From assembly GCF_001580915.1 (NCBI RefSeq), contig NZ_LHZQ01000216.1, forward strand, positions 1-64,000: DNA of 64,000 nt. Reading direction: 5' to 3'. This document shows, piece after piece, positions 1 to 64,000 of the stretch. The notes beneath the pieces were generated by a model. The model did not search any database. It saw only the letters and a list, made by a program, of their open reading frames with translations, and was not told the DNA's origin. The position numbers and the translations under genes were made by a program. Within the stretch, counting starts at the first letter, position 1. The number at the start of each line of letters is the position of its first letter. Source of the stretch: Acetobacter tropicalis (lineage in GTDB: Bacteria; Pseudomonadota; Alphaproteobacteria; Acetobacterales; Acetobacteraceae).

Positions 1-1982
1 CTCATTCAAAAGCCACTCTTTTTATGGGGGGATTACCGTCCACCAAGCTCAAGCTGCTGGGCGTTGATGTGGGCTCTATTGGAGATGCGCACGGCGCAAC
101 ACCGGGCAGTCGCAGCTATCGTTTTATTGGAGAGGCAGACGGGTCCTACCGCCGGCTTGTGCTTTCAGCGGACGGAACACGCGTGCTTGGTGCGGTTCTG
201 GTGGGGGATAATGCTTATTACGATACCATCCTTCAATATGTTCAGAATGGAGTCAAACCACCACAGGACCCTGCGGTACTGATCCTACCGCGAGGCGAAG
301 GGGCTGAACTGCTTGGTGCGGATGCGCTCCCCGATACGGCCATGATCTGCTCGTGTCACAATGTGACCAAAGGCGCGATCTGTTCTTCCATTGATGAGGG
401 CTGTGCGGAGCTTGGCGCGCTGAAACAGGCTACCAAAGCCAGCTCAGGATGTGGTGGATGTGCGGCGCTCCTCAAAAGTGTGTTCGAAACAGAACTGGAA
501 GCACGTGGCATTACTGTAGACCGCAGTCTGTGTGAGCATTTTTCTTATACACGGCAGGAGCTTTATTCCCTCGTCCGGGTGCATGGTATTCAGACTTTTG
601 AAGAGTTGATGGCTCCGTACGGCAATGGTGGTTTGGGGTGTGACATCTGCAAACCTGTTGTCGGGTCGATCATGGCGTCGGCCTGGAATAAACCTATTAC
701 AGACCCGCTTTACATTCCATTGCAGGACACGAACGATACGTTCATGGCCAATATGCAAAAAAATGGAACATATTCGGTTGTCCCCCGGATTGCAGGCGGT
801 GAAATTACACCGGAAAAACTGATTGTTCTTGGGCAGGTTGCAAAGAAATATAACCTCTACACCAAAATTACCGGCGGCCAGCGGATTGATCTGTTCGGTG
901 CCCAACTGGATCATCTGCCGGATATCTGGAACGAGCTTCTCGACGCAGGCTTCGAGACCGGACATGCTTACGGAAAATCGACACGAACCGTGAAATCCTG
1001 CGTGGGAAGCACATGGTGTCGGTATGGTGTGCAGGATAGCGTGGGTAAGGCGCTTGATCTGGAAAACCGCTACAAGGGGCTACGGGCCCCGCATAAACTG
1101 AAATTTGCTGTCTCTGGCTGCACGCGCGAATGTGCGGAGGCGCAGAGTAAAGATGTGGGTGTGATTGCTACCGAACATGGCTGGAATCTGTATGTCTGCG
1201 GCAACGGCGGCATGCGGCCGCGTCATGCAGAACTGTTTGCGACAGATCTCGATGCGGACACGCTTGTAAAATATATTGATCGTTTTCTGATGTTTTACAT
1301 CCGGACGGCAGATAAACTTCAACGTACATCTGTCTGGCGCGAAAACCTTGAAGGTGGCCTGGATTATCTGAAAGATGTGATCATCAAGGACAGCCTGGGC
1401 ATTTGTGAGGAACTGGAGCGGCAGATGCAACTGGTTGTTGATCGATACCAGTGCGAATGGCGCAACGCGTTGACTGACCGTGAAAAGCTTAAAAGGTTTC
1501 GCACCTTTGTCAATGACAGTCGGCCTGATCCGAATATTCGCACTGTGCCCGAGCGCGATCAGGTTCGGCCAGCAGACAACCTGCCAGAAACCATCACCTC
1601 TGGCGGCCCATCAAACTGGGCCAGCCTGTGTAAGCAGGATGATCTGGTAGAAAAATCTGGTGTTGTGGCTTGGTATGAGGGCAATCAGATTGCGCTGTTC
1701 TACCTGCCGGAAACGGAGGGCAAGTCATCTCGTGTCTATGCGATCGACAACCATGATCCGTTCTCGAATGCTAATGTGATTGGTCGCGGGATCATGGGTG
1801 ACCTGAAAGGCCATCTGGTGGTGGCATCTCCGCTCTATAAACAGCATTTCCGCTTAGAGGATGGTCAATGTCTGGAAGATCCTGCTGTCCGACTGCGCAC
1901 ATGGGATGCCCGTTTGGAAGGCGGAAAGGTCCAGATTAAAGCGAAAACAGTGGAGGCCGTATCAGACCTTGTGTCTGTCTGA
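1..1982 (+). CDS. nirB: Assimilatory nitrite reductase NirBD (fused large and small subunits), 5'-truncated by the window
   Basis: Reduces nitrite to ammonium in the cytoplasm with NAD(P)H. The reading frame is open from base 3 and the residues before the first Met (base 24) match the NirB interior, so the gene starts upstream and the N-terminal FAD/NAD domain is mostly missing. Counting from that Met: a BFD-like [2Fe-2S] domain with Cys109, Cys111, Cys143 and Cys146; then the sulfite/nitrite reductase domain, with the siroheme-[4Fe-4S] cysteines at Cys326, Cys332 (CVGSTWC), Cys366 and Cys370 (CTREC). From about residue 535 the protein continues into a NirD-type Rieske-fold domain that lacks the Rieske Cys/His ligands, as is normal for NirD. 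The two subunits are thus one polypeptide. It is the first visible gene of the nitrate operon; the nitrate reductase starts 8 bases after its stop. Confidence 0.95.
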   Translation, partial: HSKATLFMGGLPSTKLKLLGVDVGSIGDAHGATPGSRSYRFIGEADGSYRRLVLSADGTRVLGAVLVGDNAYYDTILQYVQNGVKPPQDPAVLILPRGEGAELLGADALPDTAMICSCHNVTKGAICSSIDEGCAELGALKQATKASSGCGGCAALLKSVFETELEARGITVDRSLCEHFSYTRQELYSLVRVHGIQTFEELMAPYGNGGLGCDICKPVVGSIMASAWNKPITDPLYIPLQDTNDTFMANMQKNGTYSVVPRIAGGEITPEKLIVLGQVAKKYNLYTKITGGQRIDLFGAQLDHLPDIWNELLDAGFETGHAYGKSTRTVKSCVGSTWCRYGVQDSVGKALDLENRYKGLRAPHKLKFAVSGCTRECAEAQSKDVGVIATEHGWNLYVCGNGGMRPRHAELFATDLDADTLVKYIDRFLMFYIRTADKLQRTSVWRENLEGGLDYLKDVIIKDSLGICEELERQMQLVVDRYQCEWRNALTDREKLKRFRTFVNDSRPDPNIRTVPERDQVRPADNLPETITSGGPSNWASLCKQDDLVEKSGVVAWYEGNQIALFYLPETEGKSSRVYAIDNHDPFSNANVIGRGIMGDLKGHLVVASPLYKQHFRLEDGQCLEDPAVRLRTWDARLEGGKVQIKAKTVEAVSDLVSV

Positions 1983-1989
1983 GGCTGCT

Positions 1990-4900
1990 ATGGCGAAGGA
2001 GGAAATTCGCACCGTATGCCCCTATTGTGGCGTGGGGTGCGGGATCATTATGGAGGTTGAAAACGGCCGCATTGCCAAGGTGCGCGGGGATGCCGCGCAT
2101 CCTGCAAATGGTGGTCGTCTTTGCACTAAAGGGAGTAGCTGCGACAAGCCTCTTCTTTCCGATCAGCGCCTGAAACAGGCTATTCTCCGTTCTGAGCGAG
2201 GGGGGAAGGCGGTTTCGCTTCCCATGCAGGAAGCCATTGAGGTCACGGCAGCGAGGCTGCGCTCCATTCTGGAAGAACACGGGCCAGACGCCATTGCCTT
2301 TTACGTTTCCGGACAGATGTCGCTGGAAGCGCAGTATCTCATTAACAAACTGGCGAAGGGGTTTGTCCGCAGCCAGTATATTGAATCCAATTCCCGCCTT
2401 TGCATGGCTGCCGCGGGGACAGGCTACAAACTCTCTCTTGGCGCGGACGCTCCTCCAGGTAGTTATGAAGATTTCGACTGTACCGATCTGTTTTTTGTGA
2501 TCGGTGCAAACATGGCGGACTGTCATCCTATCCTGTTTCTGCGTCTGCTGGACCGTAAGCGGGCGGGGGCGAAGCTGATTGTTGTCGATCCCCGCCGGAC
2601 AGCCACAGCGGAAAAAGCGGATTTGTATCTTCCTATTCGTCCCGGAACGGATCTGGCGCTGTTGAATGGGGTGCTTCATCTTTTAGTAAAAAATGAGGCT
2701 ATTGATCGGGACTTCATTGCGCGTTTCACCAGTGGATGGGATGCGATGGTGCCTTTTGTGGAAGAATACACGCCGGAAAGGGTGGCCGACATTACCGGCC
2801 TGCCGGTGGACGATATTCTGACTGCCGCGCGCTGGATAGCTGAGGCCGGTGAGTGGCTAAGCCTGTGGACCATGGGGCTGAACCAGAGTGTTGCCGGGAC
2901 GTGGAACACCAACGCCTTGTGCAATCTTCACCTCGCCACCGGGGCGATCTGCCGCCCTGGCAGCGGTCCGTTCTCTCTGACGGGTCAACCCAATGCGATG
3001 GGGGGACGGGAGATGGGCTATATGGGGCCCGGTTTGCCGGGGCAGCGCAGTGCGCTTGTTGCCGCTGACCGTGCGTTTACCGAGGAGCAGTGGTCTCTAC
3101 CGCCCGGCACCCTCCGGGAGGCCGAAGGGAATGGTGCCATAGGCATGTTCAATGCAATAGAGCGTGGAGAGATCAAGGCATGCTGGGTTATCTGTACCAA
3201 TCCTGTTGCGACCGTGGCCAACCGTGGACATGTTGTCCGGGCGCTTGAGGTCGCGGAATGCGTGATTGTGCAGGACGCATTTGCTGACAGCGAAACCGCA
3301 TACTTTGCTGACATTGTGCTCCCTGCCGCATTGTGGGCCGAGGCTGATGGTGTGCAGGTTAATTCCGACCGTACAATCACACTTGCACGCCAGGCTGTTC
3401 TGCCTCCGGGTGAGGCAATGGCGGATTGGGAGATTATTGCACGTGTCGCGCAAGCCATGGGCTTTAAGAAGGATTTTTCCTACTCCTCCTCCGCCGAGGT
3501 GTTTGCCGAAGCGAGCCGTTTTACCAACCCGAAAACCGGTTATGACATTGCAGGCGTAAGCCATGCGCGGCTCCGCGAGGGGCCGGTACAGTGGCCTGCT
3601 CCATCTGGTGATAGGCAGGCCCGTCACCCTATCCGCTATCTTCAGCCCGATGGACACGGGCCTGTTTTCCCAACACCGGATGGCAGAGGCATTTTTCATC
3701 CGCGCCCGTGGCTGCGTCCTGATGAATGGCCGAACGAAGAGTTTCCCTTCGTGCTGAATAGTGGGCGTTTGCAACATCAATGGCATACACTGACCAAGAC
3801 AGGGCGGGTGGAAAGTCTGAATCGGCTTAGTCCCGGCCCGTTTGTAGAGATTGCCCCGGAAGATGCGGGACCGCTCGGTTTTGTACAGGGTGACAGTGCA
3901 CGGATTACCTCAAGACGGGGCAAAATTGTGCTGCCGGTAGAAGTGTCTTCCCGTGTCAGTCCCGGCACATGTTTTGCTCCGTTTCACTGGAATGATCGGT
4001 TTGGAGAGGGCCAGACGGTCAATACCATTACGTCAGACATCGTTGATCCCATCTCGTTGCAGCCGGGTTTCAAGCTCTGCGCAGTAACGCTCGAACGTGT
4101 GGACAAGCAGCCGGGCAGAGAGAGTGGCAGTAAGGAACTGGGGAGTGAAGGGGGCCATGCCATGGGGGTGCACGCTCTTGTCAGTCACCTTGGGTTGAAG
4201 AGCCCAGCGTTGCCAATCGCTGCCTCTTTGCCAGCCGAAGCGCATTTATGGCTTTCCGGGTTTCTTGAGGGGCTGGAAATTTCTCCCCCTCACACTGGAG
4301 AGTTACCCGTGTTGCCGCCTTCGGCTCCTGTGCCAGCAGACGTACGTTCCCGGATTGATGGCCTTCTTGCCGGTCTTTATAGTCGCAGTCGGGAGCAAGA
4401 TGTTTCTCTGCCAATATCCGGTATAACTGTATGGTGGGCCTCGCAGACCGGTAGAGCGGAAGAACTTGCGGGTACGGTGGCGGCCTGGTTGCAAGAGGCA
4501 GGTCACACGGCTACGGCCAGATGTTTAAGCGAATTTGATCCAGACATATCCGTTTCCGGCACAGCACTCTTTGTTGTCTCTACATTTGGGGACGGTGATC
4601 CTCCAGATTGTGCGGGACCGTTCTGGACCATGCTGAGGGAACGGGAAGTATCCTTAGCCGACCTCAGATTTACCGTGTTGGCATTAGGCGACTCTTCTTA
4701 TGCGAATTTTTGCGGTTTTGGGCGGATGTTGGATAGCCGCTTGCGGGAGTTGGGCGCAATGCCGTTTCTCGACCGAATGGACTGTGAGCCAGATTTTGAA
4801 GATGTAGTCGAAACTTGGCGTGGCGCGGTTCTGACATCTCTCGGCCAACGGGAAAGCGGGGCGGTGACGGCTGTTGCGGAACGTGTTGCAGAACCGGTGG

Positions 4901-5937
4901 CTGGCACACGCGACATGCCCGTAATGGCACGGTTACAGATCAATCAACGTCTCTGTGCATCTGGGTGTGAAAGAGACACGCGCCGCATTGGTCTGGACCT
5001 GAGTGAGACGGAACTGGTGTGGGCACCGGGAGATGCACTGGGGGTCTGGCCCTGTAATCCCCTATCTCATGTGGAGATGACCCTCCGAGCGCTTAATCTG
5101 CCCGAGGAAACTCCCATTGTTCTGCGGGGCCATGGTACGGTGGTATTGAAAGAGGCGCTTTTGCGTCATCTTGATCTGTCCCGTCCTCATCCGGCCATGC
5201 TGGCTGCTCTTGGAGACCCTGCGCCGGGTTTTCTTCCTGATCTTCTGAAGGGAGCTTCTCTGCGGGTGGCGACGCAGGATGTTCCGGCGCTGTTCCGGCG
5301 CATGCAGCCTCGTCTTTATTCCATTGCGTCCTCCCCCTTCGTGTCCGGGCGTGTGGTAGAATTGACCGTGGGGGTTAACTCCGCACCTTGGCCTGGCGTA
5401 TGCTCTAACTGGCTTGCCGGACTGGAAGAGGGCATGAACGTTCCGGTTTTTGTGCAGCCAACCACACATTTCAGGCTTCCACAGGATGATGCTGCTTCCA
5501 TCATTATGATTGGCCCTGGCACTGGAATTGCGCCATTCAGAGGTTTTTTGCAGGATCGTGCCGCCCGGAAAGCTCAAGGGAAAAACTGGCTTTTCTTTGG
5601 CGAGCGCCATGCGGAAGAGAGTTTCTATTATCGCGATGAATTGGAAACCTTCCTGCACGAAGGTTTTCTAACACGTCTGGATACGGCATTCTCTCGGGAT
5701 CAGGCGGAGCAGATCTATGTGCAGGACCGGATGGAACAGGTAGGAGCGGACATTTGGCAGTGGCTGCGTGAGGGGGCATCTGTGTACGTCTGCGGAGATG
5801 CTACACGGATGGCGCGAGATGTGGATGCTGCACTTCGCAGAATTGTTGTGCGTCACGGCAATCTGTCCATGGAGGCAGCGGAGGCATTTGTTGCAGGCCT
5901 GACGGGTGAAGGGCGCTATCTGCGTGATGTTTATTGA
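1990..5937 (+). CDS. nasA: Assimilatory nitrate reductase fused to a CysJ-like flavodoxin/FAD-NADPH reductase
   Basis: Reduces nitrate to nitrite at a molybdenum cofactor. The 1315-residue chain starts with the [4Fe-4S] motif Cys10-x2-Cys13-x3-Cys17-x27-Cys45, followed by the molybdopterin oxidoreductase and dinucleotide-binding domains to about residue 700. A linker resembling the CysJ N-terminus leads to a flavodoxin domain (about 811-950; ASQTGRAEE), then an FAD/NADPH reductase module with RLYSIASS near 1107, GPGTGIAPFRG near 1175 and a C-terminal VY. The fusion should let NADPH electrons pass FAD-FMN-[4Fe-4S]-Mo within one protein, replacing a separate NasB-type reductase. The BFD-type [2Fe-2S] tail of classical NasA is not seen. 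I chose ATG 1990: it follows GAGG by 5 bases and opens directly on the cysteine motif. A longer frame from 1861 would overlap nirB. Confidence 0.93.
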   Translation: MAKEEIRTVCPYCGVGCGIIMEVENGRIAKVRGDAAHPANGGRLCTKGSSCDKPLLSDQRLKQAILRSERGGKAVSLPMQEAIEVTAARLRSILEEHGPDAIAFYVSGQMSLEAQYLINKLAKGFVRSQYIESNSRLCMAAAGTGYKLSLGADAPPGSYEDFDCTDLFFVIGANMADCHPILFLRLLDRKRAGAKLIVVDPRRTATAEKADLYLPIRPGTDLALLNGVLHLLVKNEAIDRDFIARFTSGWDAMVPFVEEYTPERVADITGLPVDDILTAARWIAEAGEWLSLWTMGLNQSVAGTWNTNALCNLHLATGAICRPGSGPFSLTGQPNAMGGREMGYMGPGLPGQRSALVAADRAFTEEQWSLPPGTLREAEGNGAIGMFNAIERGEIKACWVICTNPVATVANRGHVVRALEVAECVIVQDAFADSETAYFADIVLPAALWAEADGVQVNSDRTITLARQAVLPPGEAMADWEIIARVAQAMGFKKDFSYSSSAEVFAEASRFTNPKTGYDIAGVSHARLREGPVQWPAPSGDRQARHPIRYLQPDGHGPVFPTPDGRGIFHPRPWLRPDEWPNEEFPFVLNSGRLQHQWHTLTKTGRVESLNRLSPGPFVEIAPEDAGPLGFVQGDSARITSRRGKIVLPVEVSSRVSPGTCFAPFHWNDRFGEGQTVNTITSDIVDPISLQPGFKLCAVTLERVDKQPGRESGSKELGSEGGHAMGVHALVSHLGLKSPALPIAASLPAEAHLWLSGFLEGLEISPPHTGELPVLPPSAPVPADVRSRIDGLLAGLYSRSREQDVSLPISGITVWWASQTGRAEELAGTVAAWLQEAGHTATARCLSEFDPDISVSGTALFVVSTFGDGDPPDCAGPFWTMLREREVSLADLRFTVLALGDSSYANFCGFGRMLDSRLRELGAMPFLDRMDCEPDFEDVVETWRGAVLTSLGQRESGAVTAVAERVAEPVAGTRDMPVMARLQINQRLCASGCERDTRRIGLDLSETELVWAPGDALGVWPCNPLSHVEMTLRALNLPEETPIVLRGHGTVVLKEALLRHLDLSRPHPAMLAALGDPAPGFLPDLLKGASLRVATQDVPALFRRMQPRLYSIASSPFVSGRVVELTVGVNSAPWPGVCSNWLAGLEEGMNVPVFVQPTTHFRLPQDDAASIIMIGPGTGIAPFRGFLQDRAARKAQGKNWLFFGERHAEESFYYRDELETFLHEGFLTRLDTAFSRDQAEQIYVQDRMEQVGADIWQWLREGASVYVCGDATRMARDVDAALRRIVVRHGNLSMEAAEAFVAGLTGEGRYLRDVY

Positions 5938-6548
5938 TGACTGAAGGCGCTTTGTCACGTCCGTCGCTTAAGGTTCTCGTCGCGGATGAGAACCCTAAAC
6001 GCGGCTATGCTCTTCTGGAAACACTCAGGGCGGATGACTCTCTTGAAGTGCTGACTGTTCCCCCCGGTATGGCGCTGATTGAGGCTGTGCGGCTCCACGG
6101 ACCTGATGTTGTGCTCGTAGATATGGAGCGAGCAGATCGTGATGCACTGGACAGTATTCGGGCGTTATCAGGATCAGCGCTGGAGCGACCGGTTGCCCTG
6201 TTTGTGGACGAAGACGACGTGGAGTTGATGGAAACAGCTTTTGATACGGGCATCTGTTCCTACAACGTGGTAGATGCGCCCCCACGGGATGTGAAGCCTC
6301 TGCTGCGGGCAGCCATTGCGCTTTATACCCGTTTCCATCGCACGCGAAATGAACTGACCGAGGCTCAGCGTATTCTGGCGGAACGCAGCATGATCGAACA
6401 GGCGAAAAGGTGCTTCATGAAGAATGAGAAAGCCAGCGAACCTCAGGCTTACCGCTGGCTCCAGCGGCGCGCCATGCAGACTTCAAGCCGCATTGCCGTT
6501 GTGGCTGCAGACTATCTGGCATTGCAGAGGAAGGATAATGCATCATGA
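5937..6548 (+). CDS. nasT: Nitrate-responsive ANTAR-domain antiterminator NasT
   Basis: NasT-family response-regulator-like protein of 203 residues. The N-terminal receiver-like domain (about 10-120) contains VLVADENPKRG and VLVDMERADRD. A helical ANTAR RNA-binding domain follows (about 137-195), with the usual pattern LAERSMIEQAKR through SSRIAVVAADYL. In characterised systems NasT binds a hairpin in the leader RNA of nitrate-assimilation genes and prevents termination, and NasS holds it inactive until nitrate is present. The start ATG overlaps the upstream stop by one base (TGATG); a TTG three bases earlier is less likely. The 3' end overlaps nasS by ATGA. The leader hairpin it would act on should lie upstream of nirB, outside the window. 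Confidence 0.9.
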   Translation: MTEGALSRPSLKVLVADENPKRGYALLETLRADDSLEVLTVPPGMALIEAVRLHGPDVVLVDMERADRDALDSIRALSGSALERPVALFVDEDDVELMETAFDTGICSYNVVDAPPRDVKPLLRAAIALYTRFHRTRNELTEAQRILAERSMIEQAKRCFMKNEKASEPQAYRWLQRRAMQTSSRIAVVAADYLALQRKDNAS

Positions 6549-7525
6549 CTGTAGCGGTCCGCATCGGAGTGTTGAAACTGGCCGATAGTGCGCCGGTCAT
6601 CATGGCGCGGCAGCAGGGGCTTTTTGCACAGTATGGTCTGGAAGCCGAGATTGTTGTTTCTCCATCCTGGGCGAACATTGCCGATGGCCTAGCATGGAAT
6701 CGTCTGGATGCGGCCGTCATGTTCGCGCCTTTGGCTATGATGACGGCGCTGGGGCGACGCGGCCCTGACACAATGCTTCGTCCTCTGGGCCGGGTTAGTC
6801 GGGGTGGTAACACCATTATGCTACGGGGGAGCGCTCCGGTTCGTGCGGTATGGCAGGCTGGATTGGCAGGGCGGCAGGCTTTTGATGTCTGGCGCGCCGC
6901 CCTTGGGCGCAAGCCCCGTTTGGCTGTTGTGCACATGTATTCAACGCATCTTCTCATTCTGCGACGATTTCTAGAGAGTATTGAAGTCGAGATGGAGAAA
7001 GAGACTGATTTGTGCGTCATGCCCCCCACAGACATGATCCATGCTCTTTCTGAAAAAACGATTGATGGGTGTTGTGTGGGGCCGCCTTGGGGAACAGAGG
7101 CGGAACTGTTGGGGCTTGCCTTTCAGGTAGGTGGCTCAGCCACTGTTCTACCAAATCATATTGAAAAAATCCTTGTCACATCCGGAAAATTCTCTCTAGA
7201 CGAAGACGTGGTGCACCGTGTGTCCCGTGCTGTTGAGGACGCTCTTTCTTTCTGCCAGCAACCAGAACAAGCAGAAAATATAGCGAGGATACTTGCTCTT
7301 CCCGTATCAGAGGGGGGGCTGACCCTCCCCGTAGGGGCAACTCGTGCGATTCTCCCCGGTGGAGGAGCTAATGATGTTATTACCTTTACCGGGGGAAGCC
7401 TCCAGCTATCTGATCTGGACTGGATTATGAAGGATATGATGGTTTTGGGGTGGTTGGAAGAGGCCGGACGGAAGACACTGACGCGCCTGTTTGGCTCCGG
7501 AGCAGCAGAAACGACGCACGCGTAA
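6545..7525 (+). CDS. nasS: Cytoplasmic nitrate sensor NasS (NrtA/CmpA-like)
   Basis: A 326-residue protein of the NrtA/CmpA periplasmic nitrate-binding fold. It begins MTVAVRIGVLKLADSAPV with no signal peptide, which is the mark of the sensor NasS rather than a transporter subunit. It is translationally coupled to nasT through an ATGA overlap. By family knowledge it sequesters NasT without nitrate and releases it when nitrate or nitrite binds. In this window the pair sits downstream of the structural genes it would control, so regulator and target may be on one transcript. No nitrate permease is visible. Confidence 0.88.
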   Translation: MTVAVRIGVLKLADSAPVIMARQQGLFAQYGLEAEIVVSPSWANIADGLAWNRLDAAVMFAPLAMMTALGRRGPDTMLRPLGRVSRGGNTIMLRGSAPVRAVWQAGLAGRQAFDVWRAALGRKPRLAVVHMYSTHLLILRRFLESIEVEMEKETDLCVMPPTDMIHALSEKTIDGCCVGPPWGTEAELLGLAFQVGGSATVLPNHIEKILVTSGKFSLDEDVVHRVSRAVEDALSFCQQPEQAENIARILALPVSEGGLTLPVGATRAILPGGGANDVITFTGGSLQLSDLDWIMKDMMVLGWLEEAGRKTLTRLFGSGAAETTHA

Positions 7526-7662
7526 GTGCCTCTGTCCGAAGTGGGCGCATTATCAGTGCAAGTCCACTTCTAGAGACCTCGGGATTATGCCACGATACAT
7601 GCACTGAAAATCAGGGGCATGAAGAGCCTCGTCGTGCCTGCTTTCTGGAGAGAGACGTTTTT

Positions 7663-10299
7663 ATGCGTAGGTTTCTATCTTTTACAACGTTGCTTGCAGG
7701 TTTGCCGCTCGTTATTCCTGCTCATGCCGAGCAGACATTTTCATTTCAGCAGACGGCAGGAGAACTGCCTAAGACTGTTGCTCCATTGTCCTATGTTATT
7801 CATGTTGCAACAGACATGGACCGTCTCTCCCTAACCGGCCAAGAGACAATCAAGGTCAACGTGCTTTCCGCCACAGCGGAAATGACTATGAATCAGGCAG
7901 GGCTAAAGCTGTCTGACGCTGTTCTGGATAACAGTATCAAAGCGGATATCAGCCAGAATGACACAGCCGAGACCGTGACGTTGCGGTTTCCCCAAAATGT
8001 TGCCAGGGGCGTACATACGCTTGCCATCAGGTATTCTGGGCCCATCCTGAAAACCCCGAATGGTATCTATGTGGATGACTACACTTCTCCCAACGGTGAA
8101 GCAAAACGCATGCTTGTCACCCAGTTTGAAGTGGCAGATGCACGGCGCATGTTTCCGGGGTGGGATGAGCCGGCCTTTAAGGCGACCTTTCAGTTGAATG
8201 TGGCTTTGCCAGCGGATTATGTGGCGGTGAGCAACATGCCGATTACAGCCACCAAGACCGAAGGGCAGGGGCAAAAACAGGTTTCGTTTGCAACCACACC
8301 CCGTATGTCCACTTACCTTCTGGCGTTGGTTGCGGGAGACATGAAGGCGGTCCGAGGGCAAGCTGATGGAACACCGCTGGCTGTTTACGCCCCCTCAGGT
8401 TTGGAAGGGCAGGGGGAATTCGCACTTCATGCCGCAGAAAAGATACTGCCGTATTATAATAGCTATTTTGGTGTGAAATATCCGCTTCCCAAAATGGATA
8501 TGGTGGCCATTCCTGGCAATTATCAAGCTGGAGCCATGGAGAACTGGGGGCTTCTGACCTACATTGATAACGTGCTCCTGTTTGACCCAAAAAACAGTAC
8601 CCCCCGTACGCGTGAACTGATTTATGAAGTGGTCGCTCATGAAATGGCGCATCAATGGTCTGGTGATCTGGTGACCATGGGCTGGTGGGACAATATCTGG
8701 TTGAACGAAGGGTTCGCCTCTTGGATGGAAATCAAGGCGACAGACAAGATGAACCCGCAATGGGAGATCTGGCCCCGTCAGCACGAAACGCGAGAAGAAA
8801 CCATGGGTACGGATGCGCTTTCCAGTACCCACCCGATTCAGCAAACCATTCACAACGTAAGCGAAGCAAATTCCGCGTTTGACGGGATCAGCTATGGGAA
8901 AGGTGAACTGGTTATCCGTATGTTGGAAGGCTGGTTGGGAGAAGATCGTTTTCGCCAGGGTATGCGGGCGTATATGAAAGCTCATGCCTATGGTAGCGCA
9001 ACAAGCCAGGATTTGTGGAACGCGTTGTCTGGCGCATCTGGACAGGATGTCGGTACGGTTGCGCGTAGTTTTACTGAACAGCCGGGTATTCCGCTGGTGA
9101 ATGTTGCCACGTCCTGCCAGAGCGGAAAAACCGTTTACACTCTAAGCCAATCCCGCTTTACCATCCATGATCCCACGCCAAAAGATCAGGTATGGAACAT
9201 TCCTGTTGTGGCGGGGGCTCCCGGTTTGCCGGTCCACAAGCTGGTTCTGGGTAAAGCCCCACAGACATTCTCTGTGGCGGGATGCAATGTGCCAGTGAAA
9301 ATGAATTTGGGGGAAAGCGGATACTACCGTGTCCGTTACGAGTCCTCAGCATTTGAGGCTTTGCTAAAGATTATCAGCACATTTTCTGCGGTTGATAAGG
9401 CAAACCTGCTGGGAGACCAGTTTGCACTTTTCCGTTCAGGGCAGGCACAATTGTCCTCTTACCTCACGCTTGCGGATCATATTCTGGAAGCGAATGAGAG
9501 TAATATTGCAGTCATTCAGGAAATTATTGGAAAATTTGACGTTCTGGATGACTACCTGAAAGGGTCGGAAGATCGTGACGCGTTTCGGGTCTACGCACGT
9601 AAAAGTCTGACACCTGTTTTTGCTCGTCTTGGGTGGGATCAGAAGCCAGATGAAAATGTGCTGGATACCATGCTGCGGCCTTCTGTTATTTCCGCCTTGG
9701 GCAAGTTTGAAGACCCGGCGATAATGGCAGATGCTAAAACCCGCTTCGCACAATGGCTGGATAATCCGGATTCTCTGCGCCCGGATATTGTGGGCGTGGT
9801 AGCGGGGATTGCCATGAAACACCCAGATCAGAAAACGTATGACATCATGGCAGGAAAAGTTCGTAGCACACAGGCCACGGAAGTGAAGTTGCGCCTGTTT
9901 AATGCCATTGCGGGAGCCACAAGCCCTGCACTGATTGAGCAGAATGTAGCGTTAGCCTATAGCGGTGCCATTCCTAACGGACGTATTGCCTCGGCGCTAG
10001 CAAGAGTGGCTGACAGTAGCGAAAATCCTGATCTGGTATGGAAGCTTGTAAAGCAGCATGAAGCAGATATCAGAACGCATCTGGCTCCATGGTCTCAAGA
10101 TGGGTTTCTGGCCGGGATTGCCGTATATTCAGATAGTGCACATATTGCACACGAGCTGGAAAATGATCCTGAATCAGGCAAAACAACGGGTGCAAAAATT
10201 GCAACGGCCAAAGCATTGAGTGAAATTAGCGCACGTAAAGAAGCCATGCAGGCTGCACAATCGCAAATTCATGCTTGGTTAAGCGCAACGCATCATTAG
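7663..10299 (+). CDS. Exported M1-family zinc aminopeptidase
   Basis: An 878-residue metallopeptidase that removes N-terminal residues from peptides, probably in the periplasm. A classic signal peptide is visible (MRRFLSFTTLLAGLPLVIPAHA). The M1 signatures are GAMENWG from about residue 290 and the zinc motif HEMAH (326-330) with Glu349, i.e. HExxH-x18-E, followed by an ERAP1-like helical C-terminal domain. It is closer to the tricorn-interacting/ERAP type than to E. coli PepN. The frame opens upstream at 7450, but ATG 7663 begins the signal peptide and has GGAGAGA about 9 bases ahead. It is probably a separate transcription unit: 137 bases separate it from nasS and a strong terminator follows. 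Confidence 0.93.
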   Translation: MRRFLSFTTLLAGLPLVIPAHAEQTFSFQQTAGELPKTVAPLSYVIHVATDMDRLSLTGQETIKVNVLSATAEMTMNQAGLKLSDAVLDNSIKADISQNDTAETVTLRFPQNVARGVHTLAIRYSGPILKTPNGIYVDDYTSPNGEAKRMLVTQFEVADARRMFPGWDEPAFKATFQLNVALPADYVAVSNMPITATKTEGQGQKQVSFATTPRMSTYLLALVAGDMKAVRGQADGTPLAVYAPSGLEGQGEFALHAAEKILPYYNSYFGVKYPLPKMDMVAIPGNYQAGAMENWGLLTYIDNVLLFDPKNSTPRTRELIYEVVAHEMAHQWSGDLVTMGWWDNIWLNEGFASWMEIKATDKMNPQWEIWPRQHETREETMGTDALSSTHPIQQTIHNVSEANSAFDGISYGKGELVIRMLEGWLGEDRFRQGMRAYMKAHAYGSATSQDLWNALSGASGQDVGTVARSFTEQPGIPLVNVATSCQSGKTVYTLSQSRFTIHDPTPKDQVWNIPVVAGAPGLPVHKLVLGKAPQTFSVAGCNVPVKMNLGESGYYRVRYESSAFEALLKIISTFSAVDKANLLGDQFALFRSGQAQLSSYLTLADHILEANESNIAVIQEIIGKFDVLDDYLKGSEDRDAFRVYARKSLTPVFARLGWDQKPDENVLDTMLRPSVISALGKFEDPAIMADAKTRFAQWLDNPDSLRPDIVGVVAGIAMKHPDQKTYDIMAGKVRSTQATEVKLRLFNAIAGATSPALIEQNVALAYSGAIPNGRIASALARVADSSENPDLVWKLVKQHEADIRTHLAPWSQDGFLAGIAVYSDSAHIAHELENDPESGKTTGAKIATAKALSEISARKEAMQAAQSQIHAWLSATHH

Positions 10300-10323
10300 T
10301 AATTTTTTATTGAGAGATACCGT

Positions 10324-10366
10324 AACATGTCCTGCTTCGGGATGCTCCCAGTAAGCAGGACATGTT
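10324..10366 (+). terminator. Rho-independent terminator after the aminopeptidase gene
   Basis: A perfect 14-bp stem (10324-10337 with 10353-10366), extended by an inner GGGA/TCCC pair in the loop, is followed by a T run to 10370. It lies 25 bases past the stop. The T run is only on the + side, so it stops transcription from the left; the receptor gene converging from the right gets no U tract. Confidence 0.9.
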
Positions 10367-10396
10367 TTTTAATTTTAAGAAAAGTAGAACTCTAAG

Positions 10397-12712
10397 TTAG
10401 TCAAACCCAAATGATATTCCAGCGAATATACCAAATCCATCGCCTACAAGAAGAGCTGAAGGTTGTGCATTGCCACTTCCATAAACGGGAACGACGCCGG
10501 TTGCATAATGCTTGTTCGCAAGGTTATGGAAGCTCAGATATACTTGACGATGCTTTTTAGGCCACTGATACCCCATGTTAAAATTATAAATATGGTAAGG
10601 GGCAGCCCGATACTGGTTATTATAAGATGCAAGAACGGATGATGCGACTTCTGCATCAACGGCAGCATAAAATCCGTTCTTCAGATCAAGATGCAATTCG
10701 CCTTGGTAATAATGCTGCGGGATACCAGGTATATGGTTATGGCCCCAAACCGGATCATGATTAAAACGAAAATCCTGATAAGTGTAGGCTTGGCGGAGAG
10801 AAATGATGTTTCCACTCCACTGGTAGAGGGTTGAATGCAGCGCAAATTCCACCCCTTGATGAGTGGTAGGTGAAGCATTGCCGTACGTTGCGTTGTTATA
10901 AAGCTGGGATGTGGGGGTCATAACGGAGAGTAGTTCATTATGAACCGCAGAGTGATAATAGGATAGGCTCCACTGCGTGCCGGCATATTCTCCGCTTGTA
11001 CCCACTTCAAATGTGGTTGCTGTCTGGGGTTTCAGCATGGCCCAGTCTTTGGTTAATCCTTGCGCGATGCCTGACGTATAGAGGCTTCCAGAAAGATACT
11101 GCCAGTCCTGAGCAGGCTGCACACTGCGGCTGACATTTCCGTAAACCTGAATATGCGGGTTGATGACATAGCGGAAACCGGCCCGCGGTGAAAAATACAA
11201 GGCATCCTGACTGAAACGGCTTTTTTCCGGATAGGTCTGGCTGCCAGAGCGGGGGGAGTAATCCAGCGCGCCCGCAACAGTCAGCCAGAAATTATGGAAA
11301 AGTTCCGTATTATTGCTAACATGAAAAATATTGTCGCTGCCGCCCAGATGTGAACGGGTGACCAACGCGCCAAAAGGCACATTTGGATAGGCTTGCGAGC
11401 GTCTGACACGGTTTTCGATGGTGGCGTGCAGATCATGGGTTGTATAGACACCCGCATCTGTATCGCTCTGGTGACCGAAGAGCTTGTCATGCCGCTGGTA
11501 GCTGAGAACTGCGGAGGCGTAGTCAATATCGTACAGGGAGGATGTGTTGCCCAGTTCATGATCCATAGGCGCGTTCATGTAAACAAAACCAAGCATAATC
11601 TTGGAATTATCATCTACACGGATACTCAGGCGGTCCGCAGCATATTTTGTGCCGGGTTCTATGGTTTTTGTGCCCCAGTAACGATAGGGTTCCTGTGCCT
11701 GTTTGGGGTTCTGTGCGACCTGGGCACGTGTCAGATAGTAGGGGTTGCCTTCAGACGTCTGGCGATACCGGAAGAAAAAGCGGTTATCAACACGATCATT
11801 AAATTTGTAGCCATAATTGAAGTTAACGCCAAAATTGGTGGATTTTGTGTTTTCCTGATAACCTGAACGATAGGAATTTGTCACGCTAAGATAATAGTCA
11901 TGTTTGCCAATAACCTTGCCGGAACTGAGCTGTTCCTTCACGTAGCCAAAGCTGCCAGCTTCAACACGAGCCTGATAGGTTTGAGCGTCATACCCAGTAT
12001 TGGTCACGTAATTGATGGCGCCGCCCAGCATGAGGGAGCCGTAGTCAAAACCATTTCCGCCCCGTAGCACTTCAGTGTATTTTATGCCCAATGGCTCCTG
12101 CAGTTCGTTCACGGTTCCAATTGGCGTGGTTAAAGGTAGGCCATCAAACAGGAAAAGAATACCGGACCGTGTGGCGTTCAGGCCCGTCTGGATACCAGAG
12201 CCACGGATGGAAATTCGCAGATCATCTGATCCGCAGGGTGCCTGAGCGAATACGCCAGCCTGATATTTGAAGGAGTCAGCATTTGTCGCGCTCCGGCCAC
12301 GTAACATAACGGACGCATCAATCACGCTGGTACCGCCGGGAATACGGGATAATCTGCGTTCTGCCTGCATAACCGCAGGGGTATGATGATGCGTTACCGT
12401 TATCTGCTCGGCAGTGTGACTGTGAGCGGGGCCGTGGTCATGATGCATGCCTTCCATACTGTCTGATACGGCACCATGCGTATGGGTATGTACATGACCA
12501 GACCCTTTATGGGTGGCCGAGATATGATGTGCTGCGGCGGCTGAAGGCTGGTGCGTCATCTCCATAGGGGTGGCGAAAGCTGCGGTAGAGGTTGTCACCA
12601 ATGCTGTGGTTGTCAGGAGAGCACTCACCCGGACAGGGGAAGTCATAAAAAAGGAACACACACGGGAAGCACGAACCATAAGGGCAGGAAGTGGTGCGGC
12701 GAGGTGATCCAT
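10397..12712 (-). CDS. TonB-dependent outer membrane receptor with histidine-rich N-terminus
   Basis: A 771-residue TonB-dependent receptor. A signal peptide ends near AAFA; then about 57 residues hold 16 histidines, then a TonB-box-like EQITV, a plug domain (RISIRGSGIQTG, EVLRGGNGFDYG) and a long beta barrel ending in Phe-Gly-Phe-Asp. It belongs to the FecA-like group and is clearly paralogous to the receptor at 27029-29275 (shared EAGSFGYVKEQLSSG and SRSxQPxxDWxY blocks). Its ligand is unknown. Its position, divergent from an SsuCB transporter and near the desulfurization cluster, suggests an organosulfur compound; the His-rich segment could bind metal instead or as well. Start: ATG 12712 precedes the most signal-like sequence. 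An in-frame start at 12772 and one at 12646 are possible, and no start has a strong ribosome site. Confidence 0.88.
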   Translation of the reverse strand: MDHLAAPLPALMVRASRVCSFFMTSPVRVSALLTTTALVTTSTAAFATPMEMTHQPSAAAAHHISATHKGSGHVHTHTHGAVSDSMEGMHHDHGPAHSHTAEQITVTHHHTPAVMQAERRLSRIPGGTSVIDASVMLRGRSATNADSFKYQAGVFAQAPCGSDDLRISIRGSGIQTGLNATRSGILFLFDGLPLTTPIGTVNELQEPLGIKYTEVLRGGNGFDYGSLMLGGAINYVTNTGYDAQTYQARVEAGSFGYVKEQLSSGKVIGKHDYYLSVTNSYRSGYQENTKSTNFGVNFNYGYKFNDRVDNRFFFRYRQTSEGNPYYLTRAQVAQNPKQAQEPYRYWGTKTIEPGTKYAADRLSIRVDDNSKIMLGFVYMNAPMDHELGNTSSLYDIDYASAVLSYQRHDKLFGHQSDTDAGVYTTHDLHATIENRVRRSQAYPNVPFGALVTRSHLGGSDNIFHVSNNTELFHNFWLTVAGALDYSPRSGSQTYPEKSRFSQDALYFSPRAGFRYVINPHIQVYGNVSRSVQPAQDWQYLSGSLYTSGIAQGLTKDWAMLKPQTATTFEVGTSGEYAGTQWSLSYYHSAVHNELLSVMTPTSQLYNNATYGNASPTTHQGVEFALHSTLYQWSGNIISLRQAYTYQDFRFNHDPVWGHNHIPGIPQHYYQGELHLDLKNGFYAAVDAEVASSVLASYNNQYRAAPYHIYNFNMGYQWPKKHRQVYLSFHNLANKHYATGVVPVYGSGNAQPSALLVGDGFGIFAGISFGFD

Positions 12713-13132
12713 ATTTTTAATCCGTAAGAGTAAGATAATTACATATGTCGACAATGTGGAATATATCAGCATGTGATATCGGTAAACTGCGATTCAACAA
12801 AATATAATGTATGTTGTAAATTAGACACGAAAAAGTATGTGGAAACGGGTTTGAGGTTCAGATGTGTGTTGTTTTCTTTATTTAATATATTAAAAAACAA
12901 GAACTTATAGGAATTTTAGATTTTATGGTGTGGAAGATGCGAATGTAACCTGCACTGGCTTTCCGAAAGAGGGAGGGTCAAGGTGACTGGCAGATAAGAC
13001 GAGAACGAAGTGGATTTCACATTTTTTCTACGGGCAGTTGAAATAACAAAAAAATAAGTCATAAAATAAAAACAACGACCCAGTTCGAGTTTTGGGCTGT
13101 CTGTGGATGACGCAGAAACAGAAGGATGTTTG
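12713..13132. other. Divergent intergenic region, receptor / ssuC
   Basis: 420 AT-rich bases between two outward-facing genes must hold the promoters for the His-rich receptor and for ssuC. I see no gene, tRNA or strong hairpin in it. GAAGGA at 13120-13125 is the ribosome site for ssuC. Confidence 0.5.
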
Positions 13133-13957
13133 ATGTCAGAAAGCGGTTCTAGGTCCCGGTCGGTCCAGAAATTAAGGGGGCGACAACTTAGCTTCGTCTG
13201 GAAGGAGAGCCGCAGGTTTCTTTCTCCCGTTCTTCTGGTTCTGTTCTGGCAGATTGCAAGCGCTGGCGGATTTGTGTCCGCGCGGATATTGCCCTCTCCA
13301 GCGCAGCTTGCTCATACGGCGTGGGGGCTGATCAAGGATGGGTCGCTCCCAACTAATCTTCTGGTATCTCTGGAGCGCGCAAGCATAGGATTTGGTCTTG
13401 CGTTGGGTATTGGCGTTATTCTGGCCCTGATTTCTGGTCTTTCCCGTTTGGGAGAGGACATAATTGATGCCCCTCTTCAAATCCTGCGCACTCTGCCTGC
13501 TCTGGCTTTGGCTCCCCTTTTCATCCTATGGTTCGGTATTGGAGAGGAGCCAAAAATTCTTCTTGTTACTCTGGGGGCTTTGTTTCCAATTTATCTGAAT
13601 TTGCACAAGGGCATTCGCAGTATTGACCCCAAATTTCTGGAGATGTCTCGCACGCTTGGGCTTTCTCGGAGTCAGATAATCCGAGAGGTGGTTCTGCCGG
13701 GTGCTTTGCCGGATTTGCTACTTGGAGTGCGTTATGCGCTGGGTGTTGCGTGGTTAATGCTTGTTGTGGCGGAACAGGTCAATGCGGAAAGTGGCATTGG
13801 CCATATGATGATGGATGCGGAAGATTTTTTGCGCACAGATATCATTTTGGTCGGGCTGATTGTGTATGGTTTGCTGGGGCTGATTTCTGATTGGGTTGTA
13901 AGAACCGGAGAACGTTGGTTGCTTGCGTGGCAAGTGGATGGTGGCAAGCGCGTATGA
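13133..13957 (+). CDS. ssuC: Sulfonate-type ABC transporter permease SsuC
   Basis: A 274-residue inner membrane permease of the SsuC/TauC/NrtB group. It has about six membrane segments and the ATPase-contact loop EMSRTLGLSRSQIIREVVLPG. With the ATPase just downstream and the binding protein encoded opposite (15342-16331) it would import sulfonates, or taurine- or nitrate-like anions; the Ssu reading is favoured by the neighbouring desulfonation enzymes. ATG 13133 is chosen over GTG 13103 because GAAGGA lies about 7 bases ahead. The stop overlaps the ATPase start (ATGA). Confidence 0.88.
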   Translation: MSESGSRSRSVQKLRGRQLSFVWKESRRFLSPVLLVLFWQIASAGGFVSARILPSPAQLAHTAWGLIKDGSLPTNLLVSLERASIGFGLALGIGVILALISGLSRLGEDIIDAPLQILRTLPALALAPLFILWFGIGEEPKILLVTLGALFPIYLNLHKGIRSIDPKFLEMSRTLGLSRSQIIREVVLPGALPDLLLGVRYALGVAWLMLVVAEQVNAESGIGHMMMDAEDFLRTDIILVGLIVYGLLGLISDWVVRTGERWLLAWQVDGGKRV

Positions 13958-14706
13958 ACACCTTTTTTTCAGAACCGGAAAATGGCGAGCCGCGTGCGGT
14001 TGACACGACACGCTCGGTTCATGTCTCGGGTTTAACCAGACGGTTTGGAGACGGACCTGCTGTTCTGGATCACTTATCTCTGGACATACCATCCGGACAG
14101 TTTGTTGCGCTGCTGGGGCGCAGTGGTTCCGGAAAATCTACCTTGTTGCGGACGCTATCAGGATTGGACTCAGTAGAATATGGAGAGGTGGCGCGTCCAA
14201 AAGCGGTTTCTGTTGTGTTTCAGGAAAGCCGCTTGTTACCATGGAAGCGGGTCTGGCAAAATGTGGTGTTGGGGCAAAAGGGGCCGGAAGGAAAAGAACG
14301 CGCGCTTCAGGTGCTCAAGGAAGTGGGTTTATTGCATCGGGTGGAGGCGTGGCCTCTGACCCTTTCCGGAGGCGAGGCGCAGAGAGTGGCACTGGCACGC
14401 GCGCTTGTACGAAATCCATCTTTCCTGATGTTAGATGAACCTTTTGCTGCTTTGGATGCTTTGACACGCATTCACATGCAGAATCTTGTTCTCTCATTGT
14501 GGAGAAAACATCAGTGCACGGCTTTACTGGTAACACACGATGTAGATGAGGCCCTGGTTCTGGCTGATCGTGTTCTGGTGCTGGAACACGGGCGGATTAA
14601 GGTTGATCTGCCTGTTACCCTTCCGCGCCCGCGGCGGCATGCTCATCCAGTCTTTGAGCAGTTGCGGAGTGAGCTTCTGCACGCATTAGGTGTGCAGAAT
14701 GCGTAA
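13954..14706 (+). CDS. ssuB: Sulfonate-type ABC transporter ATP-binding protein SsuB
   Basis: A 250-residue ABC ATPase with Walker A GRSGSGKST, Q-loop VVFQESRLLPW, signature LSGGEAQRVALARAL, Walker B FLMLDEPFAALD and switch HDVDEAL. QESRLLPWKxVxxNV is typical of the nitrate/sulfonate/taurine subfamily. ATG 13954 overlaps the ssuC stop; an earlier in-frame Met at 13891 would lie inside ssuC. It couples ATP hydrolysis to transport through SsuC. Confidence 0.9.
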   Translation: MNTFFSEPENGEPRAVDTTRSVHVSGLTRRFGDGPAVLDHLSLDIPSGQFVALLGRSGSGKSTLLRTLSGLDSVEYGEVARPKAVSVVFQESRLLPWKRVWQNVVLGQKGPEGKERALQVLKEVGLLHRVEAWPLTLSGGEAQRVALARALVRNPSFLMLDEPFAALDALTRIHMQNLVLSLWRKHQCTALLVTHDVDEALVLADRVLVLEHGRIKVDLPVTLPRPRRHAHPVFEQLRSELLHALGVQNA

Positions 14707-14739
14707 GAGTGTCCATTTTGAAAAAAGGATGAAGCCTCT

Positions 14740-15345
14740 ATGACAAAGGCATCTGAACGGTCGGCAGAAACGTCTGCCAACTCTTTTATTGTTGATCGTT
14801 GGTCTCCGCGCGCTTTTACGCCGGCTTCTATATCAGAGGAAACGCTGCAAGCATTTCTGGAGGCAGGACGGTGGGCTCCTTCAGCTTATAACGGGCAACC
14901 ATGGCGCTTTCTGTACGCCCGACGGGACACGCCAGACTGGGACCGTTTTCTGTCATGGCTCATTCCGTTCAATCAATCCTGGGCGCAGCATGCGTCTGCG
15001 CTGGTATTTGTGGCGTCTCATACCGTAACATTTTCCAGTAGCACCGGAGAGCCCGTACCTGCGCCTACTCATGCCTTTGATGCTGGGGCGGCGGCTGTTC
15101 TGGTTCAGTTGCAGGCTTCTCATGCTGGGTGGGCAACGCATCCCATTAGCGGGTTTGATCATGCTTTGGCGCGTGCAGGATTGGAATTGCCGGACGATTA
15201 CGCTTTGCACGCAGCCATCGTTATCGGGCAGCAGGGTGAAAAAGCTACTCTGCCGGAAACCTTGCAGGGGAAAGAAGCGCCCTCCGGCCGCCGGCCTTTA
15301 ACAGAACTAGCTTTTGAAGGGCGTTTTCCGCCGCGTGAGGATTAA
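14740..15345 (+). CDS. Nitroreductase-family flavoprotein
   Basis: A 201-residue FMN-binding oxidoreductase of the nitroreductase family. The N-terminal flavin-binding stretch is RWSPRAFTP and WAPSAYNGQPWRF is typical. It lies 33 bases after ssuB, so it is probably in the same operon. Its substrate cannot be read from the sequence. It might supply reduced flavin to the monooxygenases nearby or detoxify a product; that is inference. Its stop codon overlaps the stop of the convergent ssuA gene by 4 bases. Confidence 0.85.
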   Translation: MTKASERSAETSANSFIVDRWSPRAFTPASISEETLQAFLEAGRWAPSAYNGQPWRFLYARRDTPDWDRFLSWLIPFNQSWAQHASALVFVASHTVTFSSSTGEPVPAPTHAFDAGAAAVLVQLQASHAGWATHPISGFDHALARAGLELPDDYALHAAIVIGQQGEKATLPETLQGKEAPSGRRPLTELAFEGRFPPRED

Positions 15346-16331
15346 CCTTTCCAAATCATATCCTCTACGCGGAGTGCGCCAGGAATAAGGGCATTCTGAG
15401 CCAACAGGTCAGCAGCTTTTTGCTGTTCGGCCTGTGTGGTCGTATCCATAAAACCTACATCCAGTGAAAGATGCGAGAGGGCGGTCTTGATAACGCCTTC
15501 TGCAAGGCCCGTGCTCTCGGCAAGTGTGTGGATCAGGTCTTGTTGGTTCTGGGTTACCCAAGGTTCGAGCCCGGAAAAGGTGGTAACAACTTTACGGGCA
15601 ATATCTGCATTTTGGTCTATAAAGGCGCGACGCGAGAGTAGAAACTGGCGGTTGGGAGAAAGGTTTTCTGCGCTTGTGAGAAGTTTAGCTGAGGGAAGAG
15701 CTTCCCCAGCGGCAAGGTAAGGGTCCCAGATGGCCCAGGCGTCAATATGTTTGGTTTCAAACGCTGCCCGTGCGGCGGCAGGTGTCAGATTGACTGGATG
15801 AACATCCTGCATCGTCAAGCCACTTTGAGTCAGGGCGTTGAGAAGCAGGTAATGGACGTTTGAGCCTCTGTTAAAGGCGACTTTTTTGCCTTTCAGATCT
15901 TTTACGGCTTCAATGCCACTGTCTGCCTGAACCAGTATGCCTTCTCCCAACGGAGCAGAGCCACTGTGGCCAATATAAACCAATCTGTCAGGCCAGTTGG
16001 ATTGGGCAAAAATAGGGGGAGCATCCCCTGTTTCAGCCAGATCAATGGCATCGGCTGAAAGGGCCTGTAACATTTGAGGTCCGGCGATAAACTCAGACCA
16101 TTTCACATGCCACCCGGCAGACGAGAGTGCTTTTTCCAGTAGTCCCGATTGTTTGAGAATGAGGAGTGTGCCGTATCTCTGGTAACCAACCCGGAGGGTT
16201 TTATCTGCACTCTGGGCCACTGATTTGTGAGCTGACAGAAGGGTTGCGTTAGCCGCAGTTGCGATTGCTGCCGTAAGGAATGATCTACGGCGCAATCTGT
16301 GCGTAAATGGAGGTAGCATGAAAGTGGACAT
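15342..16331 (-). CDS. ssuA: Aliphatic sulfonate ABC transporter substrate-binding protein SsuA
   Basis: A 329-residue periplasmic binding protein of the SsuA/TauA/NrtA fold. The N-terminus has a Tat-like signal (RLRRRSFLTAAI) followed by a hydrophobic stretch and a likely cleavage site near SVAQS. The mature start (DKTLRVGYQRYGTLLILKQS) is typical of aliphatic sulfonate binders. It is encoded opposite to ssuCB and ends on the nitroreductase stop, so transporter and binding protein are transcribed separately. It would deliver sulfonates to SsuCB. Confidence 0.88.
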   Translation of the reverse strand: MSTFMLPPFTHRLRRRSFLTAAIATAANATLLSAHKSVAQSADKTLRVGYQRYGTLLILKQSGLLEKALSSAGWHVKWSEFIAGPQMLQALSADAIDLAETGDAPPIFAQSNWPDRLVYIGHSGSAPLGEGILVQADSGIEAVKDLKGKKVAFNRGSNVHYLLLNALTQSGLTMQDVHPVNLTPAAARAAFETKHIDAWAIWDPYLAAGEALPSAKLLTSAENLSPNRQFLLSRRAFIDQNADIARKVVTTFSGLEPWVTQNQQDLIHTLAESTGLAEGVIKTALSHLSLDVGFMDTTTQAEQQKAADLLAQNALIPGALRVEDMIWKG

Positions 16332-16435
16332 CCTTATTATTCATCATTCTATGGACAAGGCAGAAAGTTAAAAAGAAAGGGGCAGACGAGAGAAGGTGAG
16401 GGGATTGCTTTTAATATGTATTGAATTTGGATAAG

Positions 16436-16462
16436 CTATTAAATAACTAAAATTAATAGTTA
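16436..16462. promoter_or_regulatory. Nested AT-rich dyads between ssuA and a flavoenzyme gene
   Basis: Two overlapping inverted repeats lie in the 167-base divergent gap: CTATTAA/TTAATAG (16436-16442, 16453-16459) and TAACTA/TAGTTA (16444-16449, 16457-16462). Placement upstream of both genes suggests an operator, perhaps for a LysR-type sulfur regulator. AT-rich dyads also arise by chance. Confidence 0.35.
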
Positions 16463-16498
16463 AAATAACAGACTGACAATGAAGGAAAACAGCATTCC

Positions 16499-17650
16499 AT
16501 GACTGGGCAGGATACGGACCCGCAGATTGTCTCTGTTCAGAAGCGTGTTTCTGAAATACTTTCTGATTTGAAAAGCTGGGCGCGGGACGCGGATAAAACT
16601 GCAGAGTTCCCCTTTGACGCTTTGGATGCTCTTGCGCGAGCGGGCGCCCTTGATGTGGTGTTGCCGCAAGCATATGGCGGGGCGGAATGTGATCTGGCAA
16701 CGGCCCAGGCCTTAGTGGGTTCGATTGCACAGGCAGATCCTGTTTCCGCCCTTGTTTTGGTAAATCATTATATGGTGCACGCAGAATTGCGTGCCTTACC
16801 CTCTTATCCTGCGCCCCTTCAGAACAAGCAGGTTCTACAAGGGAAACTGATCAATGCATTGCTGGCTGAACCTGATCAGGGCTCAGCCTCACGGGGTGGT
16901 TTGCCCGGCACCGTGGCGCATAAAACGGAGCAGGGGTGGAGGCTTACGGGGCGCAAAGCTTACGCAACGGGTATACCGGCACTCTCATGGTTATTGGTCA
17001 GGGCCAGAACAGATGCCTCAGACCCAGAGATTGCATTTTTTCTGGTGCCAAGAGAGGCCCTTGGAATAACAGTGCTGTCCACTTGGGATCACGTTGGCAT
17101 GCGGGCATCAGCGAGCCAGGAAATTGTGATGAAGGATGTTCCTGTGCCTGACGATCACCTTGTTTTCAAAGCATCTCCAGAAAATTCCTCCACTTTTGGA
17201 AAAGTGCTAGGTGTATGGAATCAGGGATTGCTCGGCGCGCTTTATGATGGCGTTGTCAGGACAGCGGTTGGCTGGACGGAGCATTTTCTTAAAGAACGTA
17301 AACCATCTAATCTAGGGGCTGCTCTTGCTACACTTCCAGCCATGCAGGATGTGATTGGTGGCATGCGGATTGCATTGGATCTCAATCAAACTCTTTTACG
17401 GTCTTTTGCCCAAGCTGTTGCACTGAAAGATAAGGACCGCGTGCAGAAAGAGGCAGTGCTGCTCAAGACGCAGACAGTGGATGGTGCAGCAGGACTGACA
17501 CAGACATTACTGGCAATTGCAGGAAATGCTGGTCTGTCTGCACGCAATGATCTGGAGCGTTGCCATCGGGATGCATTGTGTGGGCGTATTCATGCGCCTC
17601 ATGCTGAACTTTTACGGAACAAAGCGGGGCGTCAGGCACTGGGTCTTTAA
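16499..17650 (+). CDS. Acyl-CoA-dehydrogenase-family flavoenzyme, sulfur-locus associated
   Basis: A 383-residue protein with the acyl-CoA dehydrogenase fold: N-terminal helical domain (LPQAYGGAECDLATAQ), middle beta domain (GWRLTGRKAYATGIP; AFFLVPREALGI) and C-terminal helical domain. Several members of this fold are reduced-flavin monooxygenases (DszC, SfnB) rather than dehydrogenases. Given ssuA upstream in the opposite direction and the desulfurization cluster alongside, a role in sulfur acquisition is likelier than fatty-acid oxidation. It is more distant from the two SfnB-like proteins at 22.9-25.6 kb than they are from each other. ATG 16499 has GAAGGA about 10 bases ahead. Confidence 0.8.
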   Translation: MTGQDTDPQIVSVQKRVSEILSDLKSWARDADKTAEFPFDALDALARAGALDVVLPQAYGGAECDLATAQALVGSIAQADPVSALVLVNHYMVHAELRALPSYPAPLQNKQVLQGKLINALLAEPDQGSASRGGLPGTVAHKTEQGWRLTGRKAYATGIPALSWLLVRARTDASDPEIAFFLVPREALGITVLSTWDHVGMRASASQEIVMKDVPVPDDHLVFKASPENSSTFGKVLGVWNQGLLGALYDGVVRTAVGWTEHFLKERKPSNLGAALATLPAMQDVIGGMRIALDLNQTLLRSFAQAVALKDKDRVQKEAVLLKTQTVDGAAGLTQTLLAIAGNAGLSARNDLERCHRDALCGRIHAPHAELLRNKAGRQALGL

Positions 17651-17723
17651 AGAGTATACGGCTCCCGATTATACGGAAGCCTATTTTTTTGTTTGGTTTT
17701 CTGCTGGTGGCAAGGAAACAAAC

Positions 17724-17742
17724 CAGCCCATCAAACGGGCTG
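17724..17742 (-). terminator. Possible terminator of the minus-strand sulfur cluster
   Basis: A 6-bp stem CAGCCC/GGGCTG (17724-17729, 17737-17742) lies 4 bases beyond the stop of the ABC ATPase. On the minus strand it is followed by GGTTTGTTT, a weak U tract. It sits between convergent genes. Confidence 0.4.
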
Positions 17743-17745
17743 CTC

Positions 17746-19389
17746 TTAGGCAGAGCGAGCCGTGCTTGCATCACCCATAAGATGCGCTGCCGCAACCAGT
17801 TTCTGAGTGAAGGGGTGGCGAGGATGCTTCAGAATCTGTTCAGCCGCGCCGCTTTCAACAATTTTTCCCTCTTTCATCACAATTAGATCGTCCGAAATAT
17901 TTCTCACAACGTTCAGATCATGAGAAATGAACAGATAAGAAAGATGCAGACGTTTTTGAAGATCGCCCAGAAGATCCAGGATCTGTGCCTGAACAGATAC
18001 ATCCAATGCGGAGACGGGTTCATCGCAGAGAATGACAGAGGGTTCAACTGCCAATGCGCGGGCTATTGCTACGCGTTGCCTCTGGCCGCCCGAAAGGAAG
18101 AGAGGGTTTTTGGTCAAGAGGCTATCAGGCAACCTCACCTGAGCCAGAAGGGCATGAATGCGTGATAGCCTTTCGGACTTTGGAACATGAATGACGGAAA
18201 GCGCATCATTCAAGATGGTCTGTACGGTCCATCGAGGGTCAAACGAACTTAACGGGTCTTGATAGATAATGGCCAGTTTTGGCCTTCGGACACGGCGTGC
18301 GGCTTCTGGAATATTGGCTTTTCCCGATCGGACCCAAGGTTCTCCCTGAAAATCGACAGAACCGGAAGAAGGTTTCTGAAACCCCATGATCATCCGGGCG
18401 GTGGATGTTTTTCCGGAACCGGATTCCCCAATCAAGCCTAATGTGCGACCGGGCAAAAGAGAAAGACTGACATCCTGCACAATCTGTTTTGTAGCACCAT
18501 TCTGCTGTTTTACAGAGAAGGATAGATGATGAGCCTCCAGAAGAGGAGCGTGTGTGGCGGACGGGGGAATGGTAGGGCGTGGTGGCCTTCTGCCAGGTTC
18601 GGCTGCGAGAAGCATGCGCGTGTAGGCGTGACAGGGGCGCGTGAGCAGGTCAGCCGTTTGGCCTTCCTCCACCATATGCCCCTGATTCATGACAATAACC
18701 CGATCAGCAAGCTGTGAGACAAAGCCCAGATCATGACTGATGATAAGAATACCATGACCAGCGGCACGTAACTGTTTCAGCAGTTCCAGAATTTGAACCT
18801 GCACGGAAGGATCAAGGGCTGTTGTTGGTTCATCGGCAATCAGAAAAGGAGGGTTCATTGCCAGAGCGCTGGCAATCAGAGCACGTTGACGCAGTCCGCC
18901 CGAAAGCTGATCTGCCCGCAGATGGACACGGTCCTGTGCTGAGGGGATACCGGCCTTTGCCAATAACTCCAACACACGGCTTTTGCGGCTGGTGCGTGTG
19001 CCCCAGTTATGGGCTGTCAGAGCCTCCGTAATTTCGGCCCCAACTGGCCGCAGTGGGTTTAGTGCTACCAACGCATCCTGAAGCACAAAACCGATTTTTG
19101 CTCCGCGTATTTTGCGCCATTCCTGTTCTGTGTTGGTCAGAAGAGACCTTCTGTTGAGGGACAGATGGTCGGCAGAGATTTGGGCATTGGATCCGGCAAG
19201 CCCCAGTAATGAACGGGCGGTAACGGTCTTTCCTGAACCGGATTCCCCAACAAGGGCGACAACTTCTCCCGGTTTCAGGGAAAAAGAAATAGAATGTACT
19301 GCGGTATGAGAAAAACCGCCTGTTTGAAATTTCACAGAGAGGTTTTTGACAAGGAGGCCAGAGGCCTCTGCGTCATGGGAACGGCTCAT
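17746..19389 (-). CDS. Double-ATPase subunit of an oligopeptide-type ABC importer
   Basis: A 547-residue fusion of two ABC ATPases, equivalent to DppD+DppF or OppD+OppF and organised like GsiA. First half: GESGSGKT, LSGGLRQRALIASAL, LIADEPTTALD. Second half: GESGSGKT, LSGGQRQRVAIARAL, ILCDEPVSALD. It powers import through the two permeases encoded just upstream, overlapping the first by 4 bases. The transporter class normally carries peptides, glutathione, nickel or other small organics. Because it is embedded among desulfurization enzymes, an organosulfur substrate is inferred. Confidence 0.9.
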   Translation of the reverse strand: MSRSHDAEASGLLVKNLSVKFQTGGFSHTAVHSISFSLKPGEVVALVGESGSGKTVTARSLLGLAGSNAQISADHLSLNRRSLLTNTEQEWRKIRGAKIGFVLQDALVALNPLRPVGAEITEALTAHNWGTRTSRKSRVLELLAKAGIPSAQDRVHLRADQLSGGLRQRALIASALAMNPPFLIADEPTTALDPSVQVQILELLKQLRAAGHGILIISHDLGFVSQLADRVIVMNQGHMVEEGQTADLLTRPCHAYTRMLLAAEPGRRPPRPTIPPSATHAPLLEAHHLSFSVKQQNGATKQIVQDVSLSLLPGRTLGLIGESGSGKTSTARMIMGFQKPSSGSVDFQGEPWVRSGKANIPEAARRVRRPKLAIIYQDPLSSFDPRWTVQTILNDALSVIHVPKSERLSRIHALLAQVRLPDSLLTKNPLFLSGGQRQRVAIARALAVEPSVILCDEPVSALDVSVQAQILDLLGDLQKRLHLSYLFISHDLNVVRNISDDLIVMKEGKIVESGAAEQILKHPRHPFTQKLVAAAHLMGDASTARSA

Positions 19390-20252
19390 GAGACGTTTGT
19401 TTCAAAATGAGTTTTCAGGAACCGCCCCATGGTGGTGGTGGCCAGCATGGTCAGCACAATGGCAACTCCGGGGAAAAACGTGATCCACCAGGCTTCTGCA
19501 ATGTAGTCGCGGCCCATGGAGAGCATGGTTCCCCATTCCGCGGCGGGAGGCGGCGCGCCGAGCCCTAGAAACGAGAGAGCAGATGCCCAGATAATGGTCT
19601 GGCCCACACCCATGGCACCGGCAATGAGCAGCGGTCGGAAAGCATTGGGAATAAGGTGGGATCTTAAAATTCGGCTTGGAGAATGCCCCATTGAACGGGC
19701 GGCTTCAATAAAACTTGCGTTGCGAATGGCCAGAAACTGCCCGAACAGCATGCGCCCGTATCCCGGCGCAGCCCCAATACCAACGGCGATAATAAGAGGG
19801 AATGTGCCGGACGAAAAAATGGCAGTAAGGAGAAGGGCAAGGACAACGGAGGGAAAAGAAAAAAGGATTTCAAAAATCCATTTTACAGATTGTTCCGCAA
19901 CAGGTCCACCGAATGCTCCGGGTATGGCAAGGGTGAGGGCAACGGAAAGTGCTAACAGAATGGACCCTATTCCAATCACCAGCGAGTTACGCGTACCAAA
20001 AACAAGACGTGTCCAGATATCTCGTCCAGATTGGTCCGTGCCGAGGGGATGCACCCAGCTTGGAGGGGAAAAAGCCTCACGCGGAGCGATGCCGTAAGGA
20101 TTGCCATGAGTCAGAAGATGAGGCGCAACGGCAGCAAGAACCAGAAGAGTTATGTAGAGAACGGCTACCGTCAACCCGATATGGCGTCCAAATGGTTGCC
20201 AAAGGCGCGCAGGGGTAGTGATGGCCAACGGCATAGAGTGAGTTGCACTCAT
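19386..20252 (-). CDS. Oligopeptide-type ABC permease, DppC-like
   Basis: A 288-residue inner membrane permease of the DppC/OppC family. It has an N-terminal membrane anchor, the characteristic HPLGTDQSGRDIWTRLVFGTR segment, and the ATPase-contact loop EAARSMGHSPSRILRSHLIPN. It overlaps its partner permease at the start and the double ATPase at the end by 4 bases each, so the genes are translationally coupled. Confidence 0.9.
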   Translation of the reverse strand: MSATHSMPLAITTPARLWQPFGRHIGLTVAVLYITLLVLAAVAPHLLTHGNPYGIAPREAFSPPSWVHPLGTDQSGRDIWTRLVFGTRNSLVIGIGSILLALSVALTLAIPGAFGGPVAEQSVKWIFEILFSFPSVVLALLLTAIFSSGTFPLIIAVGIGAAPGYGRMLFGQFLAIRNASFIEAARSMGHSPSRILRSHLIPNAFRPLLIAGAMGVGQTIIWASALSFLGLGAPPPAAEWGTMLSMGRDYIAEAWWITFFPGVAIVLTMLATTTMGRFLKTHFETNVS

Positions 20253-21205
20253 ACGCGTGCCTCCTGTATCCGTGGGTCAATGATCACATACAGAACATCT
20301 GCCAGAAAGGAAGCGAGGACGTACACGAGAGCAATGAACAGGATGATGCCGGTGACCAGCGGCATATCATGCATGCTGACGGCCAGAAACAACTGACGCC
20401 CTAACCCCTGGCGAGAGAACACTACTTCAACGGGAACAACATTCCCGACCAAAGCGCCGATAGCCCATGTGGACAAACTGACTCCTGGTAACAGAGCGTG
20501 GCGTAAAACATGACGAAACCGCACACTGTTGTCAGATACTCCGCGAGAACGGGCTGTCAGGACAAAAGGTTGATCAAGTGTTGTTTTGAAAGACTCACGC
20601 ATGACCTGGGCCAGAAAACCGCCCAGAGGAATGGCCAGAGAAAGGGTAGGGAGAATGAGGGAAGAAAAGCCATGTGTGCCAGCCGGCGGAAGCAGGCCAA
20701 GCTGGTAGGCAAATAGCCAGAGCAGCATGATGCCAATCCAGAATTGCGGTAGTCCTGCAAACAGGGTTTCCAGAGAGGAAAAGGCAGAGTCAAATATCGG
20801 CTTTCGGGCAGAGAGCGTTACAGAAAGAACAGCAAACACCCATGCGGTGATCAGAGAGGCAAGCATGAGTTTTAGGGTGTGCGGGGCCTGTTGCCACAGA
20901 ACATCCGTAACCGGCATGTGCTGAGAAAATGACGAGCCAAGCTGACCTGACAGAACACGCCAAACATGTAGCCCGTATTGCACCATTATGGGTTGATCCA
21001 GCCCGTATTCCTGCCGGATTTCCTGAATCGTTTCGGGAGTAGGGTTGGCGGAGCCACCCAGAATGGCTGTAACCGGATCTCCGGGGGCCAGATGCAGAGC
21101 AATAAAGGTGAGCGTGGCCGCGGCAAAGAGAACCAGACAGGCTCCACCAATACGGATGAGGGCTTTTTTCAAGAAGAACCAGCCTGTCTCTTGGAAGAGG
21201 GTCAT
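20249..21205 (-). CDS. Oligopeptide-type ABC permease, DppB-like
   Basis: A 318-residue permease of the DppB/OppB family. The first membrane helix is followed by HLAPGDPVTAILG and the EYGLDQPIMVQYG segment; the contact loop is TARSRGVSDNSVRFRHVLRHA. ATG 21205 overlaps the binding-protein stop (ATGA) and has GGTGG just ahead; an in-frame ATG at 21217 is the alternative. Confidence 0.9.
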   Translation of the reverse strand: MTLFQETGWFFLKKALIRIGGACLVLFAAATLTFIALHLAPGDPVTAILGGSANPTPETIQEIRQEYGLDQPIMVQYGLHVWRVLSGQLGSSFSQHMPVTDVLWQQAPHTLKLMLASLITAWVFAVLSVTLSARKPIFDSAFSSLETLFAGLPQFWIGIMLLWLFAYQLGLLPPAGTHGFSSLILPTLSLAIPLGGFLAQVMRESFKTTLDQPFVLTARSRGVSDNSVRFRHVLRHALLPGVSLSTWAIGALVGNVVPVEVVFSRQGLGRQLFLAVSMHDMPLVTGIILFIALVYVLASFLADVLYVIIDPRIQEARV

Positions 21206-22863
21206 TGTTCCACCCATGCATCATAGAGTGTGGTTACGTTCAGAGAGGGCACCAGACGTATGTCATGGACACGCTTTGAAATGGCCAGTCGTGTGGTTTG
21301 CGGATAGGTTGTGATTTGCAGGAAAGCTGCCGAAACAATTTTCTGAGCCTGATAGTACAGGTCACGTCGTTGTTCGGAATCTGTTGTCAGGAGCGCTGCG
21401 TTGACAATCCTGTCAAACTCCGGGTTGCTGAAGCCGGACTCATTCTGATGATGCCCTGCTATTCCGGCAGCACCAAGAAATTCGGAAGAAAAGACGATAC
21501 GCAGCACGTCTGCGGTATTGGTGTTCCAATATCCAACCCGCACATCATAATCCCATTGACCTTCGCGGGCATTGACGGATGTATCATCCGCATTTTCCAG
21601 CAAAACATCAAATCCGGTTTCGCGTGCTGTGGCCTGTACCTGTTCCCACAACGTCCGCTCAGAATTTGAAAGAGAGGCGCGCAGAGGGATATGAACCGTC
21701 AGGCGTTGTCCGTTTCGTTTGCGGATACCGTCAGCATCTTTGGTGGTCCAGCCAGCCTGATCAAGCAAAGTATTTGCTTTATCGGGGTTGTAATCTGCCG
21801 CATGTTCAAAGTCGGGTGAATAGAACGGTGTTGTCGCTGTGAGCGGGCCTCCTGCGCGACGATAATGATGAAAAAAGACGCTGCTCAAAGCCCCTTCTAT
21901 GTCAGTCGATCGAATAAACGCTTCTCTTACAAGCTGATCATTGAAAGGGGCGCGTCGGATGTTCAATGTACCATTGGTGGGGTTACCAGGACGATCCGCC
22001 ATTAAAACCCACAGGTCCGCATTATGGCGGGCGGGTGTCTCGGCTTCTGGTGGCAGACTATCAATGGCGTCAACTTCAGCGGCCTGCACAGCGGCAAAGC
22101 GCGCAGAAGGCTCCGGGATGAAGCGCCACTCCACGTGTTCCAGATAGGCTGGGCCGTCATGTAGCGCCGTAGGAGGAGCCCAGTGATAAGCGTTGTTCCG
22201 GTCAAACACGATCTTGTTCTGGCGGTCCCAACTGACAATGCGGAATGGGCCGGAGCCAACAGGAGCCTGGCAGTTCAGGTCACGCGGGCGGGTAAGAGCT
22301 TGGGGAGATTCAATGCCAAGAAAACCTTGGGCGAGCACCTCCAGAAACGCGGCGTAAGGGCGGCTGAGGTGCACAATAGCCGTATGAGAATCAACAATTT
22401 CGGTTGAATGATATTGCCGGATATAGCCACCCGCCGTGCTTGACTGCGTGGCAGGATCAACCATGTGGTCAAGATTGGCTTTTACGGCTTCTGCCGTGAA
22501 AGGGGTGCCATCTGTAAACGTAACATCAGACCTTAAATGGAATGTGTAGGACAATCCATCCGGCGAAATATCCCAACTGGACGCAAGCCAAGGATGGATA
22601 GTGCCCGCCTTGTCCATGGAGACAAGCGAATCAAGATATTGCTGGGCCACAAAAACTTGCGGCATGTCGCCCTGCACATGCGGGTCCAGGCAAACAGGTT
22701 CACGGTCTGTTGCATAGATAAGGGTGCCCACCGAAACCGGGGAGCCAGCACGCCGTGCGTGTTTGTTTTTATGGCATGCTCCCAGAGGCAGACACACAGT
22801 TACCAGTAAAGCTCCCAGAAGAAGCGTTTTGCCTGACTGAGAGACTGTGTGTCCGGAAAGCAT
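21202..22863 (-). CDS. Family 5 solute-binding lipoprotein of the oligopeptide-type importer
   Basis: A 553-residue extracytoplasmic binding protein of the DppA/OppA/NikA family. From ATG 22863 a lipoprotein signal is seen (LLLGALLVTVCLPLGAC), with Cys as the likely lipidated residue. The body has the expected ASSWDISPDGLSYTFHLR and FTDGTPFTAEAVKANLDHM motifs. The frame opens at 22947, but that would overlap the upstream gene. Substrate specificity cannot be predicted. The gene follows an SfnB-like flavoenzyme by 26 bases, tying the importer to sulfur metabolism. Confidence 0.9.
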   Translation of the reverse strand: MLSGHTVSQSGKTLLLGALLVTVCLPLGACHKNKHARRAGSPVSVGTLIYATDREPVCLDPHVQGDMPQVFVAQQYLDSLVSMDKAGTIHPWLASSWDISPDGLSYTFHLRSDVTFTDGTPFTAEAVKANLDHMVDPATQSSTAGGYIRQYHSTEIVDSHTAIVHLSRPYAAFLEVLAQGFLGIESPQALTRPRDLNCQAPVGSGPFRIVSWDRQNKIVFDRNNAYHWAPPTALHDGPAYLEHVEWRFIPEPSARFAAVQAAEVDAIDSLPPEAETPARHNADLWVLMADRPGNPTNGTLNIRRAPFNDQLVREAFIRSTDIEGALSSVFFHHYRRAGGPLTATTPFYSPDFEHAADYNPDKANTLLDQAGWTTKDADGIRKRNGQRLTVHIPLRASLSNSERTLWEQVQATARETGFDVLLENADDTSVNAREGQWDYDVRVGYWNTNTADVLRIVFSSEFLGAAGIAGHHQNESGFSNPEFDRIVNAALLTTDSEQRRDLYYQAQKIVSAAFLQITTYPQTTRLAISKRVHDIRLVPSLNVTTLYDAWVEQ

Positions 22864-22889
22864 GTCGTGTGGCCAGTAAGAAAAGATGT

Positions 22890-24140
22890 TCAGACAGAAG
22901 CTAGATGCGGCGTGGCTTGCGCATCCGCCTTCGCCTTGGTGGTCCAACTGGAATCAAGGGGAGTGCCGTTTAGTTCCCAATCTCCCAGTTCGCGGGCCCG
23001 TTTGATGGCTGGGTTATGTGAGGCCAGAACACGTGCGTTGCGCCAGAACCGATCCAGCCGTCTTTTTTCGGAGCTCGCAGATGCGCCGCCAACTTCAAAC
23101 AGACTGGTGGTTGCCTCCAGAACCAGAGGAATAATAACTTGTTGGGCTTTGAAGGCTTCCAGTTCTGCCTGTTGAGAGACTGTGTCTGGCAGCCCTTGTT
23201 CACGGAGGCGAGACGCTTGCTCAAGCGTGGCGGACACCCGATCGACCAAAGTTTCCGCAGCAAATGCCAGACTGGAGAGGCGACCAACAACAGCCTGCAC
23301 CAAGGGATCTTCACGCGGGAGAGACTGGCCCGGAACACCAAAGACTCGTGTGCGGGGGCGCACAAATTCTATTGTTTCACGCAAGGCCGCTTGAGCGATT
23401 CCTGCAAGCGTAGCAAGGTGAAAATTCTGATAGAACGCTGTAAAAAACCGATCTATGGGAGAGTCATCTTTAGGGAGGATATGGTAAATCTGCTCTTCAG
23501 ACAGTTCAACATTTTCAAAGAGAGTTGTTCCACTGCCTGTCAGACGCTGACCAAAGCCGTCCCAATCATCCACACGGGTGACCCCCGCAGCGGTTGTGGG
23601 CACAGCCACGCGGTAACGTTTATCATCATGTAAAGCGACAACGGCAATCCAATCAGCATAAATGGAGCCGGTGGAATAATATTTGGTACCGTTTAGGTAC
23701 CATTTTCCGTCTTTATGGGTGAGAGTGGTTGTGGTTTCTGTTGCGTTACCCAGCTCTGCCATGGCGGCACCAAATACCGCACCGGCCTGGATTGTTTCGA
23801 GCCATTTTATAGCTGAAGGGCGCGTTGCCGCTGCGGTCAGATGCTGGCGTTCGCCTTCAACAAAGGCAAAATGAGCGCGTATTATTTGTGGCAGATTGGA
23901 ATCTGCTGCTGCGAGTTTAACCAGCAGTCGAAATGTTTCCTGCAACGAGACATTCTGCCCCCCCAGTTCTGCGGGAATACGGAGGGCAGTGAAACCGCTT
24001 TGGCGGAGTTCCTCTACGGCATCATAAGCCAGAATACGGTTTTGTTCGCGGTTGATAGCCCCTGCCGCTATGTGGTCAAACACCGCCTGAAAACGGGAAG
24101 AGGCGGTACCTGATTGGGAGGGGAGTGTTGACTGAACCAT
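22890..24140 (-). CDS. SfnB/DszC-like flavin-dependent oxidoreductase (1)
   Basis: A 416-residue acyl-CoA-dehydrogenase-fold protein of the SfnB/DszC group, which use reduced flavin and oxygen on organosulfur compounds or act in sulfone/sulfonate utilisation. Visible features are RIPAELGGQNVSLQET in the N-domain, KWYLNGTKYYSTGSIYADW and DWDGFGQRLTGSGTT in the beta domain, and GGASASSEKRRLDRFWRNAR near the C-terminus. The last of these and the GQRxTGSGT motif are shared with the neighbour at 24344-25600. ATG 24140 is preferred; an upstream ATG at 24164 has no ribosome site. It is probably an oxygenase component using FMNH2 from the flavin reductase at 29.4 kb. Confidence 0.85.
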   Translation of the reverse strand: MVQSTLPSQSGTASSRFQAVFDHIAAGAINREQNRILAYDAVEELRQSGFTALRIPAELGGQNVSLQETFRLLVKLAAADSNLPQIIRAHFAFVEGERQHLTAAATRPSAIKWLETIQAGAVFGAAMAELGNATETTTTLTHKDGKWYLNGTKYYSTGSIYADWIAVVALHDDKRYRVAVPTTAAGVTRVDDWDGFGQRLTGSGTTLFENVELSEEQIYHILPKDDSPIDRFFTAFYQNFHLATLAGIAQAALRETIEFVRPRTRVFGVPGQSLPREDPLVQAVVGRLSSLAFAAETLVDRVSATLEQASRLREQGLPDTVSQQAELEAFKAQQVIIPLVLEATTSLFEVGGASASSEKRRLDRFWRNARVLASHNPAIKRARELGDWELNGTPLDSSWTTKAKADAQATPHLASV

Positions 24141-24168
24141 GGGGCGTGTCTCGCTATATAACATAAAA

Positions 24169-24218
24169 AATACGATTAATGATCATAAAACTATAATCTG
24201 TCGTATTAATATGATAGT
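24169..24218. promoter_or_regulatory. AT-rich inverted repeats upstream of the SfnB-like gene / importer operon
   Basis: The 179-base gap between the two SfnB-like genes holds AATACGA (24169-24175) facing TCGTATT (24201-24207) and ACTAT (24190-24194) facing ATAGT (24214-24218). This is the longest break inside the minus-strand cluster and a probable internal promoter for the gene at 22890-24140 and the importer. No gene is seen in the gap. Confidence 0.35.
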
Positions 24219-24343
24219 CAACAAAATTTCACACGACCATCTCGTTTGTATGGGGAGTCTATGAAAAACAATAGGTTTTTTACAATGTCCGTTTTGCGGT
24301 TTATGTTCTGAAGCCTTTTGTTTTCAAAAGTTAGCCCCCTTTT

Positions 24344-25600
24344 TTAGCTCCATGCATGCAGGGGAGGGGCTGTGCCATTGAGATAATAATTTCCGACAAT
24401 GGCATATTTCCACCGTATTGGATCGTGCAACGTATGCGTTCTAGCGTTTCGCCAGTAGCGGTCAAAGTTATAGCGCGTATCGGTGGAAGCGGTTCCAGCT
24501 AATTCAAACAGCCTGTTTGTGGCATCTATGGCCAGTTCGGTGGTAAAAATTTTTGCTTCAGCTACGGAAACTTGTGCAGATGCGACTGTCTCTGGCGTGG
24601 GATGAGTAAGTGCCGCATCAATCTTCTTTCCTGCTACATCAAGTAGGGCACGGCAGGCACTCAGGCGCGCAAACAATCCCCCTAGAATATGGCGCGTGTA
24701 GGGATCTTCATGTGCGTTGTCCTGGTTACTATCTATCCATGGCCGGGTACGGTTTTTTACAAAGAAAACAGTCTCTTCAAGAGCGCCCTGCGCTATCCCG
24801 CCATCAATGGCAGCCTGAATAAACTGGGAAATTGCACTGTCGGGCCGGGGGGATTTGGGAATATAGGCCTTCCATGCCGGTAAGACGCGGGTAAGCGGCA
24901 CTTTTACATTATCAAGAAGAACCGTGCCGCTTCCTGTCTGGCGTTGGCCAAAGGCCGACCAGTCATTCAAGACAGTTAATCCGTCCGTGACTCGGTCTGC
25001 TATGGCCAGCCACGCCACGCCGTCCTTATCAACGGCTACAATCGGTACCAGATCCGCAGCTAAAGCACCCGTGCAGTAATATTTCTTCCCATTTATAAGG
25101 ACATGATCCCCTTGCGGCACAAGATATGTGCTGAGGTCTGTCAGTTTTTTGTTTCCTCGTTCAGAAAACGCATTACCGCAACGTTTTCCGTCAAGAATAA
25201 GGCTGAAGAGTTCTTTTTGCTGTTCCGGTGTGCCACAGGAAGCGATCACCGCAACGGCAGCCCAGTGGTTCTGGGCTATTTGCGCTAATGCTCCATCTGC
25301 GGCGGCAATGGTCTGCACAACTGTGCCGAGGGTGGCGTAGGATACACCTGCTCCCCCATAGGCGCGAGGGACCGTGATGCCCCATAATCCAGACGCGGAA
25401 TATCGGTTCAATTCATCCAAAGGAAAACGAGCCGACCGTTCACGTTCTGCAGCGTTCTGTTTCAGATGATGTGCAAAATCCTGCGCAATTTGAATGGCTT
25501 GTATATCGCTTTCTATGCGCACGGTAGGCGTGGTTCGGGGCCAGACCGGAGGAGGGACTGGCAAGCCAGAACCGATAACAAATGGATCAGATGACGGCAT
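24344..25600 (-). CDS. SfnB-family sulfur acquisition oxidoreductase (2)
   Basis: A 418-residue SfnB-type protein with the acyl-CoA dehydrogenase fold. Motifs: GLWGITVPRAYGGAGVSYAT, HVLINGKKYYCTGALAADL, DWSAFGQRQTGSGTVLLDNV and AGTASTDTRYNFDRYWRNAR. SfnB members accompany SfnG-type monooxygenases in dimethylsulfone and methanesulfonate use, although their exact chemistry is not settled. It follows the NtaA/DszA-like gene by 27 bases, so the two are probably co-transcribed and may act in sequence. Confidence 0.88.
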   Translation of the reverse strand: MPSSDPFVIGSGLPVPPPVWPRTTPTVRIESDIQAIQIAQDFAHHLKQNAAERERSARFPLDELNRYSASGLWGITVPRAYGGAGVSYATLGTVVQTIAAADGALAQIAQNHWAAVAVIASCGTPEQQKELFSLILDGKRCGNAFSERGNKKLTDLSTYLVPQGDHVLINGKKYYCTGALAADLVPIVAVDKDGVAWLAIADRVTDGLTVLNDWSAFGQRQTGSGTVLLDNVKVPLTRVLPAWKAYIPKSPRPDSAISQFIQAAIDGGIAQGALEETVFFVKNRTRPWIDSNQDNAHEDPYTRHILGGLFARLSACRALLDVAGKKIDAALTHPTPETVASAQVSVAEAKIFTTELAIDATNRLFELAGTASTDTRYNFDRYWRNARTHTLHDPIRWKYAIVGNYYLNGTAPPLHAWS

Positions 25601-25627
25601 GGAAAAACCTTTTTGGAAAATCTGAGA

Positions 25628-27010
25628 TCAATGCGCAGAGGCAAAAGGAGGAGCCGCATGGAATTGACGGCCAGCATGCTGGGCGGGAAGATGATCGCCC
25701 GCGCCAAATAGCTTGTGCCGCAAGGTTCCTGCTTGATAGGCGCGTTTATAGCGCCCTCGCCGTTGAAGTTCTGGGATAATAAGCTCTACTATATCTTCGA
25801 ATGTTTCGGGAGCGACGGCATATGCCAGGTTGAAACCATCAACGCCGGTTTCATCAATCCATTGTTCCATTTGATCGACAATCTGGGTTGGGCTGCCAAC
25901 AAACGTGATTCCCATACCGCCAATAGCGGCATGCCGTGCCAGTTCACCTACCGTCCAGATTTTACCGGGGTTCATGACCGTCAGAGAATCAATGGCGGAA
26001 TGGATGGCATCATTGCGGATATGGCGAACAGGATCTGTGGGTTTGTAAACGGAAAAATCCACTCCGGTCCAGCCGGACAGAAGAGTCAGTGCGCCCTCCT
26101 CACTAATATAGCTTTGATAATCGTGATATTTTGCGAAAGCTTCTTCTTCTGTCGGGGCCGTGACGATGGTGAGGAGAGAGAAAACCAAAGGAGTATTGGA
26201 GGGGCGGCCTGCCTGCTGTGCCGCATTACGTAAGGAGCGAACCGTCTTTGTGACAGTCTCTTGTGAAGGGCCAGCAATAAACACACATTCTGCGTGTGTT
26301 GCCGCGAATTGCTGCCCGCGAGGGGAGGCTCCTGCCTGAAAGAGTACAGGAGTGCGTTGTGGCGAGGGTTCGGCCAGATGAATGGCATCTAACGAGAAAA
26401 AAGGGCCATCATGCTGAATACGGTGGACTTTTGAGGGATCAGTAAAAATACCGCTTTGCTTGTCGCGTAAGACAGCATTATTTTCCCAACTTGTCTCCCA
26501 CAGCTTATAAACAACGTCCAGATAATCATCGGCTATGGCATAACGTTGGTCATGTTTTGTCTGGGCCGGTTTTCCCGTGCTTTTGGCAGCACTATTGAGA
26601 TAACCTGTAACAATATTCCAGCCAATACGTCCCTCGGTCAGGTGATCCAGCGTGGACATGCGCCGCGCGAACGGGAAGGGGTGTTCGTAGGAGAGAGTTG
26701 CCGTTAGTCCAAAACCGAGATGTTCAGTGACGCCAGCCATGGCGGAAATAAGCATGGCTGGATCATTCACTGGAATTTGTGCACCGTTGCGCAAGGCAGC
26801 ATCTGGGCTTTGCCCATACACATCATAAACGCCCAGCACGTCTGCCAGAAACAGGGCATCAAATAATCCGCGTTCCAATGTGCGGGCCAGATCAGTCCAG
26901 TAACGGAGTGAACGGTAGTTGGCTGACTGGTCTCGTGGGTGTCGCCATAAGCCACTGGCTTGATGGGACACGCAGTTCATATCAAAAGCATTCAGGCGTA
27001 TCTCGGCCAT
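25628..27010 (-). CDS. NtaA/DszA-family FMN-dependent monooxygenase (1)
   Basis: A 460-residue bacterial-luciferase-like monooxygenase of the NtaA/SnaA/DszA group, using FMNH2 and oxygen. Family motifs: LERGLFDALFLADVLGVYD, ARRMSTLDHLTEGRIGWNIV, HDQRYAIADDYLDVVYKLWE, TPVLFQAGASPRGQQFAATH and PELQRRGRYKRAY. Characterised relatives open sulfones (DszA) or attack nitrilotriacetate and EDTA. The sulfur setting favours a C-S bond cleaving enzyme. It is 18 bases downstream of the second TonB receptor and paralogous to the gene at 32582-34000. Confidence 0.9.
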   Translation of the reverse strand: MAEIRLNAFDMNCVSHQASGLWRHPRDQSANYRSLRYWTDLARTLERGLFDALFLADVLGVYDVYGQSPDAALRNGAQIPVNDPAMLISAMAGVTEHLGFGLTATLSYEHPFPFARRMSTLDHLTEGRIGWNIVTGYLNSAAKSTGKPAQTKHDQRYAIADDYLDVVYKLWETSWENNAVLRDKQSGIFTDPSKVHRIQHDGPFFSLDAIHLAEPSPQRTPVLFQAGASPRGQQFAATHAECVFIAGPSQETVTKTVRSLRNAAQQAGRPSNTPLVFSLLTIVTAPTEEEAFAKYHDYQSYISEEGALTLLSGWTGVDFSVYKPTDPVRHIRNDAIHSAIDSLTVMNPGKIWTVGELARHAAIGGMGITFVGSPTQIVDQMEQWIDETGVDGFNLAYAVAPETFEDIVELIIPELQRRGRYKRAYQAGTLRHKLFGAGDHLPAQHAGRQFHAAPPFASAH

Positions 27011-27028
27011 GTTTCTTCTCTTTCCCGT

Positions 27029-29275
27029 TCAGTTAAAGCCGAGAGAAATGCCGCCAAACACACCAAACCCATCACCAGGTTGCATGACGGAAAGCTGTGA
27101 CCCGCCAGCAATATATCCGGGTACGACAATGGAGGCGTAATGGGTATTGGCCAGATTATTAAAGTTCAGGAAAACAGTCCTGTGCTTGTTCGGCCAGGAA
27201 TAACCAAGGTGGGCATTAAAGATATGATAAGAGGGTGCAAAATACGTCATGTCATACGCAGCGCCGACCTTGGAGGAGACCTGCGCATCAAATCCGGCAT
27301 AAAACCCGTTGGCGAGATCCAGATTGATACCGCCCTGGTAGAAATGTTCCGGAATACCGGGGAGTCGATTTTTTCCGAAGACGGAATCATGCTTGTAATG
27401 AAAATCCTGCCATGTGTAGGCATTGCGGAGGGAAAGACGGTTTTTCCTCCATTTGTAGAGTGTGGTATCGAGAGAAAATTCCACGCCCTGATGTTCTGTA
27501 GGGGAAGCGTTGCCGTAAATGGATGTGCCCTGTGCGGCGGATTCAGGCGTCATGACAGCCAGCAATTCATTATGCACAGAGGAATGGTAATAGGTTAGGG
27601 CCCACTGGTTGCCTGCGTAATGGCCTGTGGTACCAATTTCAAACGTGGTGGCTGTCTGGTTACGGAGTTTTCCTGCTGTTGCGTTCATACCCGCTTGCGG
27701 GGATGTGCTCGGGTAATAAGAACCTGCATAGTTGTAGTTCCAATCATTAGGTGGCTGAAGGCTACGGCTGACATTTCCGTAAATTTCGACATGCTTGTCA
27801 GGCTGGTAACGGAAACCAGCGCGCGGAATGAAATTGATGGAAGACGTTTTAAAAGGATTGCTTGGGCCGGGAGAGGGAACATCCGAAGATTTCTGGATGA
27901 AGGCAAGAGCGCCTGCTGTTGTCAGCCAGAAATTATGAAACAGTTCTGTATTATTGCGAAGATGGAAATAATTTTCTGTTCCGCCATACGTTACGTGCCT
28001 TAGCGATGTGCCAATGGGGTATCCGGCGAAATTTCCCGACTGCACACGTACTCGGTTTGTCTGCCAGGCTTCCAGATCAGTATAGGTGAGAATGCCGAAG
28101 CGGGTATCGCTTTTATGGCCGCCCAGAATATCATGCCGATCATAATTGAGAACACCGGCGACGGTTTTATAACCCCATACCTGCGAAAAGCGAGCGTACT
28201 GGATATCAATAGGAGCATCTTGGTAGTTAAATCCAAGCTCAATTTTGGATTTATCGTCAATTTTAATGGTGGTCATATCCGCGTAATATTTGGTGCCGGG
28301 CTGAATACGATCAGAGCCCCATTCCTGATAAGGTTGCTGCGCTTGCTTAGGATTTTTGAGGATCTGATCTCGTGTTAAAAATCCGGCCCAGCCATTGCGG
28401 GTCTGGCGGTAACGGAAGAACAGACGAGTGGACACACGATCATTAAACTTATAACCAAAATTGGCATTCACGCCAAAGCTGGTTGCTTCTGTATTATGTT
28501 GATAGCCGCCCCGATAAGAATTGGTCAGGCTGATGTAATAGTCAAATTTTCCAAGAACCTGCCCGGAACTCAACTGTTCTTTAACGTAACCAAAGCTGCC
28601 TGCTTCTGCGCGTGCTTGATATTTTTGAGAGTTATAACCTGTCTGAGTAACATAATTGATTGCACCGCCGAGTTGCAGGCCTCCATAATCAAAGGAGTTT
28701 GCGCCGCGAAGCACTTCCGTATACTGCAAGCCCAGGCTTTCAAAAAGCTCATAAGGTGTTCCGGCTGGGGTGGTAACGGGCAGGCCGTCAAACATCATAA
28801 GCATACCAGAACGGAAATAGTTTACGCCTGTCTGGATGCCTGAACCTCGAACAGAAATACGCAGCCCATCTCCTCCACCAGAAGCCTGCGCAAAAACACC
28901 GGGCTGAAACGCCAGTGCGTCAGCGTTGGTCAGGTTACGCCCTTTTAAAACCTGTTGGGCATCAATAACTGTTGCAGCGCCAGGAATGCTGCGGAGATGA
29001 GACTCAGCAATTTGAGCATCAGAGCGGCGCCGTGTTGAAACAGAAATCTCTTCTTTGGCTGTTGCCCTAGTAGGGCTGCTCGCTTTGCCGGCATGAGTTG
29101 GCTGCGTTTGATGCCCCTGTTTCGAGGGATCAACAGGAGGAAGGCCGGCTTCAGCCGCGTGTGCTGAGGATGGAAGAATGCTCAGAAACGCATACGCCAG
29201 AACTGCGTGGTTGGGACGCAGTCGTCTATTGACATAAAGATGATTTTTAAGAGGTGAGAAAGAAAGCCTGAGCAT
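27029..29275 (-). CDS. TonB-dependent outer membrane receptor (2), embedded in the desulfurization cluster
   Basis: A 748-residue TonB-dependent receptor. A signal-like segment ends at SSAHAAE, EEISV is a likely TonB box, then come a plug domain (RISVRGSGIQTG, EVLRGANSFDYG) and a barrel ending LGFN. It shares long blocks with the receptor at 10397-12712 but lacks the histidine-rich insert. Lying between a flavin reductase and an FMN monooxygenase on the same strand, it probably imports the organosulfur compound they degrade. Outer membrane import suggests a substrate too large or too scarce for porins. ATG 29275 is chosen over an in-frame TTG at 29296. Confidence 0.9.
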   Translation of the reverse strand: MLRLSFSPLKNHLYVNRRLRPNHAVLAYAFLSILPSSAHAAEAGLPPVDPSKQGHQTQPTHAGKASSPTRATAKEEISVSTRRRSDAQIAESHLRSIPGAATVIDAQQVLKGRNLTNADALAFQPGVFAQASGGGDGLRISVRGSGIQTGVNYFRSGMLMMFDGLPVTTPAGTPYELFESLGLQYTEVLRGANSFDYGGLQLGGAINYVTQTGYNSQKYQARAEAGSFGYVKEQLSSGQVLGKFDYYISLTNSYRGGYQHNTEATSFGVNANFGYKFNDRVSTRLFFRYRQTRNGWAGFLTRDQILKNPKQAQQPYQEWGSDRIQPGTKYYADMTTIKIDDKSKIELGFNYQDAPIDIQYARFSQVWGYKTVAGVLNYDRHDILGGHKSDTRFGILTYTDLEAWQTNRVRVQSGNFAGYPIGTSLRHVTYGGTENYFHLRNNTELFHNFWLTTAGALAFIQKSSDVPSPGPSNPFKTSSINFIPRAGFRYQPDKHVEIYGNVSRSLQPPNDWNYNYAGSYYPSTSPQAGMNATAGKLRNQTATTFEIGTTGHYAGNQWALTYYHSSVHNELLAVMTPESAAQGTSIYGNASPTEHQGVEFSLDTTLYKWRKNRLSLRNAYTWQDFHYKHDSVFGKNRLPGIPEHFYQGGINLDLANGFYAGFDAQVSSKVGAAYDMTYFAPSYHIFNAHLGYSWPNKHRTVFLNFNNLANTHYASIVVPGYIAGGSQLSVMQPGDGFGVFGGISLGFN

Positions 29276-29410
29276 GGAGATACTTTCTGTCAGCAAGGGA
29301 ATATAAGATGTGCGGGGAGAAAGAAACTGGCCGCATCAACACATCTCCTGCGTAAAAATTTGCGTAAGAGCAGAAAGAAAAGAAATATGAAGCATGCTGA
29401 TTGTCCTGTT

Positions 29411-29944
29411 TTATTCTGGAATATGGGTGTGTGCATAATTGCGCCGGAACCAGATCAGGCCCGGATGTTGTGCATCTGATGATTCAACATGAAGAATATG
29501 GGCAAAAACAACTGAGTGAGAGCCTGCATCCACAACATTTGCAATGCGACAATCAAAACCGACCAGCGCATTTTCTAAAAGAGGAGCGCCTGTGGCATGT
29601 GCTGACCAGCCTGCTTGCGCGAAGCGGGTTTCCTGTGGTTTTGAACGGCTGCTGAAAATATTGGAAAGAGGATGTTGAGCATGGGTCAAAACATTAACCG
29701 CAAGAACACCATTTTTTAGAATGGGATCGTGTGCACCTGTGTTTTTGTTGACGCAAACTAACAATGTTGGAGGAGCGTCAGATACACTGCACACGGCAGA
29801 CGCGGTAAATCCATATTGTCCTGCCGTTCCATCGGTCGTCACAATCGTCACTGCACCTGGTAAGAGGGCCATGCCATCCCGGAAAGATTGAGAGGAGAGA
29901 GTGTGATGTGGCTCAAGGAGTGCAGGATCAAGAGACTGGTTCAT
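29411..29944 (-). CDS. NAD(P)H:flavin oxidoreductase (flavin reductase domain)
   Basis: A 177-residue protein of the flavin reductase-like (HpaC/RutF/DszD) family, with SFRDGMALLPGAVTIVTTDG, GFTASAVCSVSDAPPTLLVCVN and FSSRSKPQETRF. It makes free reduced FMN or FAD for two-component monooxygenases. With SsuD, two NtaA/DszA-like enzymes and two SfnB-like enzymes on the same strand it is the obvious electron supplier for the cluster. Confidence 0.9.
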   Translation of the reverse strand: MNQSLDPALLEPHHTLSSQSFRDGMALLPGAVTIVTTDGTAGQYGFTASAVCSVSDAPPTLLVCVNKNTGAHDPILKNGVLAVNVLTHAQHPLSNIFSSRSKPQETRFAQAGWSAHATGAPLLENALVGFDCRIANVVDAGSHSVVFAHILHVESSDAQHPGLIWFRRNYAHTHIPE

Positions 29945-29980
29945 CGGATTTCCCGTAGACAGAAAAAAAGAGCGATAAAA

Positions 29981-31411
29981 TCAGGAGAGAGAAGCTGCGT
30001 CTTCGAGCACGCTTCGGTCTGCCTGAGTAGAAATGGTTCTGGCCAGTTTTTCAGCGTATGCGGTTACTTCTGGCAGACCCATCAGTTCGCCAAATCGTCC
30101 GCGTGCCAAGGGGCCTGCAATAAACAGAGACGAATCCTTGTTTGGGCCGACCTGAGCATGACCATCCGTAGTTACGTGTAACCCCAGGCCGGATGAGTCC
30201 ATTTCGATATGACCATCAGCAGCAAGAGATTTTAAAACGGGTTGTGAGTTTAAAATGCTGTTATGGGCGGGGCCAGTTGTTGTAATGATGGCCTCGACTT
30301 TCAGACGTTCCACATGGCCATTACGGTGTTGCAGGGTGATGGAAAAGTGCTTTCCTTTTATTTCAACTTTTATCAGGCGCGCCGCCTGAATGCGGAGTTG
30401 ACCACTGTTAATGGCAGCATCTACAAAATTTTCTGTTGGCGGCGAAATGCGGAAGCGATGCGTATCCCAAAAGGGGCGTAAATGACGAATAAGCCGCTGC
30501 CGCTCGGTGTGGTTAAGCGCGCTCCAGATTTCAGGGGCCTGTTCGCGTACGCGATCAAGAAACGCCTGCCAGGGAATATCGGGATGCGCGGCAATTGCTG
30601 CGCGCACTTTCTGCAACAGTGTTTTGGTGAGCGACGCAGGAGGGGATAGAAAATCTCCGATGGCTGTGGTCGGGGTGCGACTATGGCTTTTTGACCGCTG
30701 CCCGCGCCGGGAGATAGCTAGAAGAGGCGCTTTGTGTTTTCGAGCTATTAAGGTGGCTACAGTATCCGCCATGCTTAGGCCTGTTCCGATAATCAATACC
30801 CTGTCTGCGGGTTTGATTGTGCGGAAGGCGTCAGGCTTCCACGGGTCAGTTACCAGAACCGGGTGTGTAGCGGCAGAAAGAGTGCGCTCGAGTGCCGCAA
30901 GTTCTGTAGGGGGGCGAGGAGAAGGATGGCTTGTAGCAATAACGACAATATCAGCCTCAAATATATCTCCGGCCTGAGTTGTCAGCCCCCATTTCCCCTT
31001 GGGTGTTTTACGGGCGGCTGTAACCACGCTGGGGATATGCCTGAGGTGTTGAGCTTCCAGAAGGGGAGCCAATCTGGCGGCTACATACTGACCAAAGACC
31101 TTACGGGCAGGATAAAGGTGGCCATCAGGTTGCCGAGCATCAGGATCGTGCTGACTTTTCCCCGTTTTTTCCAACCATTCAAGAAAATCAAGAGGGTGAG
31201 CCGTATCAATACTCATGCGGCTGGCAGGCACATTGATCCGGTGGTTGGGGTCCGTGGCGCTATAGGCAACGCCACTGCCAAGTGTTGGGCGAGGCTCAAA
31301 CACCAGAACCTTAAGCGGTGCATGCGGTTTCTGGAGCAGATGCCACGCCAGCGCTGCGCCACTGAAGCCGCCGCCGATAATGGCTATAATCTTGGTAGGC
31401 TGCGTACTCAT
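29981..31411 (-). CDS. FAD/NAD(P)-binding protein of unknown role in the sulfur operon
   Basis: A 476-residue flavoprotein with an N-terminal FAD-binding motif (IAIIGGGFSGAALAWHLLQ), an ATG-like strand (VVIATSHPSP) and a second dinucleotide motif (VLIIGTGLSMADTVATLI). The pattern fits the FAD-NAD(P)-binding family (NAD_binding_9) of poorly characterised oxidoreductases. It begins 2 bases after the SsuD stop, so it is translationally linked to a desulfonation enzyme. It could be an N- or S-oxygenase or a reductase; the sequence does not decide. I know of no assigned step in sulfonate use for this family. Confidence 0.8.
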   Translation of the reverse strand: MSTQPTKIIAIIGGGFSGAALAWHLLQKPHAPLKVLVFEPRPTLGSGVAYSATDPNHRINVPASRMSIDTAHPLDFLEWLEKTGKSQHDPDARQPDGHLYPARKVFGQYVAARLAPLLEAQHLRHIPSVVTAARKTPKGKWGLTTQAGDIFEADIVVIATSHPSPRPPTELAALERTLSAATHPVLVTDPWKPDAFRTIKPADRVLIIGTGLSMADTVATLIARKHKAPLLAISRRGQRSKSHSRTPTTAIGDFLSPPASLTKTLLQKVRAAIAAHPDIPWQAFLDRVREQAPEIWSALNHTERQRLIRHLRPFWDTHRFRISPPTENFVDAAINSGQLRIQAARLIKVEIKGKHFSITLQHRNGHVERLKVEAIITTTGPAHNSILNSQPVLKSLAADGHIEMDSSGLGLHVTTDGHAQVGPNKDSSLFIAGPLARGRFGELMGLPEVTAYAEKLARTISTQADRSVLEDAASLS

Positions 31412-31413
31412 GG

Positions 31414-32580
31414 TCAGGCTGCGTGAGAGCCGGGCCGGTGATCTCCGGCAATGGTTTCACCAAAAGGACCCATGTTGCTCAGGTTGGAAGTTGCCCTGAT
31501 GGGGTGTGCTGTTGGTAGAAGCGGAAGGACCAGTTCGCCAAACTGGTAGGCTTCTTCCAGATGGGGATAGCCGGAGAATATGAAACTATCTATACCCAGC
31601 CGACGATACTCATCAATGCGTTCGGCAACGGTAGCAGGGTCTCCTACAAGGGCAGTACCTGCTCCGCCACGCACGAGACCGACGCCCGCCCACAGATTGG
31701 GACTGATTTCAAGTTTGTCCCGCTTGCCTCCATGGAGAGCGCTCATGCGCGCTTGACCCACGGAATCCATGCGGGCGAAAACCTTCTGAGCCTTGGAGAT
31801 TGTTTCATCACTCAGATGGCTGATCAGGCGGTCTGCTTCCTGCCATGCTTCACGTTCGGTTTCCCGAACAATAACGTGAAGGCGAATGCCAAAAGATATG
31901 TCTCGGCCCTGCTTTTCTGCCAACTTACGCACTTTGGCTATTTTTTCAGCGACTAACGCTGGAGGCTCACCCCATGTCAGATATTTATCAATATGTTTGG
32001 CGGCAACGTGTGCTCCGGCTTCAGAGGAGCCACCAAAATAGAGAGGCGGCCCATTTTTCTGAAAAGAGGGGAACAGGATGTGGCCATCCTCTATTTTGAA
32101 ATGCTTACCGATATAATTGACGTGTTCTCCGCGCAGTAGTGCGCGGTAGATGTCGAGAAACTCATCTGTGATTTCATAGCGTGTTGCATGATCTGCAAAA
32201 AAACCGTCACCTGCGTTTTCAGCAGGGTCCCCACCGGTCACAATGTTGATCAGAAGACGACCTGCTGAAAAACGGTCAAGGGTGGCCGTCATTCTCGCAG
32301 CAAGGGTAGGGGAAAGCAGGCCCGGGCGCACGGCAATAAGGTAGCGCAACCGTTCCGTGATGGGGGCGAGAGCGGAAGCCACCACCCAACTATCTTCGCA
32401 ACTCCGACCGGTTGGAATCAAAACGCCGTAATAGCCGAGGGTATCAGCGGCTTTGGCGACCTGTTGCAGATAAGGGAGATCGACCGGGCGTCCTCCCTTC
32501 TGGGTGCCCAGATACCGACTATCTCCATGGGTAGGTAGAAACCATAGAACGTTGATTTTATCGGGAATAGAAAAAGACAT
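31414..32580 (-). CDS. ssuD: Alkanesulfonate monooxygenase SsuD
   Basis: A 388-residue FMNH2-dependent monooxygenase of the luciferase fold that cleaves alkanesulfonates to aldehyde and sulfite. It keeps SsuD motifs: [14 protein letters not shown] near the N-terminus, [12 protein letters not shown] with the Cys of the substrate pocket, [35 protein letters not shown] and [19 protein letters not shown]. It lies 1 base after the DszA-like gene, with a flavin reductase two genes downstream in place of SsuE. Confidence 0.93.
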
Positions 32581-32581
32581 A

Positions 32582-34000
32582 TCAGGACGCCTTAGAAAAG
32601 GGCAAAGAAGAAAAGAGGGGAGCTGCAGGTGCTTTCAGATTATCCGGGTTACGGTAGCGGCTGCCAAAATGTTGCGTTGGGAGCCTGGCTCTGCCCGCTT
32701 CAAAGAGACGTTCGCGCAGGGTCTCGTCCTGCGTGTAGGCTGTACGGTAACGGCCTCTTTTTTGCAGTTCCGGCACGACGAGGGAGATGAAATCCTGTGC
32801 GGTATCAAAAGAGTGGTATTGGCGGAGGTTGATGCCATCAATACCATCTACGTCCAGCCAGTTTTCAATCTGGTTGGCTACGGTGTTCGGGGAGCCGGCA
32901 ACAAAAAAACGGCCTTCATCAAAAGAGGCAATCTGTTTGAGCGCGCTGCCAATTGTTTGCTCCGGACGAAAGCGGCGCCCCATATTCCCAAAGCTGAGCC
33001 CCTCACGGAGGAGTACATCGCCAATCCGTTCATTGACATCATAGTGGCGTAAATCAATTTCGGCCTGCGCATGAACCAGAGCGCCTTCGACGCTATAGTA
33101 GTTGCGGTAATGCTCCAGTTTTCTGGCTGCCTGCGCATCGGTTTCATCCACAATAATGCCTGCCATCACGATGAAGCGGATATCATCAGGTTGGCGGCCA
33201 TGGGCAACGGCACGTTGGCGTGTGGTGGCGATGTTATGTCGCACTTCCTCGGTTGTGCGGCCCCCAATAAATACGACTTCTGCATGACGTGCCGCAAATT
33301 CCAATCCTGCGGGTGAACCTGTTGCCTGGAAAAGAACAGGGGTTCTCTGACGGGAAGGCTCAACCAGATGAGGCCCCGCAACGCGGAAATGTTGGCCTGT
33401 ATGATGAATGGACCGGACGGAGGCCGGGTTTGTATAAACCCCGGTGGTGGCATCTTTCAGGACTGCGTCTTCATCCCAACTGCCTTCCCACAGTTTGTAG
33501 AGGACATCCATGTATTCATCGGCGATGGCATAACGGTTATCGTGCGGGATTTCATCGTCCAGACCAAAATTCTGGGCTGCACTTTTCAAATAGGAGGTGA
33601 CGACATTCCACCCCACTCGGCCCTTTGTCAGCAAATCAAGGGTTCCCATACGCCGTGCAAAGGCAAAGGGAGGTTCATAGGTGGTGGAGAATGTTACGCC
33701 AAAGCCAAGATTTTTGGTAACAGCCGCCATGGCGGGAACAAGCATGAGGGGGTCAAGATTAGGGATCTGCACCCCTCCCCGTAGGGCCGCATCATTGCTT
33801 TCACCAAATCTGTCATACGTGCCGACCACATCAGCTAGAAAAACGGCATCAAACAGCCCGCGTTCAGCCAATTTAGCTGTTTCTAGCCAGTAGTCCATTT
33901 CACTATAGCGATGGCGGTTATTGCCTGGCGCGCGCCACATGCCATGCACAATGTGGCTCACGCAAGCCATTTCAAACAGATTTACGTGCAGTTGTTTCAT
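32582..34000 (-). CDS. NtaA/DszA-family FMN-dependent monooxygenase (2)
   Basis: A 472-residue luciferase-like monooxygenase paralogous to the one at 25628-27010. Motifs: [79 protein letters not shown] and [13 protein letters not shown]. As the first gene of the minus-strand cluster it is closest to the presumed promoter region beyond 34000. A DszA-like attack on a sulfone or a related C-S compound is likely from context; the exact substrate is open. Confidence 0.9.
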
Positions 34001-34692
34001 GACTTTGGCTCACGCTGAAAGAAGTGTGTCTTATGGATGGTGGTGAGGGCAGGGCATCACGCGTGGTAGCAAAGACGGCGCTCGACGGGCGGTGTGGCAA
34101 GATGCCAAAGAAGGTAAATACAACAACGGCAGCACGGCAGAATCCCATAAACAACTATAATAAATAGTATATAATTTATATTAACAACGAATGTTAATGA
34201 GTCAAACATAAAAGCACATAAAAAATTAGTTCCACAAAAAATAATGCACAATTATGTCGGAATATGAGGCGTCGTGCGCCTTAAACCGAATAGCTCCCTC
34301 TCTTCCCGAAACAGTTATGAACTGTTGATTTTGATCGAATGGGTGAGGGGTGTGTTCGTCTGGCATGCGGAAGATGCCACATATAGGGAAAGATTTTTGA
34401 TGGCTGAAAGGAACTGATGCGCTTTTCTGCGAATTGAAGGGGCAAGGTGAAAAAGGAAATGTTCCTATCGACCGGCTCCTGCTGTCCTTTAAGAACACAG
34501 AGTTGTTAGAAGGCTGTGTGATCGTGATTTGTTAAGCAGGGAGGTAACAGCAGAGGCTACTGTTGTTTGTTGTGGGTGCTCTGGCAGCCTTCATTTCCTG
34601 TCTATGCCACCGAAAATCCCTTGGCGGATTTCTCTTGTAACCAGGTCAAATGGTTTGTCTGGAATTTTCCAGATTTGGTAATGTACTGTTGA
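34001..34692. other. Long intergenic region upstream of the sulfur cluster
   Basis: About 690 bases without a supported gene. The left end holds the presumed promoter of the 16-kb minus-strand cluster, including ACTAT-N5-ATAGT (34154-34168) in a very AT-rich stretch. A 90-codon minus-strand frame (34226-34498) has no recognisable product or ribosome site, and I do not call it. A perfect 16-base palindrome with a 7-bp stem lies at 34658-34673. Confidence 0.5.
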
Positions 34693-34725
34693 CCTGTTTG
34701 AACACCAAATGGTGCTTCAAACAGG
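34693..34725 (-). terminator. Strong hairpin just after the PiuC-like gene
   Basis: A 10-bp stem (34693-34702 with 34716-34725) plus an inner CACC/GGTG pair lies 3 bases past the stop of the dioxygenase gene. On the minus strand it is not followed by a U run, so it may act in mRNA stabilisation or as a Rho-assisted terminator, with the second hairpin at 34658-34673 behind it. Confidence 0.55.
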
Positions 34726-34728
34726 AGT

Positions 34729-35412
34729 TCAGAGTTCTGCCCATTGCCGGAGAAGATTATGATATGTGGCTGTCAAACCAAGGACGGCAGGATGATCATC
34801 TGGCAGATGTTTGCGGGTTTCTATGATCGACATGTCAAACTGATAGAGGAGTGTGCGCTGCGTGTTGTCTGGAACCATGGATTGGGACCAGAAGAAGGAA
34901 GCCCAGCGGCTGCCGCGTGTTACCTGACTTACGCTATGCAGGCTGGTGGACGGGTAGAGCACCATATCTCCTGCGGGGAGGCGGATTTTCTGGGTGCCGA
35001 AGGTATCCTGAATAATCAGTTCTCCACCATCATAGTCAGCAGGATCACTTAAAAATAACGTGGAGGAGACATCTGTGCGGATGCGGAAGCCGGTTCCGGG
35101 CAGGGGGCGGATGGCATTATCTACATGCGTGTGAAAACGCATTCCTTCATCATATCGATTAAAAAGGGGAGGAAAAACCCGTAAGGGCAAAGCCGCGCTA
35201 TTGAAAAGAGGGTTACGCCCTAATGCGCGTAAAACCAGATCTCCCAGTTCTCGGCTTTCGACGCTTTCCTGCGGAACTTGAAGGTTGAATTTTGCCTTGG
35301 CTGACTGGTCTCCTGCCGTCACCTTTCCATCAATCCATTGTGATTGCTCCAATGTGGTGAGGCAATAAGAGACTTCTTCGCGGGTGAGTAGATTGGGAAT
35401 ATGAACAAGCAT
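34729..35412 (-). CDS. piuC: Fe(II)/2-oxoglutarate-dependent dioxygenase, PiuC/YbiX type (PKHD hydroxylase)
   Basis: A 227-residue PKHD-type hydroxylase of the PiuC/YbiX family. The iron ligands are His96-x-Asp98 (HTHVDN) and His159 (LHSVSQV), with Arg166 or Arg169 as the likely 2-oxoglutarate contact. Length and N-terminus ([14 protein letters not shown]) match the family. Relatives are iron-regulated and usually sit next to a siderophore receptor gene. Here the neighbours are a Sel1-repeat protein and exbBD-tonB, with no receptor alongside. Its natural substrate is unknown. Confidence 0.9.
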
Positions 35413-35711
35413 GCTATTTTTCTGTGTGGGTTAGAGGAAGTGTGTCGTGCACCTATGTGCGGCAGCATCCTGAGGTGACCTGAAGATTTTTACCGCAGGT
35501 CCAAGGCTGACTGGAGCGTGTTGGTTGCCATCAAATATGTTCTGGAAGCCAGGAATGCCTTTACGAGGTAAGATATCCTGAGTTTCGGGTTTGCCATAGG
35601 GGGGGGGAGGCGACTGTCCAGAACAATATAGGATCAAGCACATCCTGGCGGGGTTCAAGATTTTTAGGGGCATGGTCGCAGGAGCATTCCAGAAATAACG
35701 AAGACAGAGGG
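35413..35711. other. Intergenic stretch between Sel1 and PiuC-like genes, with a G9 tract
   Basis: 299 bases between two minus-strand genes. A run of nine G lies at 35599-35607. An 80-codon frame across it has no recognisable product, and no remnant of a receptor gene can be identified with confidence. The stretch may be a leader for the dioxygenase or a decayed gene. Confidence 0.4.
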
Positions 35712-36437
35712 TTATCTTTCTGCTGATGGACGTTTCAAGTAGTGTTTTGCTCTATCAACAACGTTCTGAAAACGAGGTTCTTTCCTGTTTGCAAGAAGAC
35801 GTTCTGTTGCGAGGAAGACATCATGAAACCCAAGATCCAACGCACGAGAAAAGCAGTGTAATGCAGGATCAATGTTATTGGAGGAAAGATGATGCCGTGC
35901 CATATTCAAATAACCCCAGCAATCTCCAGCATTTGCGGCAGCCTCAAACAGTTTTACGGCAGCGTCCGGTTCAGCATTGGGGATGGCACCATCTTCTATA
36001 ATAAGCCCAAGCATAGTGAAGGCTTTGGTGACACCATTTTGCGCGGCCGATAGATACAAGTCATAAGCTTTTGGGATGTCGAAGGGAACACCGTCACCCG
36101 CCATGTAAAGATCAGCAAGGTTAAACATAGCCCACGCATCCCCTAATGAGGCTGCATGGGAAAAATAGGTGGCGGCGGTTGATGGATTGCGTGTAACACC
36201 CCAGCCTCTTTCGTAAGCGCGGCCAAGCATGTTTAGTGCGCGAGGATCAGCTGACCGCGCCGCCACTTCAAACATATTAAATGCATCCGTCAGGCGACCA
36301 TTGTTAACATGGATCTGCGCCAAGAGGAGTTGCACACTGACCTCACATAGAGGCGTCTTGCTGGATGCTGTCGGAGCGGTCACTTCCGGAGGGGGGAGTG
36401 TGTTGTCTGTCGGAGTGTTATGCAAGGAGGGCTTCAT
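35712..36437 (-). CDS. Sel1-like/TPR repeat protein
   Basis: A 241-residue protein of tandem alpha-helical Sel1-like repeats: ALNMLGRAYERGWGVTRNPS, AMFNLADLYMAGDGVPFDIP and AFTMLGLIIEDGAIPNAEPD, spaced about 36 residues apart. The proline- and threonine-rich N-terminus has no signal peptide. Such proteins mediate protein contacts, and Sel1/TPR proteins often accompany PiuC-type hydroxylases in iron-regulated operons. The partner is unknown. ATG 36437 has no strong ribosome site. Confidence 0.82.
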   Translation of the reverse strand: MKPSLHNTPTDNTLPPPEVTAPTASSKTPLCEVSVQLLLAQIHVNNGRLTDAFNMFEVAARSADPRALNMLGRAYERGWGVTRNPSTAATYFSHAASLGDAWAMFNLADLYMAGDGVPFDIPKAYDLYLSAAQNGVTKAFTMLGLIIEDGAIPNAEPDAAVKLFEAAANAGDCWGYLNMARHHLSSNNIDPALHCFSRALDLGFHDVFLATERLLANRKEPRFQNVVDRAKHYLKRPSAER

Positions 36438-36765
36438 GGCAGTTTCTACAAGAAAAAACAGGGGTCATGAAGGGAAATGCCGGTTTTTGGGTTGATAAAG
36501 GATATCGTGGGGAAGGTGTCAGTATACGCAAGAGACGCGGCGACATGGTATTGGTCCTTAAAATCGCATGAGGTTTTATCTGAATGCGATAATAAAAAGG
36601 GCATACTGATGTGTTTTCCTACAGTATTTTATGTAACTGGACGTTTTTGACGCAAAATCTATGTTTATTTCTCTCTATTTTCCTGTTTTTGGGATCAACT
36701 CTTATGATTGTCTTCTCGCTGATCGGGGTCGCAGGTTCATCTTTCACTGAATAACTGTCAGTTAT

Positions 36766-36784
36766 GTTTTTAATAATCATTCGC
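36766..36784 (-). promoter_or_regulatory. Fur-box-like site facing the sel1-piuC genes
   Basis: Read on the minus strand, GCGAATGATTATTAAAAAC matches the 19-base Fur consensus (GATAATGATAATCATTATC) at 12 positions. It lies about 330 bases upstream of the Sel1 start, which is far for a simple operator. Confidence 0.35.
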
Positions 36785-37000
36785 ATAAAGAAAAGCAAAC
36801 GATTATCAATGGGGAACAAAGCCGCGGGGAGCAGTGTGTTTTTGCCGCCACAGGAAAAATTGCTTCGGAGAAGAGTGCTTCAAACGCGACTGCTATAAAT
36901 ATCAAATTTTTCAATAGGTTATAGTGATATTGCGTGCGAAATTTCTTGAAGGAAAGTCTTATCTATCTTGCTGCTTAGGGGTGAGCATCTCACATATGGT

Positions 37001-37019
37001 AATAATGATAGTGATTCGC
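37001..37019 (+). promoter_or_regulatory. Fur-box-like site upstream of exbB
   Basis: AATAATGATAGTGATTCGC matches the 19-base Fur consensus at 14 positions. It lies about 155 bases upstream of the exbB start and would make exbBD-tonB iron-repressed. Assignment is by motif only; no fur gene is in the window. Confidence 0.5.
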
Positions 37020-37175
37020 ACTTTCGTCTTTTGAAAGCATTTGTTATCTGCTGTCTGGAATTTTCTCTGTGCGTGAGCAACAGGGCTGTGTTGGCGTGTG
37101 GGTTCTAAAACCTGCATCCCGTAATCCCTCTATGTCATCGTATTTTCCTATACTTGCGAAAGTGCTTGTTTTCTC

Positions 37176-37925
37176 ATGGCAATATCAGCGTCTTCATCTT
37201 TGACCAATGTTTCATTTTCTCCATGGGACATGTTTCTGAATGCCGGGCCAGTTGTTCGGTGTGTCATGATTCTTCTGGCTTTGGCGTCCGTAATTACCTG
37301 GACTGTTTTTATTGCCAAATCGGTTGAGCTAGTACGGCTGAGGTCAAAGCTGGGCAAGGCGGAGCGTGCGCTGGAAGAAGCAGGAACGTTGGATCTGGGG
37401 GAGGAGCATACGCGTGGTGCAGGGATTGCGCATACGCTGGTGATGGCTGCAGAGACAGAGCGGGTGCGCTCGCAAGATATTCCTGAGGATCGTGATGGTT
37501 TGAAGGAGCGAATTGTTCTGCATCTTGAACGTCTGGAAGCTGCTGAAGGCCGCCGTTTGATGCGGGGCACGGGTTTACTGGCAACTATTGGTGCAACATC
37601 GCCTTTTATCGGTCTGTTCGGTACGGTGTGGGGGATTATGACTTCCTTTACCGGCATTGCCGCCAGTAAGGCGACCAGCCTTGCGGTGGTGGCACCCGGT
37701 ATTGCCGAGGCTTTGTTGGCAACGGCGTTGGGGCTTGTTGCGGCCATCCCGGCAGTTGTCATTTATAATCATCTGGCCCGGCAGTCTGCCGCATGCCGGG
37801 CACAGGTGGCAGATCTCACATCACTGGTCATGCGGCTGGTCTCGCGGGATCTGGGCCGGATGCAGGCACAAGGGGAGACCGGGCAGGTGGTGCGTCTGGA
37901 TGTCAGCCGCATGGCTGGGGAGTGA
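37176..37925 (+). CDS. exbB: TonB-system proton channel subunit ExbB
   Basis: A 249-residue MotA/TolQ/ExbB proton channel protein in the inner membrane. The first helix lies near residues 28-48, followed by a long cytoplasmic domain (EERxRSQDIPEDRDGL type), then two helices in the conserved block GLLATIGATSPFIGLFGTVW and GIAEALLATALGLVAAIPAV. With ExbD and TonB it uses the proton gradient to energise outer membrane receptors such as the two in this window. No good ribosome site precedes ATG 37176, but a later start would clip the conserved N-terminal helix region. Confidence 0.93.
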   Translation: MAISASSSLTNVSFSPWDMFLNAGPVVRCVMILLALASVITWTVFIAKSVELVRLRSKLGKAERALEEAGTLDLGEEHTRGAGIAHTLVMAAETERVRSQDIPEDRDGLKERIVLHLERLEAAEGRRLMRGTGLLATIGATSPFIGLFGTVWGIMTSFTGIAASKATSLAVVAPGIAEALLATALGLVAAIPAVVIYNHLARQSAACRAQVADLTSLVMRLVSRDLGRMQAQGETGQVVRLDVSRMAGE

Positions 37926-37931
37926 CGGTGC

Positions 37932-38381
37932 ATGATCCGCATTCGGCATACTGATGAGACCCCTCATGAAGTAAACGAGATCAATGTCACACCGTTTATT
38001 GATGTGATGCTGGTTCTGCTGGTGATCTTCATGGTCACCGCCCCCCTGACAACGGTCAATGTGCCAGTTGATCTTCCGTCTTCTACTGAAAAACCCACAC
38101 CCCGGCCGGATGATCCTGTATTTTTGACAGTCAAGGCCGATCATGGGCTGGCTCTTGGTCAGGAAGACATACAAGCCGAGGCCCTTACCGGAGCACTGGA
38201 GGCTGCGACAAAAGGAAACAAGGATGAACGTATTTTTCTGCGTGCGGACAAGACGGTAGATTATGGAACGTTGATGGGCGTGATGGATAATCTACGCACT
38301 GCCGGATACCTCAAGGTCGCTCTTGTCAATTTGCAAGGGCAGGAGGAGGGGGCGGCGCCTCCATCCGGGAGTAGTCAATGA
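37932..38381 (+). CDS. exbD: TonB-system subunit ExbD
   Basis: A 149-residue ExbD/TolR protein. A short cytoplasmic N-terminus leads to NEINVTPFIDVMLVLLVIFM, which carries the conserved membrane aspartate (FIDVML) for proton translocation, followed by a periplasmic domain ending GYLKVALVN. It starts 6 bases after exbB with GGGGAG ahead and overlaps tonB by ATGA. Confidence 0.94.
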   Translation: MIRIRHTDETPHEVNEINVTPFIDVMLVLLVIFMVTAPLTTVNVPVDLPSSTEKPTPRPDDPVFLTVKADHGLALGQEDIQAEALTGALEAATKGNKDERIFLRADKTVDYGTLMGVMDNLRTAGYLKVALVNLQGQEEGAAPPSGSSQ

Positions 38382-39229
38382 ATAAGGAAGTTGCGGCAGG
38401 GACGGGGGAAATATCCCTTTTGCCGGTGTCCTTTATGGAGTGGGAGTGCGCCCAGGCGCGCCGCAGCCAACGGGAGGAAGTTTTTCGTTGGGGGGTATCG
38501 TTTCTGGCAGTTCTGATGGTTTCGGGGGGGGCGGTGGCATGGATCACGCGGTTGCCACCAGTTGCGGTGCCGGTGCCCGAACCTCCGCCAGCGGCGATTG
38601 CCATTGATCTGGCGCCAGTGCCTGCCTCTGCGCCCTCTCTACCAACGGATGTGCCGCCGGGTCCGAAACAGACCCTCTCTGAACCGGATACGGCCCCGGA
38701 AGAGCCGCCAAAGATAGCTGCGCCACTGTCTCCTGCGCCTACCCCGCCTGTACCCGTACCCAAACCTGAAAAGCAGCGAAAGGTTGTAAAAACGCACAAG
38801 CCCGCGACGCACCAGAAAAAGCCGGTACCGGACAGGACACCACCCGCAGAGCAGACTACGGCTCCCCCGTCTACGGAAGCGCTGCCCGCACCGGCTCAGG
38901 CTGCTCCGGCAGCAGGTGCGTCTTCTTCACATGCGTCTCAAAGCCCGGCTACATGGCAAAGTGACCTGCTGGCCAGATTGGAGAAATACAAGCGTTATCC
39001 GGCAGTAGCGATGGCGGAACATCAGGAAGGTGTTCCTATGCTCCATTTTGCCATGGACAGGAAAGGGCATGTATTATCGGCGCAGATCAAAAATAGTTCA
39101 GGTCATTCTCTTCTGGATCAGGAAGCAGTCGCGCTCGTACATCGGGCAGAGCCGCTTCCCATCCCTCCTGATAGTGTGGAGGGAGACCCTATTACACTGA
39201 CAGTTCCAATAGAATTTTATCTTGAATAA
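38378..39229 (+). CDS. tonB: Energy transducer TonB
   Basis: A 283-residue TonB protein. One membrane helix lies at about 38-57. A long Pro/Ala/Lys-rich periplasm-spanning region follows (PVPEPPPA, KPEKQRKVVKTHKP). The C-terminal domain (about 195-283) has the usual LARLEKYKRYPAVAMAEHQE and SSGHSLLDQEAVALVHRAEP motifs. The approximately 37-residue cytoplasmic tail before the helix is longer than in E. coli TonB. It would drive the sulfur-locus receptors and any siderophore receptors elsewhere. Confidence 0.93.
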   Translation: MNKEVAAGTGEISLLPVSFMEWECAQARRSQREEVFRWGVSFLAVLMVSGGAVAWITRLPPVAVPVPEPPPAAIAIDLAPVPASAPSLPTDVPPGPKQTLSEPDTAPEEPPKIAAPLSPAPTPPVPVPKPEKQRKVVKTHKPATHQKKPVPDRTPPAEQTTAPPSTEALPAPAQAAPAAGASSSHASQSPATWQSDLLARLEKYKRYPAVAMAEHQEGVPMLHFAMDRKGHVLSAQIKNSSGHSLLDQEAVALVHRAEPLPIPPDSVEGDPITLTVPIEFYLE

Positions 39230-39375
39230 GAAAAATAAGATTAGAAAGTACAATGGATTTAATGAATGTTCGGTCTTTTGTATCTCTATGACAAGAACCA
39301 AGGGGTTTTATTAAGGGTGTTACACGTTTAATTTTGGGCTCAGAGTGCGCTTTTCTGTTCAACAGGTTTTGTGGT

Positions 39376-39897
39376 TCAGTTTTTGTGTTTACTAAGCCTT
39401 TCAGTTGGCGTTTCGCAAGCGGAAGGGATCATAGTGCTGCGTGGGTTAACTGCAGCGTGGTTACTACCAGTAACGTAGTCCTGAAGTTCCTGCACTTCCT
39501 GCTCTGCGTTTTCGGCGCGCAGTTTTACGATATCACCAATACTGATCAACCCGACGAGTTTACCCTCTTCTTCAACGGGCACGTGGCGGCTGCGTGACCA
39601 TGTCATCCGGCAGGCGATATCAAATATACTGTCATCAGGAGACGCTATTGGTATCTCTGTCAACATAATCTCTTTTGCTGTCAGGGAAAAAATGCTCGGC
39701 CCATGTTGGGAAAGTGCCGACACAATGGTTCGTTCAGAGATCATCCCGACCAGAGCGCCATTTGTATCAACAACGGGAGCGCCACCAATATTATGGCGGA
39801 TCAGTAAATTGGCAATGGAGAGGACAGGATCATTTTCCTTGACGGTAAGGACCACATTTCCCTTTTGTGCCAGAATATGAAAAACACGATAAGACAT
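39376..39897 (-). CDS. CBS-domain pair protein
   Basis: A 173-residue protein made of two CBS domains (about 13-70 and 78-133; NIGGAPVVDTNGALVGMISE and SRHVPVEEEGKLVGLISIGD), which usually sense adenosyl nucleotides. The first 140 residues match the common alphaproteobacterial CBS protein; the last 30 (from TGSNHAAVNP) look like an unconserved tail. AGAAGGAAT precedes the start. It lies 80 bases downstream of nuoN on the same strand with no clear terminator, so it could be read from the nuo operon. Confidence 0.88.
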   Translation of the reverse strand: MSYRVFHILAQKGNVVLTVKENDPVLSIANLLIRHNIGGAPVVDTNGALVGMISERTIVSALSQHGPSIFSLTAKEIMLTEIPIASPDDSIFDIACRMTWSRSRHVPVEEEGKLVGLISIGDIVKLRAENAEQEVQELQDYVTGSNHAAVNPRSTMIPSACETPTERLSKHKN

Positions 39898-39977
39898 CGA
39901 CCTATTCCTTCTGTATTTTTTGTGACTCCAGATTGTTTTGTCTTAGATAAAGTAAGCCTTATTTTTATATCAGGCGT

Positions 39978-41444
39978 TTAAGAATTTTCAGGCTCGTGAA
40001 CCGGATCGTTTATCAACCCGTTTTGAGGGGATGTGGGTGAAGGCAAAACTTGGGGAATCATTCGTGCAGGGAAAATTCCACCTACAACCACTATAAGAGT
40101 TAAAACGACAATAAGGGTTGTCAGTTCCGGGGAGTGGCCTTCTTTAACGGGCAAAGAGGGTGTGTTCTGTGCTCCCATAAGAGTGCGGATAACATACAGA
40201 TAATAGTAAAGGCCAATAATGCTTCCGACTACAAGGGTGGCCAGAAGAAGCGTTTGCTGACGTTCCACCCCTGTTGCAGCAACTTCAAATTTTGCAAAAA
40301 AACCAATTCCAGGAGGAATGCCCGCAAGGGAAAGAAGCATCAGGGATAAGGTTGTGGCGAGAAAAGGGCGTGTGTAAAACAGTCCTTTCCATTTTGGAAT
40401 GTGGCTGCCATTCGAGTTCTCGGCCCAAGAAAATGCGCAAATGATGGCAAAAATTCCTAATGTGCTGGCGGCATAGGCTGCCAGATAAAGGGTGATGGCT
40501 TCTGATCTGAGCTGACCTGGGGAGAAAAAAGCAATCAGTAAATAACCGACATGGGCGATTGAGGAATAGGCCAGAAGGCGAATGAGATTGGTCTGACGCA
40601 ACGCCAGTATATTGCCGCCCAGAATGGTCAGAATGATGACGGTGAACAAGATGCCGTGTAGATATACTGGCGTTTCTTCTGTTCCGAAATAGCGGACGAG
40701 TGACGAGAAAATAGCTATTTTTGAAACAACGGCCATGAAAGCCGCAACTGGGGGAGGGGAGCCTTCCATTACATCCGGCAGCCACATATGGAAAGGAACA
40801 GCAGAGAGTTTAAAAAAAACTCCAACAAGGATCATGATGGTGGCAATAGCGGGTATGGTATTATCAGGGCTGGCAGGGGGAGGGCTGAAATACAGGGAGC
40901 CTGTTGTGGCGTAGGCCAAGCCAATACCAAAAAGAAGAATGGCAGAAGACACACCAGAAAGAATAAGATATTTCATGGATGCTTCAGTGGCCTGTGCAAA
41001 GTAGTAGGGGCGGGAAGCGACAAGCCCCATGAGGGAGAGGGCCTGTATTTCCACCCCCAGAAAAAAGGGGAGGTAATTTGTGCTGAAGACCATAGTGATG
41101 GCCCCCAGTGTGCCGAGAACAAGCAGGAGAGGATATTCATCCATTGGGTGCGTTTTGTCGTGATGTAAATCACGCCATGACATGAGAAGAATGCAGAGTG
41201 AGGAAAGCAGGATCAGAAGAGCCGTATAGTTTCCCCAGCGATCGTGAACGAAGAGCGATGCCCCTTCCACCTGTGGGGAGCCCAGATGATAATTGAGGCC
41301 ACCAAGAGCAAGAACGAGAGTGAAGAAGCCAATTGCCAGACTGCGCGTAAGAGAGCGGTGCCATGCGATACTCCCTAGGAGAAGCATGGTGCCGAGAGAC
41401 AGGATAGGAAGCGGCAAGGGAAGGAACAAATCATGAGTGATCAT
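39978..41444 (-). CDS. nuoN: NADH-quinone oxidoreductase subunit N
   Basis: A 488-residue antiporter-like membrane subunit of complex I with about 14 helices and family motifs (FLGVEIQALSLMGLVA; KLSAVPFHMWLPDVMEGSPP; LLAYSSIAHVGYLLIA). The Lys and Glu in these segments form the proton path. Last nuo gene; it overlaps nuoM by 4 bases. Confidence 0.95.
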   Translation of the reverse strand: MITHDLFLPLPLPILSLGTMLLLGSIAWHRSLTRSLAIGFFTLVLALGGLNYHLGSPQVEGASLFVHDRWGNYTALLILLSSLCILLMSWRDLHHDKTHPMDEYPLLLVLGTLGAITMVFSTNYLPFFLGVEIQALSLMGLVASRPYYFAQATEASMKYLILSGVSSAILLFGIGLAYATTGSLYFSPPPASPDNTIPAIATIMILVGVFFKLSAVPFHMWLPDVMEGSPPPVAAFMAVVSKIAIFSSLVRYFGTEETPVYLHGILFTVIILTILGGNILALRQTNLIRLLAYSSIAHVGYLLIAFFSPGQLRSEAITLYLAAYAASTLGIFAIICAFSWAENSNGSHIPKWKGLFYTRPFLATTLSLMLLSLAGIPPGIGFFAKFEVAATGVERQQTLLLATLVVGSIIGLYYYLYVIRTLMGAQNTPSLPVKEGHSPELTTLIVVLTLIVVVGGIFPARMIPQVLPSPTSPQNGLINDPVHEPENS

Positions 41445-42949
41445 TGTCCGTAATCTCCTCCACTAGATGGCGCTGCGGTGGAAAGAGAAGATGGCAAAGA
41501 CAAGGTCATGACAGGTTGGGGATGTACGCCTAGCAGGACAAGAAGGACCATAAGTACACCCAGCACGGACATCTGCCCTATGGAGAAATCTGTGGCGTGC
41601 AGTGGTGGGGTTCTGGTAGGGGCCAGAAAGATACGGTTTACCATCCGCAGGGAATAAATGGCGGCAAGCACCAATCCGGCTGTTGTGAGTGCGGCAACAA
41701 TGGAGTTGACGTGCCATGTTGCCAGCAACACTAGAAATTCACCGGTGAAGTTTCCAAAACCAGGCATGCCGAGCGATGCCACAGCAAAAAATAGTCCTGC
41801 GCTTGAAAGGCGTGGCCAGGAGGCCCAGAGGCCGCCGATTTGTGCCATATCGCGTGTATGGAGACGGTCCTGAATGGACCCGGCGATGAGGAAGAGAGCG
41901 CCTGTGCTCAGGCCATGCGCCAGCATCTGCACAATAGCGCCCTGAAGCCCTGTATTTGACCCGGTAAAAATACCGAGCATAACAAAACCCATATGGCTGA
42001 TGCTGCTATAGGCGATCAGGCGTTTGACATCATTTTGAGCGCAGGACAGCCACGCCCCGTAAAGAATGCCTGCAACACCAAGCCCCATGGCAACCGGAGC
42101 AAAGCGGAGTGCTGTTTCTGGAAACAGCATGAGATTGAAGCGGATCATGCCGTAGCCACCAGTTTTGAGCATAAGGCCTGCAAGGAGCACACTGGCGGCT
42201 GTAGGAGCCTGCGTATGGGCGGCTGGCAGCCAGACATGGACCGGCACAACGGGAAGCTTCACCGCAAAAGCGATAAAGAACCCCAGCATGAGCACCATGG
42301 AAAGAAAAGAGGAAAGGTGGGTGTGGGCAAGCGTGAAATAATCGAACGTGAGTACGTCGGTTTGCCGATAATGCGTGATAACAAGACCAAGAATAGACAG
42401 GAGCATGAGAAGACCGCTGCCTTGAGTGAAAAGAAAGAACCGGATTGCGGCGCGGTGTCTGTCTTCATGCCCCCAGGCGGAGATCAGAACAAACATGGGA
42501 ACCAGCATCAGTTCCCAAAGGAAAAAGAATAAAAAAAGGTCCGTGGCGAGAAAAGTCCCGGTAATGCCGGTAAGGGCCGCCAGAAACAGAAAATGAAAAG
42601 CGCCAGCATTGGTGTCTATTTTGCGCGTAGCCAGAAGAACACAAGGAAATGAGAGAATGAGAGTGAGCCACAGCAAGGAAAGGGAAAGACCGTCCATATC
42701 CAGTTGGAACGAAATGCCCATGATGGGTATCCACGGGATAGAAAAATGATCCAGCCATGGTCCCTGATAGGAGTGTTGCCCAAAGGTGGTAATGAGCAAA
42801 AGCACTGTTTCCAATGTGAGCACCATCAGGGTAATGCGCCAGGAAATCTTTCTGGCAGAGGAGGTGCCGGTGGTGCTTGAACGGTCAGCCAGCCAGGCAA
42901 CCGCGCCCCCTAGCAAGGGCAGAAGCACAAGGGCCGGGAGCGGGCTCAT
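41441..42949 (-). CDS. nuoM: NADH-quinone oxidoreductase subunit M
   Basis: A 502-residue proton-pumping membrane subunit. Motifs: FLFFFLWELMLVPMFVLI, KLPVVPVHVWLPAAHTQAPT and RLIAYSSISHMGFVMLGIF. ATG 42949 overlaps the nuoL stop (ATGA); the frame extends to 42997 inside nuoL, which I do not accept as the start. Confidence 0.95.
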   Translation of the reverse strand: MSPLPALVLLPLLGGAVAWLADRSSTTGTSSARKISWRITLMVLTLETVLLLITTFGQHSYQGPWLDHFSIPWIPIMGISFQLDMDGLSLSLLWLTLILSFPCVLLATRKIDTNAGAFHFLFLAALTGITGTFLATDLFLFFFLWELMLVPMFVLISAWGHEDRHRAAIRFFLFTQGSGLLMLLSILGLVITHYRQTDVLTFDYFTLAHTHLSSFLSMVLMLGFFIAFAVKLPVVPVHVWLPAAHTQAPTAASVLLAGLMLKTGGYGMIRFNLMLFPETALRFAPVAMGLGVAGILYGAWLSCAQNDVKRLIAYSSISHMGFVMLGIFTGSNTGLQGAIVQMLAHGLSTGALFLIAGSIQDRLHTRDMAQIGGLWASWPRLSSAGLFFAVASLGMPGFGNFTGEFLVLLATWHVNSIVAALTTAGLVLAAIYSLRMVNRIFLAPTRTPPLHATDFSIGQMSVLGVLMVLLVLLGVHPQPVMTLSLPSSLSTAAPSSGGDYGQ

Positions 42950-44904
42950 GATACAACTCCCGAGACCAGAGCCGCGCAGAGACCTGCGACAATCCATGCG
43001 GCATACCAGCGAACACGTCCGTTTTGAAACCTGGCCAGAAGAGCATCTCCTTCATGTAAGAATAGTATGGTTTTTCCGGAAAAGAGGGTGAGAGAGCGCG
43101 TTCTGGCAGTCTCAAAAAAAGTGCTGATAGCGCGGGTCATTCTGCCTATGCCGAGAATGAGGTAGTCCAGAATATCATGCCGGGTAAGCCAGACCAGAAA
43201 CCGGAAAGGCTGCACGAAGAGAAAATCATACAAGGCATCGGCGCCCCAGCCTTCTTTGGCCATGCGGATAATGGTACTCTGGCCGGGAATCTCCTGCATG
43301 ACGGGAGTGGCGCGGCCCCACAATATCCACGCAATGACAATGCCCGCAATGGGCACTGAGCCGCCAGTTAGAACAAGCCAGACTGGTTCTTCCGCATGGG
43401 GAAAGGGGGAGGAAAGAAACCGAGTGAAAAGGTGAATTGGGGCAAGTGTGTCGGGCATTTCGATGACTCCTCCAAATAGGGAAAGAAAGGAGAGGCACGC
43501 AAGCGGAATAGCCATAAGACGCGGGGTCGAGCCGGATGCGGCTGTACGAGAAGGGCCGAAAAACACTATGAAAACACAACGGGAAATATACAGTGCTGTG
43601 AGAAACGCACCTGCAAGAGCCATACCCCACAGAATATGAGCAAGTGGAAGGAACAGAGGGGCGAGAGGAAAATGGGCGCTCCAGATGCTGGAGAGGATCA
43701 TTTCCTTGCTGTAAAAACCGGATGTAACCAGAGGCAGCCCCGCCAGAGCGGCAGCCCCAGCCAGAAACGCTGCGGTAAGCCCGGGCATGCTACGATATAG
43801 CCCTCCCATGCGGAAAATATCCTGCTCATGATGAAGGCGTGCGATAATGGCACCTGCTGTAAGAAACAGAAGCGCTTTAAAAAAGGCATGGGTCATCAAA
43901 TGGAAAACGGCGGCCTGCCAGATCCCTGTGCCGAGGGCGAGAAACATATAGCCAAGCTGGCTGATGGTAGACCAGGCAAGGATACGTTTGAGATCTGTTT
44001 GTACAAGCGCGGTGCAGGCAGCCATCAGGATTGTCAAAGCTCCAATAATGGCCGTTAGCATCATGACAAGGGGGACCGCTGCAAAGAGCAAATGTAGCCG
44101 GGCAATAAGATAGATACCGGCTGTTACCATTGTGGCCGCATGGATAAGGGCGGAGGTAGGTGTGGGGCCTGCCATGGCATCGGGCAGCCAGGTCTGGAAT
44201 GGAATTTGGGCAGATTTAGCCAAGCCTCCTACCAGAAGAAATAATGCGGCGGCGGTCAAAGTCTGCGGAGCGATAGTACCTGCGCCCAGAGCGGTCAGAA
44301 CAGTGTGTGTCTGGAGCGAGCCTGTTGATGTCGCCAAAATAAGGAGACCGCACAGCATGGCGGCGTCTCCGATACGTGTCATGTAGAACGCCTTGCGGGC
44401 TGCGGCAGTATTGCGCGGGTTCTCGTACCAGAAGCCGATAAGTAGGTAGGAGCATATGCCAACGCCTTCCCATCCAATGAAGAGACAGAGCAGGTCTGAA
44501 GACAGCACCAGAACTAGCATGGCTGAGACAAACAGAGTCATGCAGCCAAAAAACCGTGCTATGCCCGGTTCTTCTTCCATATAGCGTATAGCGTAAAGAT
44601 GGATCAGAAATCCGACGATCGTGACAACGAGGATCATCAGAAGGGAAATGGGGTCAAGAGCAAAGGCAATATCAGCAGAAAACTCTTGCGTGTGCATCCA
44701 CTCCCAAAGCGTGATCTGAAGGGGAGTTGAAGGAGCCGAAGTGAGAAAAGCACCTGCAAGCACAATGCTGCAAAGTGCGGAAAGCCCGATAGCGCTGGCT
44801 GCCACAAATCCAACGGTCTGTGCAGAAATCTTCCCCGCCGTGGTGAAGAGAAAGAGTGCTGACGCCAGGGGAAGAAAAACCAGCAGCGGAAGAAGGTAGG
44901 ACAT
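42946..44904 (-). CDS. nuoL: NADH-quinone oxidoreductase subunit L
   Basis: A 652-residue proton-pumping subunit that carries the long lateral helix at its C-terminal end. Motifs: LFIGWEGVGICSYLLIGFWY, KSAQIPFQTWLPDAMAGPTP, SALIHAATMVTAGIYLIAR and ILAWSTISQLGYMFLALG. ATG 44904, 4 bases after nuoK, is chosen over an earlier in-frame Met at 44943 that lies within nuoK. Confidence 0.95.
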   Translation of the reverse strand: MSYLLPLLVFLPLASALFLFTTAGKISAQTVGFVAASAIGLSALCSIVLAGAFLTSAPSTPLQITLWEWMHTQEFSADIAFALDPISLLMILVVTIVGFLIHLYAIRYMEEEPGIARFFGCMTLFVSAMLVLVLSSDLLCLFIGWEGVGICSYLLIGFWYENPRNTAAARKAFYMTRIGDAAMLCGLLILATSTGSLQTHTVLTALGAGTIAPQTLTAAALFLLVGGLAKSAQIPFQTWLPDAMAGPTPTSALIHAATMVTAGIYLIARLHLLFAAVPLVMMLTAIIGALTILMAACTALVQTDLKRILAWSTISQLGYMFLALGTGIWQAAVFHLMTHAFFKALLFLTAGAIIARLHHEQDIFRMGGLYRSMPGLTAAFLAGAAALAGLPLVTSGFYSKEMILSSIWSAHFPLAPLFLPLAHILWGMALAGAFLTALYISRCVFIVFFGPSRTAASGSTPRLMAIPLACLSFLSLFGGVIEMPDTLAPIHLFTRFLSSPFPHAEEPVWLVLTGGSVPIAGIVIAWILWGRATPVMQEIPGQSTIIRMAKEGWGADALYDFLFVQPFRFLVWLTRHDILDYLILGIGRMTRAISTFFETARTRSLTLFSGKTILFLHEGDALLARFQNGRVRWYAAWIVAGLCAALVSGVVS

Positions 44905-44908
44905 GGTT

Positions 44909-45220
44909 TTATCCTCGCAGCAGGTTGCCGGTATCGGCATCAAGAGAAGGGCGGCCTCTGGCGTGCAGAGCGAGGATAATGGCCAATCCGACAGCCGTTT
45001 CTGCGGCAGCGAGTGCCAAAATCATCAAAAACATGACTTGGCCGGTTGCATCGTGCCAATGCGCTCCTGCAGCAACAAACAGCAAAGCGGCCGCATTCAG
45101 CATGATATCAAGTGCCATGAGCATGAATAGGAGATTGCGCCTTATCAGCACTCCCGTAAGGCCAATGGTAAACAGGAAGCTTGACAGCAGCAGAACCGCA
45201 TTAAAGGTGGTGGGGGGCAT
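44909..45220 (-). CDS. nuoK: NADH-quinone oxidoreductase subunit K
   Basis: A 103-residue, three-helix subunit (GVLIRRNLLFMLMALDIMLN; ILALAAAETAVGLAIIL) with the membrane glutamate in the third segment. ATG 45220 lies 1 base after the nuoJ stop and gives the usual length. Confidence 0.94.
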   Translation of the reverse strand: MPPTTFNAVLLLSSFLFTIGLTGVLIRRNLLFMLMALDIMLNAAALLFVAAGAHWHDATGQVMFLMILALAAAETAVGLAIILALHARGRPSLDADTGNLLRG

Positions 45221-45221
45221 T

Positions 45222-45722
45222 TCAACGGTTCTCCATGCGATGTCTGCCAATATGAAAGGCCGTGACCAGTCCAGCCAGAAGCAGAAAGGAGACGAGTTCC
45301 ACCATAAGCACGTATGGGCCGAACAGGCTTAACCCCACATCTCGTGCGGAAAGAGGGGAAAAGCTGTCTGTTTGTTGGGGCAATGTGCTGAGGCTGTAGA
45401 TCAGTTCCGCGCAGAGAATGGTGGAAAGCAGGGCTGGGCCACCCCAGATACGGGGCCGGAGCCACTCTTTTTCCCGTTCGCGATCCGGTTGCCCCAGATT
45501 GAGCATCATGATGACAAACACGAAGAGAACCATGATGGCCCCTGCATAGATGATCACCTCAAGCACTGCGGCAAAAGGTGCGCCAAGAAGGGCAAAGACT
45601 GTCGCCAGCGCAAGCAACGTGACCACCAGATACAACACGGCATGCACTGCCACCCGCCGGGTTATGACCATAATGGCCCCCAAGAGGGTCAGGCTGCCGG
45701 AAAGGAGGGCCAGCGTGTTCAT
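45222..45722 (-). CDS. nuoJ: NADH-quinone oxidoreductase subunit J
   Basis: A 166-residue membrane subunit with five predicted helices. FAAVLEVIIYAGAIMVLFVFVIMML is the conserved block (third helix, which carries the pi-bulge in solved structures). It lies 6 bases after nuoI. Confidence 0.94.
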   Translation of the reverse strand: MNTLALLSGSLTLLGAIMVITRRVAVHAVLYLVVTLLALATVFALLGAPFAAVLEVIIYAGAIMVLFVFVIMMLNLGQPDREREKEWLRPRIWGGPALLSTILCAELIYSLSTLPQQTDSFSPLSARDVGLSLFGPYVLMVELVSFLLLAGLVTAFHIGRHRMENR

Positions 45723-45728
45723 GGCGCG

Positions 45729-46241
45729 TTACGGCAGAAGGGTGTGAAGATCGACAGGGGGGCGTTCGCGCTCGGCCTTGCCTCGGTCTTTGCCGGGAAT
45801 GCTTATACCTGCAACATGGTAAAAACTGTAATCTGGATACTTCCCTGTTCCGTTGATCAGCAGATCTTCTTTTTCATAAACAAGATTGGGGCGTGCATAT
45901 TCGCTCATTTCAAAATCTGGTGTGAGCTGAATGGCGTAGGTTGGGCAGGCTTCCTCACAAAAGCCACAGAAGATGCAGCGGGAAAAATTGATACGAAAAA
46001 ATTCTGGATACCAGCGTCCATTTTCTTCTGTTTTCTGCAAACTGATGCAATCTACAGGACAGGCCACAGCGCAGAGATTGCAGGCAACACAGCGTTCCAT
46101 GCCATCCGGATCACGCGAGAGAATAATGCGCCCCCGATAGCGTGAGGGTAAATAGGGTTGCTCTTCAGGATACTGCACAGTTGCGCGTGCCTGAAAGGCA
46201 TGGAGGAAAGTCAGGAAGAGTGTGCGAACAGTATTGAGCAT
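45729..46241 (-). CDS. nuoI: NADH-quinone oxidoreductase subunit I
   Basis: A 170-residue ferredoxin-like subunit with two [4Fe-4S] motifs, [15 protein letters not shown] and [12 protein letters not shown]. These carry clusters N6a and N6b, passing electrons toward NuoB. It has an amphipathic N-terminal helix ([14 protein letters not shown]). Confidence 0.95.
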
Positions 46242-46266
46242 GACACGTGCCTTTCCATGGAGCGTA

Positions 46267-47223
46267 CTATCCGGCTGCGCGAAGCATCAGAACAGTGCCG
46301 GTGGCGGTGACATTAAGCAGAGAAAGCGGAAGCAGGATTTTCCAGCCCAGAGCCATCAATTGATCATAACGAGGGCGAGGGAGAGCGGCTCTCAGAAGAA
46401 TGAAAAAAATAACAACCCCACTGGTTTTGAGCACAAACCAGACTACCGCAGGCAGAACAGGCCCCAGCCAGCCGCCTAGATAAAGAGTGGTGACCAGAGA
46501 GGAAATAAGAATAATGCCAGCGTATTCGGCAATGAAGAACATGCCGAATTTCATGCCGGAATATTCGGTATGAAAACCGGCTCCCAGTTCATTTTCTCCT
46601 TCAGGAAGATCAAATGGAAGACGGTGTGTTTCGGCAATACCGGCAAGAAGAAAAATGAAAAATCCAAGACATTGTGGAAGGATAAACCAACAGTGCGTTT
46701 GGGCCGTGACGATATCATGCAGGTTGAAGGAACCGGCAATCATCACAACCCCCAGAAGAGAGAGGCCCATAAAGACTTCATAGCTGATCATCTGGGCGGC
46801 GGCTCTCATGCCGCCCAGCAAGGCATATTTGCTGTTGGAGGCCCACCCCGCGAGCACTACCGCGTAAACGCCAAGGCCCATCATGCCCAGAATAAACAGC
46901 AGCCCAATGTTCAGGGTGCCAGCAATACCGCTCAAGGGCGTGAAAGGAATGGCGGCAAAAGAGAGCAGGACGGTCATCATGCCGATAGAGGGAGCCAGAA
47001 CGAAAACCGTTTTGTCAGCAAAAGGAGGTATCCAATCCTGCTTGAAAAGGATTTTGATCCCATCAGCCACAGCTTGAAACAGGCCGCCCGGTCCAACCCG
47101 GTTTGGGCCGTGCCGATCCTGCCACAGGCCCAACAGCCGCCGCTCTACCCATGTCAACAAGGTTGCCAATGCCAGGATAATCGCCGGGATCAGAAAAATG
47201 GCAAGAAGGGGTAAGTGGCTCAT
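46267..47223 (-). CDS. nuoH: NADH-quinone oxidoreductase subunit H
   Basis: A 318-residue membrane subunit next to the quinone cavity, with the conserved [40 protein letters not shown]-type loop (here [20 protein letters not shown]) and [16 protein letters not shown] 47223 overlaps the nuoG stop (ATGA). A longer in-frame version back to 47331 would start with a run of arginines that is only a GA-rich repeat read in this frame, so I reject it. The ribosome site is supplied by that repeat. Confidence 0.95.
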
Positions 47224-49997
47224 GTTTCTTCTCCTTCTCCTTCTCCTTCTCCTTCTCCTTCTGCTGGGTCTGGAGTAAGGCGGACTATCTGAGGGAACCT
47301 GAACGCTGCGGCAACCATGTGTGGCGGGCACAACGCAACGCCATCGGGCAATCCTGCAAGGTGCCGCACAGGAAGAGTTTTTGGCCCATATCCCTTCAAA
47401 TGCAGGGTCATGCGTGGTTGTAGTGCGGCGCTTGTGGGGAGGCGCAAATCAGGAGGCGGAGCGCGGGCTGCAAGCGGCGGCGAGAACATGCTGAGTTCTT
47501 CACCCCCGAAGAGCCTTGCTTCCGGAAGGAGAAGAACGGTATCAGGCTGCGGTATGAACGGTGGCGGGATATCCGGTGCAGAAGACGGTTGCACGCTATC
47601 TTTCCCTTCTGCTGTAGCACTGGAAAAAAGGCGGATGCCAGCTTCTCCGCCCCGCAGAGGGCCGCCGATTTCCTGCTGGAAACGATTGAGTGCCTGAACC
47701 GAATTCCATGCCGGTGCATGAAGATGAGGCACAAGGGCGGCAGGCATGTCAGTCCTGTAAGCGCCTTCCATTGAACTGCTGAAGGGAGTGTCTGAATTGG
47801 TGGGGGGCGGTTGGTCCCGCACACTGATGTAAGAGCGAATAACGGTGCGTCCGCTGGCCCGATAAGTCTGGCTCCGAAGTTTCTGGCCATTCAGCCGATA
47901 GCTGGCATCTGGAGCGGCATTTATGATTTTCGCAAAGACGGGGAGTTCTTTGCCAAGATCAGCAATTACCTCATCAAGATTTTTCCATTCCGAGAGATTT
48001 GTAGAGGCCGGCGAGGCTGGAGTGCCTTGCTTGGAAGGGAGAGCACGAGCAAGGTCTTGTACCCATCGCCAGCTAGCCTGAATGGGAGCCGGAGGAAAAA
48101 CCGCAGGGAAAAACCGCTGTGCTCGTCCTTCCTGACTGATCAGGGTGCCGGTATCTTCAGAGAAAGTTGCGGCGGGAAGCACCAGATTGGCGTTCTGCCA
48201 GAGGGGCGTGGCTGTGTGATCAATCAGAACGATGTTGGGCACTGCTTCCAGTAGGTCGACAATCTCTGGGGGATCAAGGCGGCGGGTCAGATCATTTTCT
48301 ATGATGATGAGAGTCCCAATCGCGCCCGCTTTGGCTCGCGCTATGATGGTTTCAAGGGGCGCGCCGCCCATCATGGCCAATCCCATACTGTTGCAGTCAG
48401 GCAGCACCAGAGACAAACCTGCCTCAGAGGTGTTCCGGGTAAGGGCTCTGGCAATGCCAGCTGCAGCCTGCATGAGAGCAATCGAACCATACTGCATGCC
48501 CGAGACCACCAAAGGCTTTTTTGCTGCCGCAAGAACGGTGGCAATACGATTTGCCTGTTCGGCTTCTGTCTCCTTTAGGTCCGGAACAGTCGGGGCAGTT
48601 GGATCAAGTTCATGCCAAATGGCAAAACCAAGGCGTGCGGCATTATCTGGCACGGCACGAATGGCATCTCTGGCTATTCCATCCAGATCCGTGGGGGCGG
48701 GGCTGACAACAAAAAGAGAGGAGAGTGTCTCAGACCCGATTGTGCGGACAGCCGCGTCCATCCAGCGGGGCACCTTGGCAGCATCAGCCGCAAGGAAGGC
48801 ATTTTGACGCCCTGATTGCCGCACGGCCAAGGCAAGCCGTGGCGCGGTGGCCGAGGCATCCTCCCCCAGTATGAGGACGGCATCTGCACTTTCCATTTCA
48901 TGCAAGGTTGGAATGGCCCCCGGATGATCTCTCAACAGCGCATAGGCTAATTCCGTGCAGGTTTGTTCCTGCTGTGTCTGACCGGTTGAAAACAGGTCTG
49001 GATCCACGAGGCTGCGCAGGCTGAAGCAGGTTTCGAGGGAAGCACGGGAAGAGGCAATTCCGGCAATGGGCCCGGAGGCTGCCATGCGTGCGAATTGCGC
49101 CATGGCGGCCTGTGTGGGAACGGGAGTGGGTTGTTCATCAGAGAGGCAAAGAGGTGTGTTGAGCCGAGAGGCTGCATTGACAAAGCCGTGTCCAAATCGT
49201 CCACGGTCACACAGTACATAGCGGTTGACCTCATCATTATAACGGTTGAGTAGCCGCCTTACTTTTTCTTCACGTGCATTCACAAAAGTGTTGCAACCGA
49301 CTGCGCAATGTACGCAGACGGAGGGTGCGCCCCGTAAGTCCCACTTGCGGGTATAGGTTTCAGAAAATGGCTTGTCCGTGAAAACACCTGTGGGGCAGAG
49401 TTCCACAAGGTTGCCACTAAAGGCGTTTTCGAGCGTGCCATCTTCCGCCCGCCCGAAATAAACGTTGTCATGTGCTCCCAGCACGGCAAGGTCATCACCA
49501 CCCGCGTAATCCCTGTAAAAACGCACGCAGCGATAACAGGCAATGCACCGGTTCATCTCATGTTTTATAAAAGGTCCGAGGTCCTGATTGCGATGGGTGC
49601 GTTTGGTAAAACGATAGCGGCGCGTATTATGTCCGGCCATGACGGTCATGTCCTGCAAATGACATTCCCCGCCTTCCGGGCAGACGGGGCAATCATGCGG
49701 ATGGTTGACCATCATCCATTCAATAACCCCTTCACGGAACTCTTTTGCCTCCGCATCATCAATTGAAATCAACGCGCCTTCGGTGGCGGGAGTCATGCAC
49801 GCCATGACAATCCGGCCGGTTTTGTCCTCCGGGCCACTGAATTGTTTGACAGCGCATTGGCGACATGCGCCAACGGAGCCTAATTCTGGGTGCCAGCAGA
49901 AATAGGGAAGGTTCGCCCCCGCTTCCAGACAGGCCTGAAGCAGATTGATATCCGTGCGGGTGGAGCAAGACTGTCCGTCTAGCTGGAAGGTTATCAT
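47220..49997 (-). CDS. nuoG: NADH-quinone oxidoreductase subunit G
   Basis: A 925-residue subunit of the peripheral arm. The N-terminus has a [2Fe-2S] site (YFCWHPELGSVGACRQCAVK), the His-ligated [4Fe-4S] region (HPHDCPVCPEGGECHLQDM), a second [4Fe-4S] (CIACYRCVRFYRDYAGGDDL) and the extra cluster motif CVHCAVGCNT found in the E. coli-type protein. A molybdopterin-oxidoreductase-like domain follows. The length and the extra cluster match E. coli-type NuoG. The last residues are five Glu-Gly repeats then Glu-Glu-Thr, encoded by a hexanucleotide repeat. Confidence 0.95.
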   Translation of the reverse strand: MITFQLDGQSCSTRTDINLLQACLEAGANLPYFCWHPELGSVGACRQCAVKQFSGPEDKTGRIVMACMTPATEGALISIDDAEAKEFREGVIEWMMVNHPHDCPVCPEGGECHLQDMTVMAGHNTRRYRFTKRTHRNQDLGPFIKHEMNRCIACYRCVRFYRDYAGGDDLAVLGAHDNVYFGRAEDGTLENAFSGNLVELCPTGVFTDKPFSETYTRKWDLRGAPSVCVHCAVGCNTFVNAREEKVRRLLNRYNDEVNRYVLCDRGRFGHGFVNAASRLNTPLCLSDEQPTPVPTQAAMAQFARMAASGPIAGIASSRASLETCFSLRSLVDPDLFSTGQTQQEQTCTELAYALLRDHPGAIPTLHEMESADAVLILGEDASATAPRLALAVRQSGRQNAFLAADAAKVPRWMDAAVRTIGSETLSSLFVVSPAPTDLDGIARDAIRAVPDNAARLGFAIWHELDPTAPTVPDLKETEAEQANRIATVLAAAKKPLVVSGMQYGSIALMQAAAGIARALTRNTSEAGLSLVLPDCNSMGLAMMGGAPLETIIARAKAGAIGTLIIIENDLTRRLDPPEIVDLLEAVPNIVLIDHTATPLWQNANLVLPAATFSEDTGTLISQEGRAQRFFPAVFPPAPIQASWRWVQDLARALPSKQGTPASPASTNLSEWKNLDEVIADLGKELPVFAKIINAAPDASYRLNGQKLRSQTYRASGRTVIRSYISVRDQPPPTNSDTPFSSSMEGAYRTDMPAALVPHLHAPAWNSVQALNRFQQEIGGPLRGGEAGIRLFSSATAEGKDSVQPSSAPDIPPPFIPQPDTVLLLPEARLFGGEELSMFSPPLAARAPPPDLRLPTSAALQPRMTLHLKGYGPKTLPVRHLAGLPDGVALCPPHMVAAAFRFPQIVRLTPDPAEGEGEGEGEGEET
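47228..47262 (-). repeat. Hexanucleotide tandem repeat at the nuoG/nuoH junction
   Basis: About 5.8 perfect copies of CTTCTC on the + strand (GAGAAG on the coding strand). It encodes the (Glu-Gly)5 tail of NuoG and also places GGAG sequences 7 to 40 bases ahead of the nuoH ATG at 47223. Because the unit is six bases, copy-number changes keep NuoG in frame. Confidence 0.95.
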
Positions 49998-50018
49998 GGT
50001 TCTGCTCCTTTCCTGCCA

Positions 50019-51314
50019 TCAGGCCGCATGCCGGAGGGGGCAGCCGTGGTGGGAAATGTGGGCGGAAAAATCATCTGCAAATAGTTTCAGGCCGCTGGCG
50101 AGGGGGGCCATGGCCCCAGGAGCATGGGCACAGAACGTCCGGCCGGGGGTGCCGAGCATGCGTGCATGACGGGCAAGCTGTTCAATATCTTCCGTTTCGC
50201 CAGAGCCTTCTTCAATGGCGCTCAGCAAGCGTTCCACCCATGGCAGACCATCCCGGCATGGGGTGCACCACCCACAGGATTCCTGAGCAAAGAAATGTTC
50301 CAGATTCAGGATCATACCTACGGGGCATGTCCGGTCATCAAGAACGATGGCCATGCCTGTGCCCAGTCGGCTTCCGGCTTTTTCCACGGAGCCGTAATCC
50401 ATTGCAACATCCAGCGCTGCTTCATCAAGAAACGCAGTGGATGCGCCTCCGGGTAAAAGTGCACGCAGTTTGTAACCGGGCAACATGCCGCCCGCATAGT
50501 CTTCAATGATCTGCCGAAGCGGGGTGCCGATGGGGAGCTCCCATGCACCGGGTTTCCGCACGCGTCCACTCACACCATACAGTTTCGTGCCGCTATCCGG
50601 GCCAGTGCCCAAGCTGATAAACCATTCAGGTCCATTGGCGATAATATGTGGCAGATTACTAAGTGTTTCAACATTGTTGACGACACTGGAGGCCCCCCAC
50701 AAACCGCTGAACTGAGGGAAGGGGGGTTTGCTGCGCGGTGTGGCCCGTCGGCCTTCCAATGCTGTGAGGAGAGCCGTTTCCTCGCCACATATATAACGGC
50801 CACCGCTGGAATGAAGATGAATATCAAAGCTGAAACCAGAGCCAAGAATATTGTCCCCCAACCAGCCTTTCTCGCGTGCTTCGCTAATCGCTTGGGTGAG
50901 GCGTTTGCGGGGCAGATGGTATTCTCCACGTAGAAAAATAATACCGTGCCCGGCCTGAATGGCGTATGCGGCTAAAATCATACCTTCCACCAGTTGCAGC
51001 GGGTTACCTTCCAGGAGCCACCGATCCTTGAACGTGCCGGGTTCCATCTCATCTGCGTTGGCAATAAGGTATTTCCGCCGTTCAGACGCCAGTTCCTTGG
51101 GGACGAAGCTCCATTTCTGGCCGGTTCCAAACCCAGCCCCACCACGACCGCGCAGTTTGGAGCGTGTGACAATGTCAATTACATCAGCCGGGGCAAGGGT
51201 TTTGAGAGCCTTGCGGGTGGCCTGCCAGCCTCCGGCCCGTTCATATGTAGCGCAATCCGGCGGGGGGGCGGATGGCGTGATCATGGCTGTAAGAGGGGTC
51301 GGTGTGGCCGACAT
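50019..51314 (-). CDS. nuoF: NADH-quinone oxidoreductase subunit F
   Basis: A 431-residue NADH- and FMN-binding subunit: RGRGGAGFGTGQKW and GGRYICGEETALL for nucleotide binding and ESCGWCTPCRDG for the [4Fe-4S] cluster N3. It oxidises NADH and passes electrons to NuoG. It overlaps nuoE by ATGA. Confidence 0.95.
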   Translation of the reverse strand: MSATPTPLTAMITPSAPPPDCATYERAGGWQATRKALKTLAPADVIDIVTRSKLRGRGGAGFGTGQKWSFVPKELASERRKYLIANADEMEPGTFKDRWLLEGNPLQLVEGMILAAYAIQAGHGIIFLRGEYHLPRKRLTQAISEAREKGWLGDNILGSGFSFDIHLHSSGGRYICGEETALLTALEGRRATPRSKPPFPQFSGLWGASSVVNNVETLSNLPHIIANGPEWFISLGTGPDSGTKLYGVSGRVRKPGAWELPIGTPLRQIIEDYAGGMLPGYKLRALLPGGASTAFLDEAALDVAMDYGSVEKAGSRLGTGMAIVLDDRTCPVGMILNLEHFFAQESCGWCTPCRDGLPWVERLLSAIEEGSGETEDIEQLARHARMLGTPGRTFCAHAPGAMAPLASGLKLFADDFSAHISHHGCPLRHAA

Positions 51315-51805
51315 CAGGGTTTCTCCCTCAGGCTATCCACCAGATGGTCCAGGGTGTCCGTATTGAGATTACCATGTAGGTTCTCATCCGCCAGAAGGGC
51401 GGGCGCATGATCGCAATGACCTAGGCAGACTGTGGGCAAAAGCGTGATGGCTCCATCTGCTGTAGTTTCACCCGGCTGGATGCCTAATTTCTTACACAGG
51501 TGGGCACACAGACGGTCACGGCCCATCACCCAGCAGGATACGCTGTCACACAGCAGGATGACGTGTTTGCCAACAGGTTTACGGAAGAGCAGATTGAAAT
51601 AGGTTGCTACGCCATCTAGCGCATCAGGCGACATATCAAGCAACTGTGCGACTTCTTTCACATGTTGCGTGCTGATCCATCTGAAACGGGATTGTACAAC
51701 TTGCAATGCGGCAACGCTTGCTCCCTGCGGGTGCAACTCTTCCTGCGCCAGCGCAAGAATTTCTGCCTTGATGTCGGCAGGGAGGGTGCCGTCAGCGGTC
51801 AACAT
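51314..51805 (-). CDS. nuoE: NADH-quinone oxidoreductase subunit E
   Basis: A 163-residue thioredoxin-like [2Fe-2S] subunit (cluster N1a), with [10 protein letters not shown] and CLGHCDHAP providing the four cysteines. It overlaps the 3' end of nuoCD by 14 bases and nuoF by 4. Confidence 0.95.
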
Positions 51806-53573
51806 CGGCCATCACAAAATCAATGCTGCCAACAACGGCTATCAGATCAGCGATCATGATGCCACGGCTAAGCAGAGGGATCATTTGCAGATGTGCAAAG
51901 GACGGCGTGCGGATACGGGTTCTGTAAGAGGTGGTTCCTCCATCACTAATCAGGCTGTAACTGTTGAGGCCTTTTGTGGCTTCAACACAGGCACGGGCTT
52001 CACCCGGAGGGATGACCGGCCCCCAACTGACGTTAAGGAAATGGTGAATGAGGGTTTCAATATCATGCATCGTCCGGGCTTTGGGGGGAGGTGTGGTAAG
52101 AGAATGCTCCGCTTTGACCGGCCCGGATGGCATAAGGTCCACGCATTGGCGGATAATACGCAGGCTTTGCCGTATCTCCTCGATATGAACCACTATGCGG
52201 TCATAACAATCCCCGTTCTGGCCGTTTGGAATATCAAATTCAAGCTGATCATAACAGGCATAGGGAGCGTGTTTTCGATAGTCCCATTCCAGCCCGCAGG
52301 CGCGTAACCCTGGCCCTGTTACACCCCATTCTACAGCCTCGGCTTTTGTGTAAGCGCCAATCCCTTGCGTACGAGCCCGGAAGATAGGATTGCGCATGAC
52401 CAGGGCATCATATTCGTCAAGGCGTTTGGGAAGGTAATCAAGAAAGGAGCGGATCAGCCCTTCCCACCCAACGGGGAGGTCCATGGCCACGCCGCCGATA
52501 CGAAACCATGCCGGATGCATACGAAAACCGCAGATGGCTTCGATAATCCTGAAAATTTTCTCTCGATCGGTAAACATATAGAAAACAGGAGAAAGCTGCC
52601 CAACGTCCTGTGCCATTGTTCCATAAAAAACCAGATGGCTTGCAATACGAAACAGTTCCGCCAGCATAACCCGAATCATCTGCGCGCGTGGAGGCACGCT
52701 GATGCCTGCCAGAGTTTCAACCGCCATCACGTAGGGGAAATTATTCATAACCCCGCCGAGGTAATCCACGCGATCCGTGTAGGGAATGTAAGTGTGCCAA
52801 GACTGGCGTTCCCCCATTTTTTCAGCGCCTCGGTGATGAAAACCAATATCAGGCACGGCATCTACAATGCGTTCCCCTTCCAGTTGCAGGACAATGCGGA
52901 ACACGCCATGCACGCTCGGATGGTTGGGGCCGAGATTGAGAAACATGAAGTCACTATGGTCGCTATGTCGCTTCATGCCCCATAAGGAGGGATCAAAACA
53001 TAATGCGTCCTGTTCATATTTTTCCTGATCTTCTGTCAGGCTATATGGCAGCTTTTCCGTTGCCCGAGCATGGTGGTCTTTGCGTAATGGATGGTCTGTC
53101 CATGTGGGCGGTGTCAGGATACGGCGGAGAAAAGGGTGTTGGTCAAAATGGATGCCGAACAGATCCCATATTTCCCGTTCATACCAGTTGGCGTTAGGCC
53201 AGATATCACTGATGCTGGGGAGGGATGGAGAATGATCGGGCAGGGCGACTTTGATACGGACTTCATCTGCTGCGCTCTGGAGCGACATCAGGTGATAGAC
53301 GACAGTAAAAGAAGAGGCTGGTTGCCCCTCCCTGTGAATACGGTCCCGCTCATCTATGGCCGTGAGATCAAAAAGCATCAGGCAGTTTTGAGAATCTTCT
53401 TTCAGCATTTGGAGAGTGAGGCGGATAGCGAGAGGGGATATCCAGACAACAGCTATATTATCCCGCGTTATTTCCAGAACAGGGCTGAGAGAGGCGTTTG
53501 TCTGTTCCAGGATTTTTTTCAGTAAGGGGCGTTCTGACTGAAGGGGTGGGGGCGGGAGGACGGTTGCGCTCAT
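51792..53573 (-). CDS. nuoC: NADH-quinone oxidoreductase fused subunit C/D
   Basis: A 593-residue fusion of NuoC (about 1-180; [19 protein letters not shown]) and NuoD (about 195-593; [42 protein letters not shown]). NuoD lines the quinone site. The nuoCD fusion is the arrangement of E. coli; alphaproteobacteria usually have separate genes. ATG 53573 lies 4 bases after nuoB; the frame extends to 53681 inside nuoB. Confidence 0.95.
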
Positions 53574-53577
53574 GGTG

Positions 53578-54222
53578 TCAGATCCCGTCTGGTGAACGCA
53601 GGGTTTGTGTGGTCTGGCGGATGCTGCGTTTGGCGTCTCGCAGGCTTGGGGGCGTAACCGGAACAATGCCTTGCTCACCAACCATCCAGCTTAATGGGCG
53701 TCTCTGGCTCCCTATGGATTTCTGTAAAAGCATTAGCCCTTCCAGAAGAGCTTCAGGTCTTGGCGGGCAGCCGGGAACGTACACATCTACAGGGAGAAAA
53801 CTGTCTACCCCCTGCACGACACTGTAAATGTCATACATGCCACCAGAATTGGCGCAGGACCCCATGGAGATAACCCACCTAGGTTCAAGCATTTGATCGT
53901 ACAGATGTTTGATAATGGGTGCCATTTTTACAAAAACCGTTCCGGATATGACGATAAGATCGGCTTCTCGTGGGGTGGCCCTGAGCACTTCAGAGCCAAA
54001 ACGGGCAATGTCGAATTGGCTTGTGAAAGCCGTTGCCATTTCAACGTAGCAGCAGGAGAGCCCAAAATTGAGAGGCCAAATGGAATTTTTCTGCCCCCAC
54101 GACACAAAATCCTGAAGACGACCGATCACCAGATTACGCCGAACTGTTTCGGTAAACGTTGCATTTTCAATAGATGATTTATGTTCAGGTTTGGATGTGG
54201 GCGAAGAAAGAGACCAGATCAT
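53578..54222 (-). CDS. nuoB: NADH-quinone oxidoreductase subunit B
   Basis: A 214-residue subunit carrying [4Fe-4S] cluster N2, the donor to quinone: adjacent cysteines in [14 protein letters not shown], then [13 protein letters not shown] and [17 protein letters not shown] 54222 overlaps nuoA (ATGA). An earlier Met at 54300 lies inside nuoA. Confidence 0.95.
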
Positions 54223-54644
54223 GATGCATGCTCCATGCCGGTTGGTGATTGTGGAATACGGCGGGGGAGTGGCCCCCAGTCCAATCCACCTGCACGCCAC
54301 AGATAGGCGAGAGAAACAGCCAGAAAGAAGATGAAGAGCACGGCAGCGCTGTATCCAATCCAGCCTACATCTGTGACGACAATTGCCCAGGTAAAGAGAA
54401 ACGCTGTCTCCACGTCAAAAATGACGAAAAACATGGCCACCAGATAATACTGAACCGGCAGCCGAAGATGAGCGGAGCCTGTTGGGATTATGCCGGATTC
54501 AAAGGGAGTTGAGAGGGCACGCCCCATGTGCTCTCGAGTACGCCTGATGCCTGTGAATGCGCCCAAGCCCAACATGCAAATAAGCAGAACGCCGATAACC
54601 AACGCATAAACAACAAGGGAGCGGATTTGAGAAAAATCTACCAT
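54219..54644 (-). CDS. nuoA: NADH-quinone oxidoreductase subunit A
   Basis: A 141-residue subunit with three membrane helices; [21 protein letters not shown] and [18 protein letters not shown] are the conserved parts. First gene of the operon. All 13 genes overlap or lie within 25 bases of each other, so one transcript is expected. Confidence 0.95.
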
Positions 54645-55019
54645 TTCACGACCTTCCGCCTATGTTGATTATTATCCGCACGGAGTTGTCTTACATATGG
54701 ATTGGCAATTTCTGCTTGTACTCAGCGCATACTAACGGCGCTTTGCTCCAGACTTGAAAAAGGAGCAGCGACATGTGCTGTCGAGCCTTATACGCTTGGT
54801 GAAAACGGAAGTTCCCCGGAGAAAAGACAGCAGGAGTTCACAGTAAGCCTTCTTCGCCATCCCGTAGTTGCGGAACTGGTGAATCGTTGTGGAAAACGAA
54901 GAGCAAAAAACAGTAGGGAGAAGATGCGTCTCTCTCCGCTTACAGGCGTTGTTCTGTTGATAAAGGTGCTCTTTCTTTGCGCTTTTAACTTAGTTCATCA
55001 TCATGAAAGGGAAAAGCCC
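54645..55019. other. Divergent intergenic region, nuoA / short-chain dehydrogenase
   Basis: 375 bases that must hold the nuo promoter. The dehydrogenase reading frame stays open through it back to 54702, but the translation shows no family resemblance, so I treat it as noncoding. AAGGGA at 55007-55012 serves the dehydrogenase. I see no convincing riboswitch or terminator. Confidence 0.5.
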
Positions 55020-55784
55020 ATGGGCCGCGTGGACGGGAAAGTTGCCATTGTGAGTGGGGCTGCACTTGGTATTGGTAAAGCTGCAGCACTCCTTCTGGCG
55101 CAGGAAGGAGCCTCAGTTATTGTCGGTGATATTAATAAAGAGGAAGGACAGAAAACAGTTTCTGAAATTGAGGGGAAGGGTGGAAAGGCATTTTTCCTCC
55201 TCCTTGATGTGCGGAAGGAAGAAGACTGGAAATCCGTGATCGAGGGGGCTTTGTCCCGTTTCGGGCGGCTTGATATCATGGTGAATAATGCTGGCATTGC
55301 CTACAGTGGTTCCGTGGAAAGCACTACGCTGGAAGACTGGCGGCGAGTGCAATCAATTAATCTGGATGGTGTTTTTCTGGGTACGAAATATGCCATTGAG
55401 GGGATACGGCAACATGGTGCAGGCGGATCTATTATCAATCTTTCTTCAATTGAAGGGCTGATTGGTGACCCTGAACTCGCAGCTTATAATGCCAGCAAAG
55501 GCGGAGTGCGTATTTTTACAAAATCCTCAGCATTACATTGTGCAAAAGCGGGATATAAAATTCGGGTTAATTCCGTTCACCCGGGGTATATCTGGACGCC
55601 CATGGTGGCTGGCCTGACACAGGAAGATGAGGCAGCGCGCAAGAGGCTGGTTGATCTTCATCCTATTGGGCATCTGGGTGAACCTGACGATATTGCTTAT
55701 GGTATTCTTTACCTCGCTTCCGACGAATCAAAATTCGTCACGGGGAGCGAGTTGGTAATAGATGGCGGCTACACAGCGCAATAG
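55020..55784 (+). CDS. Short-chain dehydrogenase/reductase (SDR)
   Basis: A 254-residue classical SDR: NAD(P)-binding SGAALGIGKAAALLLAQEG, NNAGIAYSG, the catalytic Ser in INLSSIEGLIG, Tyr-x3-Lys in YNASKGG, and a C-terminal GSELVIDGGYTAQ. An aspartate at the end of the second strand (VGDINKEE) suggests NAD rather than NADP. The sequence resembles R-specific alcohol/cyclohexanol dehydrogenases and glucose 1-dehydrogenase-like SDRs; the substrate is not determinable. ATG 55020 is chosen because AAGGGA precedes it and the Rossmann fold starts there. Confidence 0.9.
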   Translation: MGRVDGKVAIVSGAALGIGKAAALLLAQEGASVIVGDINKEEGQKTVSEIEGKGGKAFFLLLDVRKEEDWKSVIEGALSRFGRLDIMVNNAGIAYSGSVESTTLEDWRRVQSINLDGVFLGTKYAIEGIRQHGAGGSIINLSSIEGLIGDPELAAYNASKGGVRIFTKSSALHCAKAGYKIRVNSVHPGYIWTPMVAGLTQEDEAARKRLVDLHPIGHLGEPDDIAYGILYLASDESKFVTGSELVIDGGYTAQ

Positions 55785-55910
55785 CCTGTTAGGGCAAAAA
55801 CAATACGCAGGGTTTATCCCGAATACTATTCTAATATTTCAGGGGAATAGGTGAGCGGAGGATGATCTGGCCACATTCCCCCCCCATTTTCTTTGCAGAG
55901 GCTTATCAGG

Positions 55911-58442
55911 ATGTCCACCTTACCCAATGGCCTGACAGATGCAGAAGCCAGAAAGCGATTACGTGAGGAAGGGCCGAATGATCTGGCGCGTTCAGGCAAT
56001 AGGTCGCGTTGGCGGGTGGTACTGGGTGTTCTGAAAGAACCTTTATTTCTGATGCTGTTGGGGGCTGGAGGAATTTATATTGCGCTGGGAGACTGGCATG
56101 AGGCTTTGCTGCTTGTTTCTCTGGGGTCTGCGTCTGTTTTTATTACGGTGGTGCAGGAAGTCAGGAGTGAACGGGTTCTTGATGCGCTACGTGACCTCAC
56201 CAGTCCCCGTGTCCTTGTTGTGCGAGACGGAACACAGCAGAGAATTGCGGGTAAGGACGTCGTGCGTGGAGACTGGATTGTTCTTGGAGAAGGGGATCGT
56301 GTGGCTGCGGATGCTCTGGTACGATCTGAAAACTCGTTGGAAGCAGATGAATCGTTACTGACTGGCGAATCTGTGCCTGTTCGTAAAAGTGCGGTTGAAA
56401 CGTATCCGGAACCACAGTCCCCCGGTGGAGATGAGAGCCCTTTTCTGTATGCCGGTAGCCTGATTGTGCGTGGGCAGGGAATGGCGGAAGTAACCGCAAC
56501 GGGGGCGCGGAGCGAAATAGGGCGCATAGGGGTGGCGCTGGAAAATATCCAGAGTGAAGCGCCGCATCTGGCGCGACAGACGGCAAGGCTGGTCAAGGTT
56601 TTGGCGCTGGTGGGGGTTGGAACCAGCGCTATCTTTGTGGTGCTGCACGGACTGATACGTGGCGGGTGGATGACGGCTTTTCTGGGGGGGATAGCCTTAA
56701 GTATGGCTCTTTTGCCAGAAGAATTCCCGCTTGTTCTGGCAGTCTTCCTGGTGATGGGGGCGTGGCGCATTACTCGGGCAGGTGTTCTTACCCGGCGCGC
56801 AGCAGCTATTGAGAGTCTTGGGTCTGCAACGGTTTTGTGTACGGATAAAACAGGCACACTGACGGAAAACCGTATGACAGTTACCGAAATTCAGACTGAC
56901 GCGGGAGGTATGATTGATGTGCGAAGTTCTGATCCATCTTCTCTGGATGGCACTGTAACACGCATCATTCATGTTGGACGGTATGCGTGTCAGCCTGATC
57001 CGTTTGATCCAATGGAAAAGGCATTTCATGAGATTTCCCGACATGAACAAGGACAAGAGAAACCGCTGAGTGTTGACCTTGTCCGGGATTATCCGTTTGG
57101 GGACGAAGTGTTGGCTATGGCCAATGTCTGGAAGCTGGAAAATGGTCGGCTTCTTGTTGCCAGTAAAGGCGCGCCTGAAGCGGTGATGGAGCTCTCCCAT
57201 CTCGGGTCTGATGCGCGCGCAGCATGGCGCAGGAAGGTGGATGAGATGGCTGCCCGTGGTCTGCGTGTTCTTGCCGTAGCAGAAGCCTTGCATGAGGAAG
57301 AAAAGCCTCTGCCGGAAGCACAATCCGGATTTTCTTTCACGTTCCTCGGTCTTGTGGGGCTGACGGACCCCCTGCGCGCCAATGTGAGAGATGCTATTGC
57401 GGAATGTAAAACTGCTGGAATTCGTGTTGTCATGATCACGGGAGATTATCCGCTGACAGCGCAAGCTATTGCCAGAGAGGCAGGAATACGGGCTGAGAAG
57501 GTTCTAACGGGGGCAGACCTTGAAGATACAAGTGGGCTACCGTTATCGGACCGCGTGAAAGACATTGATGTTTTTGCCCGCATTCGACCCGCGCAGAAAC
57601 TGGAGATTGTGCAGGCCTTGCAAAGTAATGGTGATGTTGTTGCCATGACGGGTGATGGCGTGAATGATGCCCCAGCCCTGAAGGCCGCCCAGATTGGTAT
57701 TGCCATGGGGCAGAGAGGCAGCGATGTGGCACGTGAAGCCAGTGCAATTGTACTCCTGAATGATGACTTCAGTTCTATTGTAAAAACCATACGCCTTGGA
57801 CGCAGGATTTATGATAATCTGCACAAAGCCATGGGATTTATTTTGGCGGCCCATGTGCCTATAGCTGGTTTGGCCATTATTCCCCTGTTTTCAGGTCTGC
57901 CTCTTATTCTTCTTCCTGCGCATATCGCTTTTCTTGAAATTGTTGTCGATCCTATCTGCTCTATCGCGTTTGAGGCGGAGCCTGAGGAGGCCGATCTGAT
58001 GGTGCGGCCACCGCGTGACTCTTACCGGCCGTTGTTTTCTGGCTCACTTATGCTCTGGAGTGGAGTGCAGGGAGGTATAGTCCTCATAGCCCTGTGTCTG
58101 GTTCTGTTTATGGGGACATGGCGGGGAATGGCAGAAGAAACGCTGCGCTCTCTGGTATTTGTAACCCTTATGCTGGGGGATGTTGTTCTTGTTCTGGTAA
58201 ACCGCTCCTTTGATACCTCTCCCTTCCGTGCTTTGGTCCGACCTAATCCTGTTTTGTGGGGTGTGCTTGCCTTTGATGCCGTGTTGCTGACTTTAATTCT
58301 GAGTTTTTCACCAACACGCAATCTTTTCCGATTGGGGAGCGTTACTTTGCGTGATGTGGGAATTTGCATTTTTGTCAGTCTGATTGCTTTACTGATTATG
58401 GAGTTTATGAAGCGGTTTTGGCAGGCTTCCTTGAAGAATTAG
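55911..58442 (+). CDS. Cation-translocating P-type ATPase
   Basis: An 843-residue P-type ATPase with the P2-type layout: N-terminal cation ATPase domain (GLTDAEARKRLREEGPNDLA), actuator TGES motif (LLTGESVPVRKS), phosphorylation site DKTGTLT at Asp312, KGAPEAVMEL in the nucleotide domain, and hinge MTGDGVNDAPALKAAQIGIAMG. The fourth membrane helix reads PEEFP (269-273) where Ca2+ pumps have PEGLP. Two helices near the C-terminus contain EIVVDPICSIAFEAEPEEAD. It belongs to a bacterial group whose ion is not established; Ca2+, Mg2+, Mn2+ or H+ are possible. ATG 55911 is preferred to an in-frame TTG at 55893. It starts 126 bases after the SDR on the same strand. Confidence 0.92.
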   Translation: MSTLPNGLTDAEARKRLREEGPNDLARSGNRSRWRVVLGVLKEPLFLMLLGAGGIYIALGDWHEALLLVSLGSASVFITVVQEVRSERVLDALRDLTSPRVLVVRDGTQQRIAGKDVVRGDWIVLGEGDRVAADALVRSENSLEADESLLTGESVPVRKSAVETYPEPQSPGGDESPFLYAGSLIVRGQGMAEVTATGARSEIGRIGVALENIQSEAPHLARQTARLVKVLALVGVGTSAIFVVLHGLIRGGWMTAFLGGIALSMALLPEEFPLVLAVFLVMGAWRITRAGVLTRRAAAIESLGSATVLCTDKTGTLTENRMTVTEIQTDAGGMIDVRSSDPSSLDGTVTRIIHVGRYACQPDPFDPMEKAFHEISRHEQGQEKPLSVDLVRDYPFGDEVLAMANVWKLENGRLLVASKGAPEAVMELSHLGSDARAAWRRKVDEMAARGLRVLAVAEALHEEEKPLPEAQSGFSFTFLGLVGLTDPLRANVRDAIAECKTAGIRVVMITGDYPLTAQAIAREAGIRAEKVLTGADLEDTSGLPLSDRVKDIDVFARIRPAQKLEIVQALQSNGDVVAMTGDGVNDAPALKAAQIGIAMGQRGSDVAREASAIVLLNDDFSSIVKTIRLGRRIYDNLHKAMGFILAAHVPIAGLAIIPLFSGLPLILLPAHIAFLEIVVDPICSIAFEAEPEEADLMVRPPRDSYRPLFSGSLMLWSGVQGGIVLIALCLVLFMGTWRGMAEETLRSLVFVTLMLGDVVLVLVNRSFDTSPFRALVRPNPVLWGVLAFDAVLLTLILSFSPTRNLFRLGSVTLRDVGICIFVSLIALLIMEFMKRFWQASLKN

Positions 58443-58447
58443 TACGG

Positions 58448-58479
58448 CTCATTTCTCCAGACGGAGGAGAAGAAATGAG
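58448..58479 (+). terminator. Hairpin after the P-type ATPase gene
   Basis: A 9-bp stem (58448-58456 with 58471-58479) lies 5 bases past the stop, with a competing inner CTCC/GGAG pair. It lacks a U tract, so it may be a weak or factor-dependent terminator. The rest of the gap to 58727 holds the promoter for the next operon. Confidence 0.4.
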
Positions 58480-58663
58480 GCTACGTTCTTTACAAATGTA
58501 GGGCCAGAACTTCGTTTGCCACCAAAAGACACTTTTTTGTCAAAATGCAATCCGGTCATTTTATGGGGGACTGAAATATCTACAAAGCCATCAAGTTAAG
58601 GTGAGGGCAGCTTCTGCGTTTGGCCGGCGAAGAGAATGGTGATTGACACTCATTTTTTAATAC

Positions 58664-58677
58664 ACTAACTGGTTAGT
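58664..58677. promoter_or_regulatory. Perfect 14-base palindrome upstream of the aldehyde dehydrogenase gene
   Basis: ACTAACTGGTTAGT is a perfect palindrome 50 bases before the start codon, in the style of a TetR-family operator. No regulator gene lies in the window, so the binding protein is unknown. Confidence 0.5.
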
Positions 58678-58727
58678 AACACCGATTTCCAACTGCAATA
58701 ACACATAATCAAAAACAGGGCGGTGCA

Positions 58728-60227
58728 ATGACTACGAACACTCAAAAGCTTTCTTTGCCCGAAAACCCACGTCACTTCGGGTTGTATATCAATGGTCGTT
58801 GGGTTGAGACTGCTGGCCGCAAAGTTATGGAACGCTATAGCCCTGCGCATGGCGTTCTTGTGACGAAAACAACCGGTGGCACGGAAAAGGATGTTAATGA
58901 GGCTGTTGCCGTAGCCAGAAAGGCATTTGAGAACCGCAGTTGGGCAGGATTATCCGGCCAACAGCGTGCGGATGTGCTTTTGAAGGCGGCAAATCTTATT
59001 CGGGATCGTGCGGAAGAACTGGCGGTGCTGGAAACTCTGGAAACAGGCAAGCCCATCACACAGTCCCGTGGGGAAATTCAGGCCAGTGCTGGTATTTACG
59101 AGTACGCAGCCGGGGCGGCCCGCATGTTGCATGGCGACAGCTTTAATAACCTTGGTGATAACGTGTTTGGGCTTGTCACCAGAGAGCCGATTGGTGTGGT
59201 TGGGCTGATTACACCGTGGAACTTCCCTTTTTTCATTCTCTCGGAGCGTCTACCCTTCATTCTGGCATCAGGCTGTACGGTTGTTGCGAAGCCGAGTGAT
59301 CTGACATCCGCCACAACTTTGATCATGGCCGAAATCCTTACACAGGCAGGCCTGCCAGATGGGGTATTCAATGTAGTGACGGGTGCTGGAAGTGTGGTGG
59401 GGGAGGTGCTCTCACATCATCCAGATATTGATATGCTGTCTTTCACGGGCTCGACATCTGTTGGCAAGCGGGTTCTGGCTGCGTCCGCTGGGAACTTCAA
59501 AAAACTAAGCCTGGAGCTTGGTGGGAAAAATCCGCATGTCGTATTTGCCGATGCACGGCTTGAAGAGGCCGTGGATGGCGTGATCTTTGGCTTCTGTTTT
59601 AATGCAGGGCAATGTTGTGTGGGTGGAAGCCGGCTGCTTGTTGAAAAATCCATTCAGGCAGAGTTTGAACATCTTCTCGTTGAAAAGCTTGGGCGTTTGC
59701 GTGTGGGAGATCCGCTGGACCCAGAAACGCAGGTTGGCGCAATTGTTAGTGACAAGCAACACGAAACGATTTGTGACTATATTGAACGTGGCACAAAACA
59801 GGGCGCACGTTTACTGACACAGGGAAGTGTTAGCACAACCGTTAAGGGACTGTTTGTTCAACCAACCATTTTCTCTGACGTTACGTCTGAGATGGATATT
59901 GCAACAGACGAAATTTTTGGGCCTGTTCTGAGTATATTGCCGTTTGAAACGGTAAATGAGGCGATTACCATAGCGAATACGACCATTTACGGGCTTTCAG
60001 CGACAATCTGGACCCAGAATCTCTCTCATGCCATGGATGCAGTAAGAGGTATCCGTGCGGGCCGTGTGTGGGTTAATACCACTATTTCTGGTGGACCAGA
60101 GCTGCCGGCTGGTGGGTTCAAGCAATCAGGCATTGGCCGGGAGACCGGCATTTACGGTGTAGAGGAATATACCGAAATCAAAGCGACGCACATTGCCTTT
60201 GGTCCTCGTACCCCTTGGGTGTCGTGA
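58728..60227 (+). CDS. Aldehyde dehydrogenase, L-sorbosone-dehydrogenase-like
   Basis: A 499-residue NAD(P)-dependent aldehyde dehydrogenase. The catalytic residues are Glu263 (LELGGKNPH) and Cys297 (GQCCVGG); the cofactor loop is GSTSVGKRVL and ITPWNFPFF is present. Length and linkage to a GMC oxidoreductase of 531 residues directly downstream recall the sndh-sdh pair of Gluconobacter oxydans, in which the aldehyde dehydrogenase converts L-sorbosone to 2-keto-L-gulonate. That substrate is inference from size, order and family; betaine-aldehyde-type activity is the alternative. AGGGCGG precedes the ATG, and the stop overlaps the next start (TGATG). Confidence 0.9.
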   Translation: MTTNTQKLSLPENPRHFGLYINGRWVETAGRKVMERYSPAHGVLVTKTTGGTEKDVNEAVAVARKAFENRSWAGLSGQQRADVLLKAANLIRDRAEELAVLETLETGKPITQSRGEIQASAGIYEYAAGAARMLHGDSFNNLGDNVFGLVTREPIGVVGLITPWNFPFFILSERLPFILASGCTVVAKPSDLTSATTLIMAEILTQAGLPDGVFNVVTGAGSVVGEVLSHHPDIDMLSFTGSTSVGKRVLAASAGNFKKLSLELGGKNPHVVFADARLEEAVDGVIFGFCFNAGQCCVGGSRLLVEKSIQAEFEHLLVEKLGRLRVGDPLDPETQVGAIVSDKQHETICDYIERGTKQGARLLTQGSVSTTVKGLFVQPTIFSDVTSEMDIATDEIFGPVLSILPFETVNEAITIANTTIYGLSATIWTQNLSHAMDAVRGIRAGRVWVNTTISGGPELPAGGFKQSGIGRETGIYGVEEYTEIKATHIAFGPRTPWVS

Positions 60228-61822
60228 TGTCGGCTGGTTATGACTTCATTATTGTGGGGGGCGGCACAGCTGGGTGCGTGCTGGCCAACCGGCTGAGTCA
60301 AAATCCTAGTGCGCGGGTATTGCTTCTGGAAGCAGGAAAAGCCGACAATCATCCGTTTATTCACATGCCCATAGGGTTTGCGAAAATGACAGGTGGTCCT
60401 TACACGTGGGGTTTTCACACTGTACCACAGGTACACGCACAAAACCGTAGAATCCCCTATGTGCAGGCGCGTGTGCTGGGGGGCGGAAGCTCTATCAATG
60501 CTGAAGTTTTTACACGAGGCGTTGCACAAGATTACGATCGATGGGCTAATGAGGAGGGATGCGCAGGTTGGTCTGCCAAGGATGTGCAGCCGTATTTTCT
60601 CCGGTCCGAAGGAAAAGAGTTCTTTGCCACAAAATATCATGGCACGGATGGCCCTTTAGGCGTATCCAGCATTGCGGCGCCCATGCCGGTAACGCGGGCG
60701 TTTGTGCAGGCCTGTCAGCAATATGGCATTCCTTATAATCCGGATTTTAACGGTGCATTGCAGGCAGGAGCAGGAGTTTATCAAACAACCACCCGGAATG
60801 CGCGGCGATGTTCTACGGCTGTGGGGTATTTGCGGCCCGTAATCAAGCGTCCTAATTTGCAAGTGGAAACCAACTGTTTAACCACCCGTGTCCTTTTTTC
60901 AAATAACAGGACAAGCGGTGTGGAGTACATCCAAAAGGGCAAGAAACACGTCGCGTATGCCGATGCAGAAGTTATTATTACTGCGGGGGCCATAGGTTCT
61001 CCCAAGATCATGATGCTCTCTGGTATTGGGCCTTCGGCTCATTTGAAAGATCATGGCATACCTGTTGTTGCTGACCTGCCCGGTGTTGGGAGCAACCTGA
61101 GCGATCACTATGGCATTGATATCGTCTATGAACTTAAAAATCCGATAAGCCTTGATCGTTACAATAAAGCTCACATGATGATGTGGGCTGGTTTACAATA
61201 TCTTCTGTTCAAATCCGGACCAGTGACATCCAATGTGGTCGAAGGGGGCGCATTTTGGCACTCTGATAGCCAGGAGAGTGTGCCTGACCTGCAATTCCAC
61301 TTTCTGGCAGGGGCAGGAGTAGAGGCGGGTGTGCCCAATATACCCTCTGGTTCTGGCTGCACGCTGAATTCTTATGTGTTGCGCCCCAAGAGTAGGGGAA
61401 CCGTCCGGCTGAACAGTGCGAACCCTGAAGATCGTGTTCTGGTTGATCCGAATTTTCTAGCAGAGCCTGAAGATGTGCGCAGTTCCGTGGAAGGGGTGCG
61501 CATCAGCCGTGAGATCATGAGTCAGCCGAATATGCAGAAGCATGTCAAACGGGCTCATTTTCCGGATAATACAGTAAAAACTCGAGAAGATCTGGTTCGC
61601 TACGCACGGCAGTATGGCAGAACATCTTACCATCCCAATGGAACCTGCAAAATGGGGACGGATGAGATGGCTGTTGTTGATCCGAGCCTGAAAGTGCGGG
61701 GAGTTGACGGGTTGAGGATTTGTGATTCCTCAGTCCTTCCTAGCCTTATCGGCTCCAATACAAATGCTGTTACTGTAATGATATCAGAAAAAGCAAGTGA
61801 TATCATTTCTTCTTCTTACTAA
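60227..61822 (+). CDS. GMC-family FAD oxidoreductase, L-sorbose/choline-dehydrogenase-like
   Basis: A 531-residue glucose-methanol-choline oxidoreductase. FAD-binding GGGTAGCVLANRLS lies at 11-24, the GMC signature at VLGGGSSINAEVFTRG, and the catalytic His469 (HPNGTCKMG) and Asn513 (GSNTNA) near the C-terminus, matching the His-Asn pair of the family. It has no signal peptide, so it acts in the cytoplasm or at its membrane face. It would oxidise an alcohol to the aldehyde used by the upstream dehydrogenase; L-sorbose to L-sorbosone is the most attractive pairing. Start by one-base stop/start overlap. Confidence 0.9.
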   Translation: MSAGYDFIIVGGGTAGCVLANRLSQNPSARVLLLEAGKADNHPFIHMPIGFAKMTGGPYTWGFHTVPQVHAQNRRIPYVQARVLGGGSSINAEVFTRGVAQDYDRWANEEGCAGWSAKDVQPYFLRSEGKEFFATKYHGTDGPLGVSSIAAPMPVTRAFVQACQQYGIPYNPDFNGALQAGAGVYQTTTRNARRCSTAVGYLRPVIKRPNLQVETNCLTTRVLFSNNRTSGVEYIQKGKKHVAYADAEVIITAGAIGSPKIMMLSGIGPSAHLKDHGIPVVADLPGVGSNLSDHYGIDIVYELKNPISLDRYNKAHMMMWAGLQYLLFKSGPVTSNVVEGGAFWHSDSQESVPDLQFHFLAGAGVEAGVPNIPSGSGCTLNSYVLRPKSRGTVRLNSANPEDRVLVDPNFLAEPEDVRSSVEGVRISREIMSQPNMQKHVKRAHFPDNTVKTREDLVRYARQYGRTSYHPNGTCKMGTDEMAVVDPSLKVRGVDGLRICDSSVLPSLIGSNTNAVTVMISEKASDIISSSY

Positions 61823-61843
61823 AAATCATTCGTATATATTAAA

Positions 61844-61873
61844 GCAGAAATGATACCGAAATATCATTTCTGC
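61844..61873. promoter_or_regulatory. Perfect 12-bp inverted repeat upstream of the sugar permease gene
   Basis: GCAGAAATGATA (61844-61855) and TATCATTTCTGC (61862-61873) flank a 6-base loop, 41 bases before the permease ATG. There is no T run. The right arm's TATCATTTCT also occurs at 61801-61810 inside the end of the GMC gene. It may be an operator, an attenuating hairpin or an mRNA processing site between genes. Confidence 0.55.
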
Positions 61874-61914
61874 ACTACCATTGGGTCATGTACATCCGCC
61901 AAAGGAGTGCTGCT

Positions 61915-63192
61915 ATGGAGTGTTCAGTTGCGATAAAGGATAATATGCAAGAGAAATCAGGGGTTTTGGACTTTCTGTCTTTCTCCATGTTTTTCCTGTT
62001 TGGAGGCATTACCAGTCTAAATGATGTGGTTATGCCAAAACTAAAAGAAGTTTTTGACCTGAACTATACTCAGATGACGACTGTTCAGTTCTGTTTTTTT
62101 GCCAGCTATTTCCTTATTTCTATTCCAGCTTCTCATATGATCAAAAAAAATGGTTATATGAGGACTCTTGTTATAGGTCTTATTCTGATCGCATTAGGGT
62201 GTCTGTGCTTTATTCCCGCTACATGGTCAGCGCGCTTTTTGGTTTTTCTGTTAGCTTTGTTTGTGGTGGCGGCGGGTATCACAATTATTCAGGTTACGGC
62301 AAACCCGCTTATCATTTCCCTTAGCAACAAAAGAAATGTCTCATCACGGCTGACATTCGCCCATGCGTGTAATTCACTGGGGACAGTTGTTGCGCCTTAT
62401 CTTGGGGCCATGATTATCTTGCGCCATCACCCAGAAGAGAGTTTTCTGGGAAAGATAGCGGCGTATTTTTCTGCTCAGAACATGTCTGAAGGCGCAATAG
62501 ATATTAGCATCTGTTATCTGATTGTCTCTGTTTTTATTTTCTTTTGGTCATTATTGACCTGGGTAAACCGCAGTAAACTCAAAGATAACTATTTTCATGA
62601 AGGGAGTGTTCTGAAAGCCATTGAGCTATTCAGGGATAAACATTTCAGCTTCGGCGTTGCGGCCATGTTTTTTTATATCGGCGCAGAAGTTACTATTGGG
62701 AGCCTTCTGGTTAATTATCTTGTTTTGCCAGATACGTTACATTTAACATCTGAAGAGGCAGGGAAACATCTTGCCTTTTATTGGGGCGGCCTGCTGTGTG
62801 GACGTTTACTGGGTATTGTGTTCCTACGGGCCATAGCACCTTCCATTCTTTTGGCAGTTTACGGTTCCTTCGCTTTTTTGCTGGTTATTCTCTCCATTGT
62901 GTCAACGGGAAGTGTCGCTGGATGGGCAATGTTGGCGGTTGGGTTGTGTAATTCAGTCATGTTCCCCTTGATTTTTTCACTGACCTCCATGGATCTTGGG
63001 CATCGTGCTTCTGAAGGCTCAGGTTTGATTTGTATGGCGATTGTCGGTGGCGCATTTGTTCCTGTTCTAACAGGACGGTTTGCGGATGTTACCAGCTTAA
63101 ATATTGCGTTCATCATACCGGCGCTTTGTTATCTGGTTGTTATATTTTTCGGAATTTATTCCCGTTATTTTCACCATAAAGTATTTTCCTAA
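61915..63192 (+). CDS. Sugar MFS permease, FucP/GluP (FHS) family
   Basis: A 425-residue, 12-helix major facilitator permease of the fucose/glucose/galactose:H+ symporter family. Family marks are FLFGGITSLNDVVMPKLKEV in helix 1, ITIIQVTANPLI in the first half, FYIGAEVTIGSLLVNYL at the start of the second half, and FPLIFSLTSMDLGHRASEGS. It would bring a hexose or ketose such as L-sorbose to the dehydrogenase pair encoded upstream. ATG 61915 follows AAAGGAG by 7 bases; an earlier in-frame ATG at 61888 has no ribosome site. Confidence 0.9.
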   Translation: MECSVAIKDNMQEKSGVLDFLSFSMFFLFGGITSLNDVVMPKLKEVFDLNYTQMTTVQFCFFASYFLISIPASHMIKKNGYMRTLVIGLILIALGCLCFIPATWSARFLVFLLALFVVAAGITIIQVTANPLIISLSNKRNVSSRLTFAHACNSLGTVVAPYLGAMIILRHHPEESFLGKIAAYFSAQNMSEGAIDISICYLIVSVFIFFWSLLTWVNRSKLKDNYFHEGSVLKAIELFRDKHFSFGVAAMFFYIGAEVTIGSLLVNYLVLPDTLHLTSEEAGKHLAFYWGGLLCGRLLGIVFLRAIAPSILLAVYGSFAFLLVILSIVSTGSVAGWAMLAVGLCNSVMFPLIFSLTSMDLGHRASEGSGLICMAIVGGAFVPVLTGRFADVTSLNIAFIIPALCYLVVIFFGIYSRYFHHKVFS

Positions 63193-63230
63193 GCATAAGC
63201 AGCAGTAAAAAAATAAAAAAGGAAGCTGTC

Positions 63231-64000
63231 ATGTGGGAAATATCTCGTACCGTAAGTGCGGTCGCGTGCCTTGCATTGATACCTGCAGCAAGTGAGGCCC
63301 GCACACGCAGGCCTGAATTGTCAGAATGTTTTGGTGTTGCCATGACTCCATGGGACCCGGATGTTATCTGTGTGAGCAATCCCGATGTGGTGGAGGAAGA
63401 ACTTTCCAACAATGAAGATGATTTCTTTTTCTATGACGACCATCACAATATTATAAGGCGGCCTAGCCGCGTTTCCCGAGTTTTGCGTTCTACACCGCGC
63501 CCGTTATCGCCCAATTGGTTACATCAGGATACCATGACGGGAGATTGGGGCGGACTGCGCACACGTTTGGCCCGCAGGGGCATTTTGTTTCAAGGGCATT
63601 ATGTGCAGGATACTGCCGGGAACCCGGTAGGGGGGAAAGCGCAGGCGGTGCGTTATGCACATGAATTTGCCGGGGGCCTTGATATCGATTTCAGAAAATG
63701 GATTGGATATGATATCGGAATTCTTCACTTTCTGGTCACCCAGCGTTCAGGGTTAGGGCTGCATATGGTTATGCCCGCACTGAGTTCCGTGCAGGAAATT
63801 TACGGAACCGGACAGACGGTGCGTTTGACCAGGCTTTCTCTGGAGCACAAATTTACAAATTACGTGAATACGGAGCTCGGATGGGTCAACACGGAAAATG
63901 ATTTTGCCCAGTCAACAACACACTGGGGGATGTCTATTTACTGCCAGTTTCAGAGCAATGCTATTTGCGGTATGCCGCAGTCGCTCGCTTTCAATTCTGG
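63231..64000 (+). CDS. oprB: Carbohydrate-selective porin OprB, 3'-truncated by the window
   Basis: The first 256 residues of an OprB-family porin; no stop codon before the window ends. A signal peptide (SAVACLALIPAASEA) is followed by about 75 residues of acidic, poorly conserved sequence with two cysteines, then the porin start WLHQDTMTGDWGGLRTRLAR and barrel strands (ELGWVNTENDFAQS). OprB porins admit sugars and polyols through the outer membrane. It starts 38 bases after the permease with GGAAG ahead, so it completes a sugar uptake and oxidation operon. Confidence 0.9.
   Translation, partial: MWEISRTVSAVACLALIPAASEARTRRPELSECFGVAMTPWDPDVICVSNPDVVEEELSNNEDDFFFYDDHHNIIRRPSRVSRVLRSTPRPLSPNWLHQDTMTGDWGGLRTRLARRGILFQGHYVQDTAGNPVGGKAQAVRYAHEFAGGLDIDFRKWIGYDIGILHFLVTQRSGLGLHMVMPALSSVQEIYGTGQTVRLTRLSLEHKFTNYVNTELGWVNTENDFAQSTTHWGMSIYCQFQSNAICGMPQSLAFNS

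Follow-up and report, generated by a model that had tools for sequence, protein, structure and literature searches.

A sorbosone/sorbose-dehydrogenase-type gene pair with its own permease and porin as the probable head of a CoA-dependent catabolic cluster in Acetobacter tropicalis

The 64,000-nucleotide stretch of Acetobacter tropicalis DNA analysed here (the window) ends with genes for an aldehyde dehydrogenase (ALDH), a GMC oxidoreductase, a permease and a porin, which are followed on the contig by genes of CoA-dependent metabolism. These four genes probably form the import-and-oxidation head of a longer CoA-dependent catabolic unit for a polyol or a sugar-like primary alcohol. More tentatively, we propose that the sorbose dehydrogenase–sorbosone dehydrogenase (SDH–SNDH) pair did not evolve for L-sorbose and may instead be the entry of a shared CoA pathway, with desaturation by an acyl-CoA dehydrogenase (ACAD) and ETF and a lysine aldolase cleavage by DUF993. 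This pathway would span acetic acid bacteria and rhizobia, and no description of it was found in the literature searched.

The four-gene unit and the CoA genes beyond the window

Frames carrying full-length domains at the scores obtained lie far beyond chance (Table 1). The earlier note on this DNA had described an ALDH and a GMC in overlapping frames, followed by a FucP-type permease and an OprB porin. Both enzyme frames were found at the lengths it gave, and because their junction reads TGATG the overlap is counted as a single base. The GMC starts at ATG 60227, although a TTG further upstream was listed by the ORF tool, while the permease starts at ATG 61915 or at an alternative ATG at 61888 and ends at 63192. 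The permease scored above the NCBIfam gluP cut-off (226.1 against 202.55) and below that of the fucP equivalog (199.6 against 280.4), thus "GluP/FucP family" is the preferred name; the family assignment stands, while the protein is not the fucP equivalog itself. The porin gene, and with it the gene run, appears to end at 64000 for no other reason than that the window ends there. The whole OprB frame on the contig covers 63231–64769 (512 aa; Pfam OprB 289 bits) and includes the full-length domain (PF04966 positions 2–372 of 372), which bears out the porin assignment.

Table 1. Positions, strand and domain matches of the four genes
Feature	Position	Strand	Domain evidence
SNDH-type aldehyde dehydrogenase (ALDH), 499 aa	58728..60227	+	Pfam Aldedh 567.1 bits
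SDH-type GMC oxidoreductase, FAD, 531 aa	60227..61822	+	Pfam GMC_oxred_N 172.6, GMC_oxred_C 127.8
GluP/FucP-family major facilitator permease, 425 aa	61915..63192	+	MFS_1 78.7; NCBIfam gluP
OprB carbohydrate-selective porin	63231..64000 (window end)	+	OprB 78 on in-window part

In crude hydropathy profiles read by eye, the N-terminus of OprB was hydrophobic and signal-like. No leader peptide was seen on either ALDH or GMC; the hydrophobic segment close to the N-terminus of GMC is the FAD motif. The lack of a leader on both enzymes fits a cytoplasmic place and is consistent with the cytoplasmic oxidation proposed previously. By family, ALDH is predicted to use NAD(P). The G+C content of the four genes (0.48) is slightly lower than that of the first 54 kb of the window (0.52); this difference comes mostly from the permease (0.42) and carries no weight as evidence. 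Scans for promoter-like sites (20 against a mean of 15.9, sd 4.2) and terminator-like sites (19 against 18.8, sd 3.7) gave counts near the shuffled expectation, therefore the transcript limits were left undrawn.

Past the window, a one-strand run encodes ACAD, an SDR, the aldolase-like DUF993 protein, a TIM-barrel isomerase, ETFβ and ETFα, the genes being spaced by −4 to 8 bases. The CoA-transferase gene, which belongs to the same-strand run as the pair, follows ETFα after 126 bases and ends at 72233; a TetR gene on the same strand lies 290 bases after it, and an FAD dehydrogenase of the fructose-dehydrogenase kind is encoded just downstream. Lys227 of DUF993 (61/61 aligned sequences), Glu359 of ACAD (39/39) and Glu328 of CoA-transferase (44/44) are invariant, and we take them to have catalytic roles. 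Of the cluster genes scanned, none matched enoyl-CoA hydratase, thiolase or glycerate kinase in a profile search, and the CoA path proposed below is therefore not complete; elsewhere the genome has one MOFRL kinase and four matches to the ECH family.

Kinship of the pair with SNDH and SDH

Judged from alignments, the two enzymes belong to the sorbosone/sorbose-dehydrogenase type, as the earlier note had recognized. The best PDB match of ALDH was the L-sorbosone dehydrogenase 7W5L (673.6 bits, best 60 of 265 PDB matches), and 298 of 493 aligned residues (60%) were identical to those of the crystallised Gluconobacter SNDH. The window ALDH keeps the catalytic Cys297, the neighbouring Cys296, Glu263 and others named for SNDH (PMC10602560, section 2.1). 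In SNDH numbering, Asn163, Arg172, Lys186, Glu262, Gly293, Cys295, Cys296, Glu394 and Glu471 are conserved, so that the Cys295–Cys296 pair of the redox switch is retained; 15 of the 17 positions compared were identical. The window ALDH and SNDH differ at some cofactor and tunnel positions, where Glu189, Gln224 and Met167 of SNDH are replaced by Asp, Glu and Phe, respectively.

The comparison with SDH was made via the GMC of locus L108, recognized as SDH by its agreement with 35 of the 36 published wild-type residues of the WSH-004 enzyme; the ALDH of this locus is 98.8% identical to 7W5L. The window GMC was identical to the L108 GMC at 337 of 528 aligned positions (63.8%) but agreed at only 11 of those 36 SDH positions. 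The gene order, ALDH before GMC, is the same in L108 and presumably also in the sndh–sdh genes of strain T-100. His469 and Asn513 of GMC, which we take to be the catalytic pair, were found in 59/59 and 58/59 aligned sequences, respectively, that of the window included.

Enzymes of choline/betaine-aldehyde or polyethylene-glycol oxidation belong to the same superfamilies, and the best NCBIfam names of the pair are indeed betaine-aldehyde dehydrogenase and choline dehydrogenase. However, all these scores lie under the curated cut-offs (BADH 482.6 against 668.6, betA 491.4 against 732.1, PRK02106 568.4 against 605). PDB betaine-aldehyde dehydrogenases reached at most 397.6 bits compared with 673.6 for SNDH (best 60 of 265), and the GMC was 38.5% identical to the product of a gene annotated betA compared with 63.8% to the SDH kind. 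The choline enzymes, which the earlier note had named as possible closer relatives, are thus farther than SNDH/SDH, so the choline/betaine reading was rejected; a role of the pair in either choline or polyethylene-glycol oxidation is, taken together, highly improbable. A plasmid-borne GMC of Sphingopyxis macrogoltabida EY-1 was 41.1% identical to that of the window, but its neighbourhood does not mark it as the polyethylene-glycol enzyme, so this value does not speak directly against polyethylene glycol.

A quick ALDH tree with SH-aLRT support only was built from 55 rows (the window, SNDH and 53 matches). These were taken from a pool of 114 matches with at least 430 residues, at least 30% identity and no stops, leaving out duplicates, 100% copies, L081–L106, L001, L006, L014, L015 and L032–L059 except L044, L047 and L058. 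The window ALDH grouped with two Acetobacter rows (support 100), while a branch with support 99 set apart 34 rows, among them SNDH, Sagittula and most of the rhizobial copies; the window group lay on its other side together with L016, L134, L060 and all remaining rows. Since a well-supported branch separates them, the substrate of SNDH is not simply transferable to the window ALDH. Structures have been solved for SNDH and many GMC relatives, and the fold would not name the substrate.

Conservation of the cluster

The family set comprised 25 fetched Acetobacteraceae loci in which a GMC lies beside an SNDH-type ALDH (the ALDH match of G259 being partial), each represented by one stretch of at most 20 kb, or by two in the case of G000, G034 and G032. 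Inside the fetched stretches, DUF993, SDR and TIM were each present at 24 of the 25 loci, ACAD at 23, ETFβ and ETFα each at 22, CoA-transferase at 14 and OprB with at least 45% identity at 13. Glycerate kinase was found at 5/25 family loci and at 8/20 of the other loci described below. In L108, ALDH and GMC are followed by CoA-transferase, glycerate kinase, ACAD, SDR, DUF993, TIM and the ETFs. Within the genus, a GMC of the window kind (at least 61%) and DUF993 had an identical distribution, both occurring in 11 of 49 genomes and in no others, a per-genome count in which related genomes are not down-weighted; G290 (62% GMC) also matched and is absent from the fetched family loci.

Outside this set, ten fetched loci lacked an SNDH match in the stretch (L121–L130; GMC 54–61%, several on short contigs); L121 and L122 carried pieces of the CoA cluster, and the other eight isolated weak matches at most. 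The set of 20 other loci with an ALDH consisted of three plasmid loci and 17 of 47 loci (48–68% identity). The rest of the 47 were the A. senegalensis and A. pomorum records, already included in the family count, and 28 more distant loci (31–41%), which were omitted. The GMC of L030 is broken and was not counted. At the thresholds applied, no cluster gene was matched at L029 or L060, and a single aldo/keto reductase at L027; matches to CoA-transferase and ECH at L029 were weaker.

The window pair has its own permease, which accompanied ALDH–GMC at 3/25 family loci and was absent, by threshold, from the 22 others. The cassette precedes the CoA genes in G000 and G034 and follows them in G032, and between G000 and G032 its genes are 74–85% identical, compared with 65–72% for the region from SDR to CoA-transferase. 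ALDH, GMC, permease and porin are a real four-gene unit, as the earlier note had described, occurring in three genomes on two different backgrounds of CoA genes, which suggests an exchangeable head on two CoA-gene versions.

The same mobility and the sharply different identities of the modules would also be expected if a sugar-alcohol oxidation cassette and a short-chain acyl-CoA/sugar operon were two independent neighbours on a shared genomic island. Further points in this direction are that ACAD or the SDR–DUF993–TIM block was on the opposite strand from the pair at 13/25 family loci, and that 20/25 class-level loci had DUF993 and TIM matches without CoA-transferase or ACAD matches. Nevertheless, the linkage persists through re-ordering, strand changes and great distance, and the co-occurrence within the genus is complete, although related genomes weigh fully in that count. 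We therefore find two unconnected units improbable.

A proposed CoA-dependent pathway

L-Sorbosone is a substrate of SNDH in vitro (PMC10602560), and in E. coli SDH converts L-sorbose into 2-keto-L-gulonate (PMC7092628). Dedicated import followed by cytoplasmic conversion of L-sorbose into 2-keto-L-gulonate via L-sorbosone, the CoA genes having no part in it or only a secondary one, would agree with the 60% and 64% identities to SNDH and SDH, with the named catalytic residues of ALDH, and with a sugar-type permease and a porin forming one unit with the pair; the downstream FAD dehydrogenase of the fructose-dehydrogenase kind might supply the ketose outside the cell. However, the CoA genes accompany the pair across Acetobacteraceae and rhizobia and also around the characterised kind, the branch with support 99 parts the window ALDH from SNDH, and, from general enzymology, a 2-keto acid would be no obvious substrate of a CoA-transferase or an ACAD. 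A dedicated sorbose route is thus unlikely. The "self-contained" route of the earlier note is not supported, as the pair is tied to ACAD, ETF, CoA-transferase, SDR, DUF993 and TIM here, in L108 and in rhizobia; in view of this linkage and of the branch, 2-keto-L-gulonate as the product is unsupported. Enzymes of this kind more likely turn L-sorbose into 2-keto-L-gulonate as a side activity than as their native function.

The CoA-dependent route that we prefer was drawn from gene content, gene order, conservation, the presence of catalytic residues and the SNDH/SDH kinship, all of which were observed directly, while we infer each reaction on the native substrate, the order of the steps and the passage of one substrate through the whole pathway. 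The OprB porin and the GluP/FucP-type symporter would admit the substrate, a small polyol or primary alcohol resembling a sugar. In the cytosol, the FAD enzyme GMC would oxidize a CH2OH group to an aldehyde, and ALDH the aldehyde to an acid with NAD(P)+ as acceptor, from which the CoA-transferase would form an acyl-CoA. ACAD may then desaturate the acyl-CoA between its alpha and beta carbons by removing two hydrogens, passing the electrons to the ETF encoded alongside. Rearrangement and cleavage of the carbon skeleton may follow, carried out by the SDR together with the TIM-barrel isomerase and the aldolase-like DUF993 enzyme. Where relatives encode a glycerate kinase, as several do, a C3 fragment could be fed back into central metabolism. 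The regulator is probably TetR. Carba-sugars, deoxy sugars, methylerythritol and lignan alcohols were considered as substrates and dropped, since the data do not separate them.

SDH and SNDH have been engineered for one-step fermentation of the vitamin C precursor, and the cited work treats 2-keto-L-gulonate as the product. If the pair heads a CoA pathway, the natural substrate of SDH/SNDH becomes a question for genetics, and enzyme engineering gains many natural relatives. DUF993, of unknown function in Pfam, could then gain a first reaction.

Comparison with known systems

A literature search for DUF993 gave no paper. Searches combining sorbosone dehydrogenase with CoA-transferase, acyl-CoA dehydrogenase or ETF, or with glycerate kinase or Sinorhizobium, did not find the cluster among the matches listed, which included PMC8102297, and a search with S. 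meliloti locus tags gave a single match, unrelated by title.

In the polyethylene-glycol (peg) operon of Sphingopyxis, ALDH, GMC, a permease and acyl-CoA activation stand together. The SDH–SNDH pair of Gluconobacter oxydans (WSH-004; PDB 7W5K/7W5L/7W5N) resembles that of the window in its order, ALDH then GMC, and in similar sizes, and the near-identical locus L108 has the same CoA-type genes after the pair.

Degradation of sugar acids as CoA esters to glycerate has a precedent in the deoxyribonate clusters (Price et al. 2019, PMC6365646), which, in the part of that paper considered, share the logic of sugar to acid, CoA ester, cleavage and glycerate kinase, the ester being formed before or after oxidation. 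Unlike the window, no GMC/SNDH pair is named in that part, and by text search "acyl-CoA dehydrogenase", "electron transfer flavoprotein" and "dihydrodipicolinate" have 0 occurrences. Compared with this type, the window cluster has CoA-transferase, ACAD, SDR and an aldolase-like gene, and lacks thiolase and glycerate kinase among the genes scanned.

The plasmids pSymA of S. meliloti R28, pTH2c of Rhizobium sp. TH2 and p7 of Sagittula sp. MA-2 share TetR, ALDH, GMC, CoA-transferase, ACAD, SDR, DUF993 and TIM with the window cluster (ALDH 60–68%, GMC 65–69%), although no functional name was found for their cluster. The ETFs are present in the Rhizobium and S. meliloti records, whereas the Sagittula record ends before them. 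Instead of the permease and porin of the window, these clusters carry an ABC transporter whose binding protein is of the sugar type, and they include an extra Zn-alcohol dehydrogenase, aldo/keto reductases and an enoyl-CoA hydratase; the S. meliloti record, unlike the window cluster, also has a glycerate kinase in the cluster.

Organization of the cluster

The earlier note had placed an aldehyde dehydrogenase (ALDH), a GMC oxidoreductase, a FucP-type permease and an OprB porin one after the other, and ORF calling found the four frames where they had been put. The contig is 84788 bases long and the window is its first 64000, thus window and contig coordinates coincide. The ALDH and GMC frames overlap by one base in a TGATG junction, and the permease scored above the cut-off of the NCBIfam gluP subfamily model and below that of the fucP model.

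Genes of the cluster in contig coordinates
Gene	Position	Strand	Remark
ALDH	58728-60227	+	ORF call; family confirmed by Pfam and NCBIfam
GMC oxidoreductase	60227-61822	+	ORF call; family confirmed by Pfam and NCBIfam
Permease	end at 63192	+	ORF call; family confirmed by Pfam and NCBIfam
OprB porin	63231-64769	+	512 residues; runs off the window, complete on the contig
Acyl-CoA dehydrogenase (ACAD)	64893-66035	+	same strand as the porin
SDR, DUF993, xylose-isomerase-like TIM barrel		+	in this order after ACAD
ETF beta, then ETF alpha	up to 70517	+	
CoA-transferase	70644-72233	+	
TetR regulator	72524-73210	+	

From ACAD through ETF alpha the intergenic gaps measure only -4 to 8 bases. The cluster genes scanned here included no hydratase, thiolase or glycerate kinase; elsewhere in the genome, four matches of the ECH family and one MOFRL kinase were detected. 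Past the window (contig 74072-77009, L005:172-3109) lies the gene for the large subunit of an FAD dehydrogenase with its closest resemblance to fructose dehydrogenase (7W2J, 606.8 bits), and the next frame contains three CxxCH motifs. Their counterparts in genome G034 are 98% and 88% identical, respectively, and the two genes likely encode a membrane sugar or polyol dehydrogenase with its cytochrome c subunit. On the other side, a P-type cation ATPase gene (55893-58442) separates an SDR gene (about 55008-55784) from the ALDH. In a contig of Acetobacter senegalensis (L014) just ~450 bases lie between the SDR match and the ALDH match, consequently the ATPase gene was either gained in the window or lost in L014.

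Among the family loci compared, the complete ALDH-GMC-permease-porin unit was present in the window's genome, G034 and G032. It stands before the ACAD block in the first two and after it in G032. Between the window's genome and G032 the four products are 82, 85, 77 and 74% identical, while the products from SDR to CoA-transferase share 65-72%; for the latter, G032 and G017 share 77-91%. ACAD discriminates little, being 88-97% identical across all Acetobacteraceae pairs compared. Since both the position of the unit and the identities of the modules differ, the four genes appear to have been transferred together onto different blocks of CoA genes. This apparent movement as a unit backs the grouping of the pair with the permease and porin proposed earlier.

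Conservation of the cluster and of DUF993

Within the genus, this kind of GMC (at least 61% identity) occurs in 11 of 49 genomes and DUF993 in the same 11, a co-occurrence with a chance probability of 3.4e-11 if the genomes are treated as independent and their kinship is ignored. In the family, GMC matches were found in 27/397 genomes at E 1e-170. Twenty-five fetched family loci in which the GMC adjoins an SNDH-type ALDH contained DUF993, SDR and TIM (24/25 each), ACAD (23/25), ETF beta and ETF alpha (22/25 each), CoA-transferase (14/25), OprB at 45% identity or more (13/25), glycerate kinase (5/25) and the permease (3/25). ACAD or the SDR-DUF993-TIM block was in opposite strand in 13 of these 25. 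L112, where SDR-DUF993-TIM comes without an ACAD or ETF match, and L120, where a partial ALDH match accompanies GMC, CoA-transferase, TetR and a Zn-alcohol dehydrogenase, read as decayed or rearranged versions. In ten more fetched loci with GMC at 54-61% the SNDH match was absent from the stretch; parts of the cluster were seen in two, and at most isolated weak matches in eight. The two, L121 and L122, combine a GMC of 59-61% with pieces of the CoA cluster, and their stretches lack an SNDH-type ALDH; the GMC can therefore retain cluster parts without this partner.

Outside the family, 20 loci were counted. A sugar binding protein and an ABC ATPase were found in 17/20. The count was 15/20 for each of the following: CoA-transferase, enoyl-CoA hydratase, Zn-alcohol dehydrogenase and the two aldo/keto reductases. 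ACAD, SDR and DUF993 were present in 14/20 each (stretches often being cut early) and glycerate kinase in 8/20. None of the cluster genes was found in L029 and L060, and only one aldo/keto reductase in L027. Rhizobium sp. TH2 pTH2c, Sinorhizobium meliloti R28 pSymA and Sagittula sp. MA-2 p7 serve as annotated examples. For the binding protein of TH2 the best match is 2RJO, an entry with no ligand in its title; proteins that bind monosaccharides, allose and ribose come next. In a Rhizobium sp. RCAM05350 plasmid (L030), the ALDH, GMC, TetR and CoA-transferase matches are each fragmented, which would fit either a decaying cluster or a record with many frameshift errors.

At class level DUF993 occurs in 25/289 genomes. 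Besides the window's own, 25 DUF993 loci were inspected, and 22 of them have a TIM match. Three (L157, L161 and L162) include several companions of the window-type cluster, while the remaining 22 gave neither a CoA-transferase nor an ACAD match; a TetR-like match was found in 13 of these 22, and L164 has a GMC at 39%. In both loci tested from among these 22 (L144 and L152), the frame directly upstream of DUF993 encodes a Gfo/Idh oxidoreductase. Judged by these neighbourhoods, DUF993 is also employed outside this cluster.

Conserved residues and the putative route

In alignments of full-length, stop-free matches over an identity threshold, window sequence included, DUF993 Lys227 (61/61), ACAD Glu359 (39/39), CoA-transferase Glu328 (44/44), SDR Tyr159 and Lys163 (42/42), GMC His469 (59/59) and the catalytic ALDH Cys297 (45/45) were invariant. 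Going by their families, the conserved residues of DUF993, ACAD, CoA-transferase, SDR and GMC are taken to be catalytic. Because it lies in a GIK motif, Lys227 may be a Schiff-base lysine as in dihydrodipicolinate synthase. The enzymes would convert an alcohol via the aldehyde to the acid, then to acyl-CoA and enoyl-CoA, and SDR, TIM barrel and DUF993 would work on a sugar-like skeleton. The product named as an example in the earlier note, 2-keto-L-gulonate, would fit poorly with the CoA steps. Deoxyribonate clusters, as presented in PMC6365646, provide a case of sugar acids degradable as CoA esters to glycerate, the cleavage step being only proposed by the paper's own account.

Comparison with the characterized SNDH-SDH pair

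Among the papers listed from the open-licence literature, none treats this cluster as judged by title and abstract start; the first cloning of sdh and sndh, which belongs to the older subscription literature, is cited in PMC8102297. The top PDB match of the ALDH was L-sorbosone dehydrogenase (SNDH) of Gluconobacter oxydans WSH-004 (7W5L, 673.6 bits), followed by 3U4J (523.4 bits), and 298 of 493 aligned residues are identical to SNDH. Entries named betaine-aldehyde dehydrogenase reached at most 397.6 bits among the best 60 of 265 matches. No PDB entry named sorbose dehydrogenase (SDH) was among the best 60 of 71 matches of the GMC, therefore SDH was recognized by an indirect route. In genome G378 (locus L108) the ALDH is 98.8% identical to 7W5L. 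Of the 36 sites at which WSH-004 SDH was mutated (Table 5 of PMC7092628), the adjoining GMC matches the wild type at 35; a second locus (L110) also gave 35, and shuffled copies gave 11 or fewer. The window GMC is 63.8% identical (337/528) to this L108 GMC and 38.5% to a betA-annotated gene. The alignments thus bear out the proposed SNDH/SDH-type pair, which is closer to this kind than to choline enzymes. After the pair, L108 continues with CoA-transferase, MOFRL glycerate kinase, ACAD, SDR, DUF993, TIM and the ETFs.

Differences were also observed. The ALDH keeps Cys295 and every residue listed in section 2.1 of PMC10602560, whereas Glu189 and Gln224, among the residues this paper places around the cofactor of SNDH, are replaced by Asp and Glu, and its tunnel residue Met167 by Phe. 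The window GMC agrees with WSH-004 SDH at only 11 of the 36 mutated-site positions. A quick tree built from 55 ALDH rows joins the window row to the other two from Acetobacter (support 100). Another branch (support 99) sets 34 rows apart; most of the rhizobial copies, SNDH and the Sagittula row are among these 34, and opposite them stands the window group, together with L016, L134, L060, the Caballeronia rows and more distant rows. The rooting is unsure, since long distant rows join at the base of the window's group, although the split itself is independent of the root. The kinship with SNDH is real, but the window pair represents a sister kind.
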